From NCBI GenBank assembly GCA_016212855.1, contig JACRDP010000014.1:1-64000 (forward strand): a stretch of 64,000 bases of DNA. Direction: 5' to 3'. Position numbers and translations under genes: made by a program. This document shows positions 1-64,000 of this stretch, in pieces; positions within the stretch are counted from its first letter, which is position 1; every line of letters starts with the position of its first letter. The notes under the pieces were generated by a model. That model was not told where the DNA came from and made no database searches. It worked only from the letters and a program-made list of their open reading frames with translations. Source of the DNA: Elusimicrobiota bacterium. Its GTDB lineage: Bacteria > Elusimicrobiota > Elusimicrobia > UBA1565 > UBA9628.

Positions 1-1145
1 GACCGAGTCGGTGGCGAGCTTGTTGGTGTCGACCGCGCCGTCGTTGATCTTAACCGTGGTCACGGCGCCATCGGAAAGCTTCGTGGTATCGACCGAGGCG
101 GCCGCCAACTTGATGCCCGTGACGGCGAGGTCGTTGATTTTCACGGTCGTAACGGCACCGTCCGAGAGCTTCGTGGTGTCAACCGAGCCGGCCGCCAACT
201 TCAGGGCGCTCACGGCGCCATCGGCGATCTTAACACTGGTGACCGCACCGTCCGAAAGCTTCGTGGTATCAACCGAGGCGGCCGCAATCTTGATGCCGGT
301 GACGGCCCCGTCGTTGATCTTCACGGTGGTCACCGCGCCGTCCGAGAGCTTAGTGGTGTCAATCGAGCCCGCCGCGACAGTTCCCGCCATGGCCAGCTGA
401 GCCTGGATGGTGGCGTTGAGCTTGGCGGTGTCGATCGTGGCGTTGAGGATCTTCACGCCGGTGACCGAGTCGGTCGCCAACTTGGAGGTATCCACCGCGC
501 CGGTGTTGATCTTGACGGTCGTGACGGCGCCGTCCGAGAGCTTGGTCGTGTCGACCGAGCCGGCAACGAGCTTGAGGGCGGTCACGGCGCCGTCTGCGAT
601 CTTCACGCTCGTGACCGCGCCGTCGGACAGCTTCGTGGTGTCGACCGCGGCGTTAGCGAGCTTCAGGGTCGTCACGTTGGCGTCGAGAATCTTGATGGTG
701 GTGACGGCATCGGTGGCGAGCTTGGTCGTGTCGATCTGGCCGGGGGCGACGGTGCCGGCCATGGCCAGCTGAGCCTGGATGGTGGCGTTGAGCTTGGCGG
801 TGTCGATCGTGGCGTTGAGGATCTTCAAGCCGGTGACCGAGTCGGCCGCGAGCTTGGAGGTGTCGACCGCGGCGTTGGCGAGCTTCGCGGTTGTGACATT
901 GGCGTCCAAGATCTTGATGGTGGTGACGGCGTCGGTGGCGAGCTTAGCGGTGTCGACCGATGCCGCGGCCAGTTTGATGCCCGTGACCGAGCCGTCGAGA
1001 ATTTTGACTGTGGTGACCGCGCCGTCGGACAGCTTGGTCGTGTCGACCGCGGCGTCGGCGAGCTTGGCGGTGGTGACGTTGGCGTCCAGGATCTTGATGG
1101 TCGTGACCGCGTCGGTGGCGAGCTTGGCGGTGTCGATGCTGCCGG
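1..1145 (-). repeat. 30-bp (10-aa) coding tandem repeat with 372-bp higher-order period
   Basis: Block catggccagctgagcctggatggtggcgttgagcttggcggtgtcgatcgtggcgttgaggatcttc occurs at 388 and again at 760 (offset 372). Confidence 0.8.
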
Positions 1146-1818
1146 GAGCGACGCCGCTGACGCCGGTCAGCTGGGAGCCGTCGCCGACGAAGTTGACGGC
1201 GACGACGGCGCCGTTGACGTTGAGGGTGCCGGCCCCCACGTTGATGCCGGAGGAGGTTCGGATGCTGAAGTTGCCGGCGCCGGTTTGAGTGAACGTGCCG
1301 CTCGAGGCGGTCAGGCCGCCGGAGAAGGAGGCCGAGGTCGCGACGATGCCGTACGGGACGAGCAGGTTGCCCGCGCTCGTGAAGGTGGAGTAGGCGTTGC
1401 CGGCGGTGATGCGGGCGTTGCCGGTTGCGGTCAGTTGGGCGGCGATCAGGGCGTAGGGGCTGGAAACGAGCTGCTGGCGCGGGGCCATTTCGCCGCCGGG
1501 GAAGACGTCGGGCGCGGCGGTGATGCTCAGGAAGGTCGTGCCGCCGGTGAACAGATCCGGGGAGAGGGCGGTGACGGCGCCGAGCTGGACAGCGAAGACG
1601 CCGTTGACGAGGACGGGGGTCTGGGTTTCGGGGCCCCACAGGAGGGTTCCCCCCGCCGCGGCGTCGAAGATGCGGAATTCCATCGCGACGGCGCCGTTGC
1701 GGGGAATGAACGTCGTGTCGAGGAGCTTGCCCTGGAAATTGATCCTGTAGGGGAGCGAGGCCGCCGAGCCCAAGGAGGCCGGCAGCAGCAGCGTCAGCAG
1801 GAGGAGTAGTGATCTCAT
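1..1818 (-). CDS. Secreted decapeptide-repeat (tail-fibre/adhesin-like) surface protein, C-terminus cut by the window edge
   Basis: Minus-strand ATG at 1818, open to position 1 in one frame (606 codons). N-term MRSLLLLLTLLLPASLGSAASLPYRINFQGKLLDTTF (signal peptide), then an array of 10-aa units such as DGAVTTVKIN/DGAVTGIKLA/AASVDTTKLS. Absent from the ORF track because it has no stop in the window. Confidence 0.85.
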   Translation of the reverse strand, partial: MRSLLLLLTLLLPASLGSAASLPYRINFQGKLLDTTFIPRNGAVAMEFRIFDAAAGGTLLWGPETQTPVLVNGVFAVQLGAVTALSPDLFTGGTTFLSITAAPDVFPGGEMAPRQQLVSSPYALIAAQLTATGNARITAGNAYSTFTSAGNLLVPYGIVATSASFSGGLTASSGTFTQTGAGNFSIRTSSGINVGAGTLNVNGAVVAVNFVGDGSQLTGVSGVAPGSIDTAKLATDAVTTIKILDANVTTAKLADAAVDTTKLSDGAVTTVKILDGSVTGIKLAAASVDTAKLATDAVTTIKILDANVTTAKLANAAVDTSKLAADSVTGLKILNATIDTAKLNATIQAQLAMAGTVAPGQIDTTKLATDAVTTIKILDANVTTLKLANAAVDTTKLSDGAVTSVKIADGAVTALKLVAGSVDTTKLSDGAVTTVKINTGAVDTSKLATDSVTGVKILNATIDTAKLNATIQAQLAMAGTVAAGSIDTTKLSDGAVTTVKINDGAVTGIKIAAASVDTTKLSDGAVTSVKIADGAVSALKLAAGSVDTTKLSDGAVTTVKINDLAVTGIKLAAASVDTTKLSDGAVTTVKINDGAVDTNKLATDSV

Positions 1819-1901
1819 TATAAAGCGGAGCAGACACTTCCGTCCGACATACCAATATAGCCCGCAAACCATCACACACTCAATTCAAATAGCCGTTTAA
1901 A

Positions 1902-1921
1902 TTGCGAAGTATACTTCGCAA
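1902..1921. promoter_or_regulatory. Perfect 20-bp palindrome, candidate operator between divergent genes
   Basis: TTGCGAAGTATACTTCGCAA, followed by a partial copy aatacttcgc, in the AT-rich divergent intergenic region 1819-1975. Confidence 0.6.
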
Positions 1922-1975
1922 ATACTTCGCTTGCGGTCCGAGTCACATCCCCCCTTCTACTGTTAAACTGGGTCC

Positions 1976-4429
1976 GTGCGTCGAGTGCTCTTCGCCCTCA
2001 CTTTTGTGGCCTCTATCGTGTGGGCGGGACCATCTATGGATAGCGGAACGAATCATCTTACGAGGAATGCGGACAACGCCGGCGGCGACAGCGCGACGTC
2101 GCCGACGAGCCGTCTCGTCGGCTCGGCAGGCGAGCCGGTTGCCTTTACGACGGCGGCGTCCGCCGGAAATACGAACGTCGTCCGCGCCGGCTGGGGAGAG
2201 CTGCACGCTTTTCCGAGGACGGTGACCGATCTGGGGGGCACGAGCATCGGAATCTCGAGCGTGACCTTGCAGTGGACGACGCCGGGCTACGACGGCCACG
2301 ACGGCACCCTTCAGATCGGAAGCACGTACTACATCAGCTTCGCGTCGTTCACCGTTCCCGACATCTTTTCAAACCACCGCCTTGCGAACATCTCGTTCTC
2401 GACGAACGGAGTCGTGCCGGGAGAGCAGGTGAGCATCGGGCTGATGGGCCTACAGTCGGGGACGACGTATTGGGCGCGTATCTGGACGACGGACGGAGAC
2501 AGCAATATCGCCTACGAGTCGAATCTCTCCTCCTTCGTCTTGAGCGGAGCGTTCGCGCCGACGTCGGGAGAATTGCTCACGGTCAACGTCACATCGATCA
2601 CCGCGTCCTGGGCGATCTCGTTCGCCGCGGAGAATTACCTGCTGGTCGCTTCGACGGCGGTGAACTATATTCCCGTCGCCGCGTCGTCGTTCACGGCGGC
2701 GACCACCGCGACCTTGACCGGGCTCGATCCGAACACGACCTACTTCCTCGGCGTGTCGGCGTGCCCGGGCTGCTCGGCGGTGACCTCGCTCGGATCGACG
2801 ATCACCTTGGCCGCCCCGGCGCTGAGCCTGTCCACGACGGCGGTCTCCTCGAGCACCATCAATCTCGTCTGGAACCCCAACGGCAACCCCGCGAATACGC
2901 GCTTCGTCGTGCGTCGGAGCACGGACAACATCAACTTCGTCTCGGCCGCGACCGTCACCGCGGCGGCGGTCAATTTCGCCAATCTGCTCAACGACACGAC
3001 GTACTACCTGTTCGTCGTCGCGCTCAACCAAGTCGGGACGCAGGCGCCGCCGTCGAACCTGCTCGTCGTCAGGACGCCGATCGGGCCGATTCCATACGCG
3101 CCCACCGGCCTGGCGGCGACGTCGATTCTGCTGGGCGCGAGCCTGACCTGGGATCCCCTCCCCCCGGACGGGGTGGGCGTGGGGCTGCTCTTCTACCGGA
3201 TCTCGCGCTCCACGAACGCCGGCTTCGGCTACGTCAGCGTGAGCACGACCTTAGCGAGTTCCTTTAGTGAGCGCCCGATGACCTTGGGGCCGACCTACTA
3301 CTACAAGCTCTCCGCGCGCGACATCGGCCAGGTCGAGAGCCCGTTCACGTCTACCGTGTCGGCGGTTCCGTTCTCGATCGCGCCGATGGAGCCCCTGGGC
3401 GTGAAGATCGTCCCGGGACCGCTGAGCGTGACTTTGTCCTGGTCGACGACGACGCGCTTCGGCGACGGGACGCCGTTCATCAGCACGGCCGCGCCGCTGG
3501 CCGACGAGTTCATCGGCTACCAGGTGATGCGCGCCAGCGACACGTGCGCGCTTACCTACGGCGACGTCTCGACCCAGCCGTTCACCGGCACGTCATTGAC
3601 CGACGTGACGGGCGGGTTGAACTATTTCTACCGGATCCAAGCGTACAACTCCGTCGGACCGTCGACCATCGCCGTGACCGTCTCGAGCTTGGGCGAGCGC
3701 AGCTACTTCCTCAGCGACTGCGCCTCGCGCGTCGTGCTCGACGACGCGACGGCCATGACGCTCAACGCGGGCGTGAACGGAATCGGCGACATCCGTATTG
3801 ATCGCCGGCTCCGGCCTGAGGACGTGCACGATGGGGTGTTCCAGTCCGCCAATTTCACGCCGATGCTCAACGGCGTGACGCCGCTCAATAATTATCCGCT
3901 GCCCAAGCCCGTGCGGATCGTCCTCCATTTCGAGATGCTCAACGGCAAGCCGTTCGCGCCGGCCGGGGTGATCGCCGAGGCTCCCAATGTGTCCGTCAAG
4001 AGCCTGGGCCTGTTCTGGTACAATGGCGCCGAGTTCAAGAAGGTCTATGGAACCGTCGACGCCCTGTCGCAAACCGTCACCGTGCAATCCCCGAACCTCG
4101 GCAACTATCAGATCCGGGCGCTCGCGCGCTCCGAAGGCACAGTGTTCGACCTGTCGAACATCTCGGGCCGCGCGATCACGCCCAACGGGGACGGTCTCAA
4201 CGACGTCGTGATCTTCACTTACGATCCCGGCCCCGGCAACGAGAACGTGACCGGCCGGATCTACGACGTGATGGGCTCCCACGTCGCGGACATGACCGCG
4301 GGGCTCGTGCCGAACACCTTGGTCTGGAACGGCCGCTCCGGCGGCCGCACGGTCGGCAGCGGGGCGTATATCTACCGGATTCAGGGCGGCGGCAAGACCT
4401 ATACCGGGACGGTCGTGGTGGCGAGATAA
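1976..4429 (+). CDS. Secreted fibronectin type III repeat protein with C-terminal FlgD/CHU-type Ig-like domain
   Basis: GTG start, signal peptide, repeated Fn3 signatures (LTGLDPNTTYFLGV, LLNDTTYYLFVVA), C-term ITPNGDGLNDVVIFTYDPG...GRIYDVMGSHV...LVWNGRSGG...GAYIYRI. Confidence 0.8.
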   Translation: MRRVLFALTFVASIVWAGPSMDSGTNHLTRNADNAGGDSATSPTSRLVGSAGEPVAFTTAASAGNTNVVRAGWGELHAFPRTVTDLGGTSIGISSVTLQWTTPGYDGHDGTLQIGSTYYISFASFTVPDIFSNHRLANISFSTNGVVPGEQVSIGLMGLQSGTTYWARIWTTDGDSNIAYESNLSSFVLSGAFAPTSGELLTVNVTSITASWAISFAAENYLLVASTAVNYIPVAASSFTAATTATLTGLDPNTTYFLGVSACPGCSAVTSLGSTITLAAPALSLSTTAVSSSTINLVWNPNGNPANTRFVVRRSTDNINFVSAATVTAAAVNFANLLNDTTYYLFVVALNQVGTQAPPSNLLVVRTPIGPIPYAPTGLAATSILLGASLTWDPLPPDGVGVGLLFYRISRSTNAGFGYVSVSTTLASSFSERPMTLGPTYYYKLSARDIGQVESPFTSTVSAVPFSIAPMEPLGVKIVPGPLSVTLSWSTTTRFGDGTPFISTAAPLADEFIGYQVMRASDTCALTYGDVSTQPFTGTSLTDVTGGLNYFYRIQAYNSVGPSTIAVTVSSLGERSYFLSDCASRVVLDDATAMTLNAGVNGIGDIRIDRRLRPEDVHDGVFQSANFTPMLNGVTPLNNYPLPKPVRIVLHFEMLNGKPFAPAGVIAEAPNVSVKSLGLFWYNGAEFKKVYGTVDALSQTVTVQSPNLGNYQIRALARSEGTVFDLSNISGRAITPNGDGLNDVVIFTYDPGPGNENVTGRIYDVMGSHVADMTAGLVPNTLVWNGRSGGRTVGSGAYIYRIQGGGKTYTGTVVVAR

Positions 4430-4857
4430 TGAGACAAGCGAAGAAGGCCGGACGGGCGGCGTTGATCGTGTTCGCGGCGTTCGCGTTCGCCTTGTTCGGG
4501 CTCGCGCTTTCGCGGGCGCAGAGCGGCAGCATCCAGTTCTATGGTCCCTTGTCCCGCGTCATCACGCCTAACGGTGACGGCATCAATGACCGCGTCTTCT
4601 TCTGCTTCGAGAACCCGTCGGACAGCGGCATCAGCGGCAAGATCTACACGTTGCTCGGCACCGAGGTCGCCTCGATCGGCGCGCGGACGGACCGGACCGG
4701 CGTCGCCGGCGTCGCCTGCCCCGCGTCCGTCATCCGGGCTCAGTTCGCGACGTGGGACGGGACGGCCGACAACGTGCGCGTGCGCAGCGGCCTGTACGTG
4801 TATCGCATCACTTCGGAGGATCAGGTTTTTTCCGGAACTTTGCTCGTTGTCCGTTAA
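4429..4857 (+). CDS. Small secreted protein made essentially of a FlgD/CHU-type C-terminal domain
   Basis: Signal peptide then VITPNGDGINDRVFFCFENPSDSGISGKIYTLLGTEVA...TWDGTADNVRVRSGLYVYRI; start overlaps the upstream stop (TAATG). Confidence 0.75.
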   Translation: MRQAKKAGRAALIVFAAFAFALFGLALSRAQSGSIQFYGPLSRVITPNGDGINDRVFFCFENPSDSGISGKIYTLLGTEVASIGARTDRTGVAGVACPASVIRAQFATWDGTADNVRVRSGLYVYRITSEDQVFSGTLLVVR

Positions 4858-4860
4858 TTT

Positions 4861-6861
4861 ATGAAACACATCCGCATCCGACGTATCGCGTGGAGCGCGC
4901 TGGCGGCGATGATCATCGCCCGCCCGGCGCTCGCCGCGTACGAGGATGTGGGCGTCGGCGCGCGCGTGTCGGGCCTCGGCCACGCCTACACGGCCGTCGC
5001 GGACGACGTGTATTCGATGTACTACAACCCCGCCGGCCTCGCCACGCTCGACCGGCCGGAGTTCGGCACGACCTACTCACGCCTGCTCACCGGTCTGTCC
5101 GACGGTTCGAACGTGCAGAACTCCTTCCTGGGCTACGCGCACCCCATCGACGGCGGCCGCCGGGGTACGGCCGGGGCGGCGTGGAACAATTTCGGCGTCG
5201 GCGGCCTGTACTCGGAAAACCAGCTGATGTTCTCCTACGGGCACAGCCTGTTCGCCCGCACCGTGCCCGACCGCTACTACCTCGGCGGCACGCTCAAATA
5301 CATGAATCGTTCGATCGGCGGCACCTCGGCGGCCGCCAACGGCATCTCCAACACCGGCGTCGCGACCGGAACCCCCGACCCCGGGCTGCAGAACACGTCG
5401 AAAATGAATATCGACGCCGATCTGGGCTTTCTCTGGCGCATCCGCCCGCGCTGGACGGCGGGTGTGATGATCCAACATCTGATGGAGCCGAACATCGGCT
5501 TCTCGGAATCGGACAAGCTCGGCCGCAACATCAAGCTCGGCGGCGCGTATAAGACGCCCTTCTCGACCTTGACCGGCGACGTGCGCTTCCAGAGCGCGCC
5601 GGACGGGTCCACCGACAAGATCCTCGCGGTCGCCGCCGAAAAGTGGCTGCCGACCTTGCTGCACGGCATGTTCGGCGTGCGCGGCTCGCTGTCGATGGGC
5701 AGCCGCGATTTCCGCCAGGTCGCGATCGGCCTCTCCTACAAGATCAACCGCATGCAGTTCGACTACGGCTTCGCGCTTCCCATCGGCGGCCTGAACTCGA
5801 CGTCCGGCAGTCACCGCCTCGGCTTGACGATGCGCTTCGGGCGGCCGAAGCAGGCGGAAGCCGCGTTCGGCGAGGCGATCCTCGAGAACCTGCGCGACCT
5901 CGCGGCGGTCGGCACCCCCGAGTTCCGCTATCAGATGGAAGACCTGGCGTTGTACAAGCGTACGGCGATCGACGAATTCCTCCGCCAGGCCAAGCTCGAC
6001 GCGAGCGCCGGACGCTTCTCCGACGCAGCGGACAAGCTCACCCAGGCGATCTCGCTGAAGCCCAAGGACCCGCGGCTGCAGCAGAGCCTGGAGCGCATGG
6101 TCGCGGTCGCCGACATCTACCCGGCGGTCAAGGATTATCAGACCGACGCGGCGCAGGCGGCCGTCTACGAGGGCGCGCTCGACTTCATTTCGGGCAACGG
6201 CAAGGAATCCCTGCGCAAGCTCGCGTACGCGGGTACTCTCAACCCGACCGACGAGCGCATCGAACGCCTGGCCAAGGCGGTCGAGGCCAAGAGCGGCCTG
6301 ACCCGCGAGGGTCCCCCGCCCGAGGATAGCGGCAAGGCGCCGACGATGGGCGCCGAGAAGGTCGTCGGCGGCACGATGGCTTTGATGGAGGTCGCTTTGC
6401 GCGAGCGCGACTTCGAGCGCGTCGTGAAGCTGGCCGACCAGGTCCTGCAGATCGACCCGAGCAACGCCCTCGCCTATAAGCGCCTGGGCGCGGCGCATTA
6501 CGCGCTCCACCACAATTCCGAGGCTCTCAAGGCCCTGCGCTCGGCCTATAAACTCGAGACCGATTCCGACTCGCGCAAACAGATCAAGAGCTATATCGAC
6601 GCCCTGCAATCGCTCATCGAGCGCGGGCGGCGCGACAGCGCCCCGGCCAAGACGGCCGAGCCCGTCAAGAGTTCCGGCTTGTCGCCCGTCGACATCGAGC
6701 GGCTGTACGAGCAGGGCGTCGATCTCTACGCTCAGGGCAAACTGACCGAGTCCGCCGCGGCTTTCCGCCGCATCCTCGAGTCCGAGCCCAACAACACCTC
6801 GGCGCGGCGCGCGCTCGATCGCGTGCAGTCGGAGATCATCACCGGAGGCCAGAAGAAGTGA
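4861..6861 (+). CDS. PorV/PorQ (UPF0164)-like outer-membrane beta-barrel protein with C-terminal TPR repeats
   Basis: AYEDVGVGARVSGLGHAYTAVADDVYSMYYNPAGLATLDRPEFGTTYS is typical of the PorV/OMP family; C-terminal half has TPR motifs (ALAYKRLGAAHYALHHNSEALKALRSAYKLETD). Confidence 0.75.
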   Translation: MKHIRIRRIAWSALAAMIIARPALAAYEDVGVGARVSGLGHAYTAVADDVYSMYYNPAGLATLDRPEFGTTYSRLLTGLSDGSNVQNSFLGYAHPIDGGRRGTAGAAWNNFGVGGLYSENQLMFSYGHSLFARTVPDRYYLGGTLKYMNRSIGGTSAAANGISNTGVATGTPDPGLQNTSKMNIDADLGFLWRIRPRWTAGVMIQHLMEPNIGFSESDKLGRNIKLGGAYKTPFSTLTGDVRFQSAPDGSTDKILAVAAEKWLPTLLHGMFGVRGSLSMGSRDFRQVAIGLSYKINRMQFDYGFALPIGGLNSTSGSHRLGLTMRFGRPKQAEAAFGEAILENLRDLAAVGTPEFRYQMEDLALYKRTAIDEFLRQAKLDASAGRFSDAADKLTQAISLKPKDPRLQQSLERMVAVADIYPAVKDYQTDAAQAAVYEGALDFISGNGKESLRKLAYAGTLNPTDERIERLAKAVEAKSGLTREGPPPEDSGKAPTMGAEKVVGGTMALMEVALRERDFERVVKLADQVLQIDPSNALAYKRLGAAHYALHHNSEALKALRSAYKLETDSDSRKQIKSYIDALQSLIERGRRDSAPAKTAEPVKSSGLSPVDIERLYEQGVDLYAQGKLTESAAAFRRILESEPNNTSARRALDRVQSEIITGGQKK

Positions 6862-8228
6862 CGATCCGCACGCGTCTGATCGTCAGCACCTTCCTGCTCC
6901 AGGTCTTTTCCATGGCCCTGCTCGGCTGGGGAGTACTGGCCGTGCGCCGGCAGTTCCAGGAGAACGACCTGTTGAAATCGGCGACGATGATCGAGCGCGC
7001 TGTGGAACGGGCCGCCTCGGATTCCCTCATTCAAAAGGACGACGTGGCTTTGCTCAGCTACATGAAGTTCCTGCTGGGGCAGTATCCGGCGATCTCCTCG
7101 GCGTCCATCCGTTGGAAGACCAAGGGACGGGAGCACAGCGCGACCGTAGGCATCGGAGCGCCAGGCTCGCAGACCCGCATGTCCCGCCTCACGGTGTCCG
7201 ATCCCGCGGATCCTCAGCGCGCGGTCGACATCGACCTGAGTCTCGACTACGGCGTTCTCGAGAAGCCGTTCTGGGAGGCGAACCGGCGCCTGGCGAAGAT
7301 CATTCTATCCGTGTGGGGCGTCACGAGCCTCCTGGGCCTGTTCGTTTCCTTCCTGATCGCGCGCGGACTGACCAAGCCGATCGTCGAACTCAGCCGCCTG
7401 GCCGGCGAGATCGGCGGCGGCAAACTCGGCGGCAAGCTCGCCTGGGACTCCGACGACGAGCTCGGCGGGCTCGTGCGCGCGTTCAACGGCATGTCGACGC
7501 GCCTCGAGGAGTTCGACACGGTCAAGCGCAACTTCGTCTCCTCGGTGACGCACGAGTTGCGCTCCCCCCTGGGCGCCATCGAGAGCTTCCTGCAGCTCAT
7601 CCGCGAGAAGGTCGCGGCGGGCGCGCCCGAGGGCTTCGCGCAGTCCAAGGACTACATCGAGCGCATCGCGGTCAACGTGCGCCGCCTGTCGGGCTTCATC
7701 AACGACCTGCTCGACGTGGCTAAGATCGAGAAGGGCAAGATGGAGTGCGTCCTGCGTCCCATGGAGCTCCCGGTCGTGGCCAACGAGGTCTGCCAGTTCT
7801 TCGAAGCGAAGGCTCTTCAGCAGGGAATCGCGATCACGAACCGCCTGCCGGCCCTGCCCTCCGTGCTGGGCGACGCCGACCGCGTGCGTCAGATTCTCGT
7901 CAATCTCGTGGCCAACGGCCTGAAGTTCACGGCCTCGGGGGGCCAGATCTGGATCGCCGGCGAGCAGTTCCGCGACGGCGGCGCCCGCTGGATCGAGGTC
8001 ACCGTCGGCGACACCGGCCGGGGCATGGACGCGGCCGATCGCGAGCGCCTGTTTCAGCCGTTTTCCCAGGGACGGAACATTTCCGAAGGCGTGACGGGTC
8101 ATAAAGGGACGGGGCTGGGTTTATATATCGTGAAGTCGATCGTGGATCAGCACGGCGGCAAGCTCGAGGTGCGTTCCGTCCCCGGTCAGGGGACGAGGAT
8201 CAGTTTTTCGCTGAAGGTCGCGGCCTAG
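6858..8228 (+). CDS. Membrane sensor histidine kinase (HAMP-HisKA-HATPase_c)
   Basis: VKRNFVSSVTHELRSPLGAIESFLQL (H-box), VNLVANGLKFTASGG (N-box), GDTGRGMD and GTGLGLYIVKSIV (G-boxes). Confidence 0.92.
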   Translation: MTIRTRLIVSTFLLQVFSMALLGWGVLAVRRQFQENDLLKSATMIERAVERAASDSLIQKDDVALLSYMKFLLGQYPAISSASIRWKTKGREHSATVGIGAPGSQTRMSRLTVSDPADPQRAVDIDLSLDYGVLEKPFWEANRRLAKIILSVWGVTSLLGLFVSFLIARGLTKPIVELSRLAGEIGGGKLGGKLAWDSDDELGGLVRAFNGMSTRLEEFDTVKRNFVSSVTHELRSPLGAIESFLQLIREKVAAGAPEGFAQSKDYIERIAVNVRRLSGFINDLLDVAKIEKGKMECVLRPMELPVVANEVCQFFEAKALQQGIAITNRLPALPSVLGDADRVRQILVNLVANGLKFTASGGQIWIAGEQFRDGGARWIEVTVGDTGRGMDAADRERLFQPFSQGRNISEGVTGHKGTGLGLYIVKSIVDQHGGKLEVRSVPGQGTRISFSLKVAA

Positions 8229-8246
8229 CCGCGGGGAGCAGGGATT

Positions 8247-8633
8247 ATGGCGACGAAAGTTTTGGTGATCGACGACGAAGAGGACTATCGCATCATCATC
8301 GAGGACGTCCTGCGCGGCGCGGGCATGGAGGTGCGGCTCGCCCGCGACGGCGAGGAAGGCCTGCGCATGTTGAAAGAAAAGCCGGCCGAAATCGTCCTCG
8401 TGGACTGGATGATGCCCAAGCTCGACGGCGAACATTTCTGCCGGGCCATGCGGGCCGAGGCGAAGCTCAAGGATCTGCCCGTGATCATGCTGACGGTCAA
8501 ACAGACCGCCGACGAGGAGCTCGAGGCCCTGCACTTCGGCGTGGACGACTTCGTGGTCAAACCGTTCAAGGCGCCCGAGCTGCTGGCGCGCGTGCGCGCG
8601 GCCCTGCGCCGCGCGGAGTCGAAGCCGGCGTGA
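8247..8633 (+). CDS. Response regulator receiver protein
   Basis: VLVIDDEEDYRIII...VLVDWMMPKLDG...VIMLTVK...DDFVVKPFKAPELLARV. Confidence 0.93.
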   Translation: MATKVLVIDDEEDYRIIIEDVLRGAGMEVRLARDGEEGLRMLKEKPAEIVLVDWMMPKLDGEHFCRAMRAEAKLKDLPVIMLTVKQTADEELEALHFGVDDFVVKPFKAPELLARVRAALRRAESKPA

Positions 8634-9628
8634 GCCGCAACGGCCTCATCGCCGGCGCCGCGGCGCTGGCTCTCGCGGGCGCGCTCGCCTGGGGTTTGCG
8701 TCCCGGCGCCCCCGTCCGCGTCGAAATTCCCTCCGGGCTGAGCGCGCGCCAGACTGCCGAGCTCCTGGGCCGCGAGGGCGTCGTTCAATCCGTGTTCGTC
8801 TTCCGCGTCTTCATCAAGCTGACCGGATTCGACCGCCAGCTCAAACCCGGAGCCTACACGCTGCGCGTTCGCGAATGGCCGACGGTCATCGCGCGTAAGC
8901 TGACCTTGGGCCTCACCGACGACATAAAGGTGACGATTCCCGAGGGCTACATGGCGAGCCAGATCGCCGAGCGCCTGGCCAAGGCCGGCGTCATCACGGA
9001 CGCGGGCGCGTTCCAGCGCTACGTGGACGCAAAACGTCTCGAGGGGCGCCTGTTTCCATCGACCTACCATTTCCCACCGCGCTACGCGCCGGAGAAGGCG
9101 GCCGCGGTCATGAACGCGGAGTTCGAGAAGCAGATCGGCGCCGCCTACGCCGCCGCCTCGCCGCGCCCCGAGCGGACGTTCGAAGAGACCTTGGTCCTGG
9201 CCTCGATCGTCGAGCGCGAGGCGGTGCTCCCGCAGGAGCGGCCGATCATCGCCGCCGTCTACCTCAACCGCCTCAAAAAGAAAATGCCCCTGCAGGCCGA
9301 TCCGACGGTGCAGTACGCGCTCGGCCGCGAGGATGGAAAATGGAAGAAGGGCCTGACGCGGTCCGATCTGCAGCTGCCCTCGCCTTACAACACATACGCG
9401 CGCCGCGGCCTTCCGCCCGGGCCCATCTGCTCGCCCGGCCTCGAATCGTTCCTGGGCGTTCTCAACCCCGCTAAAACCTCCGCGCTGTACTTCGTCGCGG
9501 ACACGACCGGCGGCCACCTGTTCTCGGAAACCAACGAAGAGCACTCGAAGGCGCGCATGCTCTATAAGAAGGAGCTGAAAAAGATCAAGGCGCAGCTGAA
9601 GAAGGACGCCGCGGCTAAGACGCCTTAG
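8630..9628 (+). CDS. mltG: Endolytic murein transglycosylase MltG (YceG-like)
   Basis: LVLASIVEREAVLPQERPIIAAVYLNRLKKKMPLQADPTVQYALG and SPYNTYARRGLPPGPICSPGLESFLGVLNPAKTSALYFVADTTGGHLFS. Confidence 0.93.
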   Translation: MSRNGLIAGAAALALAGALAWGLRPGAPVRVEIPSGLSARQTAELLGREGVVQSVFVFRVFIKLTGFDRQLKPGAYTLRVREWPTVIARKLTLGLTDDIKVTIPEGYMASQIAERLAKAGVITDAGAFQRYVDAKRLEGRLFPSTYHFPPRYAPEKAAAVMNAEFEKQIGAAYAAASPRPERTFEETLVLASIVEREAVLPQERPIIAAVYLNRLKKKMPLQADPTVQYALGREDGKWKKGLTRSDLQLPSPYNTYARRGLPPGPICSPGLESFLGVLNPAKTSALYFVADTTGGHLFSETNEEHSKARMLYKKELKKIKAQLKKDAAAKTP

Positions 9629-10784
9629 CGTCGCGCACGCGCCAGAACAGCGCCGCGGACAGAAGCCCCAGCGCCGCGCAGCCGCCCCACAAAGCACCCG
9701 GGCCCCAGGAGTCGAGGGCCGTCAGCCCCGCCCACGGCCCGACCATGAACGAGAGACTGAAGCCCATCATGTACAGCCCCATGTATTCCCCGCGCCGGCC
9801 CTCGGGAGAGATGTCGGTGACGTACGCCGTCATCGACGGCATCAAGGTCATCTCGCCGAAGGTCCACACCGCCGTCGCCGCGGCGATGCCCCAGGCGCCG
9901 CCGCCGAGGCCGTAGCCGCCGAAGCCCGCCGCGAACAGGGCGCAGCCCAGGGCCAAAGAGCGCCGGTAGGGCCAGGCCGCGGTCGCGTGATTGAGCGGAA
10001 TCTCGAAGGCGATGATCAGCGCCGTGTTCACGGTGAACAGCAGGCCGTAGAAAGACGTGCTCATTGCGAGGTCACGTACGAGATAGACGGGCAGGGCCGC
10101 CTCGTGTTGAAAAAAAACCAGGCTCACGGGGAATGCGGCAAGCAGGCACCAGAGCAGGAGCGGATCGCTGAGGCCGCGCGCGGACATGACGACTTCCTCG
10201 CCTTTCACGGCGCGCGCGGGGCGGGGCAAAGCGGCGACGAGCACGCACGCGGCCGCGAGCGTCGTGGCTCCGTCGACGATCCAGATCGCCGGGAACGACG
10301 CGGCGGCCAAAAAGCCGCCGAGGGCGGGGCCCAGGCTCATGCCGATGTTCACGGCGAGGCGATTGAGCGCGAAGGCCTGCTTGCGCATCTCGGGCGGCGC
10401 GCTCTCGGAGAACGCCGTCATCACCGCGGGCCGGAAGCCCTCGGTGGACAAGGCCCACAGCACGGTCATCGCGGCGACCTCACCCGGCGTCTTGGCCAGC
10501 GGGAACGCCAACATCACGAGCCCCGAAACGGTCAGGCAGCCGGTCATCATGCGCGTCGTGCCCCAGCGGTCGCAGAGCTTGCCCGCGACCGGGCCGGCGA
10601 GGAAGGCGACCGCGCCGTAGAGGCCGAGCATGGCGCCCGCGCGCGCGGGCGTGAAGCCGAGCGCGCGCGTCAGGTACAAGGTCAAAAACGGCAGCGCCAT
10701 CATGCCGGCGCGGTTGATCAGCGCGGACGCGGAGAGGATCCAGACTCGGCGGGGAAGCTTCGCCAGCGCGCGCCAGGATTCCAT
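9615..10784 (-). CDS. MFS transporter
   Basis: 12-TM hydrophobic pattern; GAVAFLAGPVAGKLCDRWGTTRMM loop motif. Confidence 0.85.
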   Translation of the reverse strand: MESWRALAKLPRRVWILSASALINRAGMMALPFLTLYLTRALGFTPARAGAMLGLYGAVAFLAGPVAGKLCDRWGTTRMMTGCLTVSGLVMLAFPLAKTPGEVAAMTVLWALSTEGFRPAVMTAFSESAPPEMRKQAFALNRLAVNIGMSLGPALGGFLAAASFPAIWIVDGATTLAAACVLVAALPRPARAVKGEEVVMSARGLSDPLLLWCLLAAFPVSLVFFQHEAALPVYLVRDLAMSTSFYGLLFTVNTALIIAFEIPLNHATAAWPYRRSLALGCALFAAGFGGYGLGGGAWGIAAATAVWTFGEMTLMPSMTAYVTDISPEGRRGEYMGLYMMGFSLSFMVGPWAGLTALDSWGPGALWGGCAALGLLSAALFWRVRDAKAS

Positions 10785-10796
10785 GCGGTGCCCCCT

Positions 10797-10826
10797 AAAA
10801 AAGTCGCCCCCCTTTCGGGGGGCGGT
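10797..10826 (-). terminator. Rho-independent terminator downstream of tRNA-Ala
   Basis: Minus strand: CGCCCCCCGAAAGGGGGGCGACTTTTTT, a GC hairpin followed by a T tract. Confidence 0.75.
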
Positions 10827-10833
10827 TTGAGAT

Positions 10834-10909
10834 TGGTGGACGTGACAGGGATTGAACCTGCGACCTCATCCTTGCGAAGGATGCGCTCTCCCAGCTGAGC
10901 TACACGCCC
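10834..10909 (-). tRNA. tRNA-Ala (anticodon CGC)
   Basis: Minus: GGGCGTGTAGCTCAGCTGGGAGAGCGCATCCTTCGCAAGGATGAGGTCGCAGGTTCAATCCCTGTCACGTCCACCA. Cloverleaf stems match, anticodon loop TTCGCAA, encoded CCA. Confidence 0.95.
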
Positions 10910-10986
10910 GTCAGGACATTATGCCAAAAACACGGCGTCGGAGCAACGTGCGGCGCGGGCCCAGCGAAGACATACGCAATCCGATT

Positions 10987-11808
10987 CTAGCACGGAGGAG
11001 TTGCATTCTGCAGCCCGTCGCGCCCGGGCAGGCGGAAGCGGCCGAGCAGGGAGAGAGTGACGTCCGGCGTGCGCATGCCCAACGAGCAACCGTCGTGGAC
11101 GAGGTTTTCCGTCGGAGCGATATAGGCCTCTCCGGGGCGCATGCGCAGCTTGAGCACGGGATAGTCCGGGAAGCCGCGGCAGAAGGCCTGGGCGGCTCGC
11201 GAGCCGCTGGCATGGCGTGGTGTGCCCGATAGCTCGTAGACGCGCCGCATCGGAAGGTTGAGGAAAAGAAAAAAGCGGTCTTCGCAGCCCAAGTTTACGC
11301 AGATACGGTTAGGGGACAAGTGCCGACGCGAGACCGGCGCCCGGTACCAGTCGTCCACATGCAGTCCAATGCGGCGCCTTCCCACCGGGTTAATGGTCGT
11401 GGCTTCCAGTCCCGGGTCGTTGACGTGGATGCCGCCGGGCTCCCCATCGGGCTGGTGACCGGCGCCCCAGCGCTCGACGGCGTAGTCCAGGAAGGCCATC
11501 GCCTCGTGATTGTGGTTCCTCATCGAATGCCGGAAGGCCTCGGCTCGTCGCGCCCTCGCCGCGGCCTCGCGCAGTTCACGAAACGGGGCGAGCGCCGCAG
11601 TTGGCAGGCCGAAGAGGGCCAATGACGGCGGCTCGGCCTCGAGGCTCAGCGCGCGCCATTGAGAAGCGGTGAGCGGTCGCCACGGGCCACGCGGCACCAT
11701 GGAGCCCGGCTCGAAGCGCGGACTGCCGCCGCGGCGCGCCGGCTCCGTGCCCGCCGACGCTTCCAGACGGGAGCGGGCAGGGACAGCGACGCCTAGGCCG
11801 GCGAGCAC
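10987..11808 (-). CDS. Putative Fe(II)/2OG-type oxygenase-like protein (HxD...H...R), RiPP operon member
   Basis: Likely GTG start at 11808 (or ATG 11700), overlapping the rSAM gene stop. Contains IGLHVDDWYRAP (HxD), then NLVHDGCSLGMRTPDVTLSLLGRF (distal H and R). The 351-aa track ORF is over-extended upstream. Confidence 0.5.
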   Translation of the reverse strand: MLAGLGVAVPARSRLEASAGTEPARRGGSPRFEPGSMVPRGPWRPLTASQWRALSLEAEPPSLALFGLPTAALAPFRELREAAARARRAEAFRHSMRNHNHEAMAFLDYAVERWGAGHQPDGEPGGIHVNDPGLEATTINPVGRRRIGLHVDDWYRAPVSRRHLSPNRICVNLGCEDRFFLFLNLPMRRVYELSGTPRHASGSRAAQAFCRGFPDYPVLKLRMRPGEAYIAPTENLVHDGCSLGMRTPDVTLSLLGRFRLPGRDGLQNATPPC

Positions 11809-13733
11809 GCCTCGGCGGTCCCCGGAGCCGCCTTCCTTTTTGTCTTCTCCTCTGCCGGCGGGATGAACAGCGTTCCTCCCGCGTATTCGTTGTAGGGCAC
11901 CGAAGCCAGGTCGGCGAGCCGCGTCCAGCGCAGGAAGGGCGCCCCATTGGGACCTGCCGCAGACCGGACGAAGACGCAGCGGTGCCCGCCCGGCAGGTAC
12001 TTGAGCAAATGGTTGCGCAAGGGAGCCAGGTCCCGGCCGCATCCGCGTAGAGTCAGATCCGCCTTATCGGAGAAGAACGCCGAGGGCTGGAGGAGCACCG
12101 TCGCGGCGCTCGGCACGACCGGGATGCCGTGCGCGACGAGGTCGGTGGCCTCGTAAAAGGCCAGGCCCCCTGCCGGGTCGTAGCCGACATCGGCCAGCAG
12201 CGTGTCGAAGCAGGAGATACCCGGCAGGACGGTGGCCGTCCATCCCCGGGCTTGGGCGGCGCTGAGCAGGGCGGTGGAGACACTGTCGAAGACGCGCGGG
12301 TGCCCGGGTGTGAGCCAAGCCGCTGGACGGCGCTTTTCTGCCAACTCCAGCACGCGCCGCGTGACGTCGCAATAGTTGCGCGAGCGCTTGCGGCCGTCCT
12401 GATAGAGCGGCCAAAGGCTGACGCACTTGCTTCTCAGCTCACGAGGCAGCGCCTCGAGCTCCTCCTCACGCAGGTTGGTGCAGATGACGGCGCATTCCTT
12501 CAGGGCGTCGTAGGTCTCCATCGTCAGTTGGGAAGGGAAAGAGACGCCCGAGCCGAGCACGTAAAGGTCGGGGCCGCCGCGTGGAGGCTGCGCCAGTTCG
12601 TCTTCGGCTCTCTCGAGCACGACGTCCGCCACGGCTTGCATGTGGAAGCGGCAATAGTCGGTCTCAGAGGAGTCGAAGGTTCCCAGCTCGGCGAGCTTGT
12701 TGCTCGGGCAACCGCCTCCGCAGAGCGAGAAGTAGTCGCAAGTGCGTCGGCAGCGTTCGACGCCGCTGGCGATGTCGCGATGCGCGCGTAGGAAGCCGGG
12801 ATGCTTGGCCATGGACTTCCACGGGTCGGTCCGCACGTTTCCCCATTTGAAAGTTCCGTAGCGGGGATGGCTCGTGGCCAAAAGCTCGGGCGAGAAGGTC
12901 GTGTAATCCCCCTCCACGTCCACGTTCAAGATCGAGCCCGGCCGATTGTCGGAGCGCTGGAGGACGATGCCGTCCGGCGCGCTCAGATGGCTGCGCGTGT
13001 CGTCGAGCTCACGGATGCGGATGCCGGGAATGGACCGGCGGCGCTCGGCTATCCGGTTCAGGAAGCGGCGGTAGGCGGGCAGGCGCGAGGGTCGCGTGGT
13101 CCCGGAGCGCTTGTGCGTGCCCTCAGCCTCTTCCACGTTGAAGCCGACGCTGGCCGGGCCGAGGCTCTCGATGAAATCCCAGTAGGCGTCGGCCGCCATG
13201 AACGTCTTCTCCGTGGCCACCGAGAGCACCGCGAAGCCCAGGCCGTGCTCCTGAAGCTTGGCCACGCCGCGCATGGCCGCGTCGAAGGTGCCGCGTTCAG
13301 CGCGATCGACCCGATGCGAGTCATGCAACTCGCGAGGGCCGTCCAAGCTCACGCCCAACTGCACGTCCCAACGCTTGAAGAGCTCGCACCAGGCGTCGTT
13401 GATGAGGGTGGCATTGGTTTGGATGTTATGGCTCAAGGGCAGGCCGGCGGCCTTGAACCGCGCGAAGGCGTCCTCGTAGAACGCCGGAGGAACGGCCAGC
13501 GGCTCGCCAGCGTGCCAGACGGCGGTCAGCGTTTTCTCGGCCAACGGGACATCGCGCAAGAACCGCGCCAGCGCGTCCAGCGTCTCCGTAGACATCCGCC
13601 GCTTGTCCGCGCGGTTAGGCAGATAGCAGTACGAGCAGTCGCTGTTGCAGAACGGCGTCGGCTGGACGATCAGCAGGTCGATCGGGACCAGCTTTACGCC
13701 GGCGTCCGCCACGTCAGGGCACCCGCTTAACAA
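11793..13733 (-). CDS. Radical SAM/SPASM peptide maturase fused to C-terminal tetrapyrrole-methylase-fold (borosin N-methyltransferase-like) domain
   Basis: N-term QPTPFCNSDCSYCYLP (CX3CX2C), WHAGEPL, SLDGPRELHD, SPASM Cys cluster CRRTCDYFSLCGGGCPSN...DYCRF. C-term PDLYVLGSGVSFPSQLTMETYDAL and LTPGHPRVFDSVSTALLSAAQARGWTATVLPGISCFDTLLADVGYDPAGGLAFYEATDL. An alternative GTG start at 13712 sits just after the precursor stop. Confidence 0.85.
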   Translation of the reverse strand: MLSGCPDVADAGVKLVPIDLLIVQPTPFCNSDCSYCYLPNRADKRRMSTETLDALARFLRDVPLAEKTLTAVWHAGEPLAVPPAFYEDAFARFKAAGLPLSHNIQTNATLINDAWCELFKRWDVQLGVSLDGPRELHDSHRVDRAERGTFDAAMRGVAKLQEHGLGFAVLSVATEKTFMAADAYWDFIESLGPASVGFNVEEAEGTHKRSGTTRPSRLPAYRRFLNRIAERRRSIPGIRIRELDDTRSHLSAPDGIVLQRSDNRPGSILNVDVEGDYTTFSPELLATSHPRYGTFKWGNVRTDPWKSMAKHPGFLRAHRDIASGVERCRRTCDYFSLCGGGCPSNKLAELGTFDSSETDYCRFHMQAVADVVLERAEDELAQPPRGGPDLYVLGSGVSFPSQLTMETYDALKECAVICTNLREEELEALPRELRSKCVSLWPLYQDGRKRSRNYCDVTRRVLELAEKRRPAAWLTPGHPRVFDSVSTALLSAAQARGWTATVLPGISCFDTLLADVGYDPAGGLAFYEATDLVAHGIPVVPSAATVLLQPSAFFSDKADLTLRGCGRDLAPLRNHLLKYLPGGHRCVFVRSAAGPNGAPFLRWTRLADLASVPYNEYAGGTLFIPPAEEKTKRKAAPGTAEACSPA

Positions 13734-13995
13734 AGTTGAGGAAGTTGTTCCAGGGGATCTTGTCGAAGTTGTTCCACGGCTTCTTCTCGAAATTGTTGAA
13801 GGGGGCCTTGTCGAAGTTGTTCCAGTACTTCGCGAAGGCTAGATAATCCGCTTTGGCCCAGCCCTTCTTCTTCGCGCCTTTAGTGGCGGTCTTCTTGCGC
13901 GCCGCCAGAGTGCGGCGGAGGCGGCGGATACGAGCGGCGACTGTCTCCTTCTTTTTTGCCGGGCGCTTCTTCGAGACTCTCTTCTTAGCGGCCAT
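13714..13995 (-). CDS. Putative RiPP precursor peptide: cationic leader plus four [W/F]NNF repeats
   Basis: MAAKKRVSKKRPAKKKETVAARIRRLRRTLAARKKTATKGAKKKGWAKADYLAFAKYWNNFDKAPFNNFEKKPWNNFDKIPWNNFLNFVKRVP, immediately upstream of the rSAM gene. Confidence 0.8.
   Translation of the reverse strand: MAAKKRVSKKRPAKKKETVAARIRRLRRTLAARKKTATKGAKKKGWAKADYLAFAKYWNNFDKAPFNNFEKKPWNNFDKIPWNNFLNFVKRVP
13741..13824 (-). repeat. 8-residue (24-bp) core repeats WNNFDKAP/FNNFEKKP/WNNFDKIP/WNNF
   Basis: Aromatic residues at positions 58, 66, 74 and 82 of the precursor: exact 8-aa spacing. Confidence 0.85.
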
Positions 13996-14010
13996 GCTCC
14001 CCCCTGTGTA

Positions 14011-14916
14011 TCAACGCGACGTGACGTTTGCGCTCGAAAGATGGAACTCCGGCTCGCCCAACATGGCCTCGAGGACGGCGCGCGTGGCGGCGAAGTGGTT
14101 GCTGCCGTAGACCACCAGCACATCGCGCTCGCGCAGCAGGCGCCGCGACAGCAGCCGGATCAGCGACCGGTTGCGGGAGCGCTCGGTGGAGGCCGAGAGT
14201 CGCTGCGTGAAAAGCCTGCCGTACTGGCGAGGAGCGTCCTCGTCTGGATCGAAGCGGTCCGGCTCGAAGGCGAAGCCGTTGCGCTTCTGGTACCAACGGC
14301 GGAAATCCGCGTAGGTGAAGCGCGCCGCTGCGGCTTCGCCGGCCATGGCCTCGCGGTCGCCGCGGTTCTCCTTCCAGAGTCCCAGGATTCGGTCCGGATC
14401 CAGCCGGCCGCCGTTTCGCAGTATGGCTAGCGAGCGGAAGAAAGCGTAGCCGGCCAGATCCTCCCGCGTGAAGCCGTCGAACCTAGCCTGTTCGCCCTGG
14501 TTCTCGAGGGAGGATTCGCCGCCGACTGCGGGGATGCCCTTCTCCGCGGCCAGCATGGCCGTGTAGTAGGGCTCCCCCTCCTCGCAGAAATCGCCGCCGC
14601 AGGACTGCCGCGCCTCTTGGACAAATTCCGCCGCGTCCGCGAAGCGAGGCCCTCGGAAGCCCTCGATGACGGCCAGGCGCACGCGCCGGCCGCGCAGCGT
14701 TTCACGGATAAGGGCTAGCGTGGGGCCCTGCTTTGCATGCCGGGCGGCGATGAAGTAGAGGTTCATCCCATCTTTGTGGAAATGGGCCAAGAAGGGCGCC
14801 TCAGGCATCTCCACTCCGTCGCCGTCTCGAAGCAGGGAGAGGTCAGGCTCGAGTGAAGTCCCTCGCGCTGGCATCGCCAGGGCGGCGGCCAGTAAGAGGA
14901 TAGGAGGAAGCCTCAT
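14011..14916 (-). CDS. Secreted TIKI/TraB/ChaN-like protein (putative hydrolase)
   Basis: Signal peptide MRLPPILLLAAALAMPARG; LYFIAARHAKQGPTLALIRETLRGRRVRLAVIEGF, GGESS and VLVVYGSNHF motifs. Track ORF starts at 14934; the internal ATG at 14916 fits the signal peptide better. Confidence 0.45.
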   Translation of the reverse strand: MRLPPILLLAAALAMPARGTSLEPDLSLLRDGDGVEMPEAPFLAHFHKDGMNLYFIAARHAKQGPTLALIRETLRGRRVRLAVIEGFRGPRFADAAEFVQEARQSCGGDFCEEGEPYYTAMLAAEKGIPAVGGESSLENQGEQARFDGFTREDLAGYAFFRSLAILRNGGRLDPDRILGLWKENRGDREAMAGEAAAARFTYADFRRWYQKRNGFAFEPDRFDPDEDAPRQYGRLFTQRLSASTERSRNRSLIRLLSRRLLRERDVLVVYGSNHFAATRAVLEAMLGEPEFHLSSANVTSR

Positions 14917-14934
14917 GTTGCGATTATACACCAC

Positions 14935-15963
14935 TTACAATTCCCAGCGCCCTGCTTTTTTCAAGGCGGACAGGACGTCGTCGACGGCATGGTCCGCCAT
15001 ACGTCCCGGGGCCTGTAGCGAAAGGCCCGGGCCGAAGCGGAAGCCCCATTCGCGGGCTTTCGTCGGGCCGAAGAGCCCGACGCCCGGCACCCGAAATAGG
15101 TCGGCGGCGTGCAGCATGCAGGAGTCCATGCCGAGGAATCGGTCCGCCTGCGAGACGAGAGCGAAGCTCGTCGCCAAATCCAGGCCCCGGCAGTCGAGCA
15201 CGCGTCCCTTTGCCTCCCCGAGGTCAAGGTCCAGCGCGCATTCGCCGAGCAGGCAGACGCCGTAGTCTGGGTGCGCGGCCAGGAAGCGGCGCAGCGTGGC
15301 GCCGAGACGTTTGCGGCCCCATCGTTTCTCCCGCTTTGTTTCTCCGTGCACAGCCAACATTCTGGGCGTGCCCAGGAAGTGCCGACGCACGACGACGGCG
15401 TCCTTGACGCTGGCGGCCGGAAGGTGCGGCGGCTCGGAGAAGGATCCGATGTCGATGGGGCCGAGCACGGCGCGCGCCACCGAGAAGGTATGATCAGCGG
15501 AATGCTTCCAACGCCCTGGGTTGGCTCTGAGCCGGAACGCCGAGGTTAGTCCCACAGTGGGCACGGGCCCGAGAGCCGACATCAGCCGGTGCAGTGAGCT
15601 CGTCATCCAAGGTGAGAGCGAGATGAAGAGATCGCAGCGGCCCAACTCCTGGCGCGCCGCTTGGTCGTCGAAGTCCACCTTCTTCCCGCGTCGTTGCAGC
15701 TGGATGATGCGCTTCACCGGCAGTTCACTATACAGGAATAAGGGAGCGCAGGCCGCCCCGAGCAAAGTCAGGCGCCCGGCGAAGGCGCGCGCGAGTGCGC
15801 GCAAGGCTGGCAGGGCAAGGAGATGGTCTCCGATCCCGTTGTAAAAGAAAATGGCCGGCCGCTTCGTGGCGAGCAACCGCGCGCGTTCCGCGGGCCGGGA
15901 CTCGAACGTTGACGGCGAGTGTATCACCAGGCTGAGTGTAGCTCCGAGGCCACCTCCAGTCAA
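14935..15963 (-). CDS. Glycosyltransferase family 9 (heptosyltransferase-like)
   Basis: IFFYNGIGDHLLALPALRALARAF at the N-term; ATSFALVSQADRFLGMDSCMLHAADLFRVPGVGLFGPT at the C-term. Confidence 0.75.
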   Translation of the reverse strand: MTGGGLGATLSLVIHSPSTFESRPAERARLLATKRPAIFFYNGIGDHLLALPALRALARAFAGRLTLLGAACAPLFLYSELPVKRIIQLQRRGKKVDFDDQAARQELGRCDLFISLSPWMTSSLHRLMSALGPVPTVGLTSAFRLRANPGRWKHSADHTFSVARAVLGPIDIGSFSEPPHLPAASVKDAVVVRRHFLGTPRMLAVHGETKREKRWGRKRLGATLRRFLAAHPDYGVCLLGECALDLDLGEAKGRVLDCRGLDLATSFALVSQADRFLGMDSCMLHAADLFRVPGVGLFGPTKAREWGFRFGPGLSLQAPGRMADHAVDDVLSALKKAGRWEL

Positions 15964-16074
15964 GCCAACCTGCAGCCTGCAGCGCGGGTACGATGGAAGA
16001 CAGTTTTATCGCAAGATAATTCTGTCTCTCAAAGAGCATGGCACGGCGTTGAACAAATTCGGTAGGATGAGAAC

Positions 16075-18182
<2,108 letters not shown>

Positions 18183-18183
<1 letters not shown>

Positions 18184-18638
18184 TGAGACCCCGACTGCTT
18201 CTCGCCGCCGCCGCTCTGCTGACCGCCGCCGCGGCCGCCGCGACGACGATCACCGTGCTCGTTCAACAGGCGCCGCTGCGCAAGCGCGCCCAGTCCTACG
18301 CGCCCGTGGTCAAGACCGCGAGCCTCGGCGACAAGTTTGAGTCCTCCGGTCTCGAGTCCGGCTTCTACAAGACCGAATCCGGCTACATCCACGCGAGCGC
18401 GGTGACCGCGCGCAAAGTGTCGTTGGGCTCCTCCGACTCCGTCGGCTCCGCCGCGACGGCCGAGGAGATGACCTTGGCCGGCAAGGGCTTCAACGCCCAG
18501 GTCGAGAAGTCCTACGCCGACAAGAACGGCTCCGCCAACTTCTCCGCGGTCAACGCGATGGAGCGTCGCTCTGTCTCCGACTCGGCGCTGCTGGAGTTCC
18601 TCAGCGCCGGCGGGCTCATCCCGGGAGGCGCCAAGTGA
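18183..18638 (+). CDS. Secreted SH3-like domain protein
   Basis: Signal peptide, then TITVLVQQAPLRKRAQSYAPVVKTASLGDKFESSGLESGFYKTESGYIHASAV. Confidence 0.5.
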
Positions 18639-19522
18639 AGCGCTTGCTCCCCCTCGCCGCGCTTCTCGCCGGCTGCTCCGGATTGCAGAATCTCAACATC
18701 GGCGGTTACACCGGCTCGTCGATGGGCCAGCGTCTGCAAAACGTGGACGTGACCAAGGTCGCCAAGGGCGTCAATCAGATCCGCAAGGGCTTCTCCGACA
18801 TCAGCGAGTCCGAGGAGTACTACATCGGTCGCGCCGTGTCCGCCCAGGTGCTGGCCAAGTACAAGCCGCTCAACGATCCCGGCCTCAACGCCTACGCGCA
18901 GAAGGTGGCCCAGGCCGTGGCGGCGGCCAGCGACCGGCCCTCGACCTTCAAGGGCTATCACGTGCAGATTCTTGACAGCGCCGAGATCAACGCGTTCGCC
19001 GCGCCCGGCGGCTTCATTTTCGTCACCCGCGGCATGCTCAAGCTGGTCAAGAGCGAGGACGAGCTGGCCGGCGTGCTCGCGCACGAGGTCGCCCACATAG
19101 CCAAGAAGCACGGCCTCAAGACGATCCAGACCGCGCGCTTGACCTCGGCCTTCACCATCCTCGGCTCCGAGGCGGCGAAGAGCTATACGCCCCAGCAGAT
19201 CGGCCAGCTGACGAGCGCGTTCGAGGGCGCGATCGAGGACGTCGTCAACAAGCTCGTCGTCAACGGCTACAGCCGCGACAAGGAGTACGAGGCCGACAAG
19301 TTCGGCGCGCAGTACGCCAAGGACGCCCACTACGATCCCGCCGCGCTCAAGACCTTCCTGACGCGCATGGAAAAGGCCGCCGGCGCCGGCGTCGGGGGCA
19401 TGTTCAAGACCCACCCCGCCGCGGCCAAGCGCGTGTCCGAACTGGGCTCGCTGTCTCCGGCCTCCGGCTATAAGAAATCCTCCGAACGCGGGCGCCGGTT
19501 CAGCGAAGCCGTTCAGCTGTAG
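18635..19522 (+). CDS. M48 family metalloprotease (lipoprotein)
   Basis: Lipobox LLAGCSG; AGVLAHEVAHIAKKHGLK (HEXXH) and YSRDKEYEADKFG. Confidence 0.9.
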   Translation: MKRLLPLAALLAGCSGLQNLNIGGYTGSSMGQRLQNVDVTKVAKGVNQIRKGFSDISESEEYYIGRAVSAQVLAKYKPLNDPGLNAYAQKVAQAVAAASDRPSTFKGYHVQILDSAEINAFAAPGGFIFVTRGMLKLVKSEDELAGVLAHEVAHIAKKHGLKTIQTARLTSAFTILGSEAAKSYTPQQIGQLTSAFEGAIEDVVNKLVVNGYSRDKEYEADKFGAQYAKDAHYDPAALKTFLTRMEKAAGAGVGGMFKTHPAAAKRVSELGSLSPASGYKKSSERGRRFSEAVQL

Positions 19523-19727
19523 TCGCGGAATTACAGCTAAGCCGCCGTCTGGACAACTATCCTCAAGGATAGTCATCTCGTCCGCATCCATGTCAATCCA
19601 AAGTTATCCACGAGCTCGTCGCGCGAGTTTGTGCATAACTCACCAACGAATCGCCTTAACTGAGGATTTGCCCTCGGTTTGCCGTGTTTTAACGGTGAAA
19701 TCGGGGGTCAGGGGTCATGCTATCGGC

Positions 19728-20168
19728 ATGAATACCCCTCCCTTCGCGGGCCCCGTTCTCAGGATATCCGCCGCTTTGCTCGTCGCGGCCGTGTGCTTCC
19801 AGATCGGCCGCTGGACCGGTCAGCTCGAAAGTCGCGCCTCGATCGACACCGGTACCGAGCTGATCACCGCGAAGAACGGTATCCCCCCCGGCCCGACGCC
19901 GGCCGAGGTCAAGCCGGCCTCCGCGGCGCAGGGCGACCCGGTGGGCGAGAGCGGCGACATCATTACGCCTCTGAATGTGCGCGACCCTTCAGCCTTGGTC
20001 ATGGGCCCCGGGGCGGGCTCCGCCTACTCGGGGTCCGTCATTGCTCCGCCGGAACCGCCGTCGTCGCCGTCGCGCCACAAGCTGCGCAAGAAGCCTTTGC
20101 CCGAGGGAAAGTTGCTCGACCTGATGAAGAAGCAGGACGCGACGCCCGAACAGCCCAAAGTATATTAG
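19728..20168 (+). CDS. Hypothetical single-TM protein
   Basis: MNTPPFAGPVLRISAALLVAAVCFQIGRWTGQL: a start internal to the track ORF fits an N-terminal TM. Confidence 0.4.
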   Translation: MNTPPFAGPVLRISAALLVAAVCFQIGRWTGQLESRASIDTGTELITAKNGIPPGPTPAEVKPASAAQGDPVGESGDIITPLNVRDPSALVMGPGAGSAYSGSVIAPPEPPSSPSRHKLRKKPLPEGKLLDLMKKQDATPEQPKVY

Positions 20169-20169
20169 G

Positions 20170-20189
20170 GCCGGCCGCAAGCGGCCGGC
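20170..20189. terminator. Intergenic hairpin between convergent genes
   Basis: GCCGGCCGC-AA-GCGGCCGGC, perfect 9-bp stem between the gene ending at 20168 and aspS ending at 20221; no T tract. Confidence 0.4.
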
Positions 20190-20220
20190 ACAGACGCAGC
20201 AGCGGGAATCCTCGTAGCGT

Positions 20221-22023
20221 CTAGGACTTCGCGGGAACGGGCGCGGGCGCCGGCAAGTCGAGCTTGATGTGCAGCTCCTTGAGCTGCTTGGGCTTGACCG
20301 CCGAGGGCGCTTCGGAGAGCGGATCTCCGCCTTTCTGCGTCTTCGGGAAGGCGATCACGTCGCGGATCGACTCTTCGCCGCAGATGATCGCGGTGAGGCG
20401 GTCGAGGCCCATGCCGAAGCCGCCGTGCGGCGGCGCGCCGTAGTCGAGCGCGGATAAGAGCAGTCCGAACTGGCGCTGCTGTTCCGCGTCGTCGAAGCCC
20501 ATTAAGCCCAAAATCTTTCGCTGCATCGCGCCGCTGTGGTTGCGGATCGAACCGGAGGCGAGCTCGACGCCGTTGAGCACGAGGTCGTACTGGTGGCTGC
20601 GCACCGAGCCGGGATCCGTGTCGAGCTTGGGCGCGTCGGCGTCGAGCGGGCGCGTGAACGGGTTATGCGCGAACGTCCAACGCTTCTCCTCGGGCTCCCA
20701 CTCGAGCAGCGGGAAGTGCGTGACCCAGGAGAAGTGCCACGGCGTCGAGGGAGCGGGCTTGAGGCGCGCGATGATCTCCTTGCGGATCGCGCCGAGCACG
20801 GTGGAGGCCGGGATTTCCTTGTCGGCCGCGAAGAAGGTGTAGGTTCCCGCCTGGCCGCCGACCTTGGCCTTGATCGCGTCGAGCTCGGCGGGCTTCATGA
20901 ACTTGGCGATCGGCGTCTCGGGCCCCGCCGCGGTCCACTTGATCCAGGCAAGGCCTTTTGCGCCGTACACCTTGGCGACGTCGGTGAGCTTGTCGATCTC
21001 CGAGCGGGAGTAGTCCGAGGCGCAAGAGATGGCGCGCACGACGCCGCCGTCCTTGATCGCCGCCCCGAACACCTTGAACTCGCAGTCCTTGAGCTCGGCG
21101 GTGAGGTCGAGGATCTCGAAACCGTAGCGCTGGTCGGGCTTGTCCGAGCCGAAGCGGCGCATCGCGTCGAAGTAGTCGAGTCGGGGAAACGGGGTTTTGA
21201 TTTCAATGCCGAGAGCGGCCTTGAAAATCGCGGCCATCATCTTCTCGCAGGCGGCGTGGACGTCCTCCTCGCGCACGAAGGACATCTCGACGTCGATCTG
21301 GGTGTGCTCGTATTGCCGATCCGCGCGCAAGTCCTCGTCTCTAAAACAGCGTCCGAGCTGCATGTACTTCTCGATGCCCGAGGCCATGAGCATCTGCTTG
21401 AAGATCTGGGGCGACTGCGGCAAGGCGTAGAACTGGCCCGCGTTCAGGCGCGAGGGCACGAGGAAGTCGCGCGCGCCTTCGGGCGTGGCCTTGGTCAGGA
21501 TCGGCGTCTCGACCTCTAAAAAGCCCTCGGAGGCGAGCGCATTTCGCGCGGCCATCGCGATCGTGTGGCGCACGGTCAGGTTCTTGAGCATGCGAGCTCG
21601 GCGCAGGTCGAGGAAGCGGTACTTGAGCCGCGTCTCCTCGTTGACGTTGATGTGCTCGTCGATCTCGAAGGGCAGGACCTTGCAGACGTTGAGCGTGGTC
21701 ACGCTGTCGGCGTTCAGCTCGATCTGGCCGGAGGGAAGCTTGGGGTTCTCGGTGCCCTTGGGGCGCTTTTGAATGACGCCGGCGATGCTCACCACGTATT
21801 CGGCGCCGAGCCTGGCGGCCGCCAGGAACGCCTCCGCCTTCTCCGGGTGCACGACGACCTGGACGAGGCCGGAGCGGTCGCGCAGGTCGAAGAAGTAGAC
21901 GCCGCCGTGGTCGCGGCGGGAATGGACCCAGCCGGCGACGCGGACGGTCTTGCCCTCGAAGGAGGCGTCGAGCTTGCCCGCGTGGTGCGTGCGCATCGGG
22001 TGGTCCATCAGGCCTCGATGCAA
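20221..22023 (-). CDS. aspS: Aspartyl-tRNA synthetase
   Basis: GWVHSRRDHGGVYFFDLRDRSGLVQVV, FRDEDLRADRQYEHTQIDVEMSFV, GGFGMGLDRLTAIICGEESIRDVIAFPKTQ. Confidence 0.97.
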   Translation of the reverse strand: MHRGLMDHPMRTHHAGKLDASFEGKTVRVAGWVHSRRDHGGVYFFDLRDRSGLVQVVVHPEKAEAFLAAARLGAEYVVSIAGVIQKRPKGTENPKLPSGQIELNADSVTTLNVCKVLPFEIDEHINVNEETRLKYRFLDLRRARMLKNLTVRHTIAMAARNALASEGFLEVETPILTKATPEGARDFLVPSRLNAGQFYALPQSPQIFKQMLMASGIEKYMQLGRCFRDEDLRADRQYEHTQIDVEMSFVREEDVHAACEKMMAAIFKAALGIEIKTPFPRLDYFDAMRRFGSDKPDQRYGFEILDLTAELKDCEFKVFGAAIKDGGVVRAISCASDYSRSEIDKLTDVAKVYGAKGLAWIKWTAAGPETPIAKFMKPAELDAIKAKVGGQAGTYTFFAADKEIPASTVLGAIRKEIIARLKPAPSTPWHFSWVTHFPLLEWEPEEKRWTFAHNPFTRPLDADAPKLDTDPGSVRSHQYDLVLNGVELASGSIRNHSGAMQRKILGLMGFDDAEQQRQFGLLLSALDYGAPPHGGFGMGLDRLTAIICGEESIRDVIAFPKTQKGGDPLSEAPSAVKPKQLKELHIKLDLPAPAPVPAKS

Positions 22024-22694
22024 AGCCCGGCGAGTTTATCGGGCGCGGGGATGCTGTAGCGGCCATCGTGCTGGGAGACGAGCCCGGCGCGGCGCAAGGA
22101 CGAGAGGGCGCGGGTCAGCGGCTCGCGGGTCGTGCCGACGACGTCGGCGAGCTCCTGCTGGGTGTAGCGCTCCTTGAGCACGAGCCCGCTCCCGTGGTTC
22201 TCGCCGGAGCGGCGGGCGAGGTCCAGGATGGCCTTGGCCACGCGGCCGAGGATGTTCCTAAACAGCAGGCCCTCGATCTCCTCGTTGGCGCGGCGCAGGC
22301 GCATGCATACGGTCTGGAGTAGGTAAAGGGCGAGCTTAGGGTCGTTGGCGAGCAGGCGCTGAAAGTCCTTCTTGCGGATCACCATCAGGCGCGAAGGCTC
22401 GACCGCCTGGGCGGCCGCGGTGCGGGTGGTGCCCTCGAGCAAGGACATTTCTCCAAAAAACTCACCTTCCTTGAGATACGCGAAAGTTTTGCGTTTTTTA
22501 GAGGCGGAATTGGTGAAGATCTTGATGCGGCCGGAGAGGACGATGTACATCGCGTCGGCGTCCTGGCGCTTGGCGAACACCGACTGGCGGTCGTGCAACG
22601 TCAGCTCCTCGGCGAGGCGGTAGACCTCACCCAGGTGCTTCGCGCTCAGGGCGGATAGAAACGGGATTTTTTTAAGGAGACGCGCGCCGCTCAT
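22008..22694 (-). CDS. Crp/Fnr family transcriptional regulator
   Basis: cNMP-binding fold (YIVLSGRIKIF...GEFFGEMSLLEG) plus HTH_Crp (YTQQELADVVGTTREPLTRALSSLRRAGLV). Confidence 0.9.
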   Translation of the reverse strand: MSGARLLKKIPFLSALSAKHLGEVYRLAEELTLHDRQSVFAKRQDADAMYIVLSGRIKIFTNSASKKRKTFAYLKEGEFFGEMSLLEGTTRTAAAQAVEPSRLMVIRKKDFQRLLANDPKLALYLLQTVCMRLRRANEEIEGLLFRNILGRVAKAILDLARRSGENHGSGLVLKERYTQQELADVVGTTREPLTRALSSLRRAGLVSQHDGRYSIPAPDKLAGLCIEA

Positions 22695-22757
22695 GCACCC
22701 GATACTAGCTTTCTTGCCCGGGGGCGTTCAAGACGGTCAGTTTGGTAAGATCGGCCC

Positions 22758-23108
22758 ATGAAACTCTGCGGCGTGCTTGCCGGCGCCCTCCTGCTGGCGG
22801 GTTGCTCGGGCGGACGCACGCTTCGCTTTGAAAGCTCGGTTCCGGCCTCGGTCGAGGACTCAGGCGGAAAGACGCTTTGCGCACCCACGCCCTGCTCCTG
22901 GCGCGTCTCGCGCGAGACGTGCGGCGTGCTCGATTCCTCGAGCGGCTATCTGCGCGTCAGCGCCGTCGCGAGCGATGGGGCGCGGCTGGACGCTCCGCCG
23001 CTGAAGACCTGCGCCGTCCTCGAGGGGACGCTCGTGAGGTTTCGTTTCGCGGGTTCGGGGGCGCCGGAAGGTCGAGTCGACGTTCTCTCTAGAGAGACCA
23101 AGCCGTAA
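22758..23108 (+). CDS. Small lipoprotein, hypothetical
   Basis: MKLCGVLAGALLLAGCSGG lipobox. Confidence 0.5.
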   Translation: MKLCGVLAGALLLAGCSGGRTLRFESSVPASVEDSGGKTLCAPTPCSWRVSRETCGVLDSSSGYLRVSAVASDGARLDAPPLKTCAVLEGTLVRFRFAGSGAPEGRVDVLSRETKP

Positions 23109-23838
23109 GCGCTTGGAGCGTCGCCCCGTCGGTGCTGTCGATCTTGAGCGGCGTCACGGACACCCGTCCTCGCGAGACGACGCCGACGTCTGTCCCGGGC
23201 TCGTTCACGCCGCTGACCTGACGGCCCGCGAGCCAATAGTACTCGAGGCCGCGCGGGTCGGAACGGCGGGTCACTTCGGTACCGTAGATACGGCGGCCGA
23301 GCCTGGCGGGCTGCCCGGCCTTGTAGGGCTTGCCGCCCGCGGCCGGGAAGTTCACGTTGAGGCAAACTCCCTTCGGGAGTTTCTTCTGCAATACCTGCTT
23401 GGCCAGGCGCTGCGCGAAGACGCCGGCGCCCTTCCAATCCTTCGTCCCGTCGGGGTCCATGGAGAAGGCGATCGCGTCGATCTTGAGCAAGGTGGCTTCC
23501 ATGGCGGCGGCAACCGTGCCGGAGTAAATCACATCCTCGCCGAGGTTGTAGCCGCGGTTGATGCCCGATACGACAAGGTCGACTTTCCCCTTCAGGATCT
23601 CGAGCACGCCGAAGCGGCAACAGTCCGCGGGAGAACCGTTCAGGGCGTAGACCCCCTCGGATTTCTTGTGGATGCGGATCGGCTTATGAAGCGTAAGCGA
23701 GTGCGAGTCGGCGGAACGCTCGTGGTCGGGAACGGAAACGGTGACCAGCCCGATCTTACGCATCGCGGAAATTAAGGCGGGCAAACCGGGGCCGTAGATG
23801 CCGTCGTCATTGCAAACAAGAATCCGTGGCCGTTTCAT
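23089..23838 (-). CDS. surE: 5'/3'-nucleotidase SurE
   Basis: RILVCNDDGIYGPGLPAL, VSVPDHERSADSHSLTL, NGSPADCCRFGV, VVSGINRGYNLGEDVIYSGTVAAAMEA. Confidence 0.96.
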   Translation of the reverse strand: MKRPRILVCNDDGIYGPGLPALISAMRKIGLVTVSVPDHERSADSHSLTLHKPIRIHKKSEGVYALNGSPADCCRFGVLEILKGKVDLVVSGINRGYNLGEDVIYSGTVAAAMEATLLKIDAIAFSMDPDGTKDWKGAGVFAQRLAKQVLQKKLPKGVCLNVNFPAAGGKPYKAGQPARLGRRIYGTEVTRRSDPRGLEYYWLAGRQVSGVNEPGTDVGVVSRGRVSVTPLKIDSTDGATLQALTAWSL

Positions 23839-23840
23839 AT

Positions 23841-24896
23841 TTATTTTAAATTCTCGAGTTCGTCAACAAAAGTCGCTGTCGTCCGGTCTGCCGCAGGCAG
23901 ACCGAGCTTAGACCAATCCGGGTGAGGCGGTGACATTAGCAAATCGGCCAGCGCGGCTCCCAGAAGGTCACCCAAGTCGTTGTCGTTAATCCGTTTGGCC
24001 GTGCCGGCAATTTCAAACACGCGGGCGTTAGCGTCCTGATGATTCGCCGCCGCGTGAGGGTACGGGACTAGAATGCTCAGCTTCCGTTGCGCCGCCAGTT
24101 CCGCTAAAGTGCTCGCTCCCGAGCGGCACACGACGATATCTGCGGCGGCGTAAGCCGCCGCCATGTCGTCGAGATATTCAAGTATCTTTGCCGAAACTCC
24201 GGCCTTTTCATAGGACGCGCTCGTTTCCGCGCCCTTTCCATTGCCGGTCAAATGCAGCACCTGCGCCGAAACTCCGGAAGCCTTCAACGCCGCCGCGAAG
24301 CCGGTATTGATCGCCGTCGCCCCCTGCGATCCACCGAACACGAGGATGGTCTTCTTCGTCGGGTCGAGCCCGAGTTTTTTGCGGGCGGCTATCGCTTCCA
24401 GGCGCTCATGTAATTCGGGTCTTACGGGAGTTCCCACGACTTGGCCCGTCCCCTCGATCGGCGGCAGCCCCCAAAACAATTTCGCCCCGAACTTCATCGA
24501 AGCCTTATTCGCCAGCCCCAAAATCGCGTTCGACTCATGAAGCGCGACCGGTACCCCGCGCCGCCAGGCCCCGTACGCGCACGGAAAGGTCAAATACCCC
24601 CCCATCCCGACGATGAGGTCCGGTTTGAAATCGCGCGTCACCTTGGACAGCAGGCATAGGCTCGACAGCAATTTGGCCGTAAACGAAAACAGCTCCGGCC
24701 CCAGCGACCGCGGCAGCCCCCGCAGATCGACCTCGAGACAGGCCAGCCCCGCCGCTTCGAGCTTGGCCTTCGCCGGATCGTCTTTCTTCACGACGAGCAG
24801 TGGCTCCCACCCGCGCTTCTTTAATTCCAAGGCCGCGACAAGGCCCGGATAAAAATGGCCCCCGGTTCCGCCCGCGGCGATCAGCACCCGCCTCAC
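23841..24896 (-). CDS. murG: UDP-GlcNAc:undecaprenyl-PP-MurNAc-pentapeptide transferase MurG
   Basis: VRRVLIAAGGTGGHFYPGLVAALEL; VFGGSQGATAIN; AADIVVCRSGASTLAELAAQRKLSILVPYPHAAANHQDANA. GTG start overlaps the ftsW stop; the track ORF is over-extended. Confidence 0.95.
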   Translation of the reverse strand: MRRVLIAAGGTGGHFYPGLVAALELKKRGWEPLLVVKKDDPAKAKLEAAGLACLEVDLRGLPRSLGPELFSFTAKLLSSLCLLSKVTRDFKPDLIVGMGGYLTFPCAYGAWRRGVPVALHESNAILGLANKASMKFGAKLFWGLPPIEGTGQVVGTPVRPELHERLEAIAARKKLGLDPTKKTILVFGGSQGATAINTGFAAALKASGVSAQVLHLTGNGKGAETSASYEKAGVSAKILEYLDDMAAAYAAADIVVCRSGASTLAELAAQRKLSILVPYPHAAANHQDANARVFEIAGTAKRINDNDLGDLLGAALADLLMSPPHPDWSKLGLPAADRTTATFVDELENLK

Positions 24897-26011
24897 TTCA
24901 GAGCCTCCGCGCGCGACTGCCGCGAGATGTTGAGGAGCACGCCGACGCCGAGCATGGTCGACAGCAACGAGGACCCGCCGTAGGAGAAGAAGGGCAGCGG
25001 AATGCCCTTGGTCGGCAGGAGCCCGATCGACATCGCGATGTTGAAGAAGGCCTGAAGAGTGATGCTGAACGACACGCCGCAGGCGAGCAAGGTGCCGAAC
25101 AAGTTGGGCGCGGCGCGCGCGATGCGGATGCCGCGGATGAGGATCGTCGTGTACAGCGCGAGGATCACGGCCGCCCCGAGCAGGCCCAACTCCTCGCACA
25201 CGACGGGGAATATGAAATCTGTGTGAGGCGTGGGTAGATACATCAGCTTGAGTTTAGAAGCGCCGAAGCCCTTGCCGAGCCAGCCGCCGGAGCCGACGGC
25301 GAGGATGGACTGCGCGAGTTGATAGCCCGCGCCGCGGATGTTCTCGAAGGGCGTGAGAAAGCTCAGCAGGCGCGCGCGGCGGTACGGCTTGCGCCACAGC
25401 TCGATGGCGATGACGGGGACCGCCAGCGCCAGCACGCCTAAGATCGCGCTCACGCGCGCGCCCGCGACGAACAGCATGAGCACGGCGACGGAGAAGATCA
25501 GGGCCGGGGTGCCCAGGTCGGGCTCGAGACCGATGAGGATCAGAAGGACGCCGACGACGCCGAGCGGGATCGCCAGGCCGGGGACGATTTGTCCCAGCTT
25601 GCTGTGCTTCTTGTCGAGGTAGGCGGCGAGGAAGAGGATCGAGGTGAGCTTGGCGAACTCGGCCGGCTGGAGGCCGATGGGGCCGAGGCGGATCCAGCGC
25701 TTGGCGCCGGCGACAGCGGGAAAGAACAGGGCGGCGACCAAGGTCAGGCAGGTGACCGCGAAGATCGGCATGAGCCACTCTTTCAGGCGGTTGTAGTCGA
25801 GGCGGCTCATGGCACCCATGGCCAGCATGGAAATGATCGCCCAGATAAACTGGCGCTGGAAGAAGTACAGCGGGCGGCCGAGGTTCTTCTCCGCGTAGAT
25901 GGCGCTCGCGGAGTAGACCATGACCACGCCGATGGACAGCAAGGCGACGGCGGCTCCGAACAGCGCGTAGTCGATCGGCGCGCGCCGGCGCGCCGAGGGA
26001 CGCGGCTTCAC
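24893..26011 (-). CDS. ftsW: Probable lipid II flippase/SEDS glycosyltransferase FtsW
   Basis: SEDS family TM pattern; PTPHTDFIFPVVCEELGLLGA, GLLPTKGIPLPFFSYGGSSLL. Confidence 0.93.
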   Translation of the reverse strand: MKPRPSARRRAPIDYALFGAAVALLSIGVVMVYSASAIYAEKNLGRPLYFFQRQFIWAIISMLAMGAMSRLDYNRLKEWLMPIFAVTCLTLVAALFFPAVAGAKRWIRLGPIGLQPAEFAKLTSILFLAAYLDKKHSKLGQIVPGLAIPLGVVGVLLILIGLEPDLGTPALIFSVAVLMLFVAGARVSAILGVLALAVPVIAIELWRKPYRRARLLSFLTPFENIRGAGYQLAQSILAVGSGGWLGKGFGASKLKLMYLPTPHTDFIFPVVCEELGLLGAAVILALYTTILIRGIRIARAAPNLFGTLLACGVSFSITLQAFFNIAMSIGLLPTKGIPLPFFSYGGSSLLSTMLGVGVLLNISRQSRAEALK

Positions 26012-27396
26012 TTAGCCTTGGCCGCCGCGGCGACGAGAGCCTTGAAGCGCCGCCCGCGGTCTTCGAAATCCCGGAACTGGTCGAAGGACGCGCAGGCGGG
26101 CGAGAGGAGCAAGGTGTCCCCCTTCTCGCCGATGCGCAGGCCGGTGTCCACGGCCGTCTCGATAGTCCCGCACGGGAAGATCGGAACGAGGCCGGAAAGG
26201 TCCTCCTCGATGCGCCGCGCGGCGGAGCCGATGGTCAGGATGCCTTTGACGGTCTTCTCGATCCAGGGCTTGAGCGGAGTATACGGGAAGCCCTTGTGCA
26301 GACCGCCCAGGATGAGGAGCAGGCGCTTGCCGCCGGGCTCGAAGGCCTTGAGCGCCACCATGGTGGAATCGACGTTGGTCGCCTTGGAGTCGTTGACCGC
26401 GGCGATGCCGCGCACGGTGCCGCTGGGCTCGATGCGGTGCTCCACGCCCTTGAAGGTCTTGAACGCCTTCGAGATCGCCGCGGGCTTGATCCCGCGCGCC
26501 AAGGCGAGCAGGCCGGCCGCCATCGCGTTCTCCAAGTTATGGCGCCCCGGCAGTTTCGGCGGAATCAGGACGGTTTCCTTTTTCGCGCCGGGCAGCTTGA
26601 AGTGCAACTTGCCCTTCTCCTCCCAGGCGTGAATTTGGGGCCCCTTCGTTCCGAAGTAGAGGCGCTCCGACGGACATTGGCGGGACATTTTATAGACGGT
26701 GGGATCGTCCGCGTTGAACACGCAGGCGTCGCCCGGGCCCTGCTCTCGGAAGACCTTCGCCTTGGCTTCTAAGTAAGCCGCCATGGAGCCATGGTGATCT
26801 AGATGGTCCGCCGTGATGTTGAGGATCGCGGAGGCGCGCGGCTCGAAGTAAGAGGAGTCCTCGAGCTGATAGCTCGAGCATTCGATCACGAGCACGTCCT
26901 TGGGCTTGGACGCGGGCGCCGTCGTCGAAATCGGGATGCCGATGTTCCCGCCGAGCAGAGCCGCGCGGCCGCGCGGCAGTCCGGCCTTGAAGATCTCCCA
27001 GGTCAGCTGGGTCGTCGTGGATTTGCCGTTGGTGCCGGTGATCGCGACCACCGCCTTCGCCTTGGAGAACGCCAAAGCGATCTCGAGCTCGCTGAACACG
27101 GGAATGCCCTTGCCGGCCAAGAGCTTGAAGATCGGGAGGTCGGGCTTGATCCCGGGGCTTTTGACGACGAACTTGCACTTGAGCAGGCGCTCGGAGTGGC
27201 CGCTCCACTCCCACTTGACCGCTTTCGGAAGGCCCTTCAGCGCGACGGACAGCTCCGCCTTCGGTCGGGAATCGGAGCCGAGAACCTTGTAGCCCTTCTT
27301 GAGCAGAAGGCGCGCGACCGACTGGCCCGAGCGGCCGAGGCCGAGGACGCCGGCCAGCTTGCCCTTTTTGAAGGCTTTCGGGTCGAATCCCTTCAT
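26008..27396 (-). CDS. murD: UDP-MurNAc-L-Ala:D-Glu ligase MurD
   Basis: VAITGTNGKSTTTQLTWEI; start MKGFDPKAFKKGKLAGVLGLGRSGQSVARLL at 27396. The track ORF is extended into mraY out of frame. Confidence 0.94.
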   Translation of the reverse strand: MKGFDPKAFKKGKLAGVLGLGRSGQSVARLLLKKGYKVLGSDSRPKAELSVALKGLPKAVKWEWSGHSERLLKCKFVVKSPGIKPDLPIFKLLAGKGIPVFSELEIALAFSKAKAVVAITGTNGKSTTTQLTWEIFKAGLPRGRAALLGGNIGIPISTTAPASKPKDVLVIECSSYQLEDSSYFEPRASAILNITADHLDHHGSMAAYLEAKAKVFREQGPGDACVFNADDPTVYKMSRQCPSERLYFGTKGPQIHAWEEKGKLHFKLPGAKKETVLIPPKLPGRHNLENAMAAGLLALARGIKPAAISKAFKTFKGVEHRIEPSGTVRGIAAVNDSKATNVDSTMVALKAFEPGGKRLLLILGGLHKGFPYTPLKPWIEKTVKGILTIGSAARRIEEDLSGLVPIFPCGTIETAVDTGLRIGEKGDTLLLSPACASFDQFRDFEDRGRRFKALVAAAAKAK

Positions 27397-28478
27397 CGGA
27401 TCTTGAGCGAGGCGAGCGCGGCGAGCATTAGGACTATGCTCACGATCCAGAATCGCACGGTCACCTTCGGCTCGGCGATGCCGCCCAGTTCGAAGTGATG
27501 ATGGATCGGCGCCATTCGGAAGATGCGTTTGCCGCCGCGCAGCTTGAAGGACGCCATCTGCAGGATCACGGAGAGCGTCTCGAGGACGAAGATGCCGCCG
27601 ACGATGGGGAGAAGCAGTTCCTGTTTCACGCACAGGGCCACGACGGCGATCACGCCGCCGAGGAACAGCGAGCCGGTGTCGCCCATGAAGATCTGCGCGG
27701 GGTACGAGTTGAACCACAAAAAGCCCAGGCACGCGCCGATGAGGCCGGCGAGGAAGATGGAGATCTCGCCCGCGCCCTCGATGTGGACGATGCGCAGGTA
27801 GTAGGCGAGCTTGACGTTGCCGGCGACGTAGGCGAGCACAGCGTACGCGAGCGCGCAGAACATCACCGTGCCCGCGGCCAGGCCGTCGAGGCCGTCGGTG
27901 AGGTTCACCGCGTTCGAGGAGCCGACGACCATCAGCACGGCGAGGGCGAAGTAGAGCACGCCGATGTCGACGAACAGCTCCTTGCCGTACGGGATATTGA
28001 GCATCGTCGTGAAGGCGCCGTTGGGCGGGCGGACGGCGAGGTAGGCGGCGACGCCGAGGCCGACGACGATCTGGATCAGGAACTTGGCCTTCGACGGAGC
28101 GCCCTTCGCGTCCTTCTTGATGAGCTTCAGGTAATCGTCCCAGAAGCCGATCGCGGTGAGGCAGATCGTGACCGACAGGAGCAGCCAAGTGAAGCGGTTG
28201 TCGGGGCGCATCCAGAGGATCGACGAGGAGACGACCGCGAGGAAGATCAAGGCGCCGCCCATCGTCGGCGTCCCGTGCTTGGACATGTGCGACTCGGGGC
28301 CGTCGGTGCGCTGCATCTGGCCGACCTTGCGTTCGCGCAGCGCGCGGATGAGGGCTGGGCCCAGCAGGAGGCTGACGGCGAGGGACGTCACGGCGGCGCC
28401 GGCGGCCCGAAACGTGATGTACTGGAAGACGTTCAGCGGGCTGAACAGCTCGCGGTACTGCGAGAGGTAATAGAGCAT
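27393..28478 (-). CDS. mraY: Phospho-MurNAc-pentapeptide transferase MraY
   Basis: KHGTPTMGGALIFLAVV, NAVNLTDGLDGLAAG, FMGDTGSLFLGG, APIHHHFEL. Confidence 0.97.
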   Translation of the reverse strand: MLYYLSQYRELFSPLNVFQYITFRAAGAAVTSLAVSLLLGPALIRALRERKVGQMQRTDGPESHMSKHGTPTMGGALIFLAVVSSSILWMRPDNRFTWLLLSVTICLTAIGFWDDYLKLIKKDAKGAPSKAKFLIQIVVGLGVAAYLAVRPPNGAFTTMLNIPYGKELFVDIGVLYFALAVLMVVGSSNAVNLTDGLDGLAAGTVMFCALAYAVLAYVAGNVKLAYYLRIVHIEGAGEISIFLAGLIGACLGFLWFNSYPAQIFMGDTGSLFLGGVIAVVALCVKQELLLPIVGGIFVLETLSVILQMASFKLRGGKRIFRMAPIHHHFELGGIAEPKVTVRFWIVSIVLMLAALASLKIR

Positions 28479-28479
28479 G

Positions 28480-29832
28480 TTAAAGCGCCTTGGCGAGCTC
28501 CTCGAGCCGCATCGCGCGGGAGGCCTTGAACAGCACGGCGTCCTTGGGCGTAAGCGCGGCCTTGATCTTCGACGTCCACGGCTTGGCGTCGAGCGCGTAC
28601 TCGACGGGAAAACGGGGCTTGGCCGCGGCCAGAGCGTCGGCGGCAGGCTTCATCTCGGGCCCGGCGAGGTACACGGCCTTCAGGTCGAGCGTCGCCAGCC
28701 ATTCGCCGAGCTCGCGATGGAACTTGGGCGAGCCGGGGCCGAGCTCGCGCATGTCGCCGAGCACGACGGTTTTCGCGCGCGAGGGATACTCCTCGAGGAA
28801 GGCCTCGATCGAGGCGCGCATCGAGGCGGGATTGGCGTTGTAGGCGTCGAGCACTAAGGACGCGCCGCTGGCGTGCGGGAGCGGCTCCTGTCGCATCATG
28901 CCGGGCTTGTAGGCCTGCAGGCCGGCGCGGATGGCGTCGGGAGCGAGGCCCATCGCCGTGGCCGCGGCGGCCGCGCCGGCGGCGTTGTAGCGGTTGAACG
29001 TCCCGAAGACGTTGAGCTTGACGGTGAGCCGATGCCGGTCGATGACGAGGGAGTCCTTACCTTCGATGCGCACGCGGCAGTTCGTCCCCGTGCCGTAGGC
29101 GACGGCGCGCGCGCCGAGGCGGGTTTCGAGCGCGGCCAGCCAGGGATCGTCGGCGTTGATGACGGCGGCACCGTCCTCGGGAAGGACGGCCACGATCTCC
29201 GAATTCGTCTGGAAGGTGGTCTCGATCGTGCCGAAGCTCTCGAGATGGTCGGGCCCGATATTGGTCAGCAGGGCCACGGTCGGTTGGACCACGCGCGCGA
29301 GCTCCGCGATCTCCCCCCTCCGGCAGGCCGCGAGCTCGAAGATGCCGTAGCGGTGCTCGGAGAGCAGCTCCAGCACCGAGAGCGGCACGCCGATCTCGTT
29401 GTTCCAGTTGCCCGGCGTCGCGCACACGGGGCCCACCTGGGCGCAGATGGACTTGAGCATCTCCTTGGTCGTCGTCTTGCCGTTGGACCCCACGATGCCG
29501 GCGACCGGGATGTCGAAGCGCTTGCGGTGATGATTGGCGAGGGCCTGCAGAGCCTTGAGCGTGTCGGGGACCTCGACGACATGAGCGGGACGAGCCCCGT
29601 CGGGCGCGAGCTTGCCGGTCGCGACGATCCAGCCCGCGCAGCCGGCCGCGAGCTCGGGAGTCAGCAGGTCATGGGCGTCCACGCGCTCTCCGACCAGGGC
29701 CCAGAACGCCTGCCCGGGCTTGAGCGCGCGCGTGTCCGTGGTGATGACGTCGATGGGCGCGGCGGCATCGCCGGTAATCAGGCGCCCGCCGGCGGCGCGC
29801 GCCAGCTCCCCCCACGTCAGATTGAGTTTCAT
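28480..29832 (-). CDS. murF: UDP-MurNAc-tripeptide:D-Ala-D-Ala ligase MurF
   Basis: VAGIVGSNGKTTTKEMLKSI, LDAYNANPASMRASIEAF, LGDMRELG. Confidence 0.95.
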   Translation of the reverse strand: MKLNLTWGELARAAGGRLITGDAAAPIDVITTDTRALKPGQAFWALVGERVDAHDLLTPELAAGCAGWIVATGKLAPDGARPAHVVEVPDTLKALQALANHHRKRFDIPVAGIVGSNGKTTTKEMLKSICAQVGPVCATPGNWNNEIGVPLSVLELLSEHRYGIFELAACRRGEIAELARVVQPTVALLTNIGPDHLESFGTIETTFQTNSEIVAVLPEDGAAVINADDPWLAALETRLGARAVAYGTGTNCRVRIEGKDSLVIDRHRLTVKLNVFGTFNRYNAAGAAAAATAMGLAPDAIRAGLQAYKPGMMRQEPLPHASGASLVLDAYNANPASMRASIEAFLEEYPSRAKTVVLGDMRELGPGSPKFHRELGEWLATLDLKAVYLAGPEMKPAADALAAAKPRFPVEYALDAKPWTSKIKAALTPKDAVLFKASRAMRLEELAKAL

Positions 29833-31328
29833 TTTTTGAGGCTGTTTAAAGCGCTTCGGGCCGACTCGCGATCATCGAAGGCGATGGTCGCATCCTTCAA
29901 TATCTGATAGTCCTCGTGGCCCTTACCGGCAATGAGAACAACATCGCCGGGCTGGGCCATCGAGATCGCGATGGCAATTGCCTCGCCGCGATCAGGCACG
30001 ATTCTATAATTTTGGAAACCGGCCGCGCGCACACTCACTTCGATATCGTTCAGTATGGCCTGAGGGTCTTCGGAGCGCGGGTTATCGTTGGTAAATACTG
30101 CGTAATCTCCGCCGCCGCAGGCGGCAAGCCCCATCGGCCCGCGCTTGGTTTTGTCGCGGTCTCCGCCACACCCGATGACGGTAATAATCCGTTTATGTGA
30201 CAAGGACCGAAGTAGGCCTAAAATTGTTTCCAGCGCACTATCCGTATGGGCGTAATCCACAAAAACGTGAAAGTCTTGGCCGCAATCGATGGCCTCAAGC
30301 CGTCCCGGAACCGCGCGAAGCGCGGAAAGTCCGTTGAAAACCGTCTCAGGAGAAGTGCCCAGTCCAAGCATGGCGGCGCCAGCCGCCATGGCGTTAGCCA
30401 CGTTGTGCTTGCCCGGCAGCCGCACGTGGGCGTCGTACTTTTTGCCCCGGAAGGTTACCGAAAACTCCGTTCCGTTCAAATCCGCTTTGCGAATCGTCGC
30501 CCGTACATCGGTCGCCCCTTCCGTTAATCCGTACCGGATAATTTCGCATCCGACCGCATGCTTCACGAGCAGATGGGATTTGGGATCGTCATAATTCAGC
30601 GCCGCCACCTTCGGCCGCTTCTTATTGTCTGCCCGCGCCAGCAGATCGAACAGCCGCGCCTTCGCGTCGAAGTACGCCTCCGTCGTTTTATGAAAGTCTA
30701 AATGGTCGCGTGTCAGGTTCAAAAAAACCGCGGCATCGAAATCCACCGCTTCCACCCGCTTGAGCGCGAGCGCGTGCGATGAGACTTCCATGAGCGCGTG
30801 CGTCGCTCCCGCATCGCGAAATCGAGCCATCAGCCGCGTCAGCGACAACGAGATCGGCGTCGTATTGATCGACTTCTCGAGCCTTTTCCCGTCGAGCCGG
30901 TTCTCGATCGTCCCCGCCACCGCCGGTCTTCCCCCGGCCGCCGCGACGATCGCCTCGAGCATATATGTCGTCGTCGTCTTTCCGTTGGTGCCCGTCACGC
31001 CGACGACGGTCATCGCTCCGGACGGGTGCTTGAAGAAAATGTCGGACATGGCCGCCATCGCCTCGGCTATATCGGCGACTTGGACCCAGGTCCCTTTTAT
31101 CACCGCGGGCGGCGGCGGCGGCTCGAGTTCGCTGACGACCGCCACGGCGCCGTTCTCGAGGGCCTGCTTGAGATGCCGGTTGCCGTCGGTCTTGGCCCCT
31201 GGCATGGCGAAGAACAAGTCGCCGGCGAGGACCTCGCGGCTGTCGTGGCGCAGGCCGGAGACGGGAAGGTCGACGGGGCCCGCGACGCGCCGCGTCGCGG
31301 CCGCGCTCAGGAGCTCGGCGAGCGTCAT
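29829..31328 (-). CDS. murE: UDP-MurNAc-dipeptide:meso-DAP/Lys ligase MurE
   Basis: VVGVTGTNGKTTTTYMLEAIV, VDYAHTDSALE, TNDNPRSEDPQAILNDI, IAGKGHEDYQI. Confidence 0.95.
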   Translation of the reverse strand: MTLAELLSAAATRRVAGPVDLPVSGLRHDSREVLAGDLFFAMPGAKTDGNRHLKQALENGAVAVVSELEPPPPPAVIKGTWVQVADIAEAMAAMSDIFFKHPSGAMTVVGVTGTNGKTTTTYMLEAIVAAAGGRPAVAGTIENRLDGKRLEKSINTTPISLSLTRLMARFRDAGATHALMEVSSHALALKRVEAVDFDAAVFLNLTRDHLDFHKTTEAYFDAKARLFDLLARADNKKRPKVAALNYDDPKSHLLVKHAVGCEIIRYGLTEGATDVRATIRKADLNGTEFSVTFRGKKYDAHVRLPGKHNVANAMAAGAAMLGLGTSPETVFNGLSALRAVPGRLEAIDCGQDFHVFVDYAHTDSALETILGLLRSLSHKRIITVIGCGGDRDKTKRGPMGLAACGGGDYAVFTNDNPRSEDPQAILNDIEVSVRAAGFQNYRIVPDRGEAIAIAISMAQPGDVVLIAGKGHEDYQILKDATIAFDDRESARSALNSLKK

Positions 31329-31334
31329 GGGAAT

Positions 31335-32978
31335 CTAGCGCCGGGCCGTCGCCAGCGCGGTGTCGGCCGGACGGTCGGGCGGCAGTCCCTCGAGCGCCAG
31401 CAGGCGGCTGCCCAGGCGGGCGAAGATGGGCGCGGCGACGAGGCCGCCGTAATAGGCGCCCTTCGGCTCGTGGAGGACCACGAGGATGGTCCAGCGCGGC
31501 GCGGAGGCGGGCAGGAAGCCGGCGAAGGACGCGGTGTAGGCGGTCGTCGAGTATTTGCGTGTCAGCGGATCGATCTTGCGCGCGGTGCCGGTCTTGCCCG
31601 CCGCCCGGTATCCTGGAATGCGGGCGCTGCCGGCGGTGCCGCGATCGACCACGCCCTCGAGCATGCGAGCGATCTCATGCACCGCGCGCTCCGAGGCCAC
31701 GCGGCGCACCTTCACCGGAGGCTTGCCGTCGGCGATCAGCTTCGGCTCCCAGAGCGTGCCGCCGTTGGCGATGGCGGAATAAGCGCCCAGCACCTGCAAG
31801 GGGCTGACGGCCAGGCCGTAGCCGTACGCCGAGGCCGCCAGGCCGACCTTGGTGAGATCCGACAGGGGCTTGAGTTCGCCCGCGCTCTCGCCGGGCAGCG
31901 GCGCGCCGGTGCGGGCGCCGAAGCCGAACGCGCGCGCTAGACGGTAGAAGCGCGCGGCTCCGACCCGGTCCGCCACCTTGGCGATGCCGATGTTGGACGA
32001 CTTTTCCAGGATCTGCGCCAACGTCATGTCCCCCTCGGGCTCGTGGTCCGTGATGGTTACCCCGGGGGTGATCTGATACTTACCCTGCTCGCCGTTGAAA
32101 GTCTCCTCCGGGCGCACCAGGCGGTCGTCGACGGCCGCCAGGGCCGTCACGACCTTGAAAGTCGAGCCGGGCTCGAAGGCGTCCTGGACCAGCGGGTTTC
32201 TCAGGGAATTCGGCGGCCAGGCGGCCATGGCGAGGATCTCCCCGTTGCGGGGATCCTGGATCGCGATGCTGCCCTCTTTGAACATGCCCTTATCGCCGCC
32301 TTCGCGCAGGGACTCTTCGGCGAGGTACTGCGCGGTGCGGTCGAGCGTGAGCTTCAGCGGCGCGGGTTCGTCGCCGGCGTCGCTCACGTTCTTGTAGATC
32401 GTGCGGCCCTGGCCGTCTCGAATCACGTCGAGCCGGCGCGCGCGGCCGCTCAGGCGCTTGTCCTGAGACAACTCGAGCCCCGCGAGGCCTCGGCCCTCTG
32501 CGCCCACGAGCCCGAGCACGCTGCGGGCGAGATCTCCGTTGGGGTACACGCGCTCCGAGGTGGGCACGAGGCCCAAGCCCTCGACGCGGGCCTCGCTGAG
32601 CTTCTGGAAGGTCTCCTGCGGAATCCGGGTCTGAATCCAGGCGAAGCGCTTCGCGGCCCGGGTCTTGCCCGCGATCTCGGATGCGGGCATGCCAAGCAGC
32701 GGCGCCAGCCGAGCCCCGAAGGCGGCCGGATCCTTGACCATCGCCTTGTCGACGAAGCAGGACCACGACGGAATCGAGCGCGCCAGCACCCGGTCCTTAC
32801 GGTCCAGCAGATCGGCGCGCGGCGCGGCTTCTTGGGCCGTGCGGCTGAACTCACCCGATGCGCGCGTGGACAGGTTGTCGTGGCGCAGGACCTGGAGATA
32901 GGCGAGCCGCGCGCCGAGCGGGAGCAGCGGCGCCACCGACAGGGAGGCGGCGACCGTCAGGCGCAGTCCGAGGTCCAT
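31335..32978 (-). CDS. ftsI: Penicillin-binding protein (FtsI/PBP3-type transpeptidase)
   Basis: AFEPGSTFKVVTALAAV (SxxK), EKSSNIG (SxN), AAGKTGTARK (KTG). Confidence 0.92.
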   Translation of the reverse strand: MDLGLRLTVAASLSVAPLLPLGARLAYLQVLRHDNLSTRASGEFSRTAQEAAPRADLLDRKDRVLARSIPSWSCFVDKAMVKDPAAFGARLAPLLGMPASEIAGKTRAAKRFAWIQTRIPQETFQKLSEARVEGLGLVPTSERVYPNGDLARSVLGLVGAEGRGLAGLELSQDKRLSGRARRLDVIRDGQGRTIYKNVSDAGDEPAPLKLTLDRTAQYLAEESLREGGDKGMFKEGSIAIQDPRNGEILAMAAWPPNSLRNPLVQDAFEPGSTFKVVTALAAVDDRLVRPEETFNGEQGKYQITPGVTITDHEPEGDMTLAQILEKSSNIGIAKVADRVGAARFYRLARAFGFGARTGAPLPGESAGELKPLSDLTKVGLAASAYGYGLAVSPLQVLGAYSAIANGGTLWEPKLIADGKPPVKVRRVASERAVHEIARMLEGVVDRGTAGSARIPGYRAAGKTGTARKIDPLTRKYSTTAYTASFAGFLPASAPRWTILVVLHEPKGAYYGGLVAAPIFARLGSRLLALEGLPPDRPADTALATARR

Positions 32979-32992
32979 GACGGGGCTCTCTC

Positions 32993-33346
32993 TCAGCTGC
33001 GCGCGGGCCCGACGAGAGGCAGTCGCGCCCAGAGTCTCGGCAACAGGCCGAGCTTGCCGTCCGAGAGGCCCGACAGCGAGCGCAGCGAATCGGGAGTGAC
33101 GGGAATCATGCCGAGCTTGGAGGTCGCGCGCGCGGCGAGGGCCGCGGGCGCCATGGTCTCATCGACGCGAAGGCGGAGATCGGCGACGCGGCTGCGGATC
33201 GCGCGCGCCTGGCGGCGGGTGGATTCGACCTCGTAGCCGATACGGGTCGCCTGAACGTGCTGCCAGCACAGGAATAAGAGCAACGCGCCCAAACCCGCGA
33301 ACTTCGCGGCCCGTCTTGGATCGAATCCCATGAGCGCGTCCATCAT
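32993..33346 (-). CDS. FtsL-like cell division protein
   Basis: Position between rsmH and ftsI; one N-terminal TM followed by a coiled-coil-like region. Confidence 0.6.
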   Translation of the reverse strand: MMDALMGFDPRRAAKFAGLGALLLFLCWQHVQATRIGYEVESTRRQARAIRSRVADLRLRVDETMAPAALAARATSKLGMIPVTPDSLRSLSGLSDGKLGLLPRLWARLPLVGPARS

Positions 33347-33368
33347 ACCATGTTCCTTTGAGAGATGA

Positions 33369-33622
33369 GGGGCGGGCGTCCCCGCCGAGAGGGACGCCCG
33401 CCCTGATTAGTCGGCGGCCCGCCCCCCGCCGAGAAGGGTGAGCCGCCTAAATCGGCCGGACCCCCCCGCCGAGAAGGGGACCGGCTTTAACGGCGGGCGG
33501 GTGGTGAGGCCGGTATCCACCCGCCCAAATCAAACTGTCAGATCTGGTGGGGCGGCCCTTCCCCGCCGAGAGAGAGAGCCGCCCCGAATCGATGGCGAGC
33601 GCCCCGCCGAGAGGGCGCCCGC
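33369..33622. repeat. Array of six stem-loops, five with conserved loop CGCCGAGA (TCTCGGCG on minus)
   Basis: Hairpins at 33369-33402 (13-bp perfect stem), 33412-33446, 33454-33484, 33494-33525 (10-bp stem, divergent loop), 33548-33584 and 33593-33622. Confidence 0.85.
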
Positions 33623-33632
33623 CAAATTGTTT

Positions 33633-33821
33633 TTACCGGCTTGAGCCTCGACCCTTCAGGAAAACGCGACGCCACACATAGCCGGGGGAGTTGACCTTGC
33701 CCACGGGCGAGACCGCGACGGTCTGCCTGCGGTCGAGGAGAAAAGACACCGTGGTGTCCAGTTTCGTCAGGGCCGCCATCGCCACCGTCGATCCGCTCAG
33801 GAACGAAGTATTCTTCATCAT
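33633..33821 (-). CDS. Small hypothetical ORF between rsmH and the hairpin array
   Basis: MMKNTSFLSGSTVAMAALTKLDTTVSFLLDRRQTVAVSPVGKVNSPGYVWRRVFLKGRGSSR; co-oriented and starts 10 nt after the rsmH stop. Confidence 0.4.
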   Translation of the reverse strand: MMKNTSFLSGSTVAMAALTKLDTTVSFLLDRRQTVAVSPVGKVNSPGYVWRRVFLKGRGSSR

Positions 33822-33831
33822 CGTTTTCCCC

Positions 33832-34740
33832 CTATCGCTTCTTCTCGATCACCCGCAGTTTGGCGCTGCGGGAGCGGGGGTTGCGCGCGATCTCATCGTC
33901 GGTCGGGGCGATCGCCGACTTCGCCTCGCCTTTGCCGAGATATACGCACGACCCCTGCGCGACAAACGAAGCGAAAACGTTCTTGACGATGCGGTCCTCG
34001 AGCGAGTGGAAGGTGATCACGCAGACCCGACCGCCGGCCTTGATGAACGGAATGACGGTCTCGATTCCGCGCGTGAGGGCTTCCAGCTCCTGATTGACCG
34101 CGATGCGCAGAGCCTGGAAGGTCCGCGTCGCGGGGTGATGCCCCGTGCGCGGAACCACGGACTCGACGCAGTCGGCCAGCTCCAAAGTGGTTGAGAAAGG
34201 CTTCGCCTTTCTCGTGGCGACGATGGCGCGGGCGATCTTCTCCGCCTCCGGCTCCTCGCCGAACTCCGTCAGGAGCATCGCGATCTGCTCGGCGGGCCAG
34301 CGGTTGACGATCTGCTCGGCCGTCAGCCCCGAGTCGGGCCCGAGGCGCATGTCGAGCGGCCCCTCGCGAAGAAAGGAGAAGCCGCGCGCGGGCTTGTCGA
34401 GCTGCAGCGAGGACACGCCGAGGTCGAACATCGCGCCGGAGAGCGGGAAGAAGCCCTCTTTCTCCAAAACGGCGCCCAGGGAACGGAAGTTCGAGCGGAC
34501 CGAGTGGAATCTTCCACTGTGGGCTGCGAGCCGGTGGCCGGCTTCAGTCAGCGCCTCCGGATCCGCGTCGAGACCCAATACCTTTCCCTGGGCCGAAAGC
34601 ATTTTGAGGAGAGACTCGGAGTGGCCGCCGAGGCCGAGGGTGGCGTCGAGGTACAGCCCACCCTTGTCCGTGACGAGCCGTTCCAGCGTTTCCGCTAGAA
34701 GGACCGGCTCGTGCGTGTAACGGCGCTCTTCCAAGATCAT
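33832..34740 (-). CDS. rsmH: 16S rRNA (cytosine(1402)-N4)-methyltransferase RsmH (MraW)
   Basis: YTHEPVLLAETLERLV, YLDATLGLGGHSESLL, GAMFDLGVSSLQLDKPARGFSF. Start at 34740 overlaps the mraZ stop. Confidence 0.96.
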   Translation of the reverse strand: MILEERRYTHEPVLLAETLERLVTDKGGLYLDATLGLGGHSESLLKMLSAQGKVLGLDADPEALTEAGHRLAAHSGRFHSVRSNFRSLGAVLEKEGFFPLSGAMFDLGVSSLQLDKPARGFSFLREGPLDMRLGPDSGLTAEQIVNRWPAEQIAMLLTEFGEEPEAEKIARAIVATRKAKPFSTTLELADCVESVVPRTGHHPATRTFQALRIAVNQELEALTRGIETVIPFIKAGGRVCVITFHSLEDRIVKNVFASFVAQGSCVYLGKGEAKSAIAPTDDEIARNPRSRSAKLRVIEKKR

Positions 34741-35186
34741 ATCTCCAGGCTCTTCCCGATCTTCTTGTACGCCGGCGCGATCGTCTTCTTCTCGTACGCC
34801 GACCAGCGTTTCGAATCCCAAATTTCGGCGCGGTTTCCCGCTCCCTGCACCAGCACGTCAAATCGAAGGCCCGCGTGCTCCTTCAGGTACTGCGGCACCA
34901 GGATGCGGCCTTGCGCGTCCGGCTCGACCTCGACCGCCTCGGAGAAGAACTTGCGTTTGAACGCCCGCTCCTGCTCCTTGTCCGGCATCGAGAACATCTT
35001 CAGATCGTCGGCGAGCATCTTCTCCCACTGCGCCGGCAAGAAGAGGTACAGGCAACCGTCCATCCCGCTCGTCAGATAAAAGCTGCGTCCCTTCTCCTGC
35101 GCCAGAACCTCGCGGTAGTTCGGTGGAATCGCGAGCCGGTTTTTCGGGTCGAGCGAGTAATCGTAACGACCGATCAGGAGGGCCAT
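34737..35186 (-). CDS. mraZ: Division/cell wall cluster transcriptional regulator MraZ
   Basis: MALLIGRYDYSLDPKNRLAIPPNYREVL; first gene of the dcw cluster. Confidence 0.94.
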   Translation of the reverse strand: MALLIGRYDYSLDPKNRLAIPPNYREVLAQEKGRSFYLTSGMDGCLYLFLPAQWEKMLADDLKMFSMPDKEQERAFKRKFFSEAVEVEPDAQGRILVPQYLKEHAGLRFDVLVQGAGNRAEIWDSKRWSAYEKKTIAPAYKKIGKSLEI

Positions 35187-35374
35187 ATTTCCCCACCCTC
35201 GCCCACTCGGTTGTTATTTCTCACCACTTTTCCCCACCGGGATCAGGAGTATAGAGGACTGATGTGTTTCTGTCAATAGCTGTTTTTCGGAGAAAACATT
35301 CTCCGTCGAGAAACGGGCTAAAAAATCCCCCGTTTCGCGCGGGCGTCTTATTGATTCCGCGCGATCAGGCCGCG

Positions 35375-36037
35375 CTAATTTATCCGCGTCTTCACGGTGA
35401 GGCCGTACTCACGCAGCTTCGCGGCGATGTCGGGCTCGACGCCGTCTTTCGGCGAGAACTTCGCGGCGCGCACGAAATCAGCCTTCGCCTTGTCGCGCTT
35501 GCCGAGCGTTTCGTAGGCGAGCCCGCGGTGATGATACGCCGCGTAGTACTTCGCCTGACGCTTCAGTCCCTTGGCGTACGCCTTCACGGCCTCGGCGTCG
35601 CGGCCCGCTTCGTGCAAGGTCCGGCCCGTGTGATAGTAGACGGCCATCCCCGGGCCGGAGCCGGGTCCATCTTCGTCGCGCGTTTCAGCCTGCTTAAGCG
35701 CGGCGAGCGCCTCTTCATAGCGCTTCTGGTCGCGACGGAATATGCCGAGCATGATGTAGGTCCACGCATTGCGTGACTTGTCGAGGGAGATCGCTTCGAG
35801 CTGGTCAGCGACGGCTCGGTCGAACTGCCTCTCGCCCTGGTAGGCCTGAGCGCGGACCTGCAGCAGGGAGACGCGCCCGGCCGGTGTCAGCTCTCCGCTC
35901 AGGCAGGAGTTGAGGCGAATCACGGCGGCGGGATATTCTTTGCGCTGGAGCGCTTCATTGCCGGCGGCGCACTCATCGGCGCTGGCGGAGGACGCGGCGG
36001 CGAGCAGAATGGCGATGATCGCCGAGCGGCTCGTCAT
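35375..36037 (-). CDS. Secreted TPR protein
   Basis: Signal peptide; GNEALQRKEYPAAVIRLNSCL, TYIMLGIFRRDQKRYEEALAALKQAE, AYHHRGLAYETLGKRDKAKADFVRA. Confidence 0.75.
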   Translation of the reverse strand: MTSRSAIIAILLAAASSASADECAAGNEALQRKEYPAAVIRLNSCLSGELTPAGRVSLLQVRAQAYQGERQFDRAVADQLEAISLDKSRNAWTYIMLGIFRRDQKRYEEALAALKQAETRDEDGPGSGPGMAVYYHTGRTLHEAGRDAEAVKAYAKGLKRQAKYYAAYHHRGLAYETLGKRDKAKADFVRAAKFSPKDGVEPDIAAKLREYGLTVKTRIN

Positions 36038-37212
36038 TGCCCCCCCAGCTTTGCCATTGAAGCGCGCGAGAGCTCATAGCGCCAGGCGTGTTCAAGGGCG
36101 ACCATGCGGGTGTAAGGCGCGCCGTACGCTCTGTAGAGAGCTTCGGGTGCAGGCCGACCGTCACGCAGGTGAGCGGAGAACTTATAGAAGGACGAACGGT
36201 ATTGAGTGCGGATCAGAAAGCGGACGAGGCTGTAGGACTGCGCGTACCAGAGGCGGACCTTCGCGTCGGGCCAGCCCGCGGTGGACGTGACTCCGGTCAG
36301 TTTCTCGATGGGATAGCCTTCCCCCGCTTCGAGCTTCTCCAGATTCTCTCTCAGCCAGTTCGGCGCGGCGAGGCCGCGCTCGACCTGCACGAGGGTCGCC
36401 ATGCCTTCGGAGAGCCACAGCGGATCGGTCGTGCCGTCCAAAAAGAATCCGTCGAAGTAGATATGAGTGAGCTCGTGCGCGACGATGCCGGGCAGCTCCT
36501 CGCTTTCGTAGACGTAGAGCTTGCGCTTGCCGACCGAGCTGGCGCCGCCCGACCAGACCGGGCGGCCGGTGACGCGGCGGTAGGTATCCTGGTTCTTGAA
36601 CAGGAAGATCAGCGTGCGTTCGCTGCTCGCCCACGGAGAGAAGGGCGCCAAGTCGAGCATGAGGTTCGAGTGCAGGTTCTCGATGAGTTCGATGAAGCGG
36701 TCGGAGGCCGGATACTGCTCGGAGAATACGGTGAAGTGGCGCGAATCGCGGCGCACGAAGCCGGCGGGCGTGGGCATGTCGCCCGAGTCGGTGCGGTCCT
36801 CGCGCGAGCGCGTCGGACGGGCGCGGGACGGCGGTGGAGCCGGCGGCGCGACGGGCGCGGTCTCGGGGTTGTTCGGCCGGCGGTCGTCGGGCGCCGTGCC
36901 GACGTAGTCTCCCGACGGGATCACGTTGGGCGCGGAATCCGGGGCGGGAGTCACCGGCGGGGCCGGCGGCGGGACGACGGGCACGGGCGACGGCGCGTAG
37001 GAGGCGACGTCCTGGGGCGGCGCGGCCGGCGGCGGCGAATCGTACGACGAGGGAAGGGGCGCCGGCGCCGTGGGCACGGCGGCGTACGGGGCGATGTGCT
37101 TCATCTTCGACGCGTCCTTTTCCTCTTCGCCCAAGTACTGATAGACCATCACGCCCCAAAGGCTGATGACCACGAGCCAGATCAGTACGCGGAGGCGTAA
37201 AAGGACGTCCAC
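36034..37212 (-). CDS. Peptidase MA-like (gluzincin) membrane-anchored protein with Pro-rich linker
   Basis: N-terminal TM, Pro/Ala-rich segment, then ELPGIVAHELTHIYFDGFF...PLWLSEGMATLVQ (HExxH...E). Confidence 0.75.
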   Translation of the reverse strand: MDVLLRLRVLIWLVVISLWGVMVYQYLGEEEKDASKMKHIAPYAAVPTAPAPLPSSYDSPPPAAPPQDVASYAPSPVPVVPPPAPPVTPAPDSAPNVIPSGDYVGTAPDDRRPNNPETAPVAPPAPPPSRARPTRSREDRTDSGDMPTPAGFVRRDSRHFTVFSEQYPASDRFIELIENLHSNLMLDLAPFSPWASSERTLIFLFKNQDTYRRVTGRPVWSGGASSVGKRKLYVYESEELPGIVAHELTHIYFDGFFLDGTTDPLWLSEGMATLVQVERGLAAPNWLRENLEKLEAGEGYPIEKLTGVTSTAGWPDAKVRLWYAQSYSLVRFLIRTQYRSSFYKFSAHLRDGRPAPEALYRAYGAPYTRMVALEHAWRYELSRASMAKLGGQ

Positions 37213-37257
37213 AGGGTTAGTTTAGCCCCTCCGCACGAGTTTGACCACCCTGGGACC

Positions 37258-37758
37258 CTAGCCCAGATTGTGGTCGCGCATGCGCAGGGCCGTTTGGGCC
37301 AAGCTGTGCACGAACAGGGCGAAGATGACGATGAACACGGCGTGGGAGAGAACCATGCCGAGCGCCGGACCTTCGAGCGGCTGACGCCAGCGGATGATGC
37401 CGATCATCGAGCCGGCGGCGGCGATCGAGCAAAGGATGGTCTCGAGCCGGGAGGTCGTGAGCGCGGCCGCCGTCGGCGCGAGCACGAACAGCAGCCACAT
37501 CGGGCCCCAGTAGGGGTAGAGCAGGTAAAACAGCGGAATGGCCCAAACGAGGTTGAGCCATACCTGCATCTGGCGGAAGCGCCCCGCCCAGCCGACCCAG
37601 CGGTACTGGTTCTTGCCGATCCACCAGTTGGCGAACACGTCGGCGACGAGAATGCCGAGCGAGATCTTCGTGATGTGGCTCTCGGCCTCTCCGAACTGAA
37701 CGGCGAGAAGGATGAGCACCAGCGCGAACGGCGTGAAGTAGCGGCTGAGCATCTGCAT
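37258..37758 (-). CDS. Integral membrane protein, hypothetical
   Basis: Multiple hydrophobic segments; directly upstream of unrelated downstream genes, downstream of rsmG. Confidence 0.6.
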   Translation of the reverse strand: MQMLSRYFTPFALVLILLAVQFGEAESHITKISLGILVADVFANWWIGKNQYRWVGWAGRFRQMQVWLNLVWAIPLFYLLYPYWGPMWLLFVLAPTAAALTTSRLETILCSIAAAGSMIGIIRWRQPLEGPALGMVLSHAVFIVIFALFVHSLAQTALRMRDHNLG

Positions 37759-37761
37759 CGG

Positions 37762-38436
37762 TCAATCCTCCCTGCGCGCGAAGAGCACCAGGCGCCGGTC
37801 GCGCGCTTCACCCGGACGGCGATAAGGGCAAGACTTTAGCACTGTGGCCCCTGTCCCGGCCAGAGACTTCGCGAGCGCGGGCTCGGCCGGATCGGGCTCG
37901 TCCGATTGAAACGCGGCGAACAGCCCTTTCGGTCCGAGCAGGGGCCAGGCGAGGCGCACGGCCTCGGGCAGTTCGGCGAGCGCGCGTTCGATTACGCAGT
38001 CCTGATCGCGTTCGTAGGCCGTGAGCGCCGCGCCCGAGCCGGCGCGGCGATTGAGCACGCGCAGCCCCTTGAGCCCGGTGCGCGTCGCGGCCGCGTTGAG
38101 GAAGCGGTACTTGCGCTCGACGGATTCCATGAGCGTGACCTCGGCCTCGGGCCAGACGAGCTTGAGGACGATGCCGATGAAGCCCGCGCCGGAGCCGAGA
38201 TCGAGTATGCGCGGGGCTTTGGGAAGGAGAGTTCTCAGGATCGACGCCGCGAAAATTCCGTCCGAGGCGTGCTTGAGCACGAGGTCGTCCCAGCCCGCGT
38301 CGGCGGTGAGGTTCACGTCCTCATTCTTTTCCCGTACGAAGGCGAGATAGGCGGAGATCTTCTCGAGCGCGGCGGGGCCTACCGGCTCGCCCCATGCCGC
38401 GGCGGCGCGGGAGAGGCTCTCGAGCGCCGTGCTCAT
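37762..38436 (-). CDS. rsmG: 16S rRNA (guanine(527)-N7)-methyltransferase RsmG
   Basis: NLTADAGWDDLVLKHASDGI, ILDLGSGAGFIGIVLKLVWPEAEVTLMESVERKYRFL; adjacent to mnmG. Confidence 0.92.
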   Translation of the reverse strand: MSTALESLSRAAAAWGEPVGPAALEKISAYLAFVREKNEDVNLTADAGWDDLVLKHASDGIFAASILRTLLPKAPRILDLGSGAGFIGIVLKLVWPEAEVTLMESVERKYRFLNAAATRTGLKGLRVLNRRAGSGAALTAYERDQDCVIERALAELPEAVRLAWPLLGPKGLFAAFQSDEPDPAEPALAKSLAGTGATVLKSCPYRRPGEARDRRLVLFARRED

Positions 38437-40247
38437 TGCTCCCGGACGGACAGTTCGGAGTTATCCCCGGCGTTTCCAACGTTGGAAGCGTTGGGGATAA
38501 CTTGACGCCTCGAATGGACCCAGAGGATCTGCACATCGGCCGGGGTCACGCCGGGGACGCGGCCGGCCTGGCCGAGCGTACGGGGCTTGAGGCGAGCGAG
38601 CTTCTGGCGCGCCTCGTTGGTGAGCGCCCCGAGCGTCGTGTAGTCGAGCGCGGCGGGAAGCTCGGTCAGCTCCGCGGCTTTCAGGCGCTCGGCGCCGGCG
38701 CGCTCGCGCGCGATATAGGGACCGTAGGATTCGCGGACGGCGCGCTGGTCGCGGACCTTGTCCATGGACCACGGCGCGAGCTCCTCATCAGGTTTGTCGC
38801 CGGTGCCGGCGACGACGAGTTCTTTATACCGGAGGAAGCGTTCGCGCGCTTCCGGAGCGATGAGGCCGAGCGCGAAGCCCTTCTCCATCAATCTCATGTC
38901 GGCGTCGTCGGCGCGCAGGCTGAGGCGGTTCTCGGCGCGGGCGGTGAACATGCGGTAGGGCTCGTCGACGCCGCGCAGGACGAGGTCGTCGACCATGACG
39001 CCGATATAGGCCTCGTCGCGCCGGAGCGTGAACGGAGCTTGGGAAGCGGCGCGCAGCGCGGCGTTGATTCCGGCCAGCAGGCCCTGGCTCGCGGCCTCCT
39101 CGTAGCCGGTCGTGCCGTTGATTTGGCCCGCGAGGAACAGGCCGGGAACGGCGCGGCATTCGAGCGAGTCGGTGAGCTGGGTGGGCTGGCAGAAGTCGTA
39201 TTCGATCGCGTATCCGTAGCGCGTGAGCAAAGCGTTCTCGAGGCCGGGGATGGTGGAGACAAGCTCCCGCTGAGCCGCCTCCGGAAGGCTCGTGGACATG
39301 CCGTTCAGATACATCTCGCTCGTGTTCCAGCCTTCGGGCTCGAGGAACAGCTGGTGCCGCTCTTTGTGCGGGAACTTGACGACCTTGTCCTCGATAGACG
39401 GGCAGTAACGCGGGCCGACGCCCTCGATCTTGCCGGAGTACAGCGGTGAATTCGCCAGGTTGTCCCGGATCGTCTGGTGCGTCCGGGCGTTCGTGTAGGC
39501 CACCCAACTGGGCAACTGCGGGGTGGCGATCCGCTCGGTGAAGTGTGAAAACGGCTTGGGGACCGGATCTCCGTCTTGGCGCTCGAACTTCGAGAAATCG
39601 ACGGTGGCCGCGTGCAGGCGCGGCGGCGTGCCGGTTTTAAGCCGGCCGACGGCCAGGCCGAGCGCCTTGAGCGAGGCGGAGACGCCGAGGGCGGGCGGTT
39701 CGCCGCTGCGGCCCGCCGCGTGCGAGCTCAGGCCGACGTGGGCGAGGCCGTTGAGAAAGGTCCCGGTGGTGAGGACCACCGTCTTGCCTTCATAGCGGGT
39801 GCCGCGCTTGGAGATGACGCCACGGACGGCGCTGCCGTCCGTCCAAATATCCCACGCCTCGTCCTGGACGGGGTCGAGGCCGGGCGCGGCTTCTACGACC
39901 TTCTTCTGGCCCGCGCGATACGCGGCCTTATCGCATTGCGCGCGCGGCGAGCGCACGGCCTGGCCCTTGCTGAGGTTGAGCGTCTGCGAAAAATAGGAGG
40001 AGCGGTCGGCGGCCTTGGCCATCTCGCCGCCGAGCGCGTCGAGCTCGCGCACCATCTGGCCTTTGCCGACCCCGCCGATCGAGGGATTGCAGGACATCGT
40101 CGCGATCGTGTCCAGGCTTTGCGTGAGCAGCAGAGTCTTGCGGCCCATCCGCGAGGAAGCGAGCGCCGCCTCGACGCCGGCGTGGCCGGCGCCGACGACG
40201 ATGACGTCGTAGCGTCGCGGATAAAGGCTGAAGGCCGCGTCAGCCAT
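38433..40247 (-). CDS. mnmG: tRNA uridine-5-carboxymethylaminomethyl modification enzyme MnmG (GidA)
   Basis: YDVIVVGAGHAGVEAALASSRMG, NPSIGGVGKGQMVRELDALGG, GLFLAGQINGTTGYEEAASQGLLAGINAAL. Confidence 0.97.
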   Translation of the reverse strand: MADAAFSLYPRRYDVIVVGAGHAGVEAALASSRMGRKTLLLTQSLDTIATMSCNPSIGGVGKGQMVRELDALGGEMAKAADRSSYFSQTLNLSKGQAVRSPRAQCDKAAYRAGQKKVVEAAPGLDPVQDEAWDIWTDGSAVRGVISKRGTRYEGKTVVLTTGTFLNGLAHVGLSSHAAGRSGEPPALGVSASLKALGLAVGRLKTGTPPRLHAATVDFSKFERQDGDPVPKPFSHFTERIATPQLPSWVAYTNARTHQTIRDNLANSPLYSGKIEGVGPRYCPSIEDKVVKFPHKERHQLFLEPEGWNTSEMYLNGMSTSLPEAAQRELVSTIPGLENALLTRYGYAIEYDFCQPTQLTDSLECRAVPGLFLAGQINGTTGYEEAASQGLLAGINAALRAASQAPFTLRRDEAYIGVMVDDLVLRGVDEPYRMFTARAENRLSLRADDADMRLMEKGFALGLIAPEARERFLRYKELVVAGTGDKPDEELAPWSMDKVRDQRAVRESYGPYIARERAGAERLKAAELTELPAALDYTTLGALTNEARQKLARLKPRTLGQAGRVPGVTPADVQILWVHSRRQVIPNASNVGNAGDNSELSVREQ

Positions 40248-41016
40248 AGAGCAGGGCTTTGAGCGTCTCCTTGGGCAGCCAGCCGAGCATGAACGCGGCG
40301 ATGACGACCACGATCTGCAGAAGCAAGGCGAAGAGCAAGGGCAGGAGCGCGCGCGGCAGGGGCCGGCCGGGCGGCAGTTTCTTAAGTCCGAACGCGCCGG
40401 CGAACAGCATCCACAGGCCCGCGCCGCCGACGACGGCCTTATACCCCGTCTCCCAACGCAGCATCGTCACGACCGCTTCCGGAACGTATGTGAGCAGCTG
40501 GATGACGTTCATCACGAGGAGGAAGGCGGCGAGAGGCCGCCACCAGTCGGAGGGAACCCTCTTCATCGCGTAGATCGTCGGCAGAATCCACAGCGTGAAC
40601 AACACTCGGAACTGGAACCCGTTGATGATCGACGGCGCATGCTCCCGGGGCAGATATAAAACGATGAAGATCCACGGTATGACCGACCAAAAGAAAGAGG
40701 TGAACAACTTCAACGGCAGCCAACCGTCCTTCATCCAGTGCAGCAGCGCGCCGGTAAATCCGATGAGGAAAGCCATCAGCAGGGGTTGCCACAGCATGAC
40801 CTTGAGCCAGAACAGGAAGTCCTGCGTTCCCAGCGGCACGGCGGCGTTGGCGTCGGGAAAGTCGAAGGGCTTCCAGTACTGGAAGACGGCGGCGCCGAGC
40901 AAGGTGAGACCGTAGACGACGAGCGCGTCGCGCAGCGCGCCGTGTTCGGAGCAGGCCTCCGCCGCCCGCGACGGCGAGACGATGAACATGCGTCCGAACG
41001 CCAAGGCCTTCTTCAC
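40240..41016 (-). CDS. Yip1-like integral membrane protein
   Basis: VKKALAFGRMFIVSPSRAAEACSEHGALRDALVVYGLTLLG plus multiple TMs. GTG start at 41016; the track ORF extension to 41691 is out-of-frame MFS sequence. Confidence 0.55.
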   Translation of the reverse strand: MKKALAFGRMFIVSPSRAAEACSEHGALRDALVVYGLTLLGAAVFQYWKPFDFPDANAAVPLGTQDFLFWLKVMLWQPLLMAFLIGFTGALLHWMKDGWLPLKLFTSFFWSVIPWIFIVLYLPREHAPSIINGFQFRVLFTLWILPTIYAMKRVPSDWWRPLAAFLLVMNVIQLLTYVPEAVVTMLRWETGYKAVVGGAGLWMLFAGAFGLKKLPPGRPLPRALLPLLFALLLQIVVVIAAFMLGWLPKETLKALLYG

Positions 41017-42221
41017 GCGATCGCCTCCGCGGCGTCGGCGTCGACGCCGAAGCCCTTGCGGGCGTACAGGCACACCCCGCCGCCGACGCCGAGCGCCAGG
41101 CAGGCGGCGAGCAGGGACGGGGCGAGGCCGAAATGATCCGAGCCCCAGCCGATGATGGCGGGCGAGGCGGCGTCGCCGAGCAGATGAATGACGAAGATAT
41201 TGGCCGCGAAGGCCATCGAGCGCTTCTCGACACGAGTGACCGACACGATCGCAGCGTTGAGCGGGCCCATGTTGAGGAAGAGCATGGTCTCGGCGAGGAA
41301 CAGGCAGACGATCGCGGCCTTGAGCGAGGGCGCGGCGATCGCGGCGGCGGCGAGCGGCATGCCGAGAAGCAGGCCCCAGCCCGAGACGAGCAGGTCGGCC
41401 GTGCGGTCGGTGCGGCGCAGCCGGTCGGACAGGAAGCCCCCGATGAGGCTGCCCGCCAAGCCTCCGGCGACGGTGACGCCGCCGAACAGCAGGCCGGCAT
41501 GGCCGACGCTGAGCCCCCACGCGCGGTGAAAAAAAGTGGGCATCCAGACGGCGAAGCCGCCGAGGGCGAAGGTCATGCCCGCTCCGGCGTAGGTGGCCAT
41601 GCGGAAGGTGCGCACGCTCCAGACCTCGCGGTAGCCGGTCAGCGCCGGCGGCGTGGCGCGGTGCGGCGCGTCGGCGGGCAGGAGCAGGCACAGCGCGGCG
41701 AGGAGCAGGCCGGGCAGACCCACGACGAGAAACGCATGGCGCCAGCCGAGGATTTCGCCGAGCTTGCCCCCTCCCGCGTAGCCCAACGCCGAGCCGACCG
41801 GGATCGCGAGGCTGAAGAACGCGAGCGCTCTTCCGCGCTTCTCGAGCGGGAAGCGCTCCGCGACGAACGCGGGCGAGATCGCGCCGTAGCAGGCTTCGCC
41901 GATGCCGACGACCGTGCGCGAGAGGAATAAAGACGGGAAGCCGGTCGCGAACGCGGCCGCGCCGGTCGCGACGCTCCAGAGTCCGACGCCGCCGGCGATC
42001 CAGGGCTTGCGGCCGCGCGAATCGGCGAGCCAGGCGATGGGCGGCGCGGCCAGCATGTAGATGATCATGAACGCGGAGGCCAGGCTCCCGGCCTGCGCGT
42101 CGGTGAGGGCGAGCTCGCCGGAGATCAGCGGCAGCAGGGCGTAGACGATCTGCCGGTCGACGTAATTGAGGATGTTCACCGAGAGGAGCAGGGCCAGCAC
42201 TCCGTTCGGCGAGGAGATCAC
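41013..42221 (-). CDS. MFS transporter
   Basis: NILNYVDRQIVYALLPLISGELALTDAQAG...PPIAWLADSRGRKPWI. Confidence 0.9.
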   Translation of the reverse strand: MISSPNGVLALLLSVNILNYVDRQIVYALLPLISGELALTDAQAGSLASAFMIIYMLAAPPIAWLADSRGRKPWIAGGVGLWSVATGAAAFATGFPSLFLSRTVVGIGEACYGAISPAFVAERFPLEKRGRALAFFSLAIPVGSALGYAGGGKLGEILGWRHAFLVVGLPGLLLAALCLLLPADAPHRATPPALTGYREVWSVRTFRMATYAGAGMTFALGGFAVWMPTFFHRAWGLSVGHAGLLFGGVTVAGGLAGSLIGGFLSDRLRRTDRTADLLVSGWGLLLGMPLAAAAIAAPSLKAAIVCLFLAETMLFLNMGPLNAAIVSVTRVEKRSMAFAANIFVIHLLGDAASPAIIGWGSDHFGLAPSLLAACLALGVGGGVCLYARKGFGVDADAAEAIA

Positions 42222-42580
42222 GGTGTTCGGACCTTATACACGGCGTCGCCTGCTCGAACCCGGTCGGCGACGGAGATCGCGACGGTCTCGCCCGCGAGCG
42301 CGCTCTGCACGCAGCGCTTGCCGACGCACAGGCGCTCGACGCGCTGGGACAGGTCGGTGTCGCGTCCCTTCACGCGCACCGCGTCGCCGGCGGACACGGA
42401 CTCTTCCAGGAGAATGATCATCTCGCCTTTCTTGGCGTCGTAGGCGCGGACCTTGCCCAGCAGGGGCGCGCCGACGATCTGCTCGTCGGGCGAGATGCCG
42501 GTCACGGGAGTTCGGTGCAAGGGCTTGGCCTTGGGGGGTTTCGGGGGCTTGGTGGACGGCATGATCTTTTTATTCCTCAC
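42218..42580 (-). CDS. EF-Tu domain II-like (translation elongation factor-like) small protein
   Basis: GKVRAYDAKKGEMIILLEESVSAGDAVRVKGRDTDLSQRVERLCVGKRCVQSALAGETVAISVADRVRAGDAVYKV. Confidence 0.6.
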   Translation of the reverse strand: MRNKKIMPSTKPPKPPKAKPLHRTPVTGISPDEQIVGAPLLGKVRAYDAKKGEMIILLEESVSAGDAVRVKGRDTDLSQRVERLCVGKRCVQSALAGETVAISVADRVRAGDAVYKVRTP

Positions 42581-43932
42581 TTTCCGATGCAGAACTTGGA
42601 AAAGATTTCATCGAGCACGGCTTCGGCGGCGCCGTCGCCGCGAGCCTCGTTGAGCAGGGCCAAGGCGCGGCGCAGGCGGTCGGCGGCGCGGTCCTCCCAC
42701 GCTCCGGGGCGCGCGGCGAGTTCGGCGCGCGCGGCGGCGAGCTCGGCGAGGGCGCGGGCCAGCGCAGCGCTTTGGCGCGCGTCGTCGAGCAGGCACTCGC
42801 CCTCGTCGGCGGCGGCTCCGCCCGCGGCGGCGGCGATCGCGGCCTCGAGCGCGTCGAGGCCGTGGCCGGTCAGCGCCGAGCAGGAGACGCCGTGCTCCGC
42901 GCGCGCTCCGGGCAGGTCGGATTTATTATGCGCGACGATGAGCGCGGCGCCGCGGCGCTTCGCGGCGGCGGCTATGTAGTCGCGCGTTCTGTCGTCAAGC
43001 TCGTCCGGGGCGCGAGCCGAATCGACGACCAGCACCGCGACCTCGCAGGACTCAAGCGCGCCCTCGGCGCGGGCGACGCCTTCGCGCTCGGCGCCGCCTT
43101 CCGCATCCTCGCGCAGGCCCGCGGTGTCCACGAGAGTGACGACCGCGCCGCCGAGCTCGGCCTGCTCCTCGAGGACGTCTCGCGTCGTGCCGGGCATGGA
43201 AGAAACGATGGCTCGAGGACGTCCCAGGAGGGCGTTCAACAGCGACGACTTGCCGGCGTTGGGACTGCCGAACAGGCCCACGCGCGCGCCCTCGCGGCGC
43301 GAGCGGCCGCGCGCGTAGCCCGCGAGCAATCGCTCGATTCCCGCGGAGGCGTCCCGCAGAGACGCGTCCGCCTCTGAAGGAGCCAGCGGCGCGATATCCT
43401 CCTCCGGGTGGTCGAGCCGGACCTCGAGCGCGGCAAGCAGCTCGAGAATCGGAGCGCGGACCTCATCCAGGGCGTCGGAGAGCCCGCCTTCCAGGCGTCT
43501 CAGTGCGGCGGATCTGGCGGCCGCGCCGCGGGCGGCGATCAGGTCGCCGACGGCGCGCGCCTGGGCGAGGTCGAGCCGGCCGTTGACGTAGGCGCGGCGC
43601 GTGAACTCGCCCGGCGCGGCGGCGCGCGCGCCGGCCTCGATGGCGGCCGACACGATCTCGCGCAAAATCTCCGGCGAGCCGTGCGCGGCCAACTCGAGCA
43701 GGTCTTCCCCCGTCGGCGTCACGGGCCCCGCCCAATAGGTCGCGACGACGCGATCGACAATCACCTCGCCGCGGCGCAGGCGGCGCGCCGTCGCCCGCCG
43801 CGGCTCGAGCTCGGTACCGAGCAGAAGACGGGAGATCTCCCGGCAGCCGGGGCCGGACAGCCTCACCACGCCCAGCGCGGAGCGGCCCGGCGGGGTGGCG
43901 AGCGCGACGATCGTCTCTTCCGTCGAGCTCAT
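42577..43932 (-). CDS. mnmE: tRNA uridine-5-carboxymethylaminomethyl modification GTPase MnmE (TrmE)
   Basis: EETIVALATPPGRSALGVVRLSGPGC; GLFGSPNAGKSSLLNALLGRPRAIVSSMPGTTRDVLEEQAELGGAVVTLVDTAGLRE; C-term FCIGK. Confidence 0.96.
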   Translation of the reverse strand: MSSTEETIVALATPPGRSALGVVRLSGPGCREISRLLLGTELEPRRATARRLRRGEVIVDRVVATYWAGPVTPTGEDLLELAAHGSPEILREIVSAAIEAGARAAAPGEFTRRAYVNGRLDLAQARAVGDLIAARGAAARSAALRRLEGGLSDALDEVRAPILELLAALEVRLDHPEEDIAPLAPSEADASLRDASAGIERLLAGYARGRSRREGARVGLFGSPNAGKSSLLNALLGRPRAIVSSMPGTTRDVLEEQAELGGAVVTLVDTAGLREDAEGGAEREGVARAEGALESCEVAVLVVDSARAPDELDDRTRDYIAAAAKRRGAALIVAHNKSDLPGARAEHGVSCSALTGHGLDALEAAIAAAAGGAAADEGECLLDDARQSAALARALAELAAARAELAARPGAWEDRAADRLRRALALLNEARGDGAAEAVLDEIFSKFCIGK

Positions 43933-44777
43933 CCTTTTCTGGATCGGATCACGAGCTTGCGCCACGGCCCCTCGCCTTCGGAGCCGGTCGTAACGTCGGG
44001 ATCGGAGCCGAGCGTGCGGTGCACGAGGCGGCGCATCGAAGAATCCATCGGTTCCATGCGCACGGGTTTGCCGGTCGCCTTGACCGAGTCCGCGGCCTTG
44101 CGGGCCTCTTCGAGGACCGCCTTCTCGCGTTTTTCCCAATAGGACAGCGCGTCCACCTGGATCGCGATCGGCGCTCCGCTGCCGCGGGACAGCATCAAGG
44201 TCGCGAGGAACTGCAGCGATTCGAGCACGCGGCCTTCGCGGCCGACGAGCAAGGACGCGTCCTGCGATTCGACCGCGATCTTCACGCGCTCGAGATCGGC
44301 GTCCCAGACCGCGGTCGCCGACGGCGCGGCGATGCCCATGAGCTTAAGCGTTTCGAGGACGAGCTTCTGCGCGGCGTCGCAGGCCGCGGCGCTTTCGGCG
44401 GCGGTGATCGGACGGGGCGGCGCGTTGACCTCGCGCCGCGGGGCGCGAGGCTCGGGAGACCGCTGCGGCGCCCGCTCGGGCGCGCGTTCCTGCGGACGCG
44501 GGGACGGCCGCGACGGAGCGGAGGGACGGGCCGGCGCGCGCGACGGAGCGCGGGACGGGGTCTTGGCCGGCGCCGAAGGCGCCGCGACCGGCGAGTCCGG
44601 GCCCCAACGCTTCTCGGTCAGGCGCACGCGCGCGGGCTTGGAGCCCAGGCCCATGAAGCCGGCGGAGCCCTCCTGCAGAACGGTGATTTCGACCTGATCG
44701 CGGCGCAGACCGCTGGCGCTCAGCGCGGCTTCGACGGCTTCGGCGACGTTGCGGCCTTCGGATTCGATGGGCTGCAT
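43929..44777 (-). CDS. jag: Jag/KhpB-family RNA-binding protein (Jag_N, KH, R3H)
   Basis: EGRNVAEAVEAALSASGLRRDQVEITVLQEGSAGFMGLGSKPARV; KH GREGRVLESLQFLATLML; R3H-like C-term; next to yidC. Confidence 0.9.
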   Translation of the reverse strand: MQPIESEGRNVAEAVEAALSASGLRRDQVEITVLQEGSAGFMGLGSKPARVRLTEKRWGPDSPVAAPSAPAKTPSRAPSRAPARPSAPSRPSPRPQERAPERAPQRSPEPRAPRREVNAPPRPITAAESAAACDAAQKLVLETLKLMGIAAPSATAVWDADLERVKIAVESQDASLLVGREGRVLESLQFLATLMLSRGSGAPIAIQVDALSYWEKREKAVLEEARKAADSVKATGKPVRMEPMDSSMRRLVHRTLGSDPDVTTGSEGEGPWRKLVIRSRKG

Positions 44778-44799
44778 GTGGGTGAGTCCTCCTCGGGCG

Positions 44800-46314
44800 T
44801 CAGGCCTCTAATTGCTCTTTAAGCGCGATCTGCACCACGGTGCTGACGAGGCTGTTCGTCAGCCAGTACAGGACGAGGCCCGACGGGAAATTCATGAACA
44901 TGAAGGTGAAGATCAACGGCATGAACATCATGACCTTCTGCTGCGCCGGATCGCCGGCGGGCGGGTTGAGCTTGCTCTGCAGGAGCATCAGCGCGCCCAT
45001 GACGATCGGCAGGACGTAGTAGGGATCCTTGGCGGAGAGGTCGCGGATCCAAAAAATCCAGGCCGCGCCGTGAAGCTCCCAAGAGTTGCGCAACGCGTTG
45101 AACAGCGCGATGAAGATCGGCATCTGCAGAACCATCGGCAGGCAGCCGCCGAGAGGGTTGGCGCCCTTCGTCTTGTAGAGCTCCATCGTCGCCGCGCTCA
45201 GCTTCTGCGAGTCGTCGGCGTACTTCTGCTGGAGCTTCGCGACTTCGGGCTGGAGCTTCTTCATCGCGCCCGCGGCGCGCAGGCTCTTCCAGGTCAGCGG
45301 GAAGAGCAGGACTTGGAGGCCCAAGGTCAGAATCAGGATGGCCCAGCCCCAATTGCCGGTCTTGCCGTGCAGGAGCTCGAGCGTGTTCAGCATTTTCCGC
45401 CCGATCCAGGAGAAGAACCCGAAGTCGATGGAGCGCTCGAGGCCGAAGCCGTAGCGGGAGAGCCAGGTTTGGCCCTTGGCGCCGAGGTAAAAGGGAATCT
45501 CCCAGGTGAACGAACCTCCGGGCGCGATGGCGACGGTCTTGGCGGTGAGCACGAGCTTCGTGGGAGCCTCGACGCGGGCCGGCGTGAACAGTTCCGGCGA
45601 AGGCATCAGCGCCGCCAGGAAGTAGCGGTTGTCGATTCCGATCCAGCGGAAGGGCCCCGGGTGGGCGCCGGGTTTTAGATGTTCGATGCGCCCGTTGAGC
45701 CCCGCGGCCTCGGGCGTCAGGGCGAGGGCGCGCTGGAGCTTTTCGTTCTCCTTCACCTCGGTCTCGATGGTTCCCAAGCCGGGGCCGACGCTCAGCGTCC
45801 AGGCGCCGGAATCGAGCACGCGGCGGGTCGGGTTGATCGCGACCACGCGCACGCGCGGCAGGACGGTGCCGGCGCCGGGGAGGAATTCCTTGGCGATCTT
45901 CAGCCCGTCGGGAGTGACCGCGGCGTAGACCAATCCGTTCTTGACCGTGAGGTCGCGCTTGAACTCGAGCTCGGGGAACGTCGTGAACAGGCCTTGGTTC
46001 GCGTCATGGACGAGTTCGACGCGGCCGAGCGGCTCGGGGTACAGGAAGCTGACGATGGCCGCGCCGCGGGGATGGATCTTGGCCACGGCGTCTCCGATGT
46101 TCACCGTCTCCGCGGCGGCGAGGTCAATTTTTTCAGGGGCGGCGGACGCCGCCGGGGGGACGGGCGAGGACGCGGTCGAGCCGTGGGCCGACGCGGGAGC
46201 CGTGATGCCGGGCTTCGCCGGAGGTTGCGGGACGAATTTCTTCTCGAAGAAGCCGAACCAGGCGGCGTACACCGCGACGGAGAGCGAGACGGCGAGCAGG
46301 AGGTTTCGGTCCAT
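44800..46314 (-). CDS. yidC: Membrane protein insertase YidC
   Basis: MDRNLLLAVSLSVAVYAAWF start; WGWAILILTLGLQVLLFPLTWKSLRAAGAMKKLQPEVAKLQQKY; NPLGGCLPMVLQMPIFIALF. Confidence 0.95.
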   Translation of the reverse strand: MDRNLLLAVSLSVAVYAAWFGFFEKKFVPQPPAKPGITAPASAHGSTASSPVPPAASAAPEKIDLAAAETVNIGDAVAKIHPRGAAIVSFLYPEPLGRVELVHDANQGLFTTFPELEFKRDLTVKNGLVYAAVTPDGLKIAKEFLPGAGTVLPRVRVVAINPTRRVLDSGAWTLSVGPGLGTIETEVKENEKLQRALALTPEAAGLNGRIEHLKPGAHPGPFRWIGIDNRYFLAALMPSPELFTPARVEAPTKLVLTAKTVAIAPGGSFTWEIPFYLGAKGQTWLSRYGFGLERSIDFGFFSWIGRKMLNTLELLHGKTGNWGWAILILTLGLQVLLFPLTWKSLRAAGAMKKLQPEVAKLQQKYADDSQKLSAATMELYKTKGANPLGGCLPMVLQMPIFIALFNALRNSWELHGAAWIFWIRDLSAKDPYYVLPIVMGALMLLQSKLNPPAGDPAQQKVMMFMPLIFTFMFMNFPSGLVLYWLTNSLVSTVVQIALKEQLEA

Positions 46315-46319
46315 TGGTT

Positions 46320-46538
46320 TTATCGGGTGCTGGGAACGGGATCGTGTCCGCCGGGATGAAGCGGCTGACAGCGCAAAACGCGGCGAGCGGCGAGGACCAG
46401 TCCGGCCGCGGCGCCGTGAGCCGCGACGGCGTCCCGGGCGTAGTCGCCGCAACTCGGGTAGAAACGGCACGCGGCGGGCAGCCACGGCCGGACCGCGGCG
46501 CGGTAGAGATCGAGGAACGCGAGAAGGATCGTTTTCAT
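46320..46538 (-). CDS. yidD: Membrane protein insertion efficiency factor YidD
   Basis: LAFLDLYRAAVRPWLPAACRFYPSCGDYARDAVAAHG; between rnpA and yidC. Start at 46538. Confidence 0.9.
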   Translation of the reverse strand: MKTILLAFLDLYRAAVRPWLPAACRFYPSCGDYARDAVAAHGAAAGLVLAARRVLRCQPLHPGGHDPVPSTR

Positions 46539-46894
46539 GGGCGCAGGAGCCCGGCTTTCCGGCACAGGTCGAGGACGTCCGTCCGGGCGTCGGCGAGCCC
46601 CTTCCAGGAGCAGCCCGCGCGCGGATAGGCGACCAGCTCGACTCCGGGACGGAGCTCCGAGCGGCGCGTGCGGAAAGTCTCGCGCAGCAGGCGCTTGAGC
46701 CGGTTTCGCCTCACGGCGTTGCCGACCTTGGCGCTCACCGAGAGCCCCAGACGGGGCTCTCCCTCGGAGGCGTCGACGCGGTGCCAAAGGATCAGCGCGC
46801 GCCCGACGGTCTTCTTGCCCGACTCGAAGACTCGACGGAACTCGCGGCGCTCCTTTAAGCGCGCGTCGTCGCCGAAACCGGACGGCGGCGTCAC
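46535..46894 (-). CDS. rnpA: Ribonuclease P protein component
   Basis: [43 protein letters not shown]. Confidence 0.93.
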
Positions 46895-47034
46895 GCCTTC
46901 TTCTTGATTAAAGTTTTGCGGCCTTTCGACCGGCGGCGGTTGAGCGTCTTGCGGCCGCCGGGCGTGGCCATCCGAGCCCGGAAACCGATCTTCTTCATGC
47001 GCTTGCGATTATGAGGCCGATATGTAGGGAGCAT
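46891..47034 (-). CDS. rpmH: 50S ribosomal protein L34
   Basis: [47 protein letters not shown], 47 aa on minus; below the ORF-track size cutoff. Confidence 0.96.
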
Positions 47035-47072
47035 TGAGGGGCCATTATAAGAAAAAATGCTACGATTCGTCC

Positions 47073-49034
<1,962 letters not shown>

Positions 49035-49128
49035 CGCCCTGGGCGAGCGACTCTTCGTCTCGGCCGCGCTGACCGCCGCGCTGTTCTTCGTCTTCGAGGA
49101 CCGCAAGGCGTGGAAGGCCCCGGTCGGC

Positions 49129-50565
49129 TTGCGCCTGTTTCTGTTCGGACTTTTATCCTGGTACGCGCTCGGCTGGACGAAGAACGTCCGGCTTTTCCCG
49201 GACGCGTTTCCGCTCGAGCTGACCGCGGGGCGCGCGCTCCGCCTCCTGCTCGGCACCGTGCTCTGCGCGCCGGCGGCTTTCGCCGCGGCGCGCGGACGGC
49301 GCGGCCTCGTCCCCGGCGCCGCGTTCGGCTTTCTCGCCGCGGCCGTCGGCGCCTGCGCCTCGCGCTGGCCTCAGCTGGGGCGCGCGATCGAGCTGTGCGG
49401 CGGCGTCTTCACCGCCTACGTGCTGAAGATATTCCTGACGACGGCGCTGGCGGCGACCTGCGCCGCCCTGGCCGCCGCGCTCACGCGCGAAGACTGGCGG
49501 CCCTATTCCCGCCGGCTCGTGCTCGCGCTCGCCGGGTCGTGGGCGCTGGGCACGCTCGGAGCCGAGCTCGCGCTGTCGCGCGTCTGGGGCTACGGCCCGC
49601 CCTCGCTCGCCGCGGCCGCCGGCGTGCCGACCAACCGCGACGCGCGCACGCTCGCCGTGGCCTGGCTGTACCCGACGCGCGGGCGCTCCTATCACGTCGA
49701 TTCGCGGCGGATGTCCTCGGAGACCACGGATTTGTCCCCGGACAGCATCGACCGCATCGAGTCCTTTCTCGAACGCACGCGCCTGCGCGGCGTCTTCGCG
49801 GAGGAGGCGCTGGAGGCCGTGCGTCTGGGGCGCCTGCAGCGGTGGGACGAGGAACGGGCGCTCGACGCGATGATGATCACCGTTCCGGGACGGGCGCATC
49901 CTGATTACCGCCGCGCGCTCGAGCTGCTGCGCGCCGGCCCGGTGACCGCCGAGCGCTTCGGCAAGCTCGAGCAGCTGTCGGCGGCGACCGGCCGCCGCGT
50001 CGAGGGCTTCGAGAAGGCCACCGAGTCGCAATACATCTTCGAGGGCTTCTCCGCGGCCTACGCGCGCTTCGGCGACGAGGCCAAGGCGCGGGAGTGGCTG
50101 ACCCGTCTCGACGGGCTCTGGGCCGTCAGCGAGAAGCGCATCGAGGTCGGCTCGCTCGAGGACATGCGCGAGGGGCGCGTCTCGGGCTCCTTATTCCTCG
50201 ATGAGCGCCCCGCGACCGGCTTGCGCGCCGGCCTGTTCTACGTCTGGAACAGCTCGGCGACCAAGACCACTCATTACTGGCTGTCGGGCTCGCGCGTGCC
50301 CGACGAGGACGGCCGTTTTTACTTCGACAACCTGGGGCCGGGCCGCTATATCCTCGGCCTGCTCGGCCGGCCCGAGGATCTGCGCGGAAGCTTCACCGGC
50401 GTGCCGGGCCAGTTCGAGGTCACCTACGAGCGCCCGGACGTCCTCCTCGAGCCCGTCCGCGTGCGCCGCGAGCCGGAGCCCGCCGAGGACGCCTTCGGCC
50501 CGGGCGGCCTTCGCGAAGGCCGCGTGCCCATGGTCCCGGAACCGCCCCTGAGGTTCGGCCGATGA
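49129..50565 (+). CDS. Hypothetical membrane protein (N-terminal TMs, soluble C-term)
   Basis: Hydrophobic N-term. The frame is open upstream (GERLFVSAALTAALFFVFED), so the true start may be near 49039. Confidence 0.55.
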   Translation: MRLFLFGLLSWYALGWTKNVRLFPDAFPLELTAGRALRLLLGTVLCAPAAFAAARGRRGLVPGAAFGFLAAAVGACASRWPQLGRAIELCGGVFTAYVLKIFLTTALAATCAALAAALTREDWRPYSRRLVLALAGSWALGTLGAELALSRVWGYGPPSLAAAAGVPTNRDARTLAVAWLYPTRGRSYHVDSRRMSSETTDLSPDSIDRIESFLERTRLRGVFAEEALEAVRLGRLQRWDEERALDAMMITVPGRAHPDYRRALELLRAGPVTAERFGKLEQLSAATGRRVEGFEKATESQYIFEGFSAAYARFGDEAKAREWLTRLDGLWAVSEKRIEVGSLEDMREGRVSGSLFLDERPATGLRAGLFYVWNSSATKTTHYWLSGSRVPDEDGRFYFDNLGPGRYILGLLGRPEDLRGSFTGVPGQFEVTYERPDVLLEPVRVRREPEPAEDAFGPGGLREGRVPMVPEPPLRFGR

Positions 50566-50891
50566 CCCTCGCCTCCGTCCGCGCCTTGGTCTCCCGCCGC
50601 GCCTTCGCGGAGCTCAAGGCCGCGCTCTCCGCCGAGCCCGCGCGTCTGGCTGGCCTGTGGCCGAAGCTCTCGCCTCTCGAGCGGGCCGTATGCTGGCGTC
50701 TCCTTCCTCCGAAGTCTTTGGCCGCGGCCGCCAAGGCGCTGCCCGCCGCGGCGCGCTGGGAGGCCTATCTCGCCTCGTCGATCGACTGCGTCGCTCCTCT
50801 GCTCGAGGACGCGCATATCGGCGCGCGCGCTCACTTCCGCGCGCCCACGCGCCGCGAGGCCGCGCTTCTGCGCGCGGAGCTCGAAGAATGA
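50562..50891 (+). CDS. Hypothetical protein
   Basis: ATGA overlap with the upstream gene and overlap with the recO start; helical composition with LWPKLSPLERAVCWRLLPP (MgtE_N/FliG-like flavour only). Confidence 0.5.
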   Translation: MTLASVRALVSRRAFAELKAALSAEPARLAGLWPKLSPLERAVCWRLLPPKSLAAAAKALPAAARWEAYLASSIDCVAPLLEDAHIGARAHFRAPTRREAALLRAELEE

Positions 50892-51547
50892 TCGTCAATA
50901 CGGGCGGCGTCGTCCTGTCCCGGCGCTCGCACCGCGAGTACGACCGCCTGTGCACGATCTATACCGAGCAGTTCGGCAAAATCCCCGTCCGCTTCATCGG
51001 CGTCAACCGGCCGCGCGGCAAGATGAAAGCGCTCAGCGAACCTGGGGTTTGGGGCGAGTACCGTCTCCACCTCTCCCCCCGCTCCGAATACGCCAAGGGC
51101 GTGGGCGGCCGTCTCGTCACAAGCTTCCCCTCCTTGAGAAACAGCCTCAACTCCACCTTCGACGCCCTCGCCTGCTGCGAGATGCTTGAGCGCCTCACGC
51201 CCGACCATCAACCGGGGCCCGAGAAGTACAAGCTCCTCTGCACGACGCTCGCCGCGCTCGACGAGACCCCGAGCCGCTGGCTCGTCGCGTCTTTCGGCCT
51301 GCGTCTGGCCGACCGGCTCGGCCTGAGCCTGCGCGAACGGGCCCCGGCGGCGGCGCGCGCAGTTTGGCATACTCTCCATGAAGCGGAGCCCGGTTCGCTC
51401 GCTTCATTGCCGTACGACGAAAACGCCGATGAGTCCGCGCGCCGGCTACTCGACGAGCATTTCGGCGCGCACGCCGGCCGTCGTCTGCGCGCGTTCGAAT
51501 TCCGCGAGAATTGGAGCAAGACCGTCGACCAAGGAGTACCCGCGTAA
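50888..51547 (+). CDS. recO: DNA repair protein RecO
   Basis: [46 protein letters not shown]... start at 50888, internal to the track ORF. Confidence 0.75.
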
Positions 51548-51548
51548 G

Positions 51549-52397
51549 ATGACCTTCCAAGAGATCGTGCTCGAGCTGCAGTCCTTCTGGTCCAAGCAGG
51601 GCTGCGCCGTCGTCCACCCCTACGACCTCGAAAAGGGCGCGGGCACCTTCAACCCGGCCACCTTTTTCGGCGCGCTGACCGCCGCTCCCGCTCGCTTCGC
51701 CTACATCGAGCCCTGCCGCCGCCCCACCGACGGACGCTACGGGGAGAACCCCAATCGCCTGGGCAAGTACTATCAGTTCCAGGTCATCATGAAGCCCGTC
51801 CCCGCGGGCATCACCGACACCTATCAGAAGTCGCTCAAGGCCATCGGCCTCGACCCCAAGAAGCACGACCTGCGCTGGATCGAGGACGACTGGGAGTCTC
51901 CGACCCTCGGCGCCTCGGGCGTGGGCTGGGAGGTCTGGCTCGACGGCATGGAGATCACTCAGTTCACCTACTTCCAGCAAATGGGCTCGATGCCGCTGTC
52001 CCCCATCTCGGTCGAGCTCACTTACGGGCTCGAGCGCATCGCGATGTACCTTCAGAAAAAAGATTCGGTGTACGACCTCGACTACGGCGGCGGCCTCACC
52101 TACGGCGACATCCACAAGCCCCAGGAGCGCGAGCTGTCCCGCTACTCCTTCGAAACCGCCGACGTCGCCCTTCTTTCCCGGCACTTCAATGAATGGGAAA
52201 CCGAAGGCGGCCGCCTCGCGGCGCTCGGAGACCCGCTTCCCGCGTACGACTGCGTCGTGCGCACCTCCCACCTCTTCAACACGCTCGACGCCCGCGGCGC
52301 GATTTCCGTGACGGAGCGCGCCCAATATATCGGCCGCATCCGCGGCCTCGCGCGCAAGGTCATGGAACTCTACATCGAGAAGAACACCCCGAAATGA
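51549..52397 (+). CDS. glyQ: Glycyl-tRNA synthetase alpha subunit
   Basis: [40 protein letters not shown]...[22 protein letters not shown]. Confidence 0.97.
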
Positions 52398-54460
52398 AAC
52401 CTCCGAAAAAAACCGATTTCCTCCTCGATATCCATACCGAGCCCTTCCCCGCGCGCTTCGTCCCCCCCGCGCTCGATCAGCTCAAGCTCAACGCCCAAAA
52501 ATGGCTCGAGGGCAAGATCGAGCACGGCGAGATCGAGACGTCCGGTACGATGCGCCACCTCATCCTGACGGTCAAGGGCATCGCTGCGAAAGGCTCGGAC
52601 AAGTCCGAGCGCTTCAAGGGCCCGAAAGAAGGCGCCCCGGCCCTGGCCGTCGAGGGCTTCGCCCGGAAGTACGGATTATCGCCGGCCGACTTGGTCGCCT
52701 CCGAAGGCATTCTCTACGCCGAAGTCCACAGCAAGGGCGAGCCCGCCGCGGCTCTGTTCGCGGCGATGATCCCCGAGCTCATGAAGTCCCTCCAATTCCC
52801 CAAGTTCATGACCTGGGAAGAAACCGGCTTCAAATTCGGCCGCCCTCTGCGCGCGATCACCGCGATTCTCGGCGACAAGGTCGTGCCCGTTTCGCTGGCC
52901 GGCATCAAATCCGGCCGCTCGGTGTACGGCCACCCCGTCCTGGCCAAGGCTCCCTCCATCCTCAAAGACATTTCCAAGCACGCGGCCATTCTCCGCCAAG
53001 GCCTCGTCCTCTCCGACCCGGCGCAACGGCGCGCCTATCTTCTGAAAGCTCTCGAGCAGGCGACGAAGTCCACCGGCGGCAAGACCGAAGCCGACGAAGC
53101 TCTTATCGACGAGACCGTGTTCATGGTCGAGCATCCCGTCCCGGTGCTCGGCAAGCTGCGCGATTCGCACATGAAGCTCCCTGCCGAGCTCCTCAAGCTC
53201 GTGATGAAAAAACAGCTCAAGTTTTTCCCCGTCGTCACGAAAGACGGCCTCCTCCACCCCTTCTTCGTGGGCGTGCGCGACGGCCTCTCCTCCGGCAACG
53301 AGCTGGTGCGCGAAGGCTATCAGCGCGTGCTCGAGGCCCGCTTCAACGACGCCGCCTTCTTCGTCGGCCGCGACTCCGCGACCACCTTAGAAAGCCAATT
53401 GCCCAAGCTCGAGCGCGTCACCTATCAGAAAGCTCTCGGCTCCATGTCTCAGAAAGCCGCACGTGTCGAGGAGCTCGCCGCCTGGATCGGCGAGCGCCTG
53501 CGCCAGACCGCGCCCGTCGACGAGCAGGCCGTCCGCCGCGCCTCCAAGCTCGTCTATGCCGACCTCGTCACCGACGTCGTGAAAGAATTCCCCGAACTTC
53601 AGGGCCACATGGGCGGCGTGTACGCCCGCAAGGACGGTGAATCCGAAAAAGTCGCGCTCGCCATCGAGCAGTTCTACTACCCCGTCGCCGCCAAGTCCCC
53701 CGCCCCGGCCACCGCCGAGGCCGCGGTCGTCTCCCTCGCGGGTAAGCTCGACAGTCTCGCCGGCTGCTTCGCCGCGGGCCTCATCCCCACCGGCTCCGCC
53801 GATCCGTTCGCTCTGCGTCGCCCGGCGCTGGGCCTCATCCGCATCGTCCTCGAAAAACAGCTTCCGCTCGACCTCGACGAGGCCGTCGCCCGCGCGCTTT
53901 CTCTCCAGCCCGTCGCGGTTCCCGAACCCGCCAAGCTCGCGGCCACGCTCAGCGACTTCATCTGGGGCCGCGCGCAATCCTTGTTCGAAGACATGAAGTA
54001 CGCCGTCGACGAGGTCCGCTCCGTCCGCGCCGGCGCGCTCAAGAACTTTCCCAACGCCTTCCTTCGCCTGGCGGCATTGCGCGCGGTGCGGCGTGACCCC
54101 TCCTTCGAGCCTTTGGCGGCCGCCTTCAAGCGCGCCTCCAACATCCTCAAGCAGGCCAAGTCCGGAGACGGCGTCGCCTGCGACCGGGCGCTGCTGCGCG
54201 ACCAGGCCGACTACGACCTCTACGACGCGCTCGTCGCCGCCGAAGGCGCCGCCAACGACCGCATCGTGCGCGGCGACTTCGAAGGAGGCCTCAAGAGCCT
54301 CGTCGGCGTGAAGCCGCACCTCGACACCTTCTTCGACAAGGTCATGGTCATGGTCGAGGACGAATCTTTGAAATCGCAACGCATCGCGCTCCTCTCCAAG
54401 CTCGTCCGCGCGTTCCGCCGCGTCGCCGATCTCTCCGAGATCCAGACCGCCGCCTCGTGA
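52394..54460 (+). CDS. glyS: Glycyl-tRNA synthetase beta subunit
   Basis: [49 protein letters not shown]. Start at 52394. Confidence 0.96.
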
Positions 54461-54879
54461 CGCGCGGCCTCTGCGCGGTCCTCCTCCTCGCGGGCTGCGC
54501 GGGGGCTCCGCCGGCGGAGATGCGCGTGATCCTCGAGCCTCCCATGTACAACGTCGCCATGTCCTCGAAGCTCGGACTCGCGCTGACGGCGGTCGCCGAA
54601 GCTCCGCCCGGCGTCAAGGTCCGCTATCTGTGGCGCGCCGACGCGGGCTTCTTCCTCGTCCAAAAGGAATCCACGGGCGAGATCCTCAACCTCGGCCGCG
54701 AGACCAAAACCGACGACGTGAAGATCCTCTGGTCGTACGATCCCTCGGAGGCCGCCGCGCTCGAGAAGCGGCCGATCGCGATCCACTCCATCGCCGAGAA
54801 CGCGAAGAACTCGCGCTCGCTCGCGCGCACCGACATGACCTTGTTCTGGGACGGGGAAGGCGTCCGCGCCGTTCACTAG
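54457..54879 (+). CDS. Small lipoprotein, hypothetical
   Basis: AVLLLAGCAG lipobox. Confidence 0.5.
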   Translation: MTRGLCAVLLLAGCAGAPPAEMRVILEPPMYNVAMSSKLGLALTAVAEAPPGVKVRYLWRADAGFFLVQKESTGEILNLGRETKTDDVKILWSYDPSEAAALEKRPIAIHSIAENAKNSRSLARTDMTLFWDGEGVRAVH

Positions 54880-55640
54880 CCGACGATCACGCCCGTCATC
54901 GACATCGAGTTCTCGACGTTCTCATTGAAGAACGTCACCTTCTCTCCGGGATGCTTGAGGCCGAGCGTATAGAGCAACGGAACGTAATGCTCGGGACCGT
55001 GGATCGAGAGCGCGGCGTCGGGACGGGCTTCGTAATCGGCGATCCCCTCGAAATCCCCGGCGACGATCATCCTCTTGATCAGCGCGTCGAACCGCGCGGC
55101 CCAGTCGTAAGGCTCCCTTCGGCGCGGATCGTAGAAGCCCAGGTTATGCACGATGTTCCCGCTCGCGACGACGAGCACGCCCTCCTCGCGCAGCGCGGCC
55201 AGCTTCCGCGCCAGCGCCAGGTGGCCGGCCCCGGTGCGGGCCCTGTCGAGGCTCAGCTGCACGACCGGCACGTTCGCGTCCGGGTACATCCCGGCGAGCA
55301 CGCTCCACGCTCCGTGATCGAGACCGCGCTGGCCGTCGAGCGCGACTTGCTCGAGCCGGAGCAAGGCCGTGACCGTGCGCGCGAGCTCGGGCTCGCCGGG
55401 CGCGGGGTAGCGGAACTCCTGGAGCGCTTTCGGGAAACCGCCGAAATCGTGGATCGTCTCGGGCGCCTGTGATTCCGTGACAGCGAGCCCCTCGGTCTCC
55501 CAATGCGCCGAGACGCAAAGGATCGCCTCGGGCTTAGGCAGTTCGCGTCCGAGCCGGGCCCACTCCCGCCGGTACGGGGTGTCCTCGATCGCGTTCATCG
55601 GCGAGCCGTGACCGATAAATACGGCGGGCATCAGTTCCAT
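54876..55640 (-). CDS. ygiD: LigB-family extradiol dioxygenase (4,5-DOPA dioxygenase-like, YgiD)
   Basis: PAVFIGHGSPMNAIED; ILCVSAHWET; IHDFGGFPKALQEFRYPAPG; LDHGAWSVLAGMYPDANVPVVQLSLD. Confidence 0.9.
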   Translation of the reverse strand: MELMPAVFIGHGSPMNAIEDTPYRREWARLGRELPKPEAILCVSAHWETEGLAVTESQAPETIHDFGGFPKALQEFRYPAPGEPELARTVTALLRLEQVALDGQRGLDHGAWSVLAGMYPDANVPVVQLSLDRARTGAGHLALARKLAALREEGVLVVASGNIVHNLGFYDPRRREPYDWAARFDALIKRMIVAGDFEGIADYEARPDAALSIHGPEHYVPLLYTLGLKHPGEKVTFFNENVENSMSMTGVIVG

Positions 55641-55681
55641 GGCAAAGACACTAGCAGAAACCGTCGTTTATTATCGCGGCA

Positions 55682-55760
55682 CCTTAACGCCGCGCTGTGC
55701 CGCGCGCGCTATTGAAACTCCATAAAGAAAGCGCGCGTCGGCAGAAGCGCGAAGTTAGCC
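55682..55760 (-). other. attC-like folded recombination site (cassette 2)
   Basis: + strand: CTTAAC-GC-CGCGCT-G-TGCCG-C-GCGCGC-loop-GCGCGC-GT-CGGCA-GA-AGCGCG-AA-GTTAGC; nested stems with extra bases on one arm. Confidence 0.6.
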
Positions 55761-55791
55761 ATCGCTAATTGCGGCATGTCCACGAGCGGGA

Positions 55792-56397
55792 TTATCGAGC
55801 CGATGCTACAACTGCGGGCTTCCTAGTTTTCAGCCAAACCCAAACGGCAAGTACGAGGTAATAAGGCAACAGCCCTACGACAGATAGAAACACCATGAAA
55901 TCTCGGAGCCTGTATTTATCCTCACCAATCCCCAGGCCATATAGGACTGATTCATCCAGCCGATTTGCAGTAGCAGTGGAAAGGGCACTGCCATTCCAAA
56001 CATAAACCTGCCTCACCCCATCGTCATCTATCTCATCACAGTAAAGCAAACGCGGAGTGATCCCCTGATCGGCGATCAGTGCTATATGTGTTTTTAAGCT
56101 GCCATCTGTGTGCTGATAGGGTAGGCGCAATATTTCCTTCACGCCATCTTCTATAACTATGCTGTTTGCTGGGACAGTGCCGTGTTCCGGCCATTTCCGG
56201 ATTGTCTCTTTCTTTCCGTCCCCATTGAAATCGGCGACTGCAATTCTGTTATTGAAATCTGAATGCTCCACATTCAATTCATACCGACTAGCTAAATCAA
56301 ATGCCTTCGTATAGGGATGATATATCCCCGCCCAAATTCCCATCGGACCTAACGCCAAAAAAAATACTTTTGCTCGAAACTTCGCATCAATATTCAT
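55792..56397 (-). CDS. Hypothetical cassette-encoded membrane protein with an FG-GAP/EF-hand-like DFNGDGKK motif
   Basis: RIAVADFNGDGKKETIRKW; hydrophobic N- and C-terminal segments; lower GC than neighbours. Confidence 0.55.
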   Translation of the reverse strand: MNIDAKFRAKVFFLALGPMGIWAGIYHPYTKAFDLASRYELNVEHSDFNNRIAVADFNGDGKKETIRKWPEHGTVPANSIVIEDGVKEILRLPYQHTDGSLKTHIALIADQGITPRLLYCDEIDDDGVRQVYVWNGSALSTATANRLDESVLYGLGIGEDKYRLRDFMVFLSVVGLLPYYLVLAVWVWLKTRKPAVVASAR

Positions 56398-56448
56398 GGG
56401 GCCACCTTTTTATGGGTGCGACTACGATTCGTTTATGCGAGATGGTAT

Positions 56449-56529
56449 GGCTAACGCAGGGGCTGACCAGCGGCGGCTTCAACAGTCCAACCAAACGAGG
56501 CCGCCGGCTGGTCTAGCCAATGGTTAGCG
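56449..56529 (-). other. attC-like folded recombination site (cassette 1)
   Basis: + strand: GCTAAC-GCAGG-GGCT-GACCAGC-GGCGGC-loop-GCCGCC-G-GCTGGTC-T-AGCC-AATG-GTTAGC. Single extrahelical G and T on one arm; the antitoxin stop codon lies within the outer box. Confidence 0.75.
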
Positions 56530-56772
56530 TGCGACTGCTACCTGCGACTTGTGAAGACCGTCCAGAATGAACATGCGCATCAGAACCTGGTAGGGAACGC
56601 CGCGCCACTCAGCGAGTGCCTTCAACTCGTTGATGGTGCTTTCCTCGAGAGCGATGCTTGTGGGCAGTTTGCGGCTCTTCTTCAGCCGTTTGGCGGCCGC
56701 AAGGATCTTCTTCCGCTCGAATGCGGAAGTGCTTGCGTATGCCTTTTCAGATTTCGCGTAGATAGGCTTCAT
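56524..56772 (-). CDS. BrnA-like/CopG-type antitoxin
   Basis: MKPIYAKSEKAYASTSAFERKKILAAAKRLKKSRKLPTSIALEESTINELKALAEWRGVPYQVLMRMFILDGL; overlaps the upstream toxin gene. Confidence 0.65.
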   Translation of the reverse strand: MKPIYAKSEKAYASTSAFERKKILAAAKRLKKSRKLPTSIALEESTINELKALAEWRGVPYQVLMRMFILDGLHKSQVAVAR

Positions 56773-57091
56773 AGAGTTCTCTCTCCTTCTTGTGAGCGGG
56801 TCGGGCGCTAATGGGTCTGACTTTACCGTCTCTGAGGGTGAAAACCACGTGCAATATCCGGCCTTCTGTAGTCGTTCCAACGATTCCCAGGCGCTCCTCA
56901 TGGACGACTGGGCTTACCTGAACACCCAGAGGTGCCGCCTGACCTAATGTGAAGACTTCCTCCGCCTCTTCCGTTCGGACTGAGTGCTTTGCGGCGCTCT
57001 TCGTTCGGTTGCCCTCGTCCCAATCGAATTCGAAGTGCGAATTCTCCTGGAGCCAGAGTAGAAGCCACTCGACGAATTTAAACTTAGCCAT
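56747..57091 (-). CDS. BrnT-family toxin
   Basis: FEFDWDEGNRTKSAAKHSVRTEEAEEVFTLG...ERLGIVGTTTEGRILHVVFTLRDGKVRPISARPAHKKERELYEAYL. Confidence 0.85.
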   Translation of the reverse strand: MAKFKFVEWLLLWLQENSHFEFDWDEGNRTKSAAKHSVRTEEAEEVFTLGQAAPLGVQVSPVVHEERLGIVGTTTEGRILHVVFTLRDGKVRPISARPAHKKERELYEAYLREI

Positions 57092-57211
57092 TCAGATAGT
57101 ATAGTGTAGCACACTATATAAGTTCTTTCCAGGGGTAATGCTGAGTGGCACGCTAACTTGTGAGTATGCTGGTCAGCCTAGTATGCCGACTAGTTCGGTC
57201 CGCATTTACGA

Positions 57212-57241
57212 ATTATAGAGTGAAAATTAGGGTTTCGTCAG
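57212..57241 (-). promoter_or_regulatory. Sigma70-like promoter reading into the cassette array
   Basis: Minus strand CTGACG-18 bp-TATAAT upstream of the toxin-antitoxin cassette. Confidence 0.5.
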
Positions 57242-57294
57242 GTTGTGGACAAATATTAATCCGACAAACACTGGTCAGCCTATCACGTCGGGGG

Positions 57295-58950
57295 CTACAG
57301 CCCGGCGCGGACGCGCCAGCCGGCCTTCGCGATGGGCATACGCCTCCCCACCCCGAACGCCTTGGAACTGATCTTGATGGACGGCGGCGCCTGGCGGCGC
57401 TTGAACTCGCTCCAATCCATCCGGTCGAGCAAGGTCTCGGCCACGGCGCGGTCGCCGACGGCGCGCGCGACCTTGCCCGGCTCCAGACGCGACTGCACCC
57501 AGGCCTCGAGCGCGTCGTCCACCTGATCGTACGGCGGCAGATCGTCCTGGTCTTTTTGATCGGGCTTGAGCTCGGCCGACGGGGGCTTTAAAATCGAGTT
57601 GGAGGGAATGATCTCGTGGCCGGCGTTGAGCCAGTCCGCGAGCTCGTAGACGAGGCGTTTGGGCGCGTCGGCCAGAGGCGCCAGCGCGCCGCACATGTCA
57701 CCGTACAAGGTGCAGTAGCCGACGGCGAGCTCGCTCTTGTTTCCCGTCGTGAGGACGAAGCCGCGATGCGACTTGTTCGCGAGGCCCATCAAGATGACTC
57801 CGCGCGCGCGGGCCTGCAGGTTCTGCTCGGCCAAATCCGGAGCGCCCTTCCCCCACTTCTCGCCGAGAGTCTGCAGAAGCGCCTGCTGGACGCCGTTGAT
57901 CGGCGCGTCGATGAGCTCGATTCCGAGATTCGCGGCGAGGACGCGAGCGTCGTCGATGCTGCCCTTCGACGAGTACGCGGACGGCATGGATACGCCGGCG
58001 ACGCGCTGCGGGCCGAGGGCGCGGACCGCGAGCGCGGCGACGACGGCGGAATCGATGCCGCCGGAGAGGCCGATGAAGGCTTTCTGCAGGCCGCACTTGA
58101 GCGCGAAGTCCTTGATGCCGAGCGTGAGAATCTCGCCGACCTGGCCGACGGGCGAAGGTTCGGGCGCCAACGAAGCGCCCTCCCAGTTGGACGAGTCGAT
58201 GACGAGCAGGTCCGAGGCCGCGAAGGCCGCGCGCGCGCGGATCTTGCCCTTCGCGTCGTAGGCGAGGCTGCCGCCGTCGAAGACGATCTCGTCGTTGCCG
58301 CCGACCGCGTTGCAGTAGAAAAGGGGTTTCTTGAGCCGTTTCGCGTGGTCGGCAAGCAGCTTCTTGCGCACTTCCGTTTTTCCGCGGAGAAACGGCGAAG
58401 CCGATAGATTGAGGAGGATGTGAGCGCCGGCCTTGGCTTGCGCGGCGACGGGGTCAGCGCTGTAAAGGCGACGCGAAGTGGACGGATCCTTCGCCCAGGC
58501 GTCCTCGCAGATCGTGATCCCGAGTTTGAGGCCCCCGAACGACACCGGCTTGTTCTCGGACGCGGGCTCGAAATAGCGGGCCTCATCAAAGACGTCATAC
58601 GTCGGAAGGAGGGTCTTGTGCCGGATCGCGACGACCTTGCCGTTGTGGAGGAGGGCCGCGGAGTTGCGCACCGGCTTGCCGATTTTATTTTTACTGCGCG
58701 AGACGAAGCCCACGAGGGCCGCGGTGCCGCGGACTTTTTTAGCGAGCGCGTTCAGCGCCTTCTCGTTGGCCTCGGCGAAGCCGGGCTCTTCCCAAAGGTC
58801 GAGGGCCGGATAGCCGCCGAGGGATTGTTCGGGGAACACCGCGAGGGCGGCGCCGCGGCGCGACGCTTCATCGAGCGCCGAAAGTATTTTTTCGGAGTTG
58901 CCGCGCAGGTCGCCGACCGTGGCGTCGATCTGCGCGAGGGCGATCTTCAC
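57295..58950 (-). CDS. nadE: Glutamine-dependent NAD+ synthetase
   Basis: N-term nitrilase-like amidase (LAVFPEQSLGGYPALDLWE...ICEDAW) plus synthetase SGGIDSAVVAALAVRALG and TTGNKSELAVGYCTLYGDMCGALAPLAD. Confidence 0.95.
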   Translation of the reverse strand: MKIALAQIDATVGDLRGNSEKILSALDEASRRGAALAVFPEQSLGGYPALDLWEEPGFAEANEKALNALAKKVRGTAALVGFVSRSKNKIGKPVRNSAALLHNGKVVAIRHKTLLPTYDVFDEARYFEPASENKPVSFGGLKLGITICEDAWAKDPSTSRRLYSADPVAAQAKAGAHILLNLSASPFLRGKTEVRKKLLADHAKRLKKPLFYCNAVGGNDEIVFDGGSLAYDAKGKIRARAAFAASDLLVIDSSNWEGASLAPEPSPVGQVGEILTLGIKDFALKCGLQKAFIGLSGGIDSAVVAALAVRALGPQRVAGVSMPSAYSSKGSIDDARVLAANLGIELIDAPINGVQQALLQTLGEKWGKGAPDLAEQNLQARARGVILMGLANKSHRGFVLTTGNKSELAVGYCTLYGDMCGALAPLADAPKRLVYELADWLNAGHEIIPSNSILKPPSAELKPDQKDQDDLPPYDQVDDALEAWVQSRLEPGKVARAVGDRAVAETLLDRMDWSEFKRRQAPPSIKISSKAFGVGRRMPIAKAGWRVRAGL

Positions 58951-59378
58951 GCGCCCGCCGTGGCGCAGGCGCGGGCGAAGACGGCCCCGGCGCCCATGAA
59001 GGCCTGATCGATGGCGTGCTCGACGGCGGCGCGCGCCGGTTCGCCCGCCATGGTGGCGACCGGGGCGATGCCTTCCATGGCCCAGGTCATCATCTCGGCC
59101 GGGTCCTGGTGGGTCTCGTTGGCGACGGCGCTCATCTGGGAGAGGATCGCGACGGCGGCGGGCGCCAGGTCGCGGCCGGCGATGAGCATGCCCGACATCA
59201 AGCCGCGGCAGACGGCGGTGACGCTGATGCGGGGAGACTGGCGGGCCAAGGTGCCGGTGACCGCCTGGGTCACGATCTTGCGCGCGACCTGGCCGGCGCC
59301 TTCGGCGACGTCCGCGACCTTCTCGAAGCGCTCGATGACGATCTGCTGAGCGAGCTTTTCAAGGTTGAAATCGTCCAT
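58947..59378 (-). CDS. Hypothetical protein
   Basis: 4-nt overlap with nadE; Ala-rich helical protein. Confidence 0.5.
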   Translation of the reverse strand: MDDFNLEKLAQQIVIERFEKVADVAEGAGQVARKIVTQAVTGTLARQSPRISVTAVCRGLMSGMLIAGRDLAPAAVAILSQMSAVANETHQDPAEMMTWAMEGIAPVATMAGEPARAAVEHAIDQAFMGAGAVFARACATAGA

Positions 59379-59434
59379 AGGAGGACGTGATTATACCATT
59401 GCGCGAGAGAGCTTCCGGTGATACACTCACGCTC

Positions 59435-60616
59435 GTGAAGCGCATGATTCCGGCGATCGCGATCGCGTTGTCCGGCTGCGTGACGACGTCCCGCCCCCCC
59501 GCCCAGGCGTCGTCGTTGGAGCAGGGGATGCTGGTGGCGCGCGTTCAGACGCACGGCGCGCTGTTTCGCAAATCGACGAAGCAGGCGGATCTGGCGACCT
59601 TGGTGATGCTCGACGCGATGGGCGCCCCCATCCCGGGCCTGGCCGCCCGTTCCGGCTCGGCCGCCGAGGGCTATGTCGTTTTTTACGATCTCCCGCCGGG
59701 ACGCTACGCCCTGCGCTCGGCGTCGTTTCCCGCGCGCGGCGTGCGCTACCGGGTGGACGCTCCGCTTGACGGCGAGTTCAAGCGCTCGGTGGTGCTGAGG
59801 CCCGGAAGCTCGGCGTATCTCGGCGACCTCGCCTTCGACACGCGCTGGCCCGAGTTCGCCGACGGCGCGATCCGCGCGGGGCGGATCATCCTGCATTGGC
59901 TGACGCCTTGGATGAAGCGGCCGGTGCTGACGCGCGACTCGCCCCTGCGCGGTTACGAGGCGGGGCCGGCCGAGGAGACGCGGGCCTTGCTCGCCGTGCG
60001 GCAGTCTTTGACCGGCACGCAGTGGCGCCGGCTGGCGGACAAGCGCCTGCGCGAGCTGAGCGCGGCCGAGCCGGTGAAGGAGGAAGGGAAGTTGAGGAGC
60101 AAGCCGCTGGCGCTGCGCGAAGAGCCGATTTTTTCCTGGCGGGACACGCTGAAATGGGGCGAGCCGCTTCGCGCGCCCGAAGGGCTGGCGTGGAAGCGGC
60201 CCGAGGGCGAGGCCCGGATCGTGGTGTTCTTCACGACGGCGTCGGCCAAGGGGTTCAAGGGCTGGGACGCGGCGGTCGCGGAGATGAGGCGCACGGCGGC
60301 GGGAAGCGTCGAGGACAGCTCGACCGTGTACGAGGTGCAGGTCGCGACGCGCCCCGGGCTCGCCGCGCGCGCGACGAAGTATATTTATCCCGACGGCAAG
60401 CTGGTGGGCAGCGAGACCAAGGTGCTGGTGACCGAGACGATCTTGGTGCCCGACGGCTACGGGCTGTACACCGCGCGCCTGCGCGCGACGCGCGCGGAGT
60501 TCGACGCGGTCCTGCCCGCGTACCGGGAGTTTTTGCTCCAGCTCGTGCTCGGGCCGCCCAAGCCCAAGCCCCCGCCCAAGCAGGAGTCCGTGCTGCCGTT
60601 CACGGGAATTCCATGA
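59435..60616 (+). CDS. Hypothetical lipoprotein
   Basis: GTG start; MIPAIAIALSGCVTTS lipobox; YVVFYDLPPGRYALRSASFPARG. Confidence 0.5.
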   Translation: MKRMIPAIAIALSGCVTTSRPPAQASSLEQGMLVARVQTHGALFRKSTKQADLATLVMLDAMGAPIPGLAARSGSAAEGYVVFYDLPPGRYALRSASFPARGVRYRVDAPLDGEFKRSVVLRPGSSAYLGDLAFDTRWPEFADGAIRAGRIILHWLTPWMKRPVLTRDSPLRGYEAGPAEETRALLAVRQSLTGTQWRRLADKRLRELSAAEPVKEEGKLRSKPLALREEPIFSWRDTLKWGEPLRAPEGLAWKRPEGEARIVVFFTTASAKGFKGWDAAVAEMRRTAAGSVEDSSTVYEVQVATRPGLAARATKYIYPDGKLVGSETKVLVTETILVPDGYGLYTARLRATRAEFDAVLPAYREFLLQLVLGPPKPKPPPKQESVLPFTGIP

Positions 60617-61128
60617 GCGACGAGCGCCGCGACGGCACGCGGATGATCACCGAGCTGTCCGTGACCCTGCGCGCGGTCAAGGGCGGAGAGGTGATCGACG
60701 AGCGCGCGACGGCGCACGACATCTCGACGAACGGATTTCGAGTGGAAACCCAGGCGCAGATGACCGAGAAGACCTTGATCGCGTTCACGATGGATCTGCC
60801 CGGGGGCGAGCGCGCCTCGGGTTCCGGGCGCGTCGTGTGGGCCAGCCGGGAGTCGTGGGCGACCTGGGCCGGCATCGAGATCACCTCGATGTCGTGGAGC
60901 GACAAGAGGCGGCTGACGAACCTGCTGCATCCGCCGCGCGTGGATTGGAGCGGGCTCTCGAAGACGTCGACGAAGCTGCTCATCGCCTTGGTGGTGATCA
61001 CCGCGGCGCACCGGCTGCTCTACAGCCCGATCGCGCAGGGAGTGCTGGCGAAGATGGCGCCGAAGATCATCGCCCTGGCGGTGATGTGGTGGGCGCTGAG
61101 CGAGCTGCTGAAAAAGGAGCGGCGCTAG
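60613..61128 (+). CDS. PilZ-domain-like protein with C-terminal TM
   Basis: DERRDGTRMITELSVTLR...DISTNGFRVETQAQM...GSGRVVWASRESWATWAGIEIT. Confidence 0.65.
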   Translation: MSDERRDGTRMITELSVTLRAVKGGEVIDERATAHDISTNGFRVETQAQMTEKTLIAFTMDLPGGERASGSGRVVWASRESWATWAGIEITSMSWSDKRRLTNLLHPPRVDWSGLSKTSTKLLIALVVITAAHRLLYSPIAQGVLAKMAPKIIALAVMWWALSELLKKERR

Positions 61129-61158
61129 ATGTTTTAGGAGTTTCCTCCGCACATCTGT

Positions 61159-61179
61159 GCCGGGCGTCTCGCGCCCGGC
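61159..61179. terminator. Intergenic hairpin between convergent genes
   Basis: GCCGGGCG-tctcg-CGCCCGGC, followed by ctaaaa on plus. Confidence 0.45.
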
Positions 61180-62055
61180 CTAAAATCCGTCCCGGCAGCG
61201 CGGGTCCATCGCGTCGCGCAGGAACAGGCGCGCGCCCGAGGCGCGCAGGACGAAGCCCCAGCGCTCGTGGCCCCACAGCGGTTCGCCCATGGTGTAGGCG
61301 AGGAGGAAGGGATTTCCATTGCCGCCGGGGTCGTAGGAGACGAAGCGCAGCTGGGCCGTCTCGGAGAGGAGGTCGTGCGGCATCTCCGCGCAGGTTCCGA
61401 GGAGACGGCTGCCGTCGGCCAGGCGCAGGCAGCGGCGGTGCGACGAGGAGATCTGCGCGTCGGTGACCAGCGCCGTCGGCGCGCGCACGCCCGCGACGGC
61501 GGGATGGGCGGCGAAGTCGATCTTCATCGCGACCTTGTCGGGGCGCGGGTCGGCGAGGAAGGCGGAGGCGCCCTCGTCGTCGGGGCGGAAGCGCAGGGCG
61601 CCGGATTTCGCTTCGTCCACGGCGACCGCGGTGAGCGTGGAGCCGATGAGGGCGTACAGCGCCTCGTCGACCTTGTTGGCGAGCGAGTCGTAGCGCGCGT
61701 TCGAGCCCTTGAGGCGGAAATCGTCGGGGACCTTGATCGCCATGACGGGGTCGCCGACCTCCGAGCGCGGGCCCTTGAGCAAGGCGGCGCGCAGCTTCTG
61801 CGGCTTCTTGCCGCGGCAGGCGCCGCCGTAGGTCGCGGAGGTGCGGCCGACGACGAACAGGTCGGCGCCCTCGCTGCCGATGATGAGGAATTTCGAGCCC
61901 GCCATGAGGTCCTTGGGATTGGCGGACTTGCGCGGCTTGTCGAAGATCACCCACTGGTTGCCGGATTGATAGACCGGGAACAGGCCGCGCGAGCCGTACT
62001 CGTCCTGAGCGAAGGACGTGGACGCGAGGAGCAGGAGCAGGAGGGCGAGCCGCAT
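61180..62055 (-). CDS. Hypothetical secreted protein
   Basis: MRLALLLLLLASTSFAQDEYGSRGLFPVYQSGNQW signal peptide. Confidence 0.55.
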   Translation of the reverse strand: MRLALLLLLLASTSFAQDEYGSRGLFPVYQSGNQWVIFDKPRKSANPKDLMAGSKFLIIGSEGADLFVVGRTSATYGGACRGKKPQKLRAALLKGPRSEVGDPVMAIKVPDDFRLKGSNARYDSLANKVDEALYALIGSTLTAVAVDEAKSGALRFRPDDEGASAFLADPRPDKVAMKIDFAAHPAVAGVRAPTALVTDAQISSSHRRCLRLADGSRLLGTCAEMPHDLLSETAQLRFVSYDPGGNGNPFLLAYTMGEPLWGHERWGFVLRASGARLFLRDAMDPRCRDGF

Positions 62056-62068
62056 CGACGACAGGATA

Positions 62069-63511
62069 TCAAATCCCGCGCGGCAGGCGCAGGTCGGACG
62101 GCGGGCGCGGGCGGCGGCGCGGGAGCTCCGACTCGAGCCATTGCCCCAGCTCTTCGCCGGTGGCCGCGTCGTAGAGGACGGCTCCCTCGCCCGGCGTGAG
62201 CACCGCGACCTTGGTGAAGTCGGCGCTGTAGAGGAGCTGGACGCCGTCGCGCAGGTTCACGAGCCCTTCCGCGTCCCACTCGGCGAAGCGCCGCCAAGTC
62301 CAGGGCTCCCCCTCGTGCTGGACGAACCAGACGCCGCGGCGTTTGCTCCACCACAGGCCGTGATGATGGAGCAGCGGCGGTCCGTCGGGTTCGGGGGCGG
62401 CCCACCAGCGCGAGCCCTTGGTCCACAGCCACAGCCAGCGCGCGTCGTCGATGAGGCCGCGCGCTTCGCCGTCGTGCCAAAGAGGGCCGGCGTCCCAGTG
62501 CGGCTTTTGGCGGCGATCGAGGGCCGCGCCCGCTTTGCGCGGGTCGAGGGTTTCCAAGCGCAGGGGATCGGGCGCCCGCGTGGGCACCGCGGCGCCTTCG
62601 GGCAAAGCAGACGGGCGCTTGTCTTTCAGGATCGTGAGGTCCGGCGGCTTCAGGGTCGAGGGCGGAGGCCGCAAGGCGCCGCGACCGAGCAGCTTGGCGA
62701 GCAGAAGGGGCCGGACGCGGCGGCGCCGGGCGGAGTAGGCGCGCTTGAAAGCGGCGGAGCGTTTCGGCGGGCGGAACAGCGGGAACGCGGCGCGCCGGCG
62801 CGAGGCGAGGGCGGCGCGGCGGCTCGCTCCTCCCGCGACGTCGACGGCCGTTTGCTCCGTCGCTTCCTCGTCCATTTCCCCGTTCACGGGCGCCGGGCCT
62901 TTGGAGAGCAACGCGCGTTTCGCGGGAAGTCCGTCCGAGGATGAAGAGGAGGACGGAGTTTGCGGAGGAGCGCTCGAGGTTTTCTTCGGTGAGCTCTCCG
63001 TCGGACCGGACTCGCCGGAGTCCGGCGAAGGCTCTCCTCTTCGATCCGGGCGGCGAAGCGCGGGCGCGGACGCGGAGGAGGATCCCGCTCGCGCCGAGCT
63101 CGTCGCGTACGGGAAATCGGCGGGGGCGTCGCGCAATGCCGCGCGTTCGAGCGCCGCGGCGGCATCCTGGGCGGAAGTGGCTTTTTCCACCCGGAGGGCC
63201 GAGTCCGCCGAATCGGCGGACGGCGGAATGATCCTGGGCGCGGGCCAGGAGAGCGCGGAGGCGAGCGCGGCGGGCGTCGAAGACCCGGGCGGCACGCCCT
63301 GCGCGGGAGTTCGAGCCCCGGGGAGAAGCCGGGGGACTCCGACCGGCCGGTACAGCGCGAGCCCGGCGCCGATCAAGGCGGCGGCGATCGCGGCGGGGCC
63401 GATCGTTCGTCTCGCACCCATACCGCGAGGATGTCCCGCGCCGGGCGCGGCCGTCAGGGCCTCCGGTCCTATGGTTCGAGTGGGTCTAAAGTCCCGGGTG
63501 ATTTTATCCAT
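62069..63511 (-). CDS. Hypothetical TM protein with long low-complexity linker
   Basis: Likely start MDKITRDFRPTRTIGPEALTAAPG...IGPAAIAAALIGAGLALYRPVG at 63511; Ser/Pro/Ala-rich middle, Trp-rich C-terminal domain. Track ORF upstream of this is antisense to the next gene. Confidence 0.5.
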   Translation of the reverse strand: MDKITRDFRPTRTIGPEALTAAPGAGHPRGMGARRTIGPAAIAAALIGAGLALYRPVGVPRLLPGARTPAQGVPPGSSTPAALASALSWPAPRIIPPSADSADSALRVEKATSAQDAAAALERAALRDAPADFPYATSSARAGSSSASAPALRRPDRRGEPSPDSGESGPTESSPKKTSSAPPQTPSSSSSSDGLPAKRALLSKGPAPVNGEMDEEATEQTAVDVAGGASRRAALASRRRAAFPLFRPPKRSAAFKRAYSARRRRVRPLLLAKLLGRGALRPPPSTLKPPDLTILKDKRPSALPEGAAVPTRAPDPLRLETLDPRKAGAALDRRQKPHWDAGPLWHDGEARGLIDDARWLWLWTKGSRWWAAPEPDGPPLLHHHGLWWSKRRGVWFVQHEGEPWTWRRFAEWDAEGLVNLRDGVQLLYSADFTKVAVLTPGEGAVLYDAATGEELGQWLESELPRRRPRPPSDLRLPRGI

Positions 63512-63566
63512 CCCTTCATACGATCGAGACCCCGAAAAAGTTCCCCAAAAGAGCGCGATCCCCGAC

Positions 63567-63595
63567 TTGTCTTTGTAACACTCCCCTCCTATACT
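63567..63595 (+). promoter_or_regulatory. Sigma70-like promoter
   Basis: TTGTCT-17 bp-TATACT directly upstream of the ATG at 63606. Confidence 0.45.
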
Positions 63596-63605
63596 GGGGG
63601 GGCCC

Positions 63606-64000
63606 ATGGATCCGCTCCACGCCTGGAAGGACGACTTCAACCGCGAGGTCGAGGAAGTGCTCGCGACGCGCGCCCGCGTCGCGAGCGAACGCCCCGAGGA
63701 TCTCCCCCAGACCGGCTTCGGCGGGCATCTCGCCGATCTCGTCATCCCCCCCGCCGGCGTGTACGCGGAGCTGCGCGACGCCCAGGCCAAGCTGGAGACG
63801 GCTTCGGCCGAGGCCGCCGAACTGCGCGAGCGGCTCGCGGAGAAGGAGCGCCAGCTCGAAACCGAGCGCGGGGCGCGCGAGCGGTTCAGGGATGGGACGA
63901 TGCTGCTCACCTCGGAGCTGCGCGAGGAGCGCGCGGCGCAGGCCGCCGCGCACGAGGACGCCAAGCGCGCGCGCCGGGACGCGGAGGCCGCGATGCACGC
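63606..64000 (+). CDS. Coiled-coil protein, truncated at the right window edge
   Basis: MDPLHAWKDDFNREVEEVLATRARVASERPEDLPQTGFGGHLADLVIPPAGVYAELRDAQAKLETASAEAAELRERLAEKERQLETERGARERF..., open to the window end. Missing from the ORF track. Confidence 0.6.
   Translation, partial: MDPLHAWKDDFNREVEEVLATRARVASERPEDLPQTGFGGHLADLVIPPAGVYAELRDAQAKLETASAEAAELRERLAEKERQLETERGARERFRDGTMLLTSELREERAAQAAAHEDAKRARRDAEAAMH

Follow-up and report, generated by a model that had tools for sequence, protein, structure and literature searches.

A candidate RiPP cassette in an Elusimicrobiota genome with a fused GrrM/OscB-like and borosin-like enzyme

Triceptide clusters of the GrrM/OscB type (TIGR04261/TIGR04260) encode a radical SAM/SPASM maturase and, directly upstream, a small precursor whose leader is of the RLxxIR type and which carries aromatic-X-Asn repeats. 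OscB is reported to join Trp C7 or Phe C4 to the C-beta of Asn or Asp (Nguyen et al. 2020, as cited in PMC11002830). Borosins (OphMA; the split SonM/SonA) depend on backbone alpha-N-methyltransferases of the TP_methylase fold. They are classified as types 0-XI; the N-terminal domain of type XI is of unknown kind and is not called a radical SAM domain there, and a class without the borosin-binding domain exists (PMC11395268). A third relevant relative is MicC (PDB 9vkm), an alpha-ketoglutarate-dependent non-heme iron oxygenase.

Triceptide and borosin chemistries appear to have been described separately so far, and to be joined in the fused enzyme of a cassette that we describe here from a 64,000-nucleotide stretch of an Elusimicrobiota contig, hereafter the window. 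We consider it likely, from homology, that this cassette is a RiPP pathway joining both chemistries on one precursor. A more specific reading is that a single bifunctional polypeptide cross-links and backbone-N-methylates one ribosomal peptide, as the fused member of a cross-phylum triceptide/borosin/Fe/alpha-ketoglutarate oxygenase class; this we judge to have somewhat better than even chances. Neither a publication on MicC nor a GrrM-borosin combination was found in the literature searched, and with subscription papers and most preprints outside coverage both absences are weak evidence.

An insertion beside a tRNA gene

The original prediction of five co-oriented minus-strand genes between positions 10987 and 15963 was confirmed for every ORF. 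The locus comprises the following features.

10834 to 10909, minus strand: tRNA-Ala(CGC), from ARAGORN; left edge of the insertion, outside the cassette
10910 to 16074, no strand assigned: whole inserted block, absent from G203, G209, G198, G196 and G197
10987 to 11808, minus strand: MicC-like Fe(II)/alpha-ketoglutarate oxygenase, about 273 residues (PDB 9vkm)
11793 to 13733, minus strand: GrrM/OscB-borosin-type methyltransferase fusion, 646 residues (TIGR04261, OphMA/SonM, fold matches)
11793 to 12587, minus strand: borosin-type methyltransferase domain of the fusion (OphMA Y66, R72 and Y76 kept, Y63 replaced by Trp)
12603 to 13667, minus strand: GrrM/OscB domain of the fusion (389 bits; invariant cysteines in alignment A1)
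13714 to 13995, minus strand: precursor peptide, 93 residues (TIGR04260, GrrM-linked precursor profile, repeats)
14011 to 14934, minus strand: putative secreted TraB/TIKI-like protein (family conservation; likely ATG at 14916)
14935 to 15963, minus strand: GT9 (heptosyltransferase-like) gene (PF01075 at 25.2 bits, cut-off 22)

The block is bounded by the tRNA-Ala gene and by a cyclase gene at 16075. In the five same-genus genomes listed above as lacking the block, these two genes are directly adjacent, about 75-110 bp apart. The five-gene block is therefore a single insertion, and the cassette appears to have been gained as one unit beside the tRNA gene.

No dedicated transporter lies within the inserted block. 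The adjacent MFS gene was considered as the cassette's dedicated exporter and rejected, because it is present at the empty site in G203 and thus does not belong to the cassette. A defence role was also rejected, since PADLOC returned weak viperin matches only, which are due to the common radical SAM fold.

The fused enzyme, its precursor and its split relatives

As predicted, the central enzyme is a fusion of radical SAM and methyltransferase domains. It forms a single open frame in which Radical_SAM and TP_methylase (57 bits each) both exceed their Pfam cut-offs, with the GrrM/OscB radical SAM/SPASM domain at residues 1 to about 380 and the borosin-type alpha-N-methyltransferase at about 387-631. 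Read from the sequence, its likely start is a GTG at 13712, about 1-2 nt past the precursor stop. A fold search with the fusion gave matches to ChlB and to OphMA/SonM; the predicted model has moderate confidence (pLDDT 70, lowest in the methyltransferase half).

Against TIGR04261 (GrrM/OscB), the fusion scores 387 bits with a cut-off of 310 (389 in the genome search). The CxxxCxxC cysteines C29, C33 and C36 and the SPASM cysteines C328, C332, C338 and C361 are invariant in the alignment, and an adjacent precursor with aromatic-X-Asn motifs is present. By homology, the radical SAM half is a member of the GrrM/OscB-type (triceptide) cyclophane synthase family, in line with the cyclophane analogy drawn originally. 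The linkage reported for OscB (PMC11002830) would fit the W-N-N and F-N-N motifs of the precursor.

The precursor has a Lys/Arg-rich N-terminus, a GrrA-type leader motif (RIRRLR) and four [WF]NNF repeats starting at residues 58, 66, 74 and 82; at least two such motifs arose in 0 of 100,000 shuffles. It scores 18.3 bits (E 0.0027) against TIGR04260 (GrrA/OscA1), under the cut-off of 31, and 34.5 bits against a profile built from 62 GrrM-linked precursors, a score equalled by none of 2000 full-length and none of 2000 leader-only shuffles. The proposal that this small repeat peptide is a RiPP precursor is thereby strengthened. Beyond its low TIGR04260 score, it differs from the precursors of GrrM/OscB clusters in being Lys-rich and in lacking a signal peptide.

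A further difference from those clusters is the partnership of the maturase with a borosin-type N-methyltransferase, fused in the window and paired in three other genomes. In these (L047, L170 and L188; two are alphaproteobacterial and the third comes from an Acidobacteriota sample), the precursor, GrrM, methyltransferase and oxygenase recur together, with GrrM and the methyltransferase as separate genes; in L188 the methyltransferase start overlaps the GrrM stop. The GrrM-methyltransferase pairing is therefore no accident of one genome. A lack of conserved pairing in related genomes had been named beforehand as a result that would refute a RiPP operon; the pairing is present, albeit with split enzymes, and supports that interpretation. 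None of the three cassettes has the TraB/TIKI-like or the GT9 gene, and most of the TraB/TIKI-like family has no radical SAM neighbour, as might be expected if five unrelated genes were neighbours by chance and the Lys/Arg-rich peptide were no precursor. Yet the recurrence of the other four genes, the fit of the leader to the GrrA profile and the single insertion make this very improbable, and the chance reading is largely refuted for the precursor, GrrM, methyltransferase and oxygenase.

Among all loci examined, the fused form was seen once, in the window. One might suspect that two neighbouring genes were joined by an assembly or sequencing error, given that the enzymes are split in every related cassette and that the genome, in 30 contigs, has a completeness of 72.66%. 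However, the reading frame runs on through a short linker that contains no stop, and a joining error would need to have deleted a stop together with all of the intergenic DNA and still preserved the frame, which we regard as scarcely credible.

In the GrrM tree, the window, L047 and L170 form one clade (100/97). The tree does not unite the four methyltransferase-linked GrrMs, and the pairing may therefore have two origins. No relatives were found in viral contigs, and the lone borosin-like methyltransferases (L171-L173, L132-L134) were set aside, GrrM not being adjacent.

The methyltransferase half and the proposed chemistry

The TP_methylase assignment of the second half can be refined to borosin-type. 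This half matches OphMA at E 3e-17 and SonM at E 2e-12, versus 0.003 for precorrin-2 methyltransferase, and a corrin or porphyrin methylase identity was rejected on these far weaker matches. Judged by these similarities, it is a borosin-type, not a corrin-type, peptide backbone alpha-N-methyltransferase. Unlike known borosin enzymes, it shares a polypeptide with a radical SAM cyclophane synthase, its putative substrate resembles a triceptide precursor, and no borosin-binding domain was recognised by sequence on precursor or enzyme. The presence of borosin-type methyltransferases beside a wholly different RiPP maturase suggests that both classes are more open than their classifications imply.

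The OphMA active-site residues Y63, Y66, R72 and Y76 bear on whether this domain is catalytic. In a plain triceptide cluster, GrrM would make the cyclophanes and the TP_methylase-like domain would be a non-catalytic module that holds the substrate or dimerises. The position of Y63 (Y58 in SonM) favours such a module, being Trp in the window, L047 and L170 and Leu in L188. Nonetheless, the equivalents of Y66, R72 and Y76 are kept in all four methyltransferases, the SAM-pocket region matches OphMA/SonM, and dN/dS between L047 and L170, with dS near saturation, is as low for the methyltransferase (0.077) as for GrrM (0.087). Further, SonM-Y58F remains active, at an approximately 10-fold lower level (PMC8429565). 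We therefore consider a non-catalytic domain unlikely.

The methyltransferase might also modify the same peptide off its backbone, on a side chain (Asn, Lys or Trp) or a terminus. The TP_methylase fold serves many acceptors, and a core crowded with cross-links could block backbone methylation, but the nearest characterised relatives are backbone alpha-N-methyltransferases, and we find this alternative improbable.

Under the favoured reading of a dual-function fusion, the precursor would be bound through its GrrA-type leader by the GrrM/OscB domain. With its [4Fe-4S] clusters, this domain would form three-residue cyclophanes on W-N-N and F-N-N, bonding a carbon of the aromatic ring to the C-beta of Asn. 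The borosin-type domain would transfer methyl groups from SAM to backbone amides of that precursor, the fusion allowing a single substrate, bound by its leader, to reach both active sites, and the oxygenase would then hydroxylate the core. The product would most likely be an N-methylated peptide that contains several three-residue cyclophanes and is probably also hydroxylated. Peptides are made stiffer and are shielded from proteases by cyclophane cross-links and by backbone N-methylation alike, and chemists want the two together in a single scaffold. If the reading is correct, a natural two-reaction enzyme with split relatives in other phyla would allow leader sharing between RiPP enzymes to be tested, and would offer a tool for producing N-methylated macrocycles.

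Oxygenase, TraB/TIKI-like and GT9 genes

The oxygenase-like gene proves to be related to MicC (E 1.2e-23), with homology over the catalytic half and the H-x-D ... H triad in place (GLHVDD and LVHDG aligned to the MicC motifs). The listed ORF reaches 12042 and overlaps the fusion gene; read from the sequence, the start is probably a GTG at about 11808, which overlaps the fusion stop. Homologues adjoin GrrM genes in 7 other loci as well as in the related cassettes.

In the window, the cassette also carries the TraB/TIKI-like and GT9 genes, whose roles in the pathway are putative. The GT9 start, read from the sequence, probably lies within the listed ORF. A glycosylated product, as once envisaged, is unsupported because GT9 is missing from all three related cassettes.

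From its likely ATG, the TraB/TIKI-like protein has a signal-peptide-like N-terminus. Its family occurs in 35 of 342 same-phylum genomes and has invariant residues H66, E91 and H280. The TIKI/TraB assignment itself is weak: one of 20 family members matches PF01963 (E 3.4e-4), and the window protein has neither a Pfam match nor a match in the PDB fold search. Among structural models, the one good match was to an uncharacterised giant-virus model, and those to TraB-named models were weak. The gene was rejected as a marker of radical SAM clusters, since among the 35 genomes such a neighbour occurs only in the window and G196, the other loci being checked over flanks of about 1.5 kb. The G196 cluster (L131) contains two SPASM radical SAM proteins, which differ from that of the window and fall under the GrrM cut-off, and has no methyltransferase or oxygenase homologue. 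It belongs to the same genus as the window and groups the same accessory genes, TraB/TIKI-like and GT9-like, around a Lys-rich peptide, here with Tyr-x-Asp-His repeats.

Gene order and insertion site

The original prediction placed five minus-strand genes at 10987-15963, and open reading frames read from the sequence bear these coordinates out.

10834-10909, tRNA-Ala(CGC), one flank of the cassette block
11793-13733, minus strand, radical SAM-methyltransferase fusion
13714-13995, minus strand, precursor ORF, 93 residues, four [WF]NNF motifs
16075, cyclase gene, other flank of the block

Translation of the fusion probably begins at a GTG (13712), 1-2 nt from the precursor stop, and the oxygenase GTG start (~11808) falls within the 3′ end of the fusion gene, boundaries that fit a translationally coupled operon. 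In five genomes of the same genus (G203, G209, G198, G196 and G197), the tRNA and cyclase gene are separated by only ~75-110 bp. Consequently, the five cassette genes arrived, or were retained, as one unit. In G203, an MFS gene and then mltG follow in the same order as in the window, and a -10-like box is recognisable at the tRNA in both. The cassette is unremarkable in G+C. Elsewhere in the window, 11-1879 is a long repetitive coding stretch of ambiguous frame, with VTAPSESFVVSTEAA-type repeats on the plus strand and Arg-rich repeats on the minus strand.

The fusion enzyme and its precursor

Residues 23-377 of the fusion match TIGR04261, the NCBIfam GrrM/OscB cyclophane-forming maturase family, at 387 bits (curated cut-off 310), and an alignment with four plasmid-borne GrrMs shows no change at any radical SAM or SPASM cysteine. 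For residues 389-631, the matches are borosin methyltransferases of known structure (OphMA, E 3e-17; dbOphM, 1e-15; SonM, 2e-12), and the top corrin enzyme reaches an E of only 0.003. Fold searches with a moderate AlphaFold model (mean pLDDT 70) recovered the radical SAM-leader complex ChlB (9gm3) for the N-terminal half and OphMA/SonM for the C-terminal half. Among the OphMA active-site residues Y63, Y66, R72 and Y76, the last three align with Y444, R450 and Y454 of the fusion, and the Y63 position is W441. SonM R67, Y71 and Y58 are counterparts of OphMA R72, Y76 and Y63, and SonM-Y58F has lowered activity without losing it (PMC8429565).

The precursor carries [WF]NNF at residues 58, 66, 74 and 82; two such motifs occurred in none of 100,000 shuffles. 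It scores 18.3 bits (E 0.0027) against TIGR04260 (GrrA/OscA1), below the cut-off of 31, and 34.5 bits against a profile of 62 putative precursors encoded upstream of GrrM genes elsewhere, with the window's closest relatives left out. Neither 2000 shuffles of the whole peptide (best 14.9) nor 2000 of the leader alone (best 28.8) produced a score this high, so the leader, and not the aromatic core alone, fits the GrrM-linked profile. OscB bonds Trp C7 or Phe C4 to the C-beta of Asn/Asp two residues further (PMC11002830), a rule to which W-N-N and F-N-N here conform.

The genes present and their conservation are observed directly. By analogy with relatives at every chemical step, the radical SAM domain would bind the precursor leader, as in ChlB-leader complexes, and form multiple cyclophanes on the repeats; the fused methyltransferase would then N-methylate the peptide backbone, and the oxygenase would hydroxylate the product. 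We hypothesise that fusion may stand in for the borosin-binding domain, the substrate dock of split borosins. Both enzyme families are already known; in the largely open-access literature searched, we found no description of them joined or paired.

Oxygenase and accessory genes

The oxygenase has no family match in Pfam or NCBIfam. Its structural match is MicC (PDB 9vkm, E 1.2e-23), entered as an 'alpha-ketoglutarate-dependent non-heme iron oxygenase'; the H-x-D motif and the distal His both align. Seven other loci have a homologue no more than 5 kb from GrrM: Nostoc, Adonisia, one MAG each of Flavobacteriales, Chitinophaga, Acidobacteriota and Deltaproteobacteria, and a Streptomyces plasmid. 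The MicC-like oxygenase is thus a recurring GrrM partner. On the plasmid (L043, 829-12224), both genes adjoin lantibiotic dehydratase and LanC-like genes, and the locus may be a further hybrid RiPP cluster. In an Acidobacteriota locus (L087, 4590-7578), GrrM and a MicC-like oxygenase are accompanied by a second, truncated copy of the C-terminal part of GrrM.

The TraB/TIKI-like protein begins with a signal-peptide-like segment, and its H66, E91 and H280 are invariant among 20 relatives, one of which matches PF01963. A fold search with its good model (pLDDT 88) found no PDB match. In G196, a RiPP-like locus (L131, contig C56, 3853-9030) combines TraB/TIKI-like and GT9-like genes with two SPASM radical SAM genes, a SPASM-only-like gene and a 94-residue Lys-rich peptide (4891-5175) ending in Tyr-x-Asp-His repeats; neither radical SAM protein exceeds NCBIfam peptide-maturase cut-offs. 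This adjacency, making just two cases, tentatively suggests that such accessories can form part of RiPP clusters in the genus. Our guess is that the TraB/TIKI-like protein is a periplasmic peptidase or handles the product, and that GT9 transfers sugar. Runs of two or three radical SAM/SPASM genes in two congeners (G203:C1:1583966-1588093; G200:C114:23392-25528) are possible further peptide-modifying clusters.

Related cassettes

When genome contigs were scanned with the fusion, one locus among the best 80 of 523 matches, L047, extended the match past the radical SAM domain. Samples of 300 genomes from the family of L047 and 277 from the phylum of an Acidobacteriota MAG yielded L170 and L188, respectively.

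Related cassettes (percentages are identities)
L047, Bradyrhizobium MAG: precursor 4633-4923; GrrM 4950-6155; separate methyltransferase 6189-6983 (51%); oxygenase 7056-7931
L170: precursor 5497-5790; GrrM 5805-6977 (54%); methyltransferase 7145-8125 (51%); oxygenase 8290-9258
L188: precursor 5308-5670, C-terminal WANWNNWGNWNNW-type repeats; GrrM 5765-7021 (40%); methyltransferase 7018-7806 (33%), overlapping the GrrM stop; oxygenase 9174-10121, opposite strand

Among the loci examined, the fused form occurs only in the window. In the GrrM tree, the window, L047 and L170 form a clade (support 100/97) with L188 outside it; a single clade of all four was not rejected (p-AU 0.107). Between L047 and L170, rough dN/dS values (dS 1.8-2.0) of 0.077 for the methyltransferase and 0.087 for GrrM place both under the same constraint. 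The pairing is rare, as 342 same-phylum genomes held no other GrrM above the cut-off and a 290-genome sample of the class of L047 no other methyltransferase of this type.

The L047 cassette sits in a cell-division and cell-wall gene cluster (2676-10372), with murD on one side and ftsW-like and murG genes on the other. Upstream of the L170 cassette lies a co-directional ABC exporter gene (2776-4584), which could export the product. A GrrM gene also occurs on a contig binned as the archaeon Nitrosopumilus (L121), possibly by mis-binning. Lone borosin-like methyltransferases with no GrrM nearby occur at L171-L173 and L132-L134, that of L132 being fused C-terminally to TPR-like repeats.
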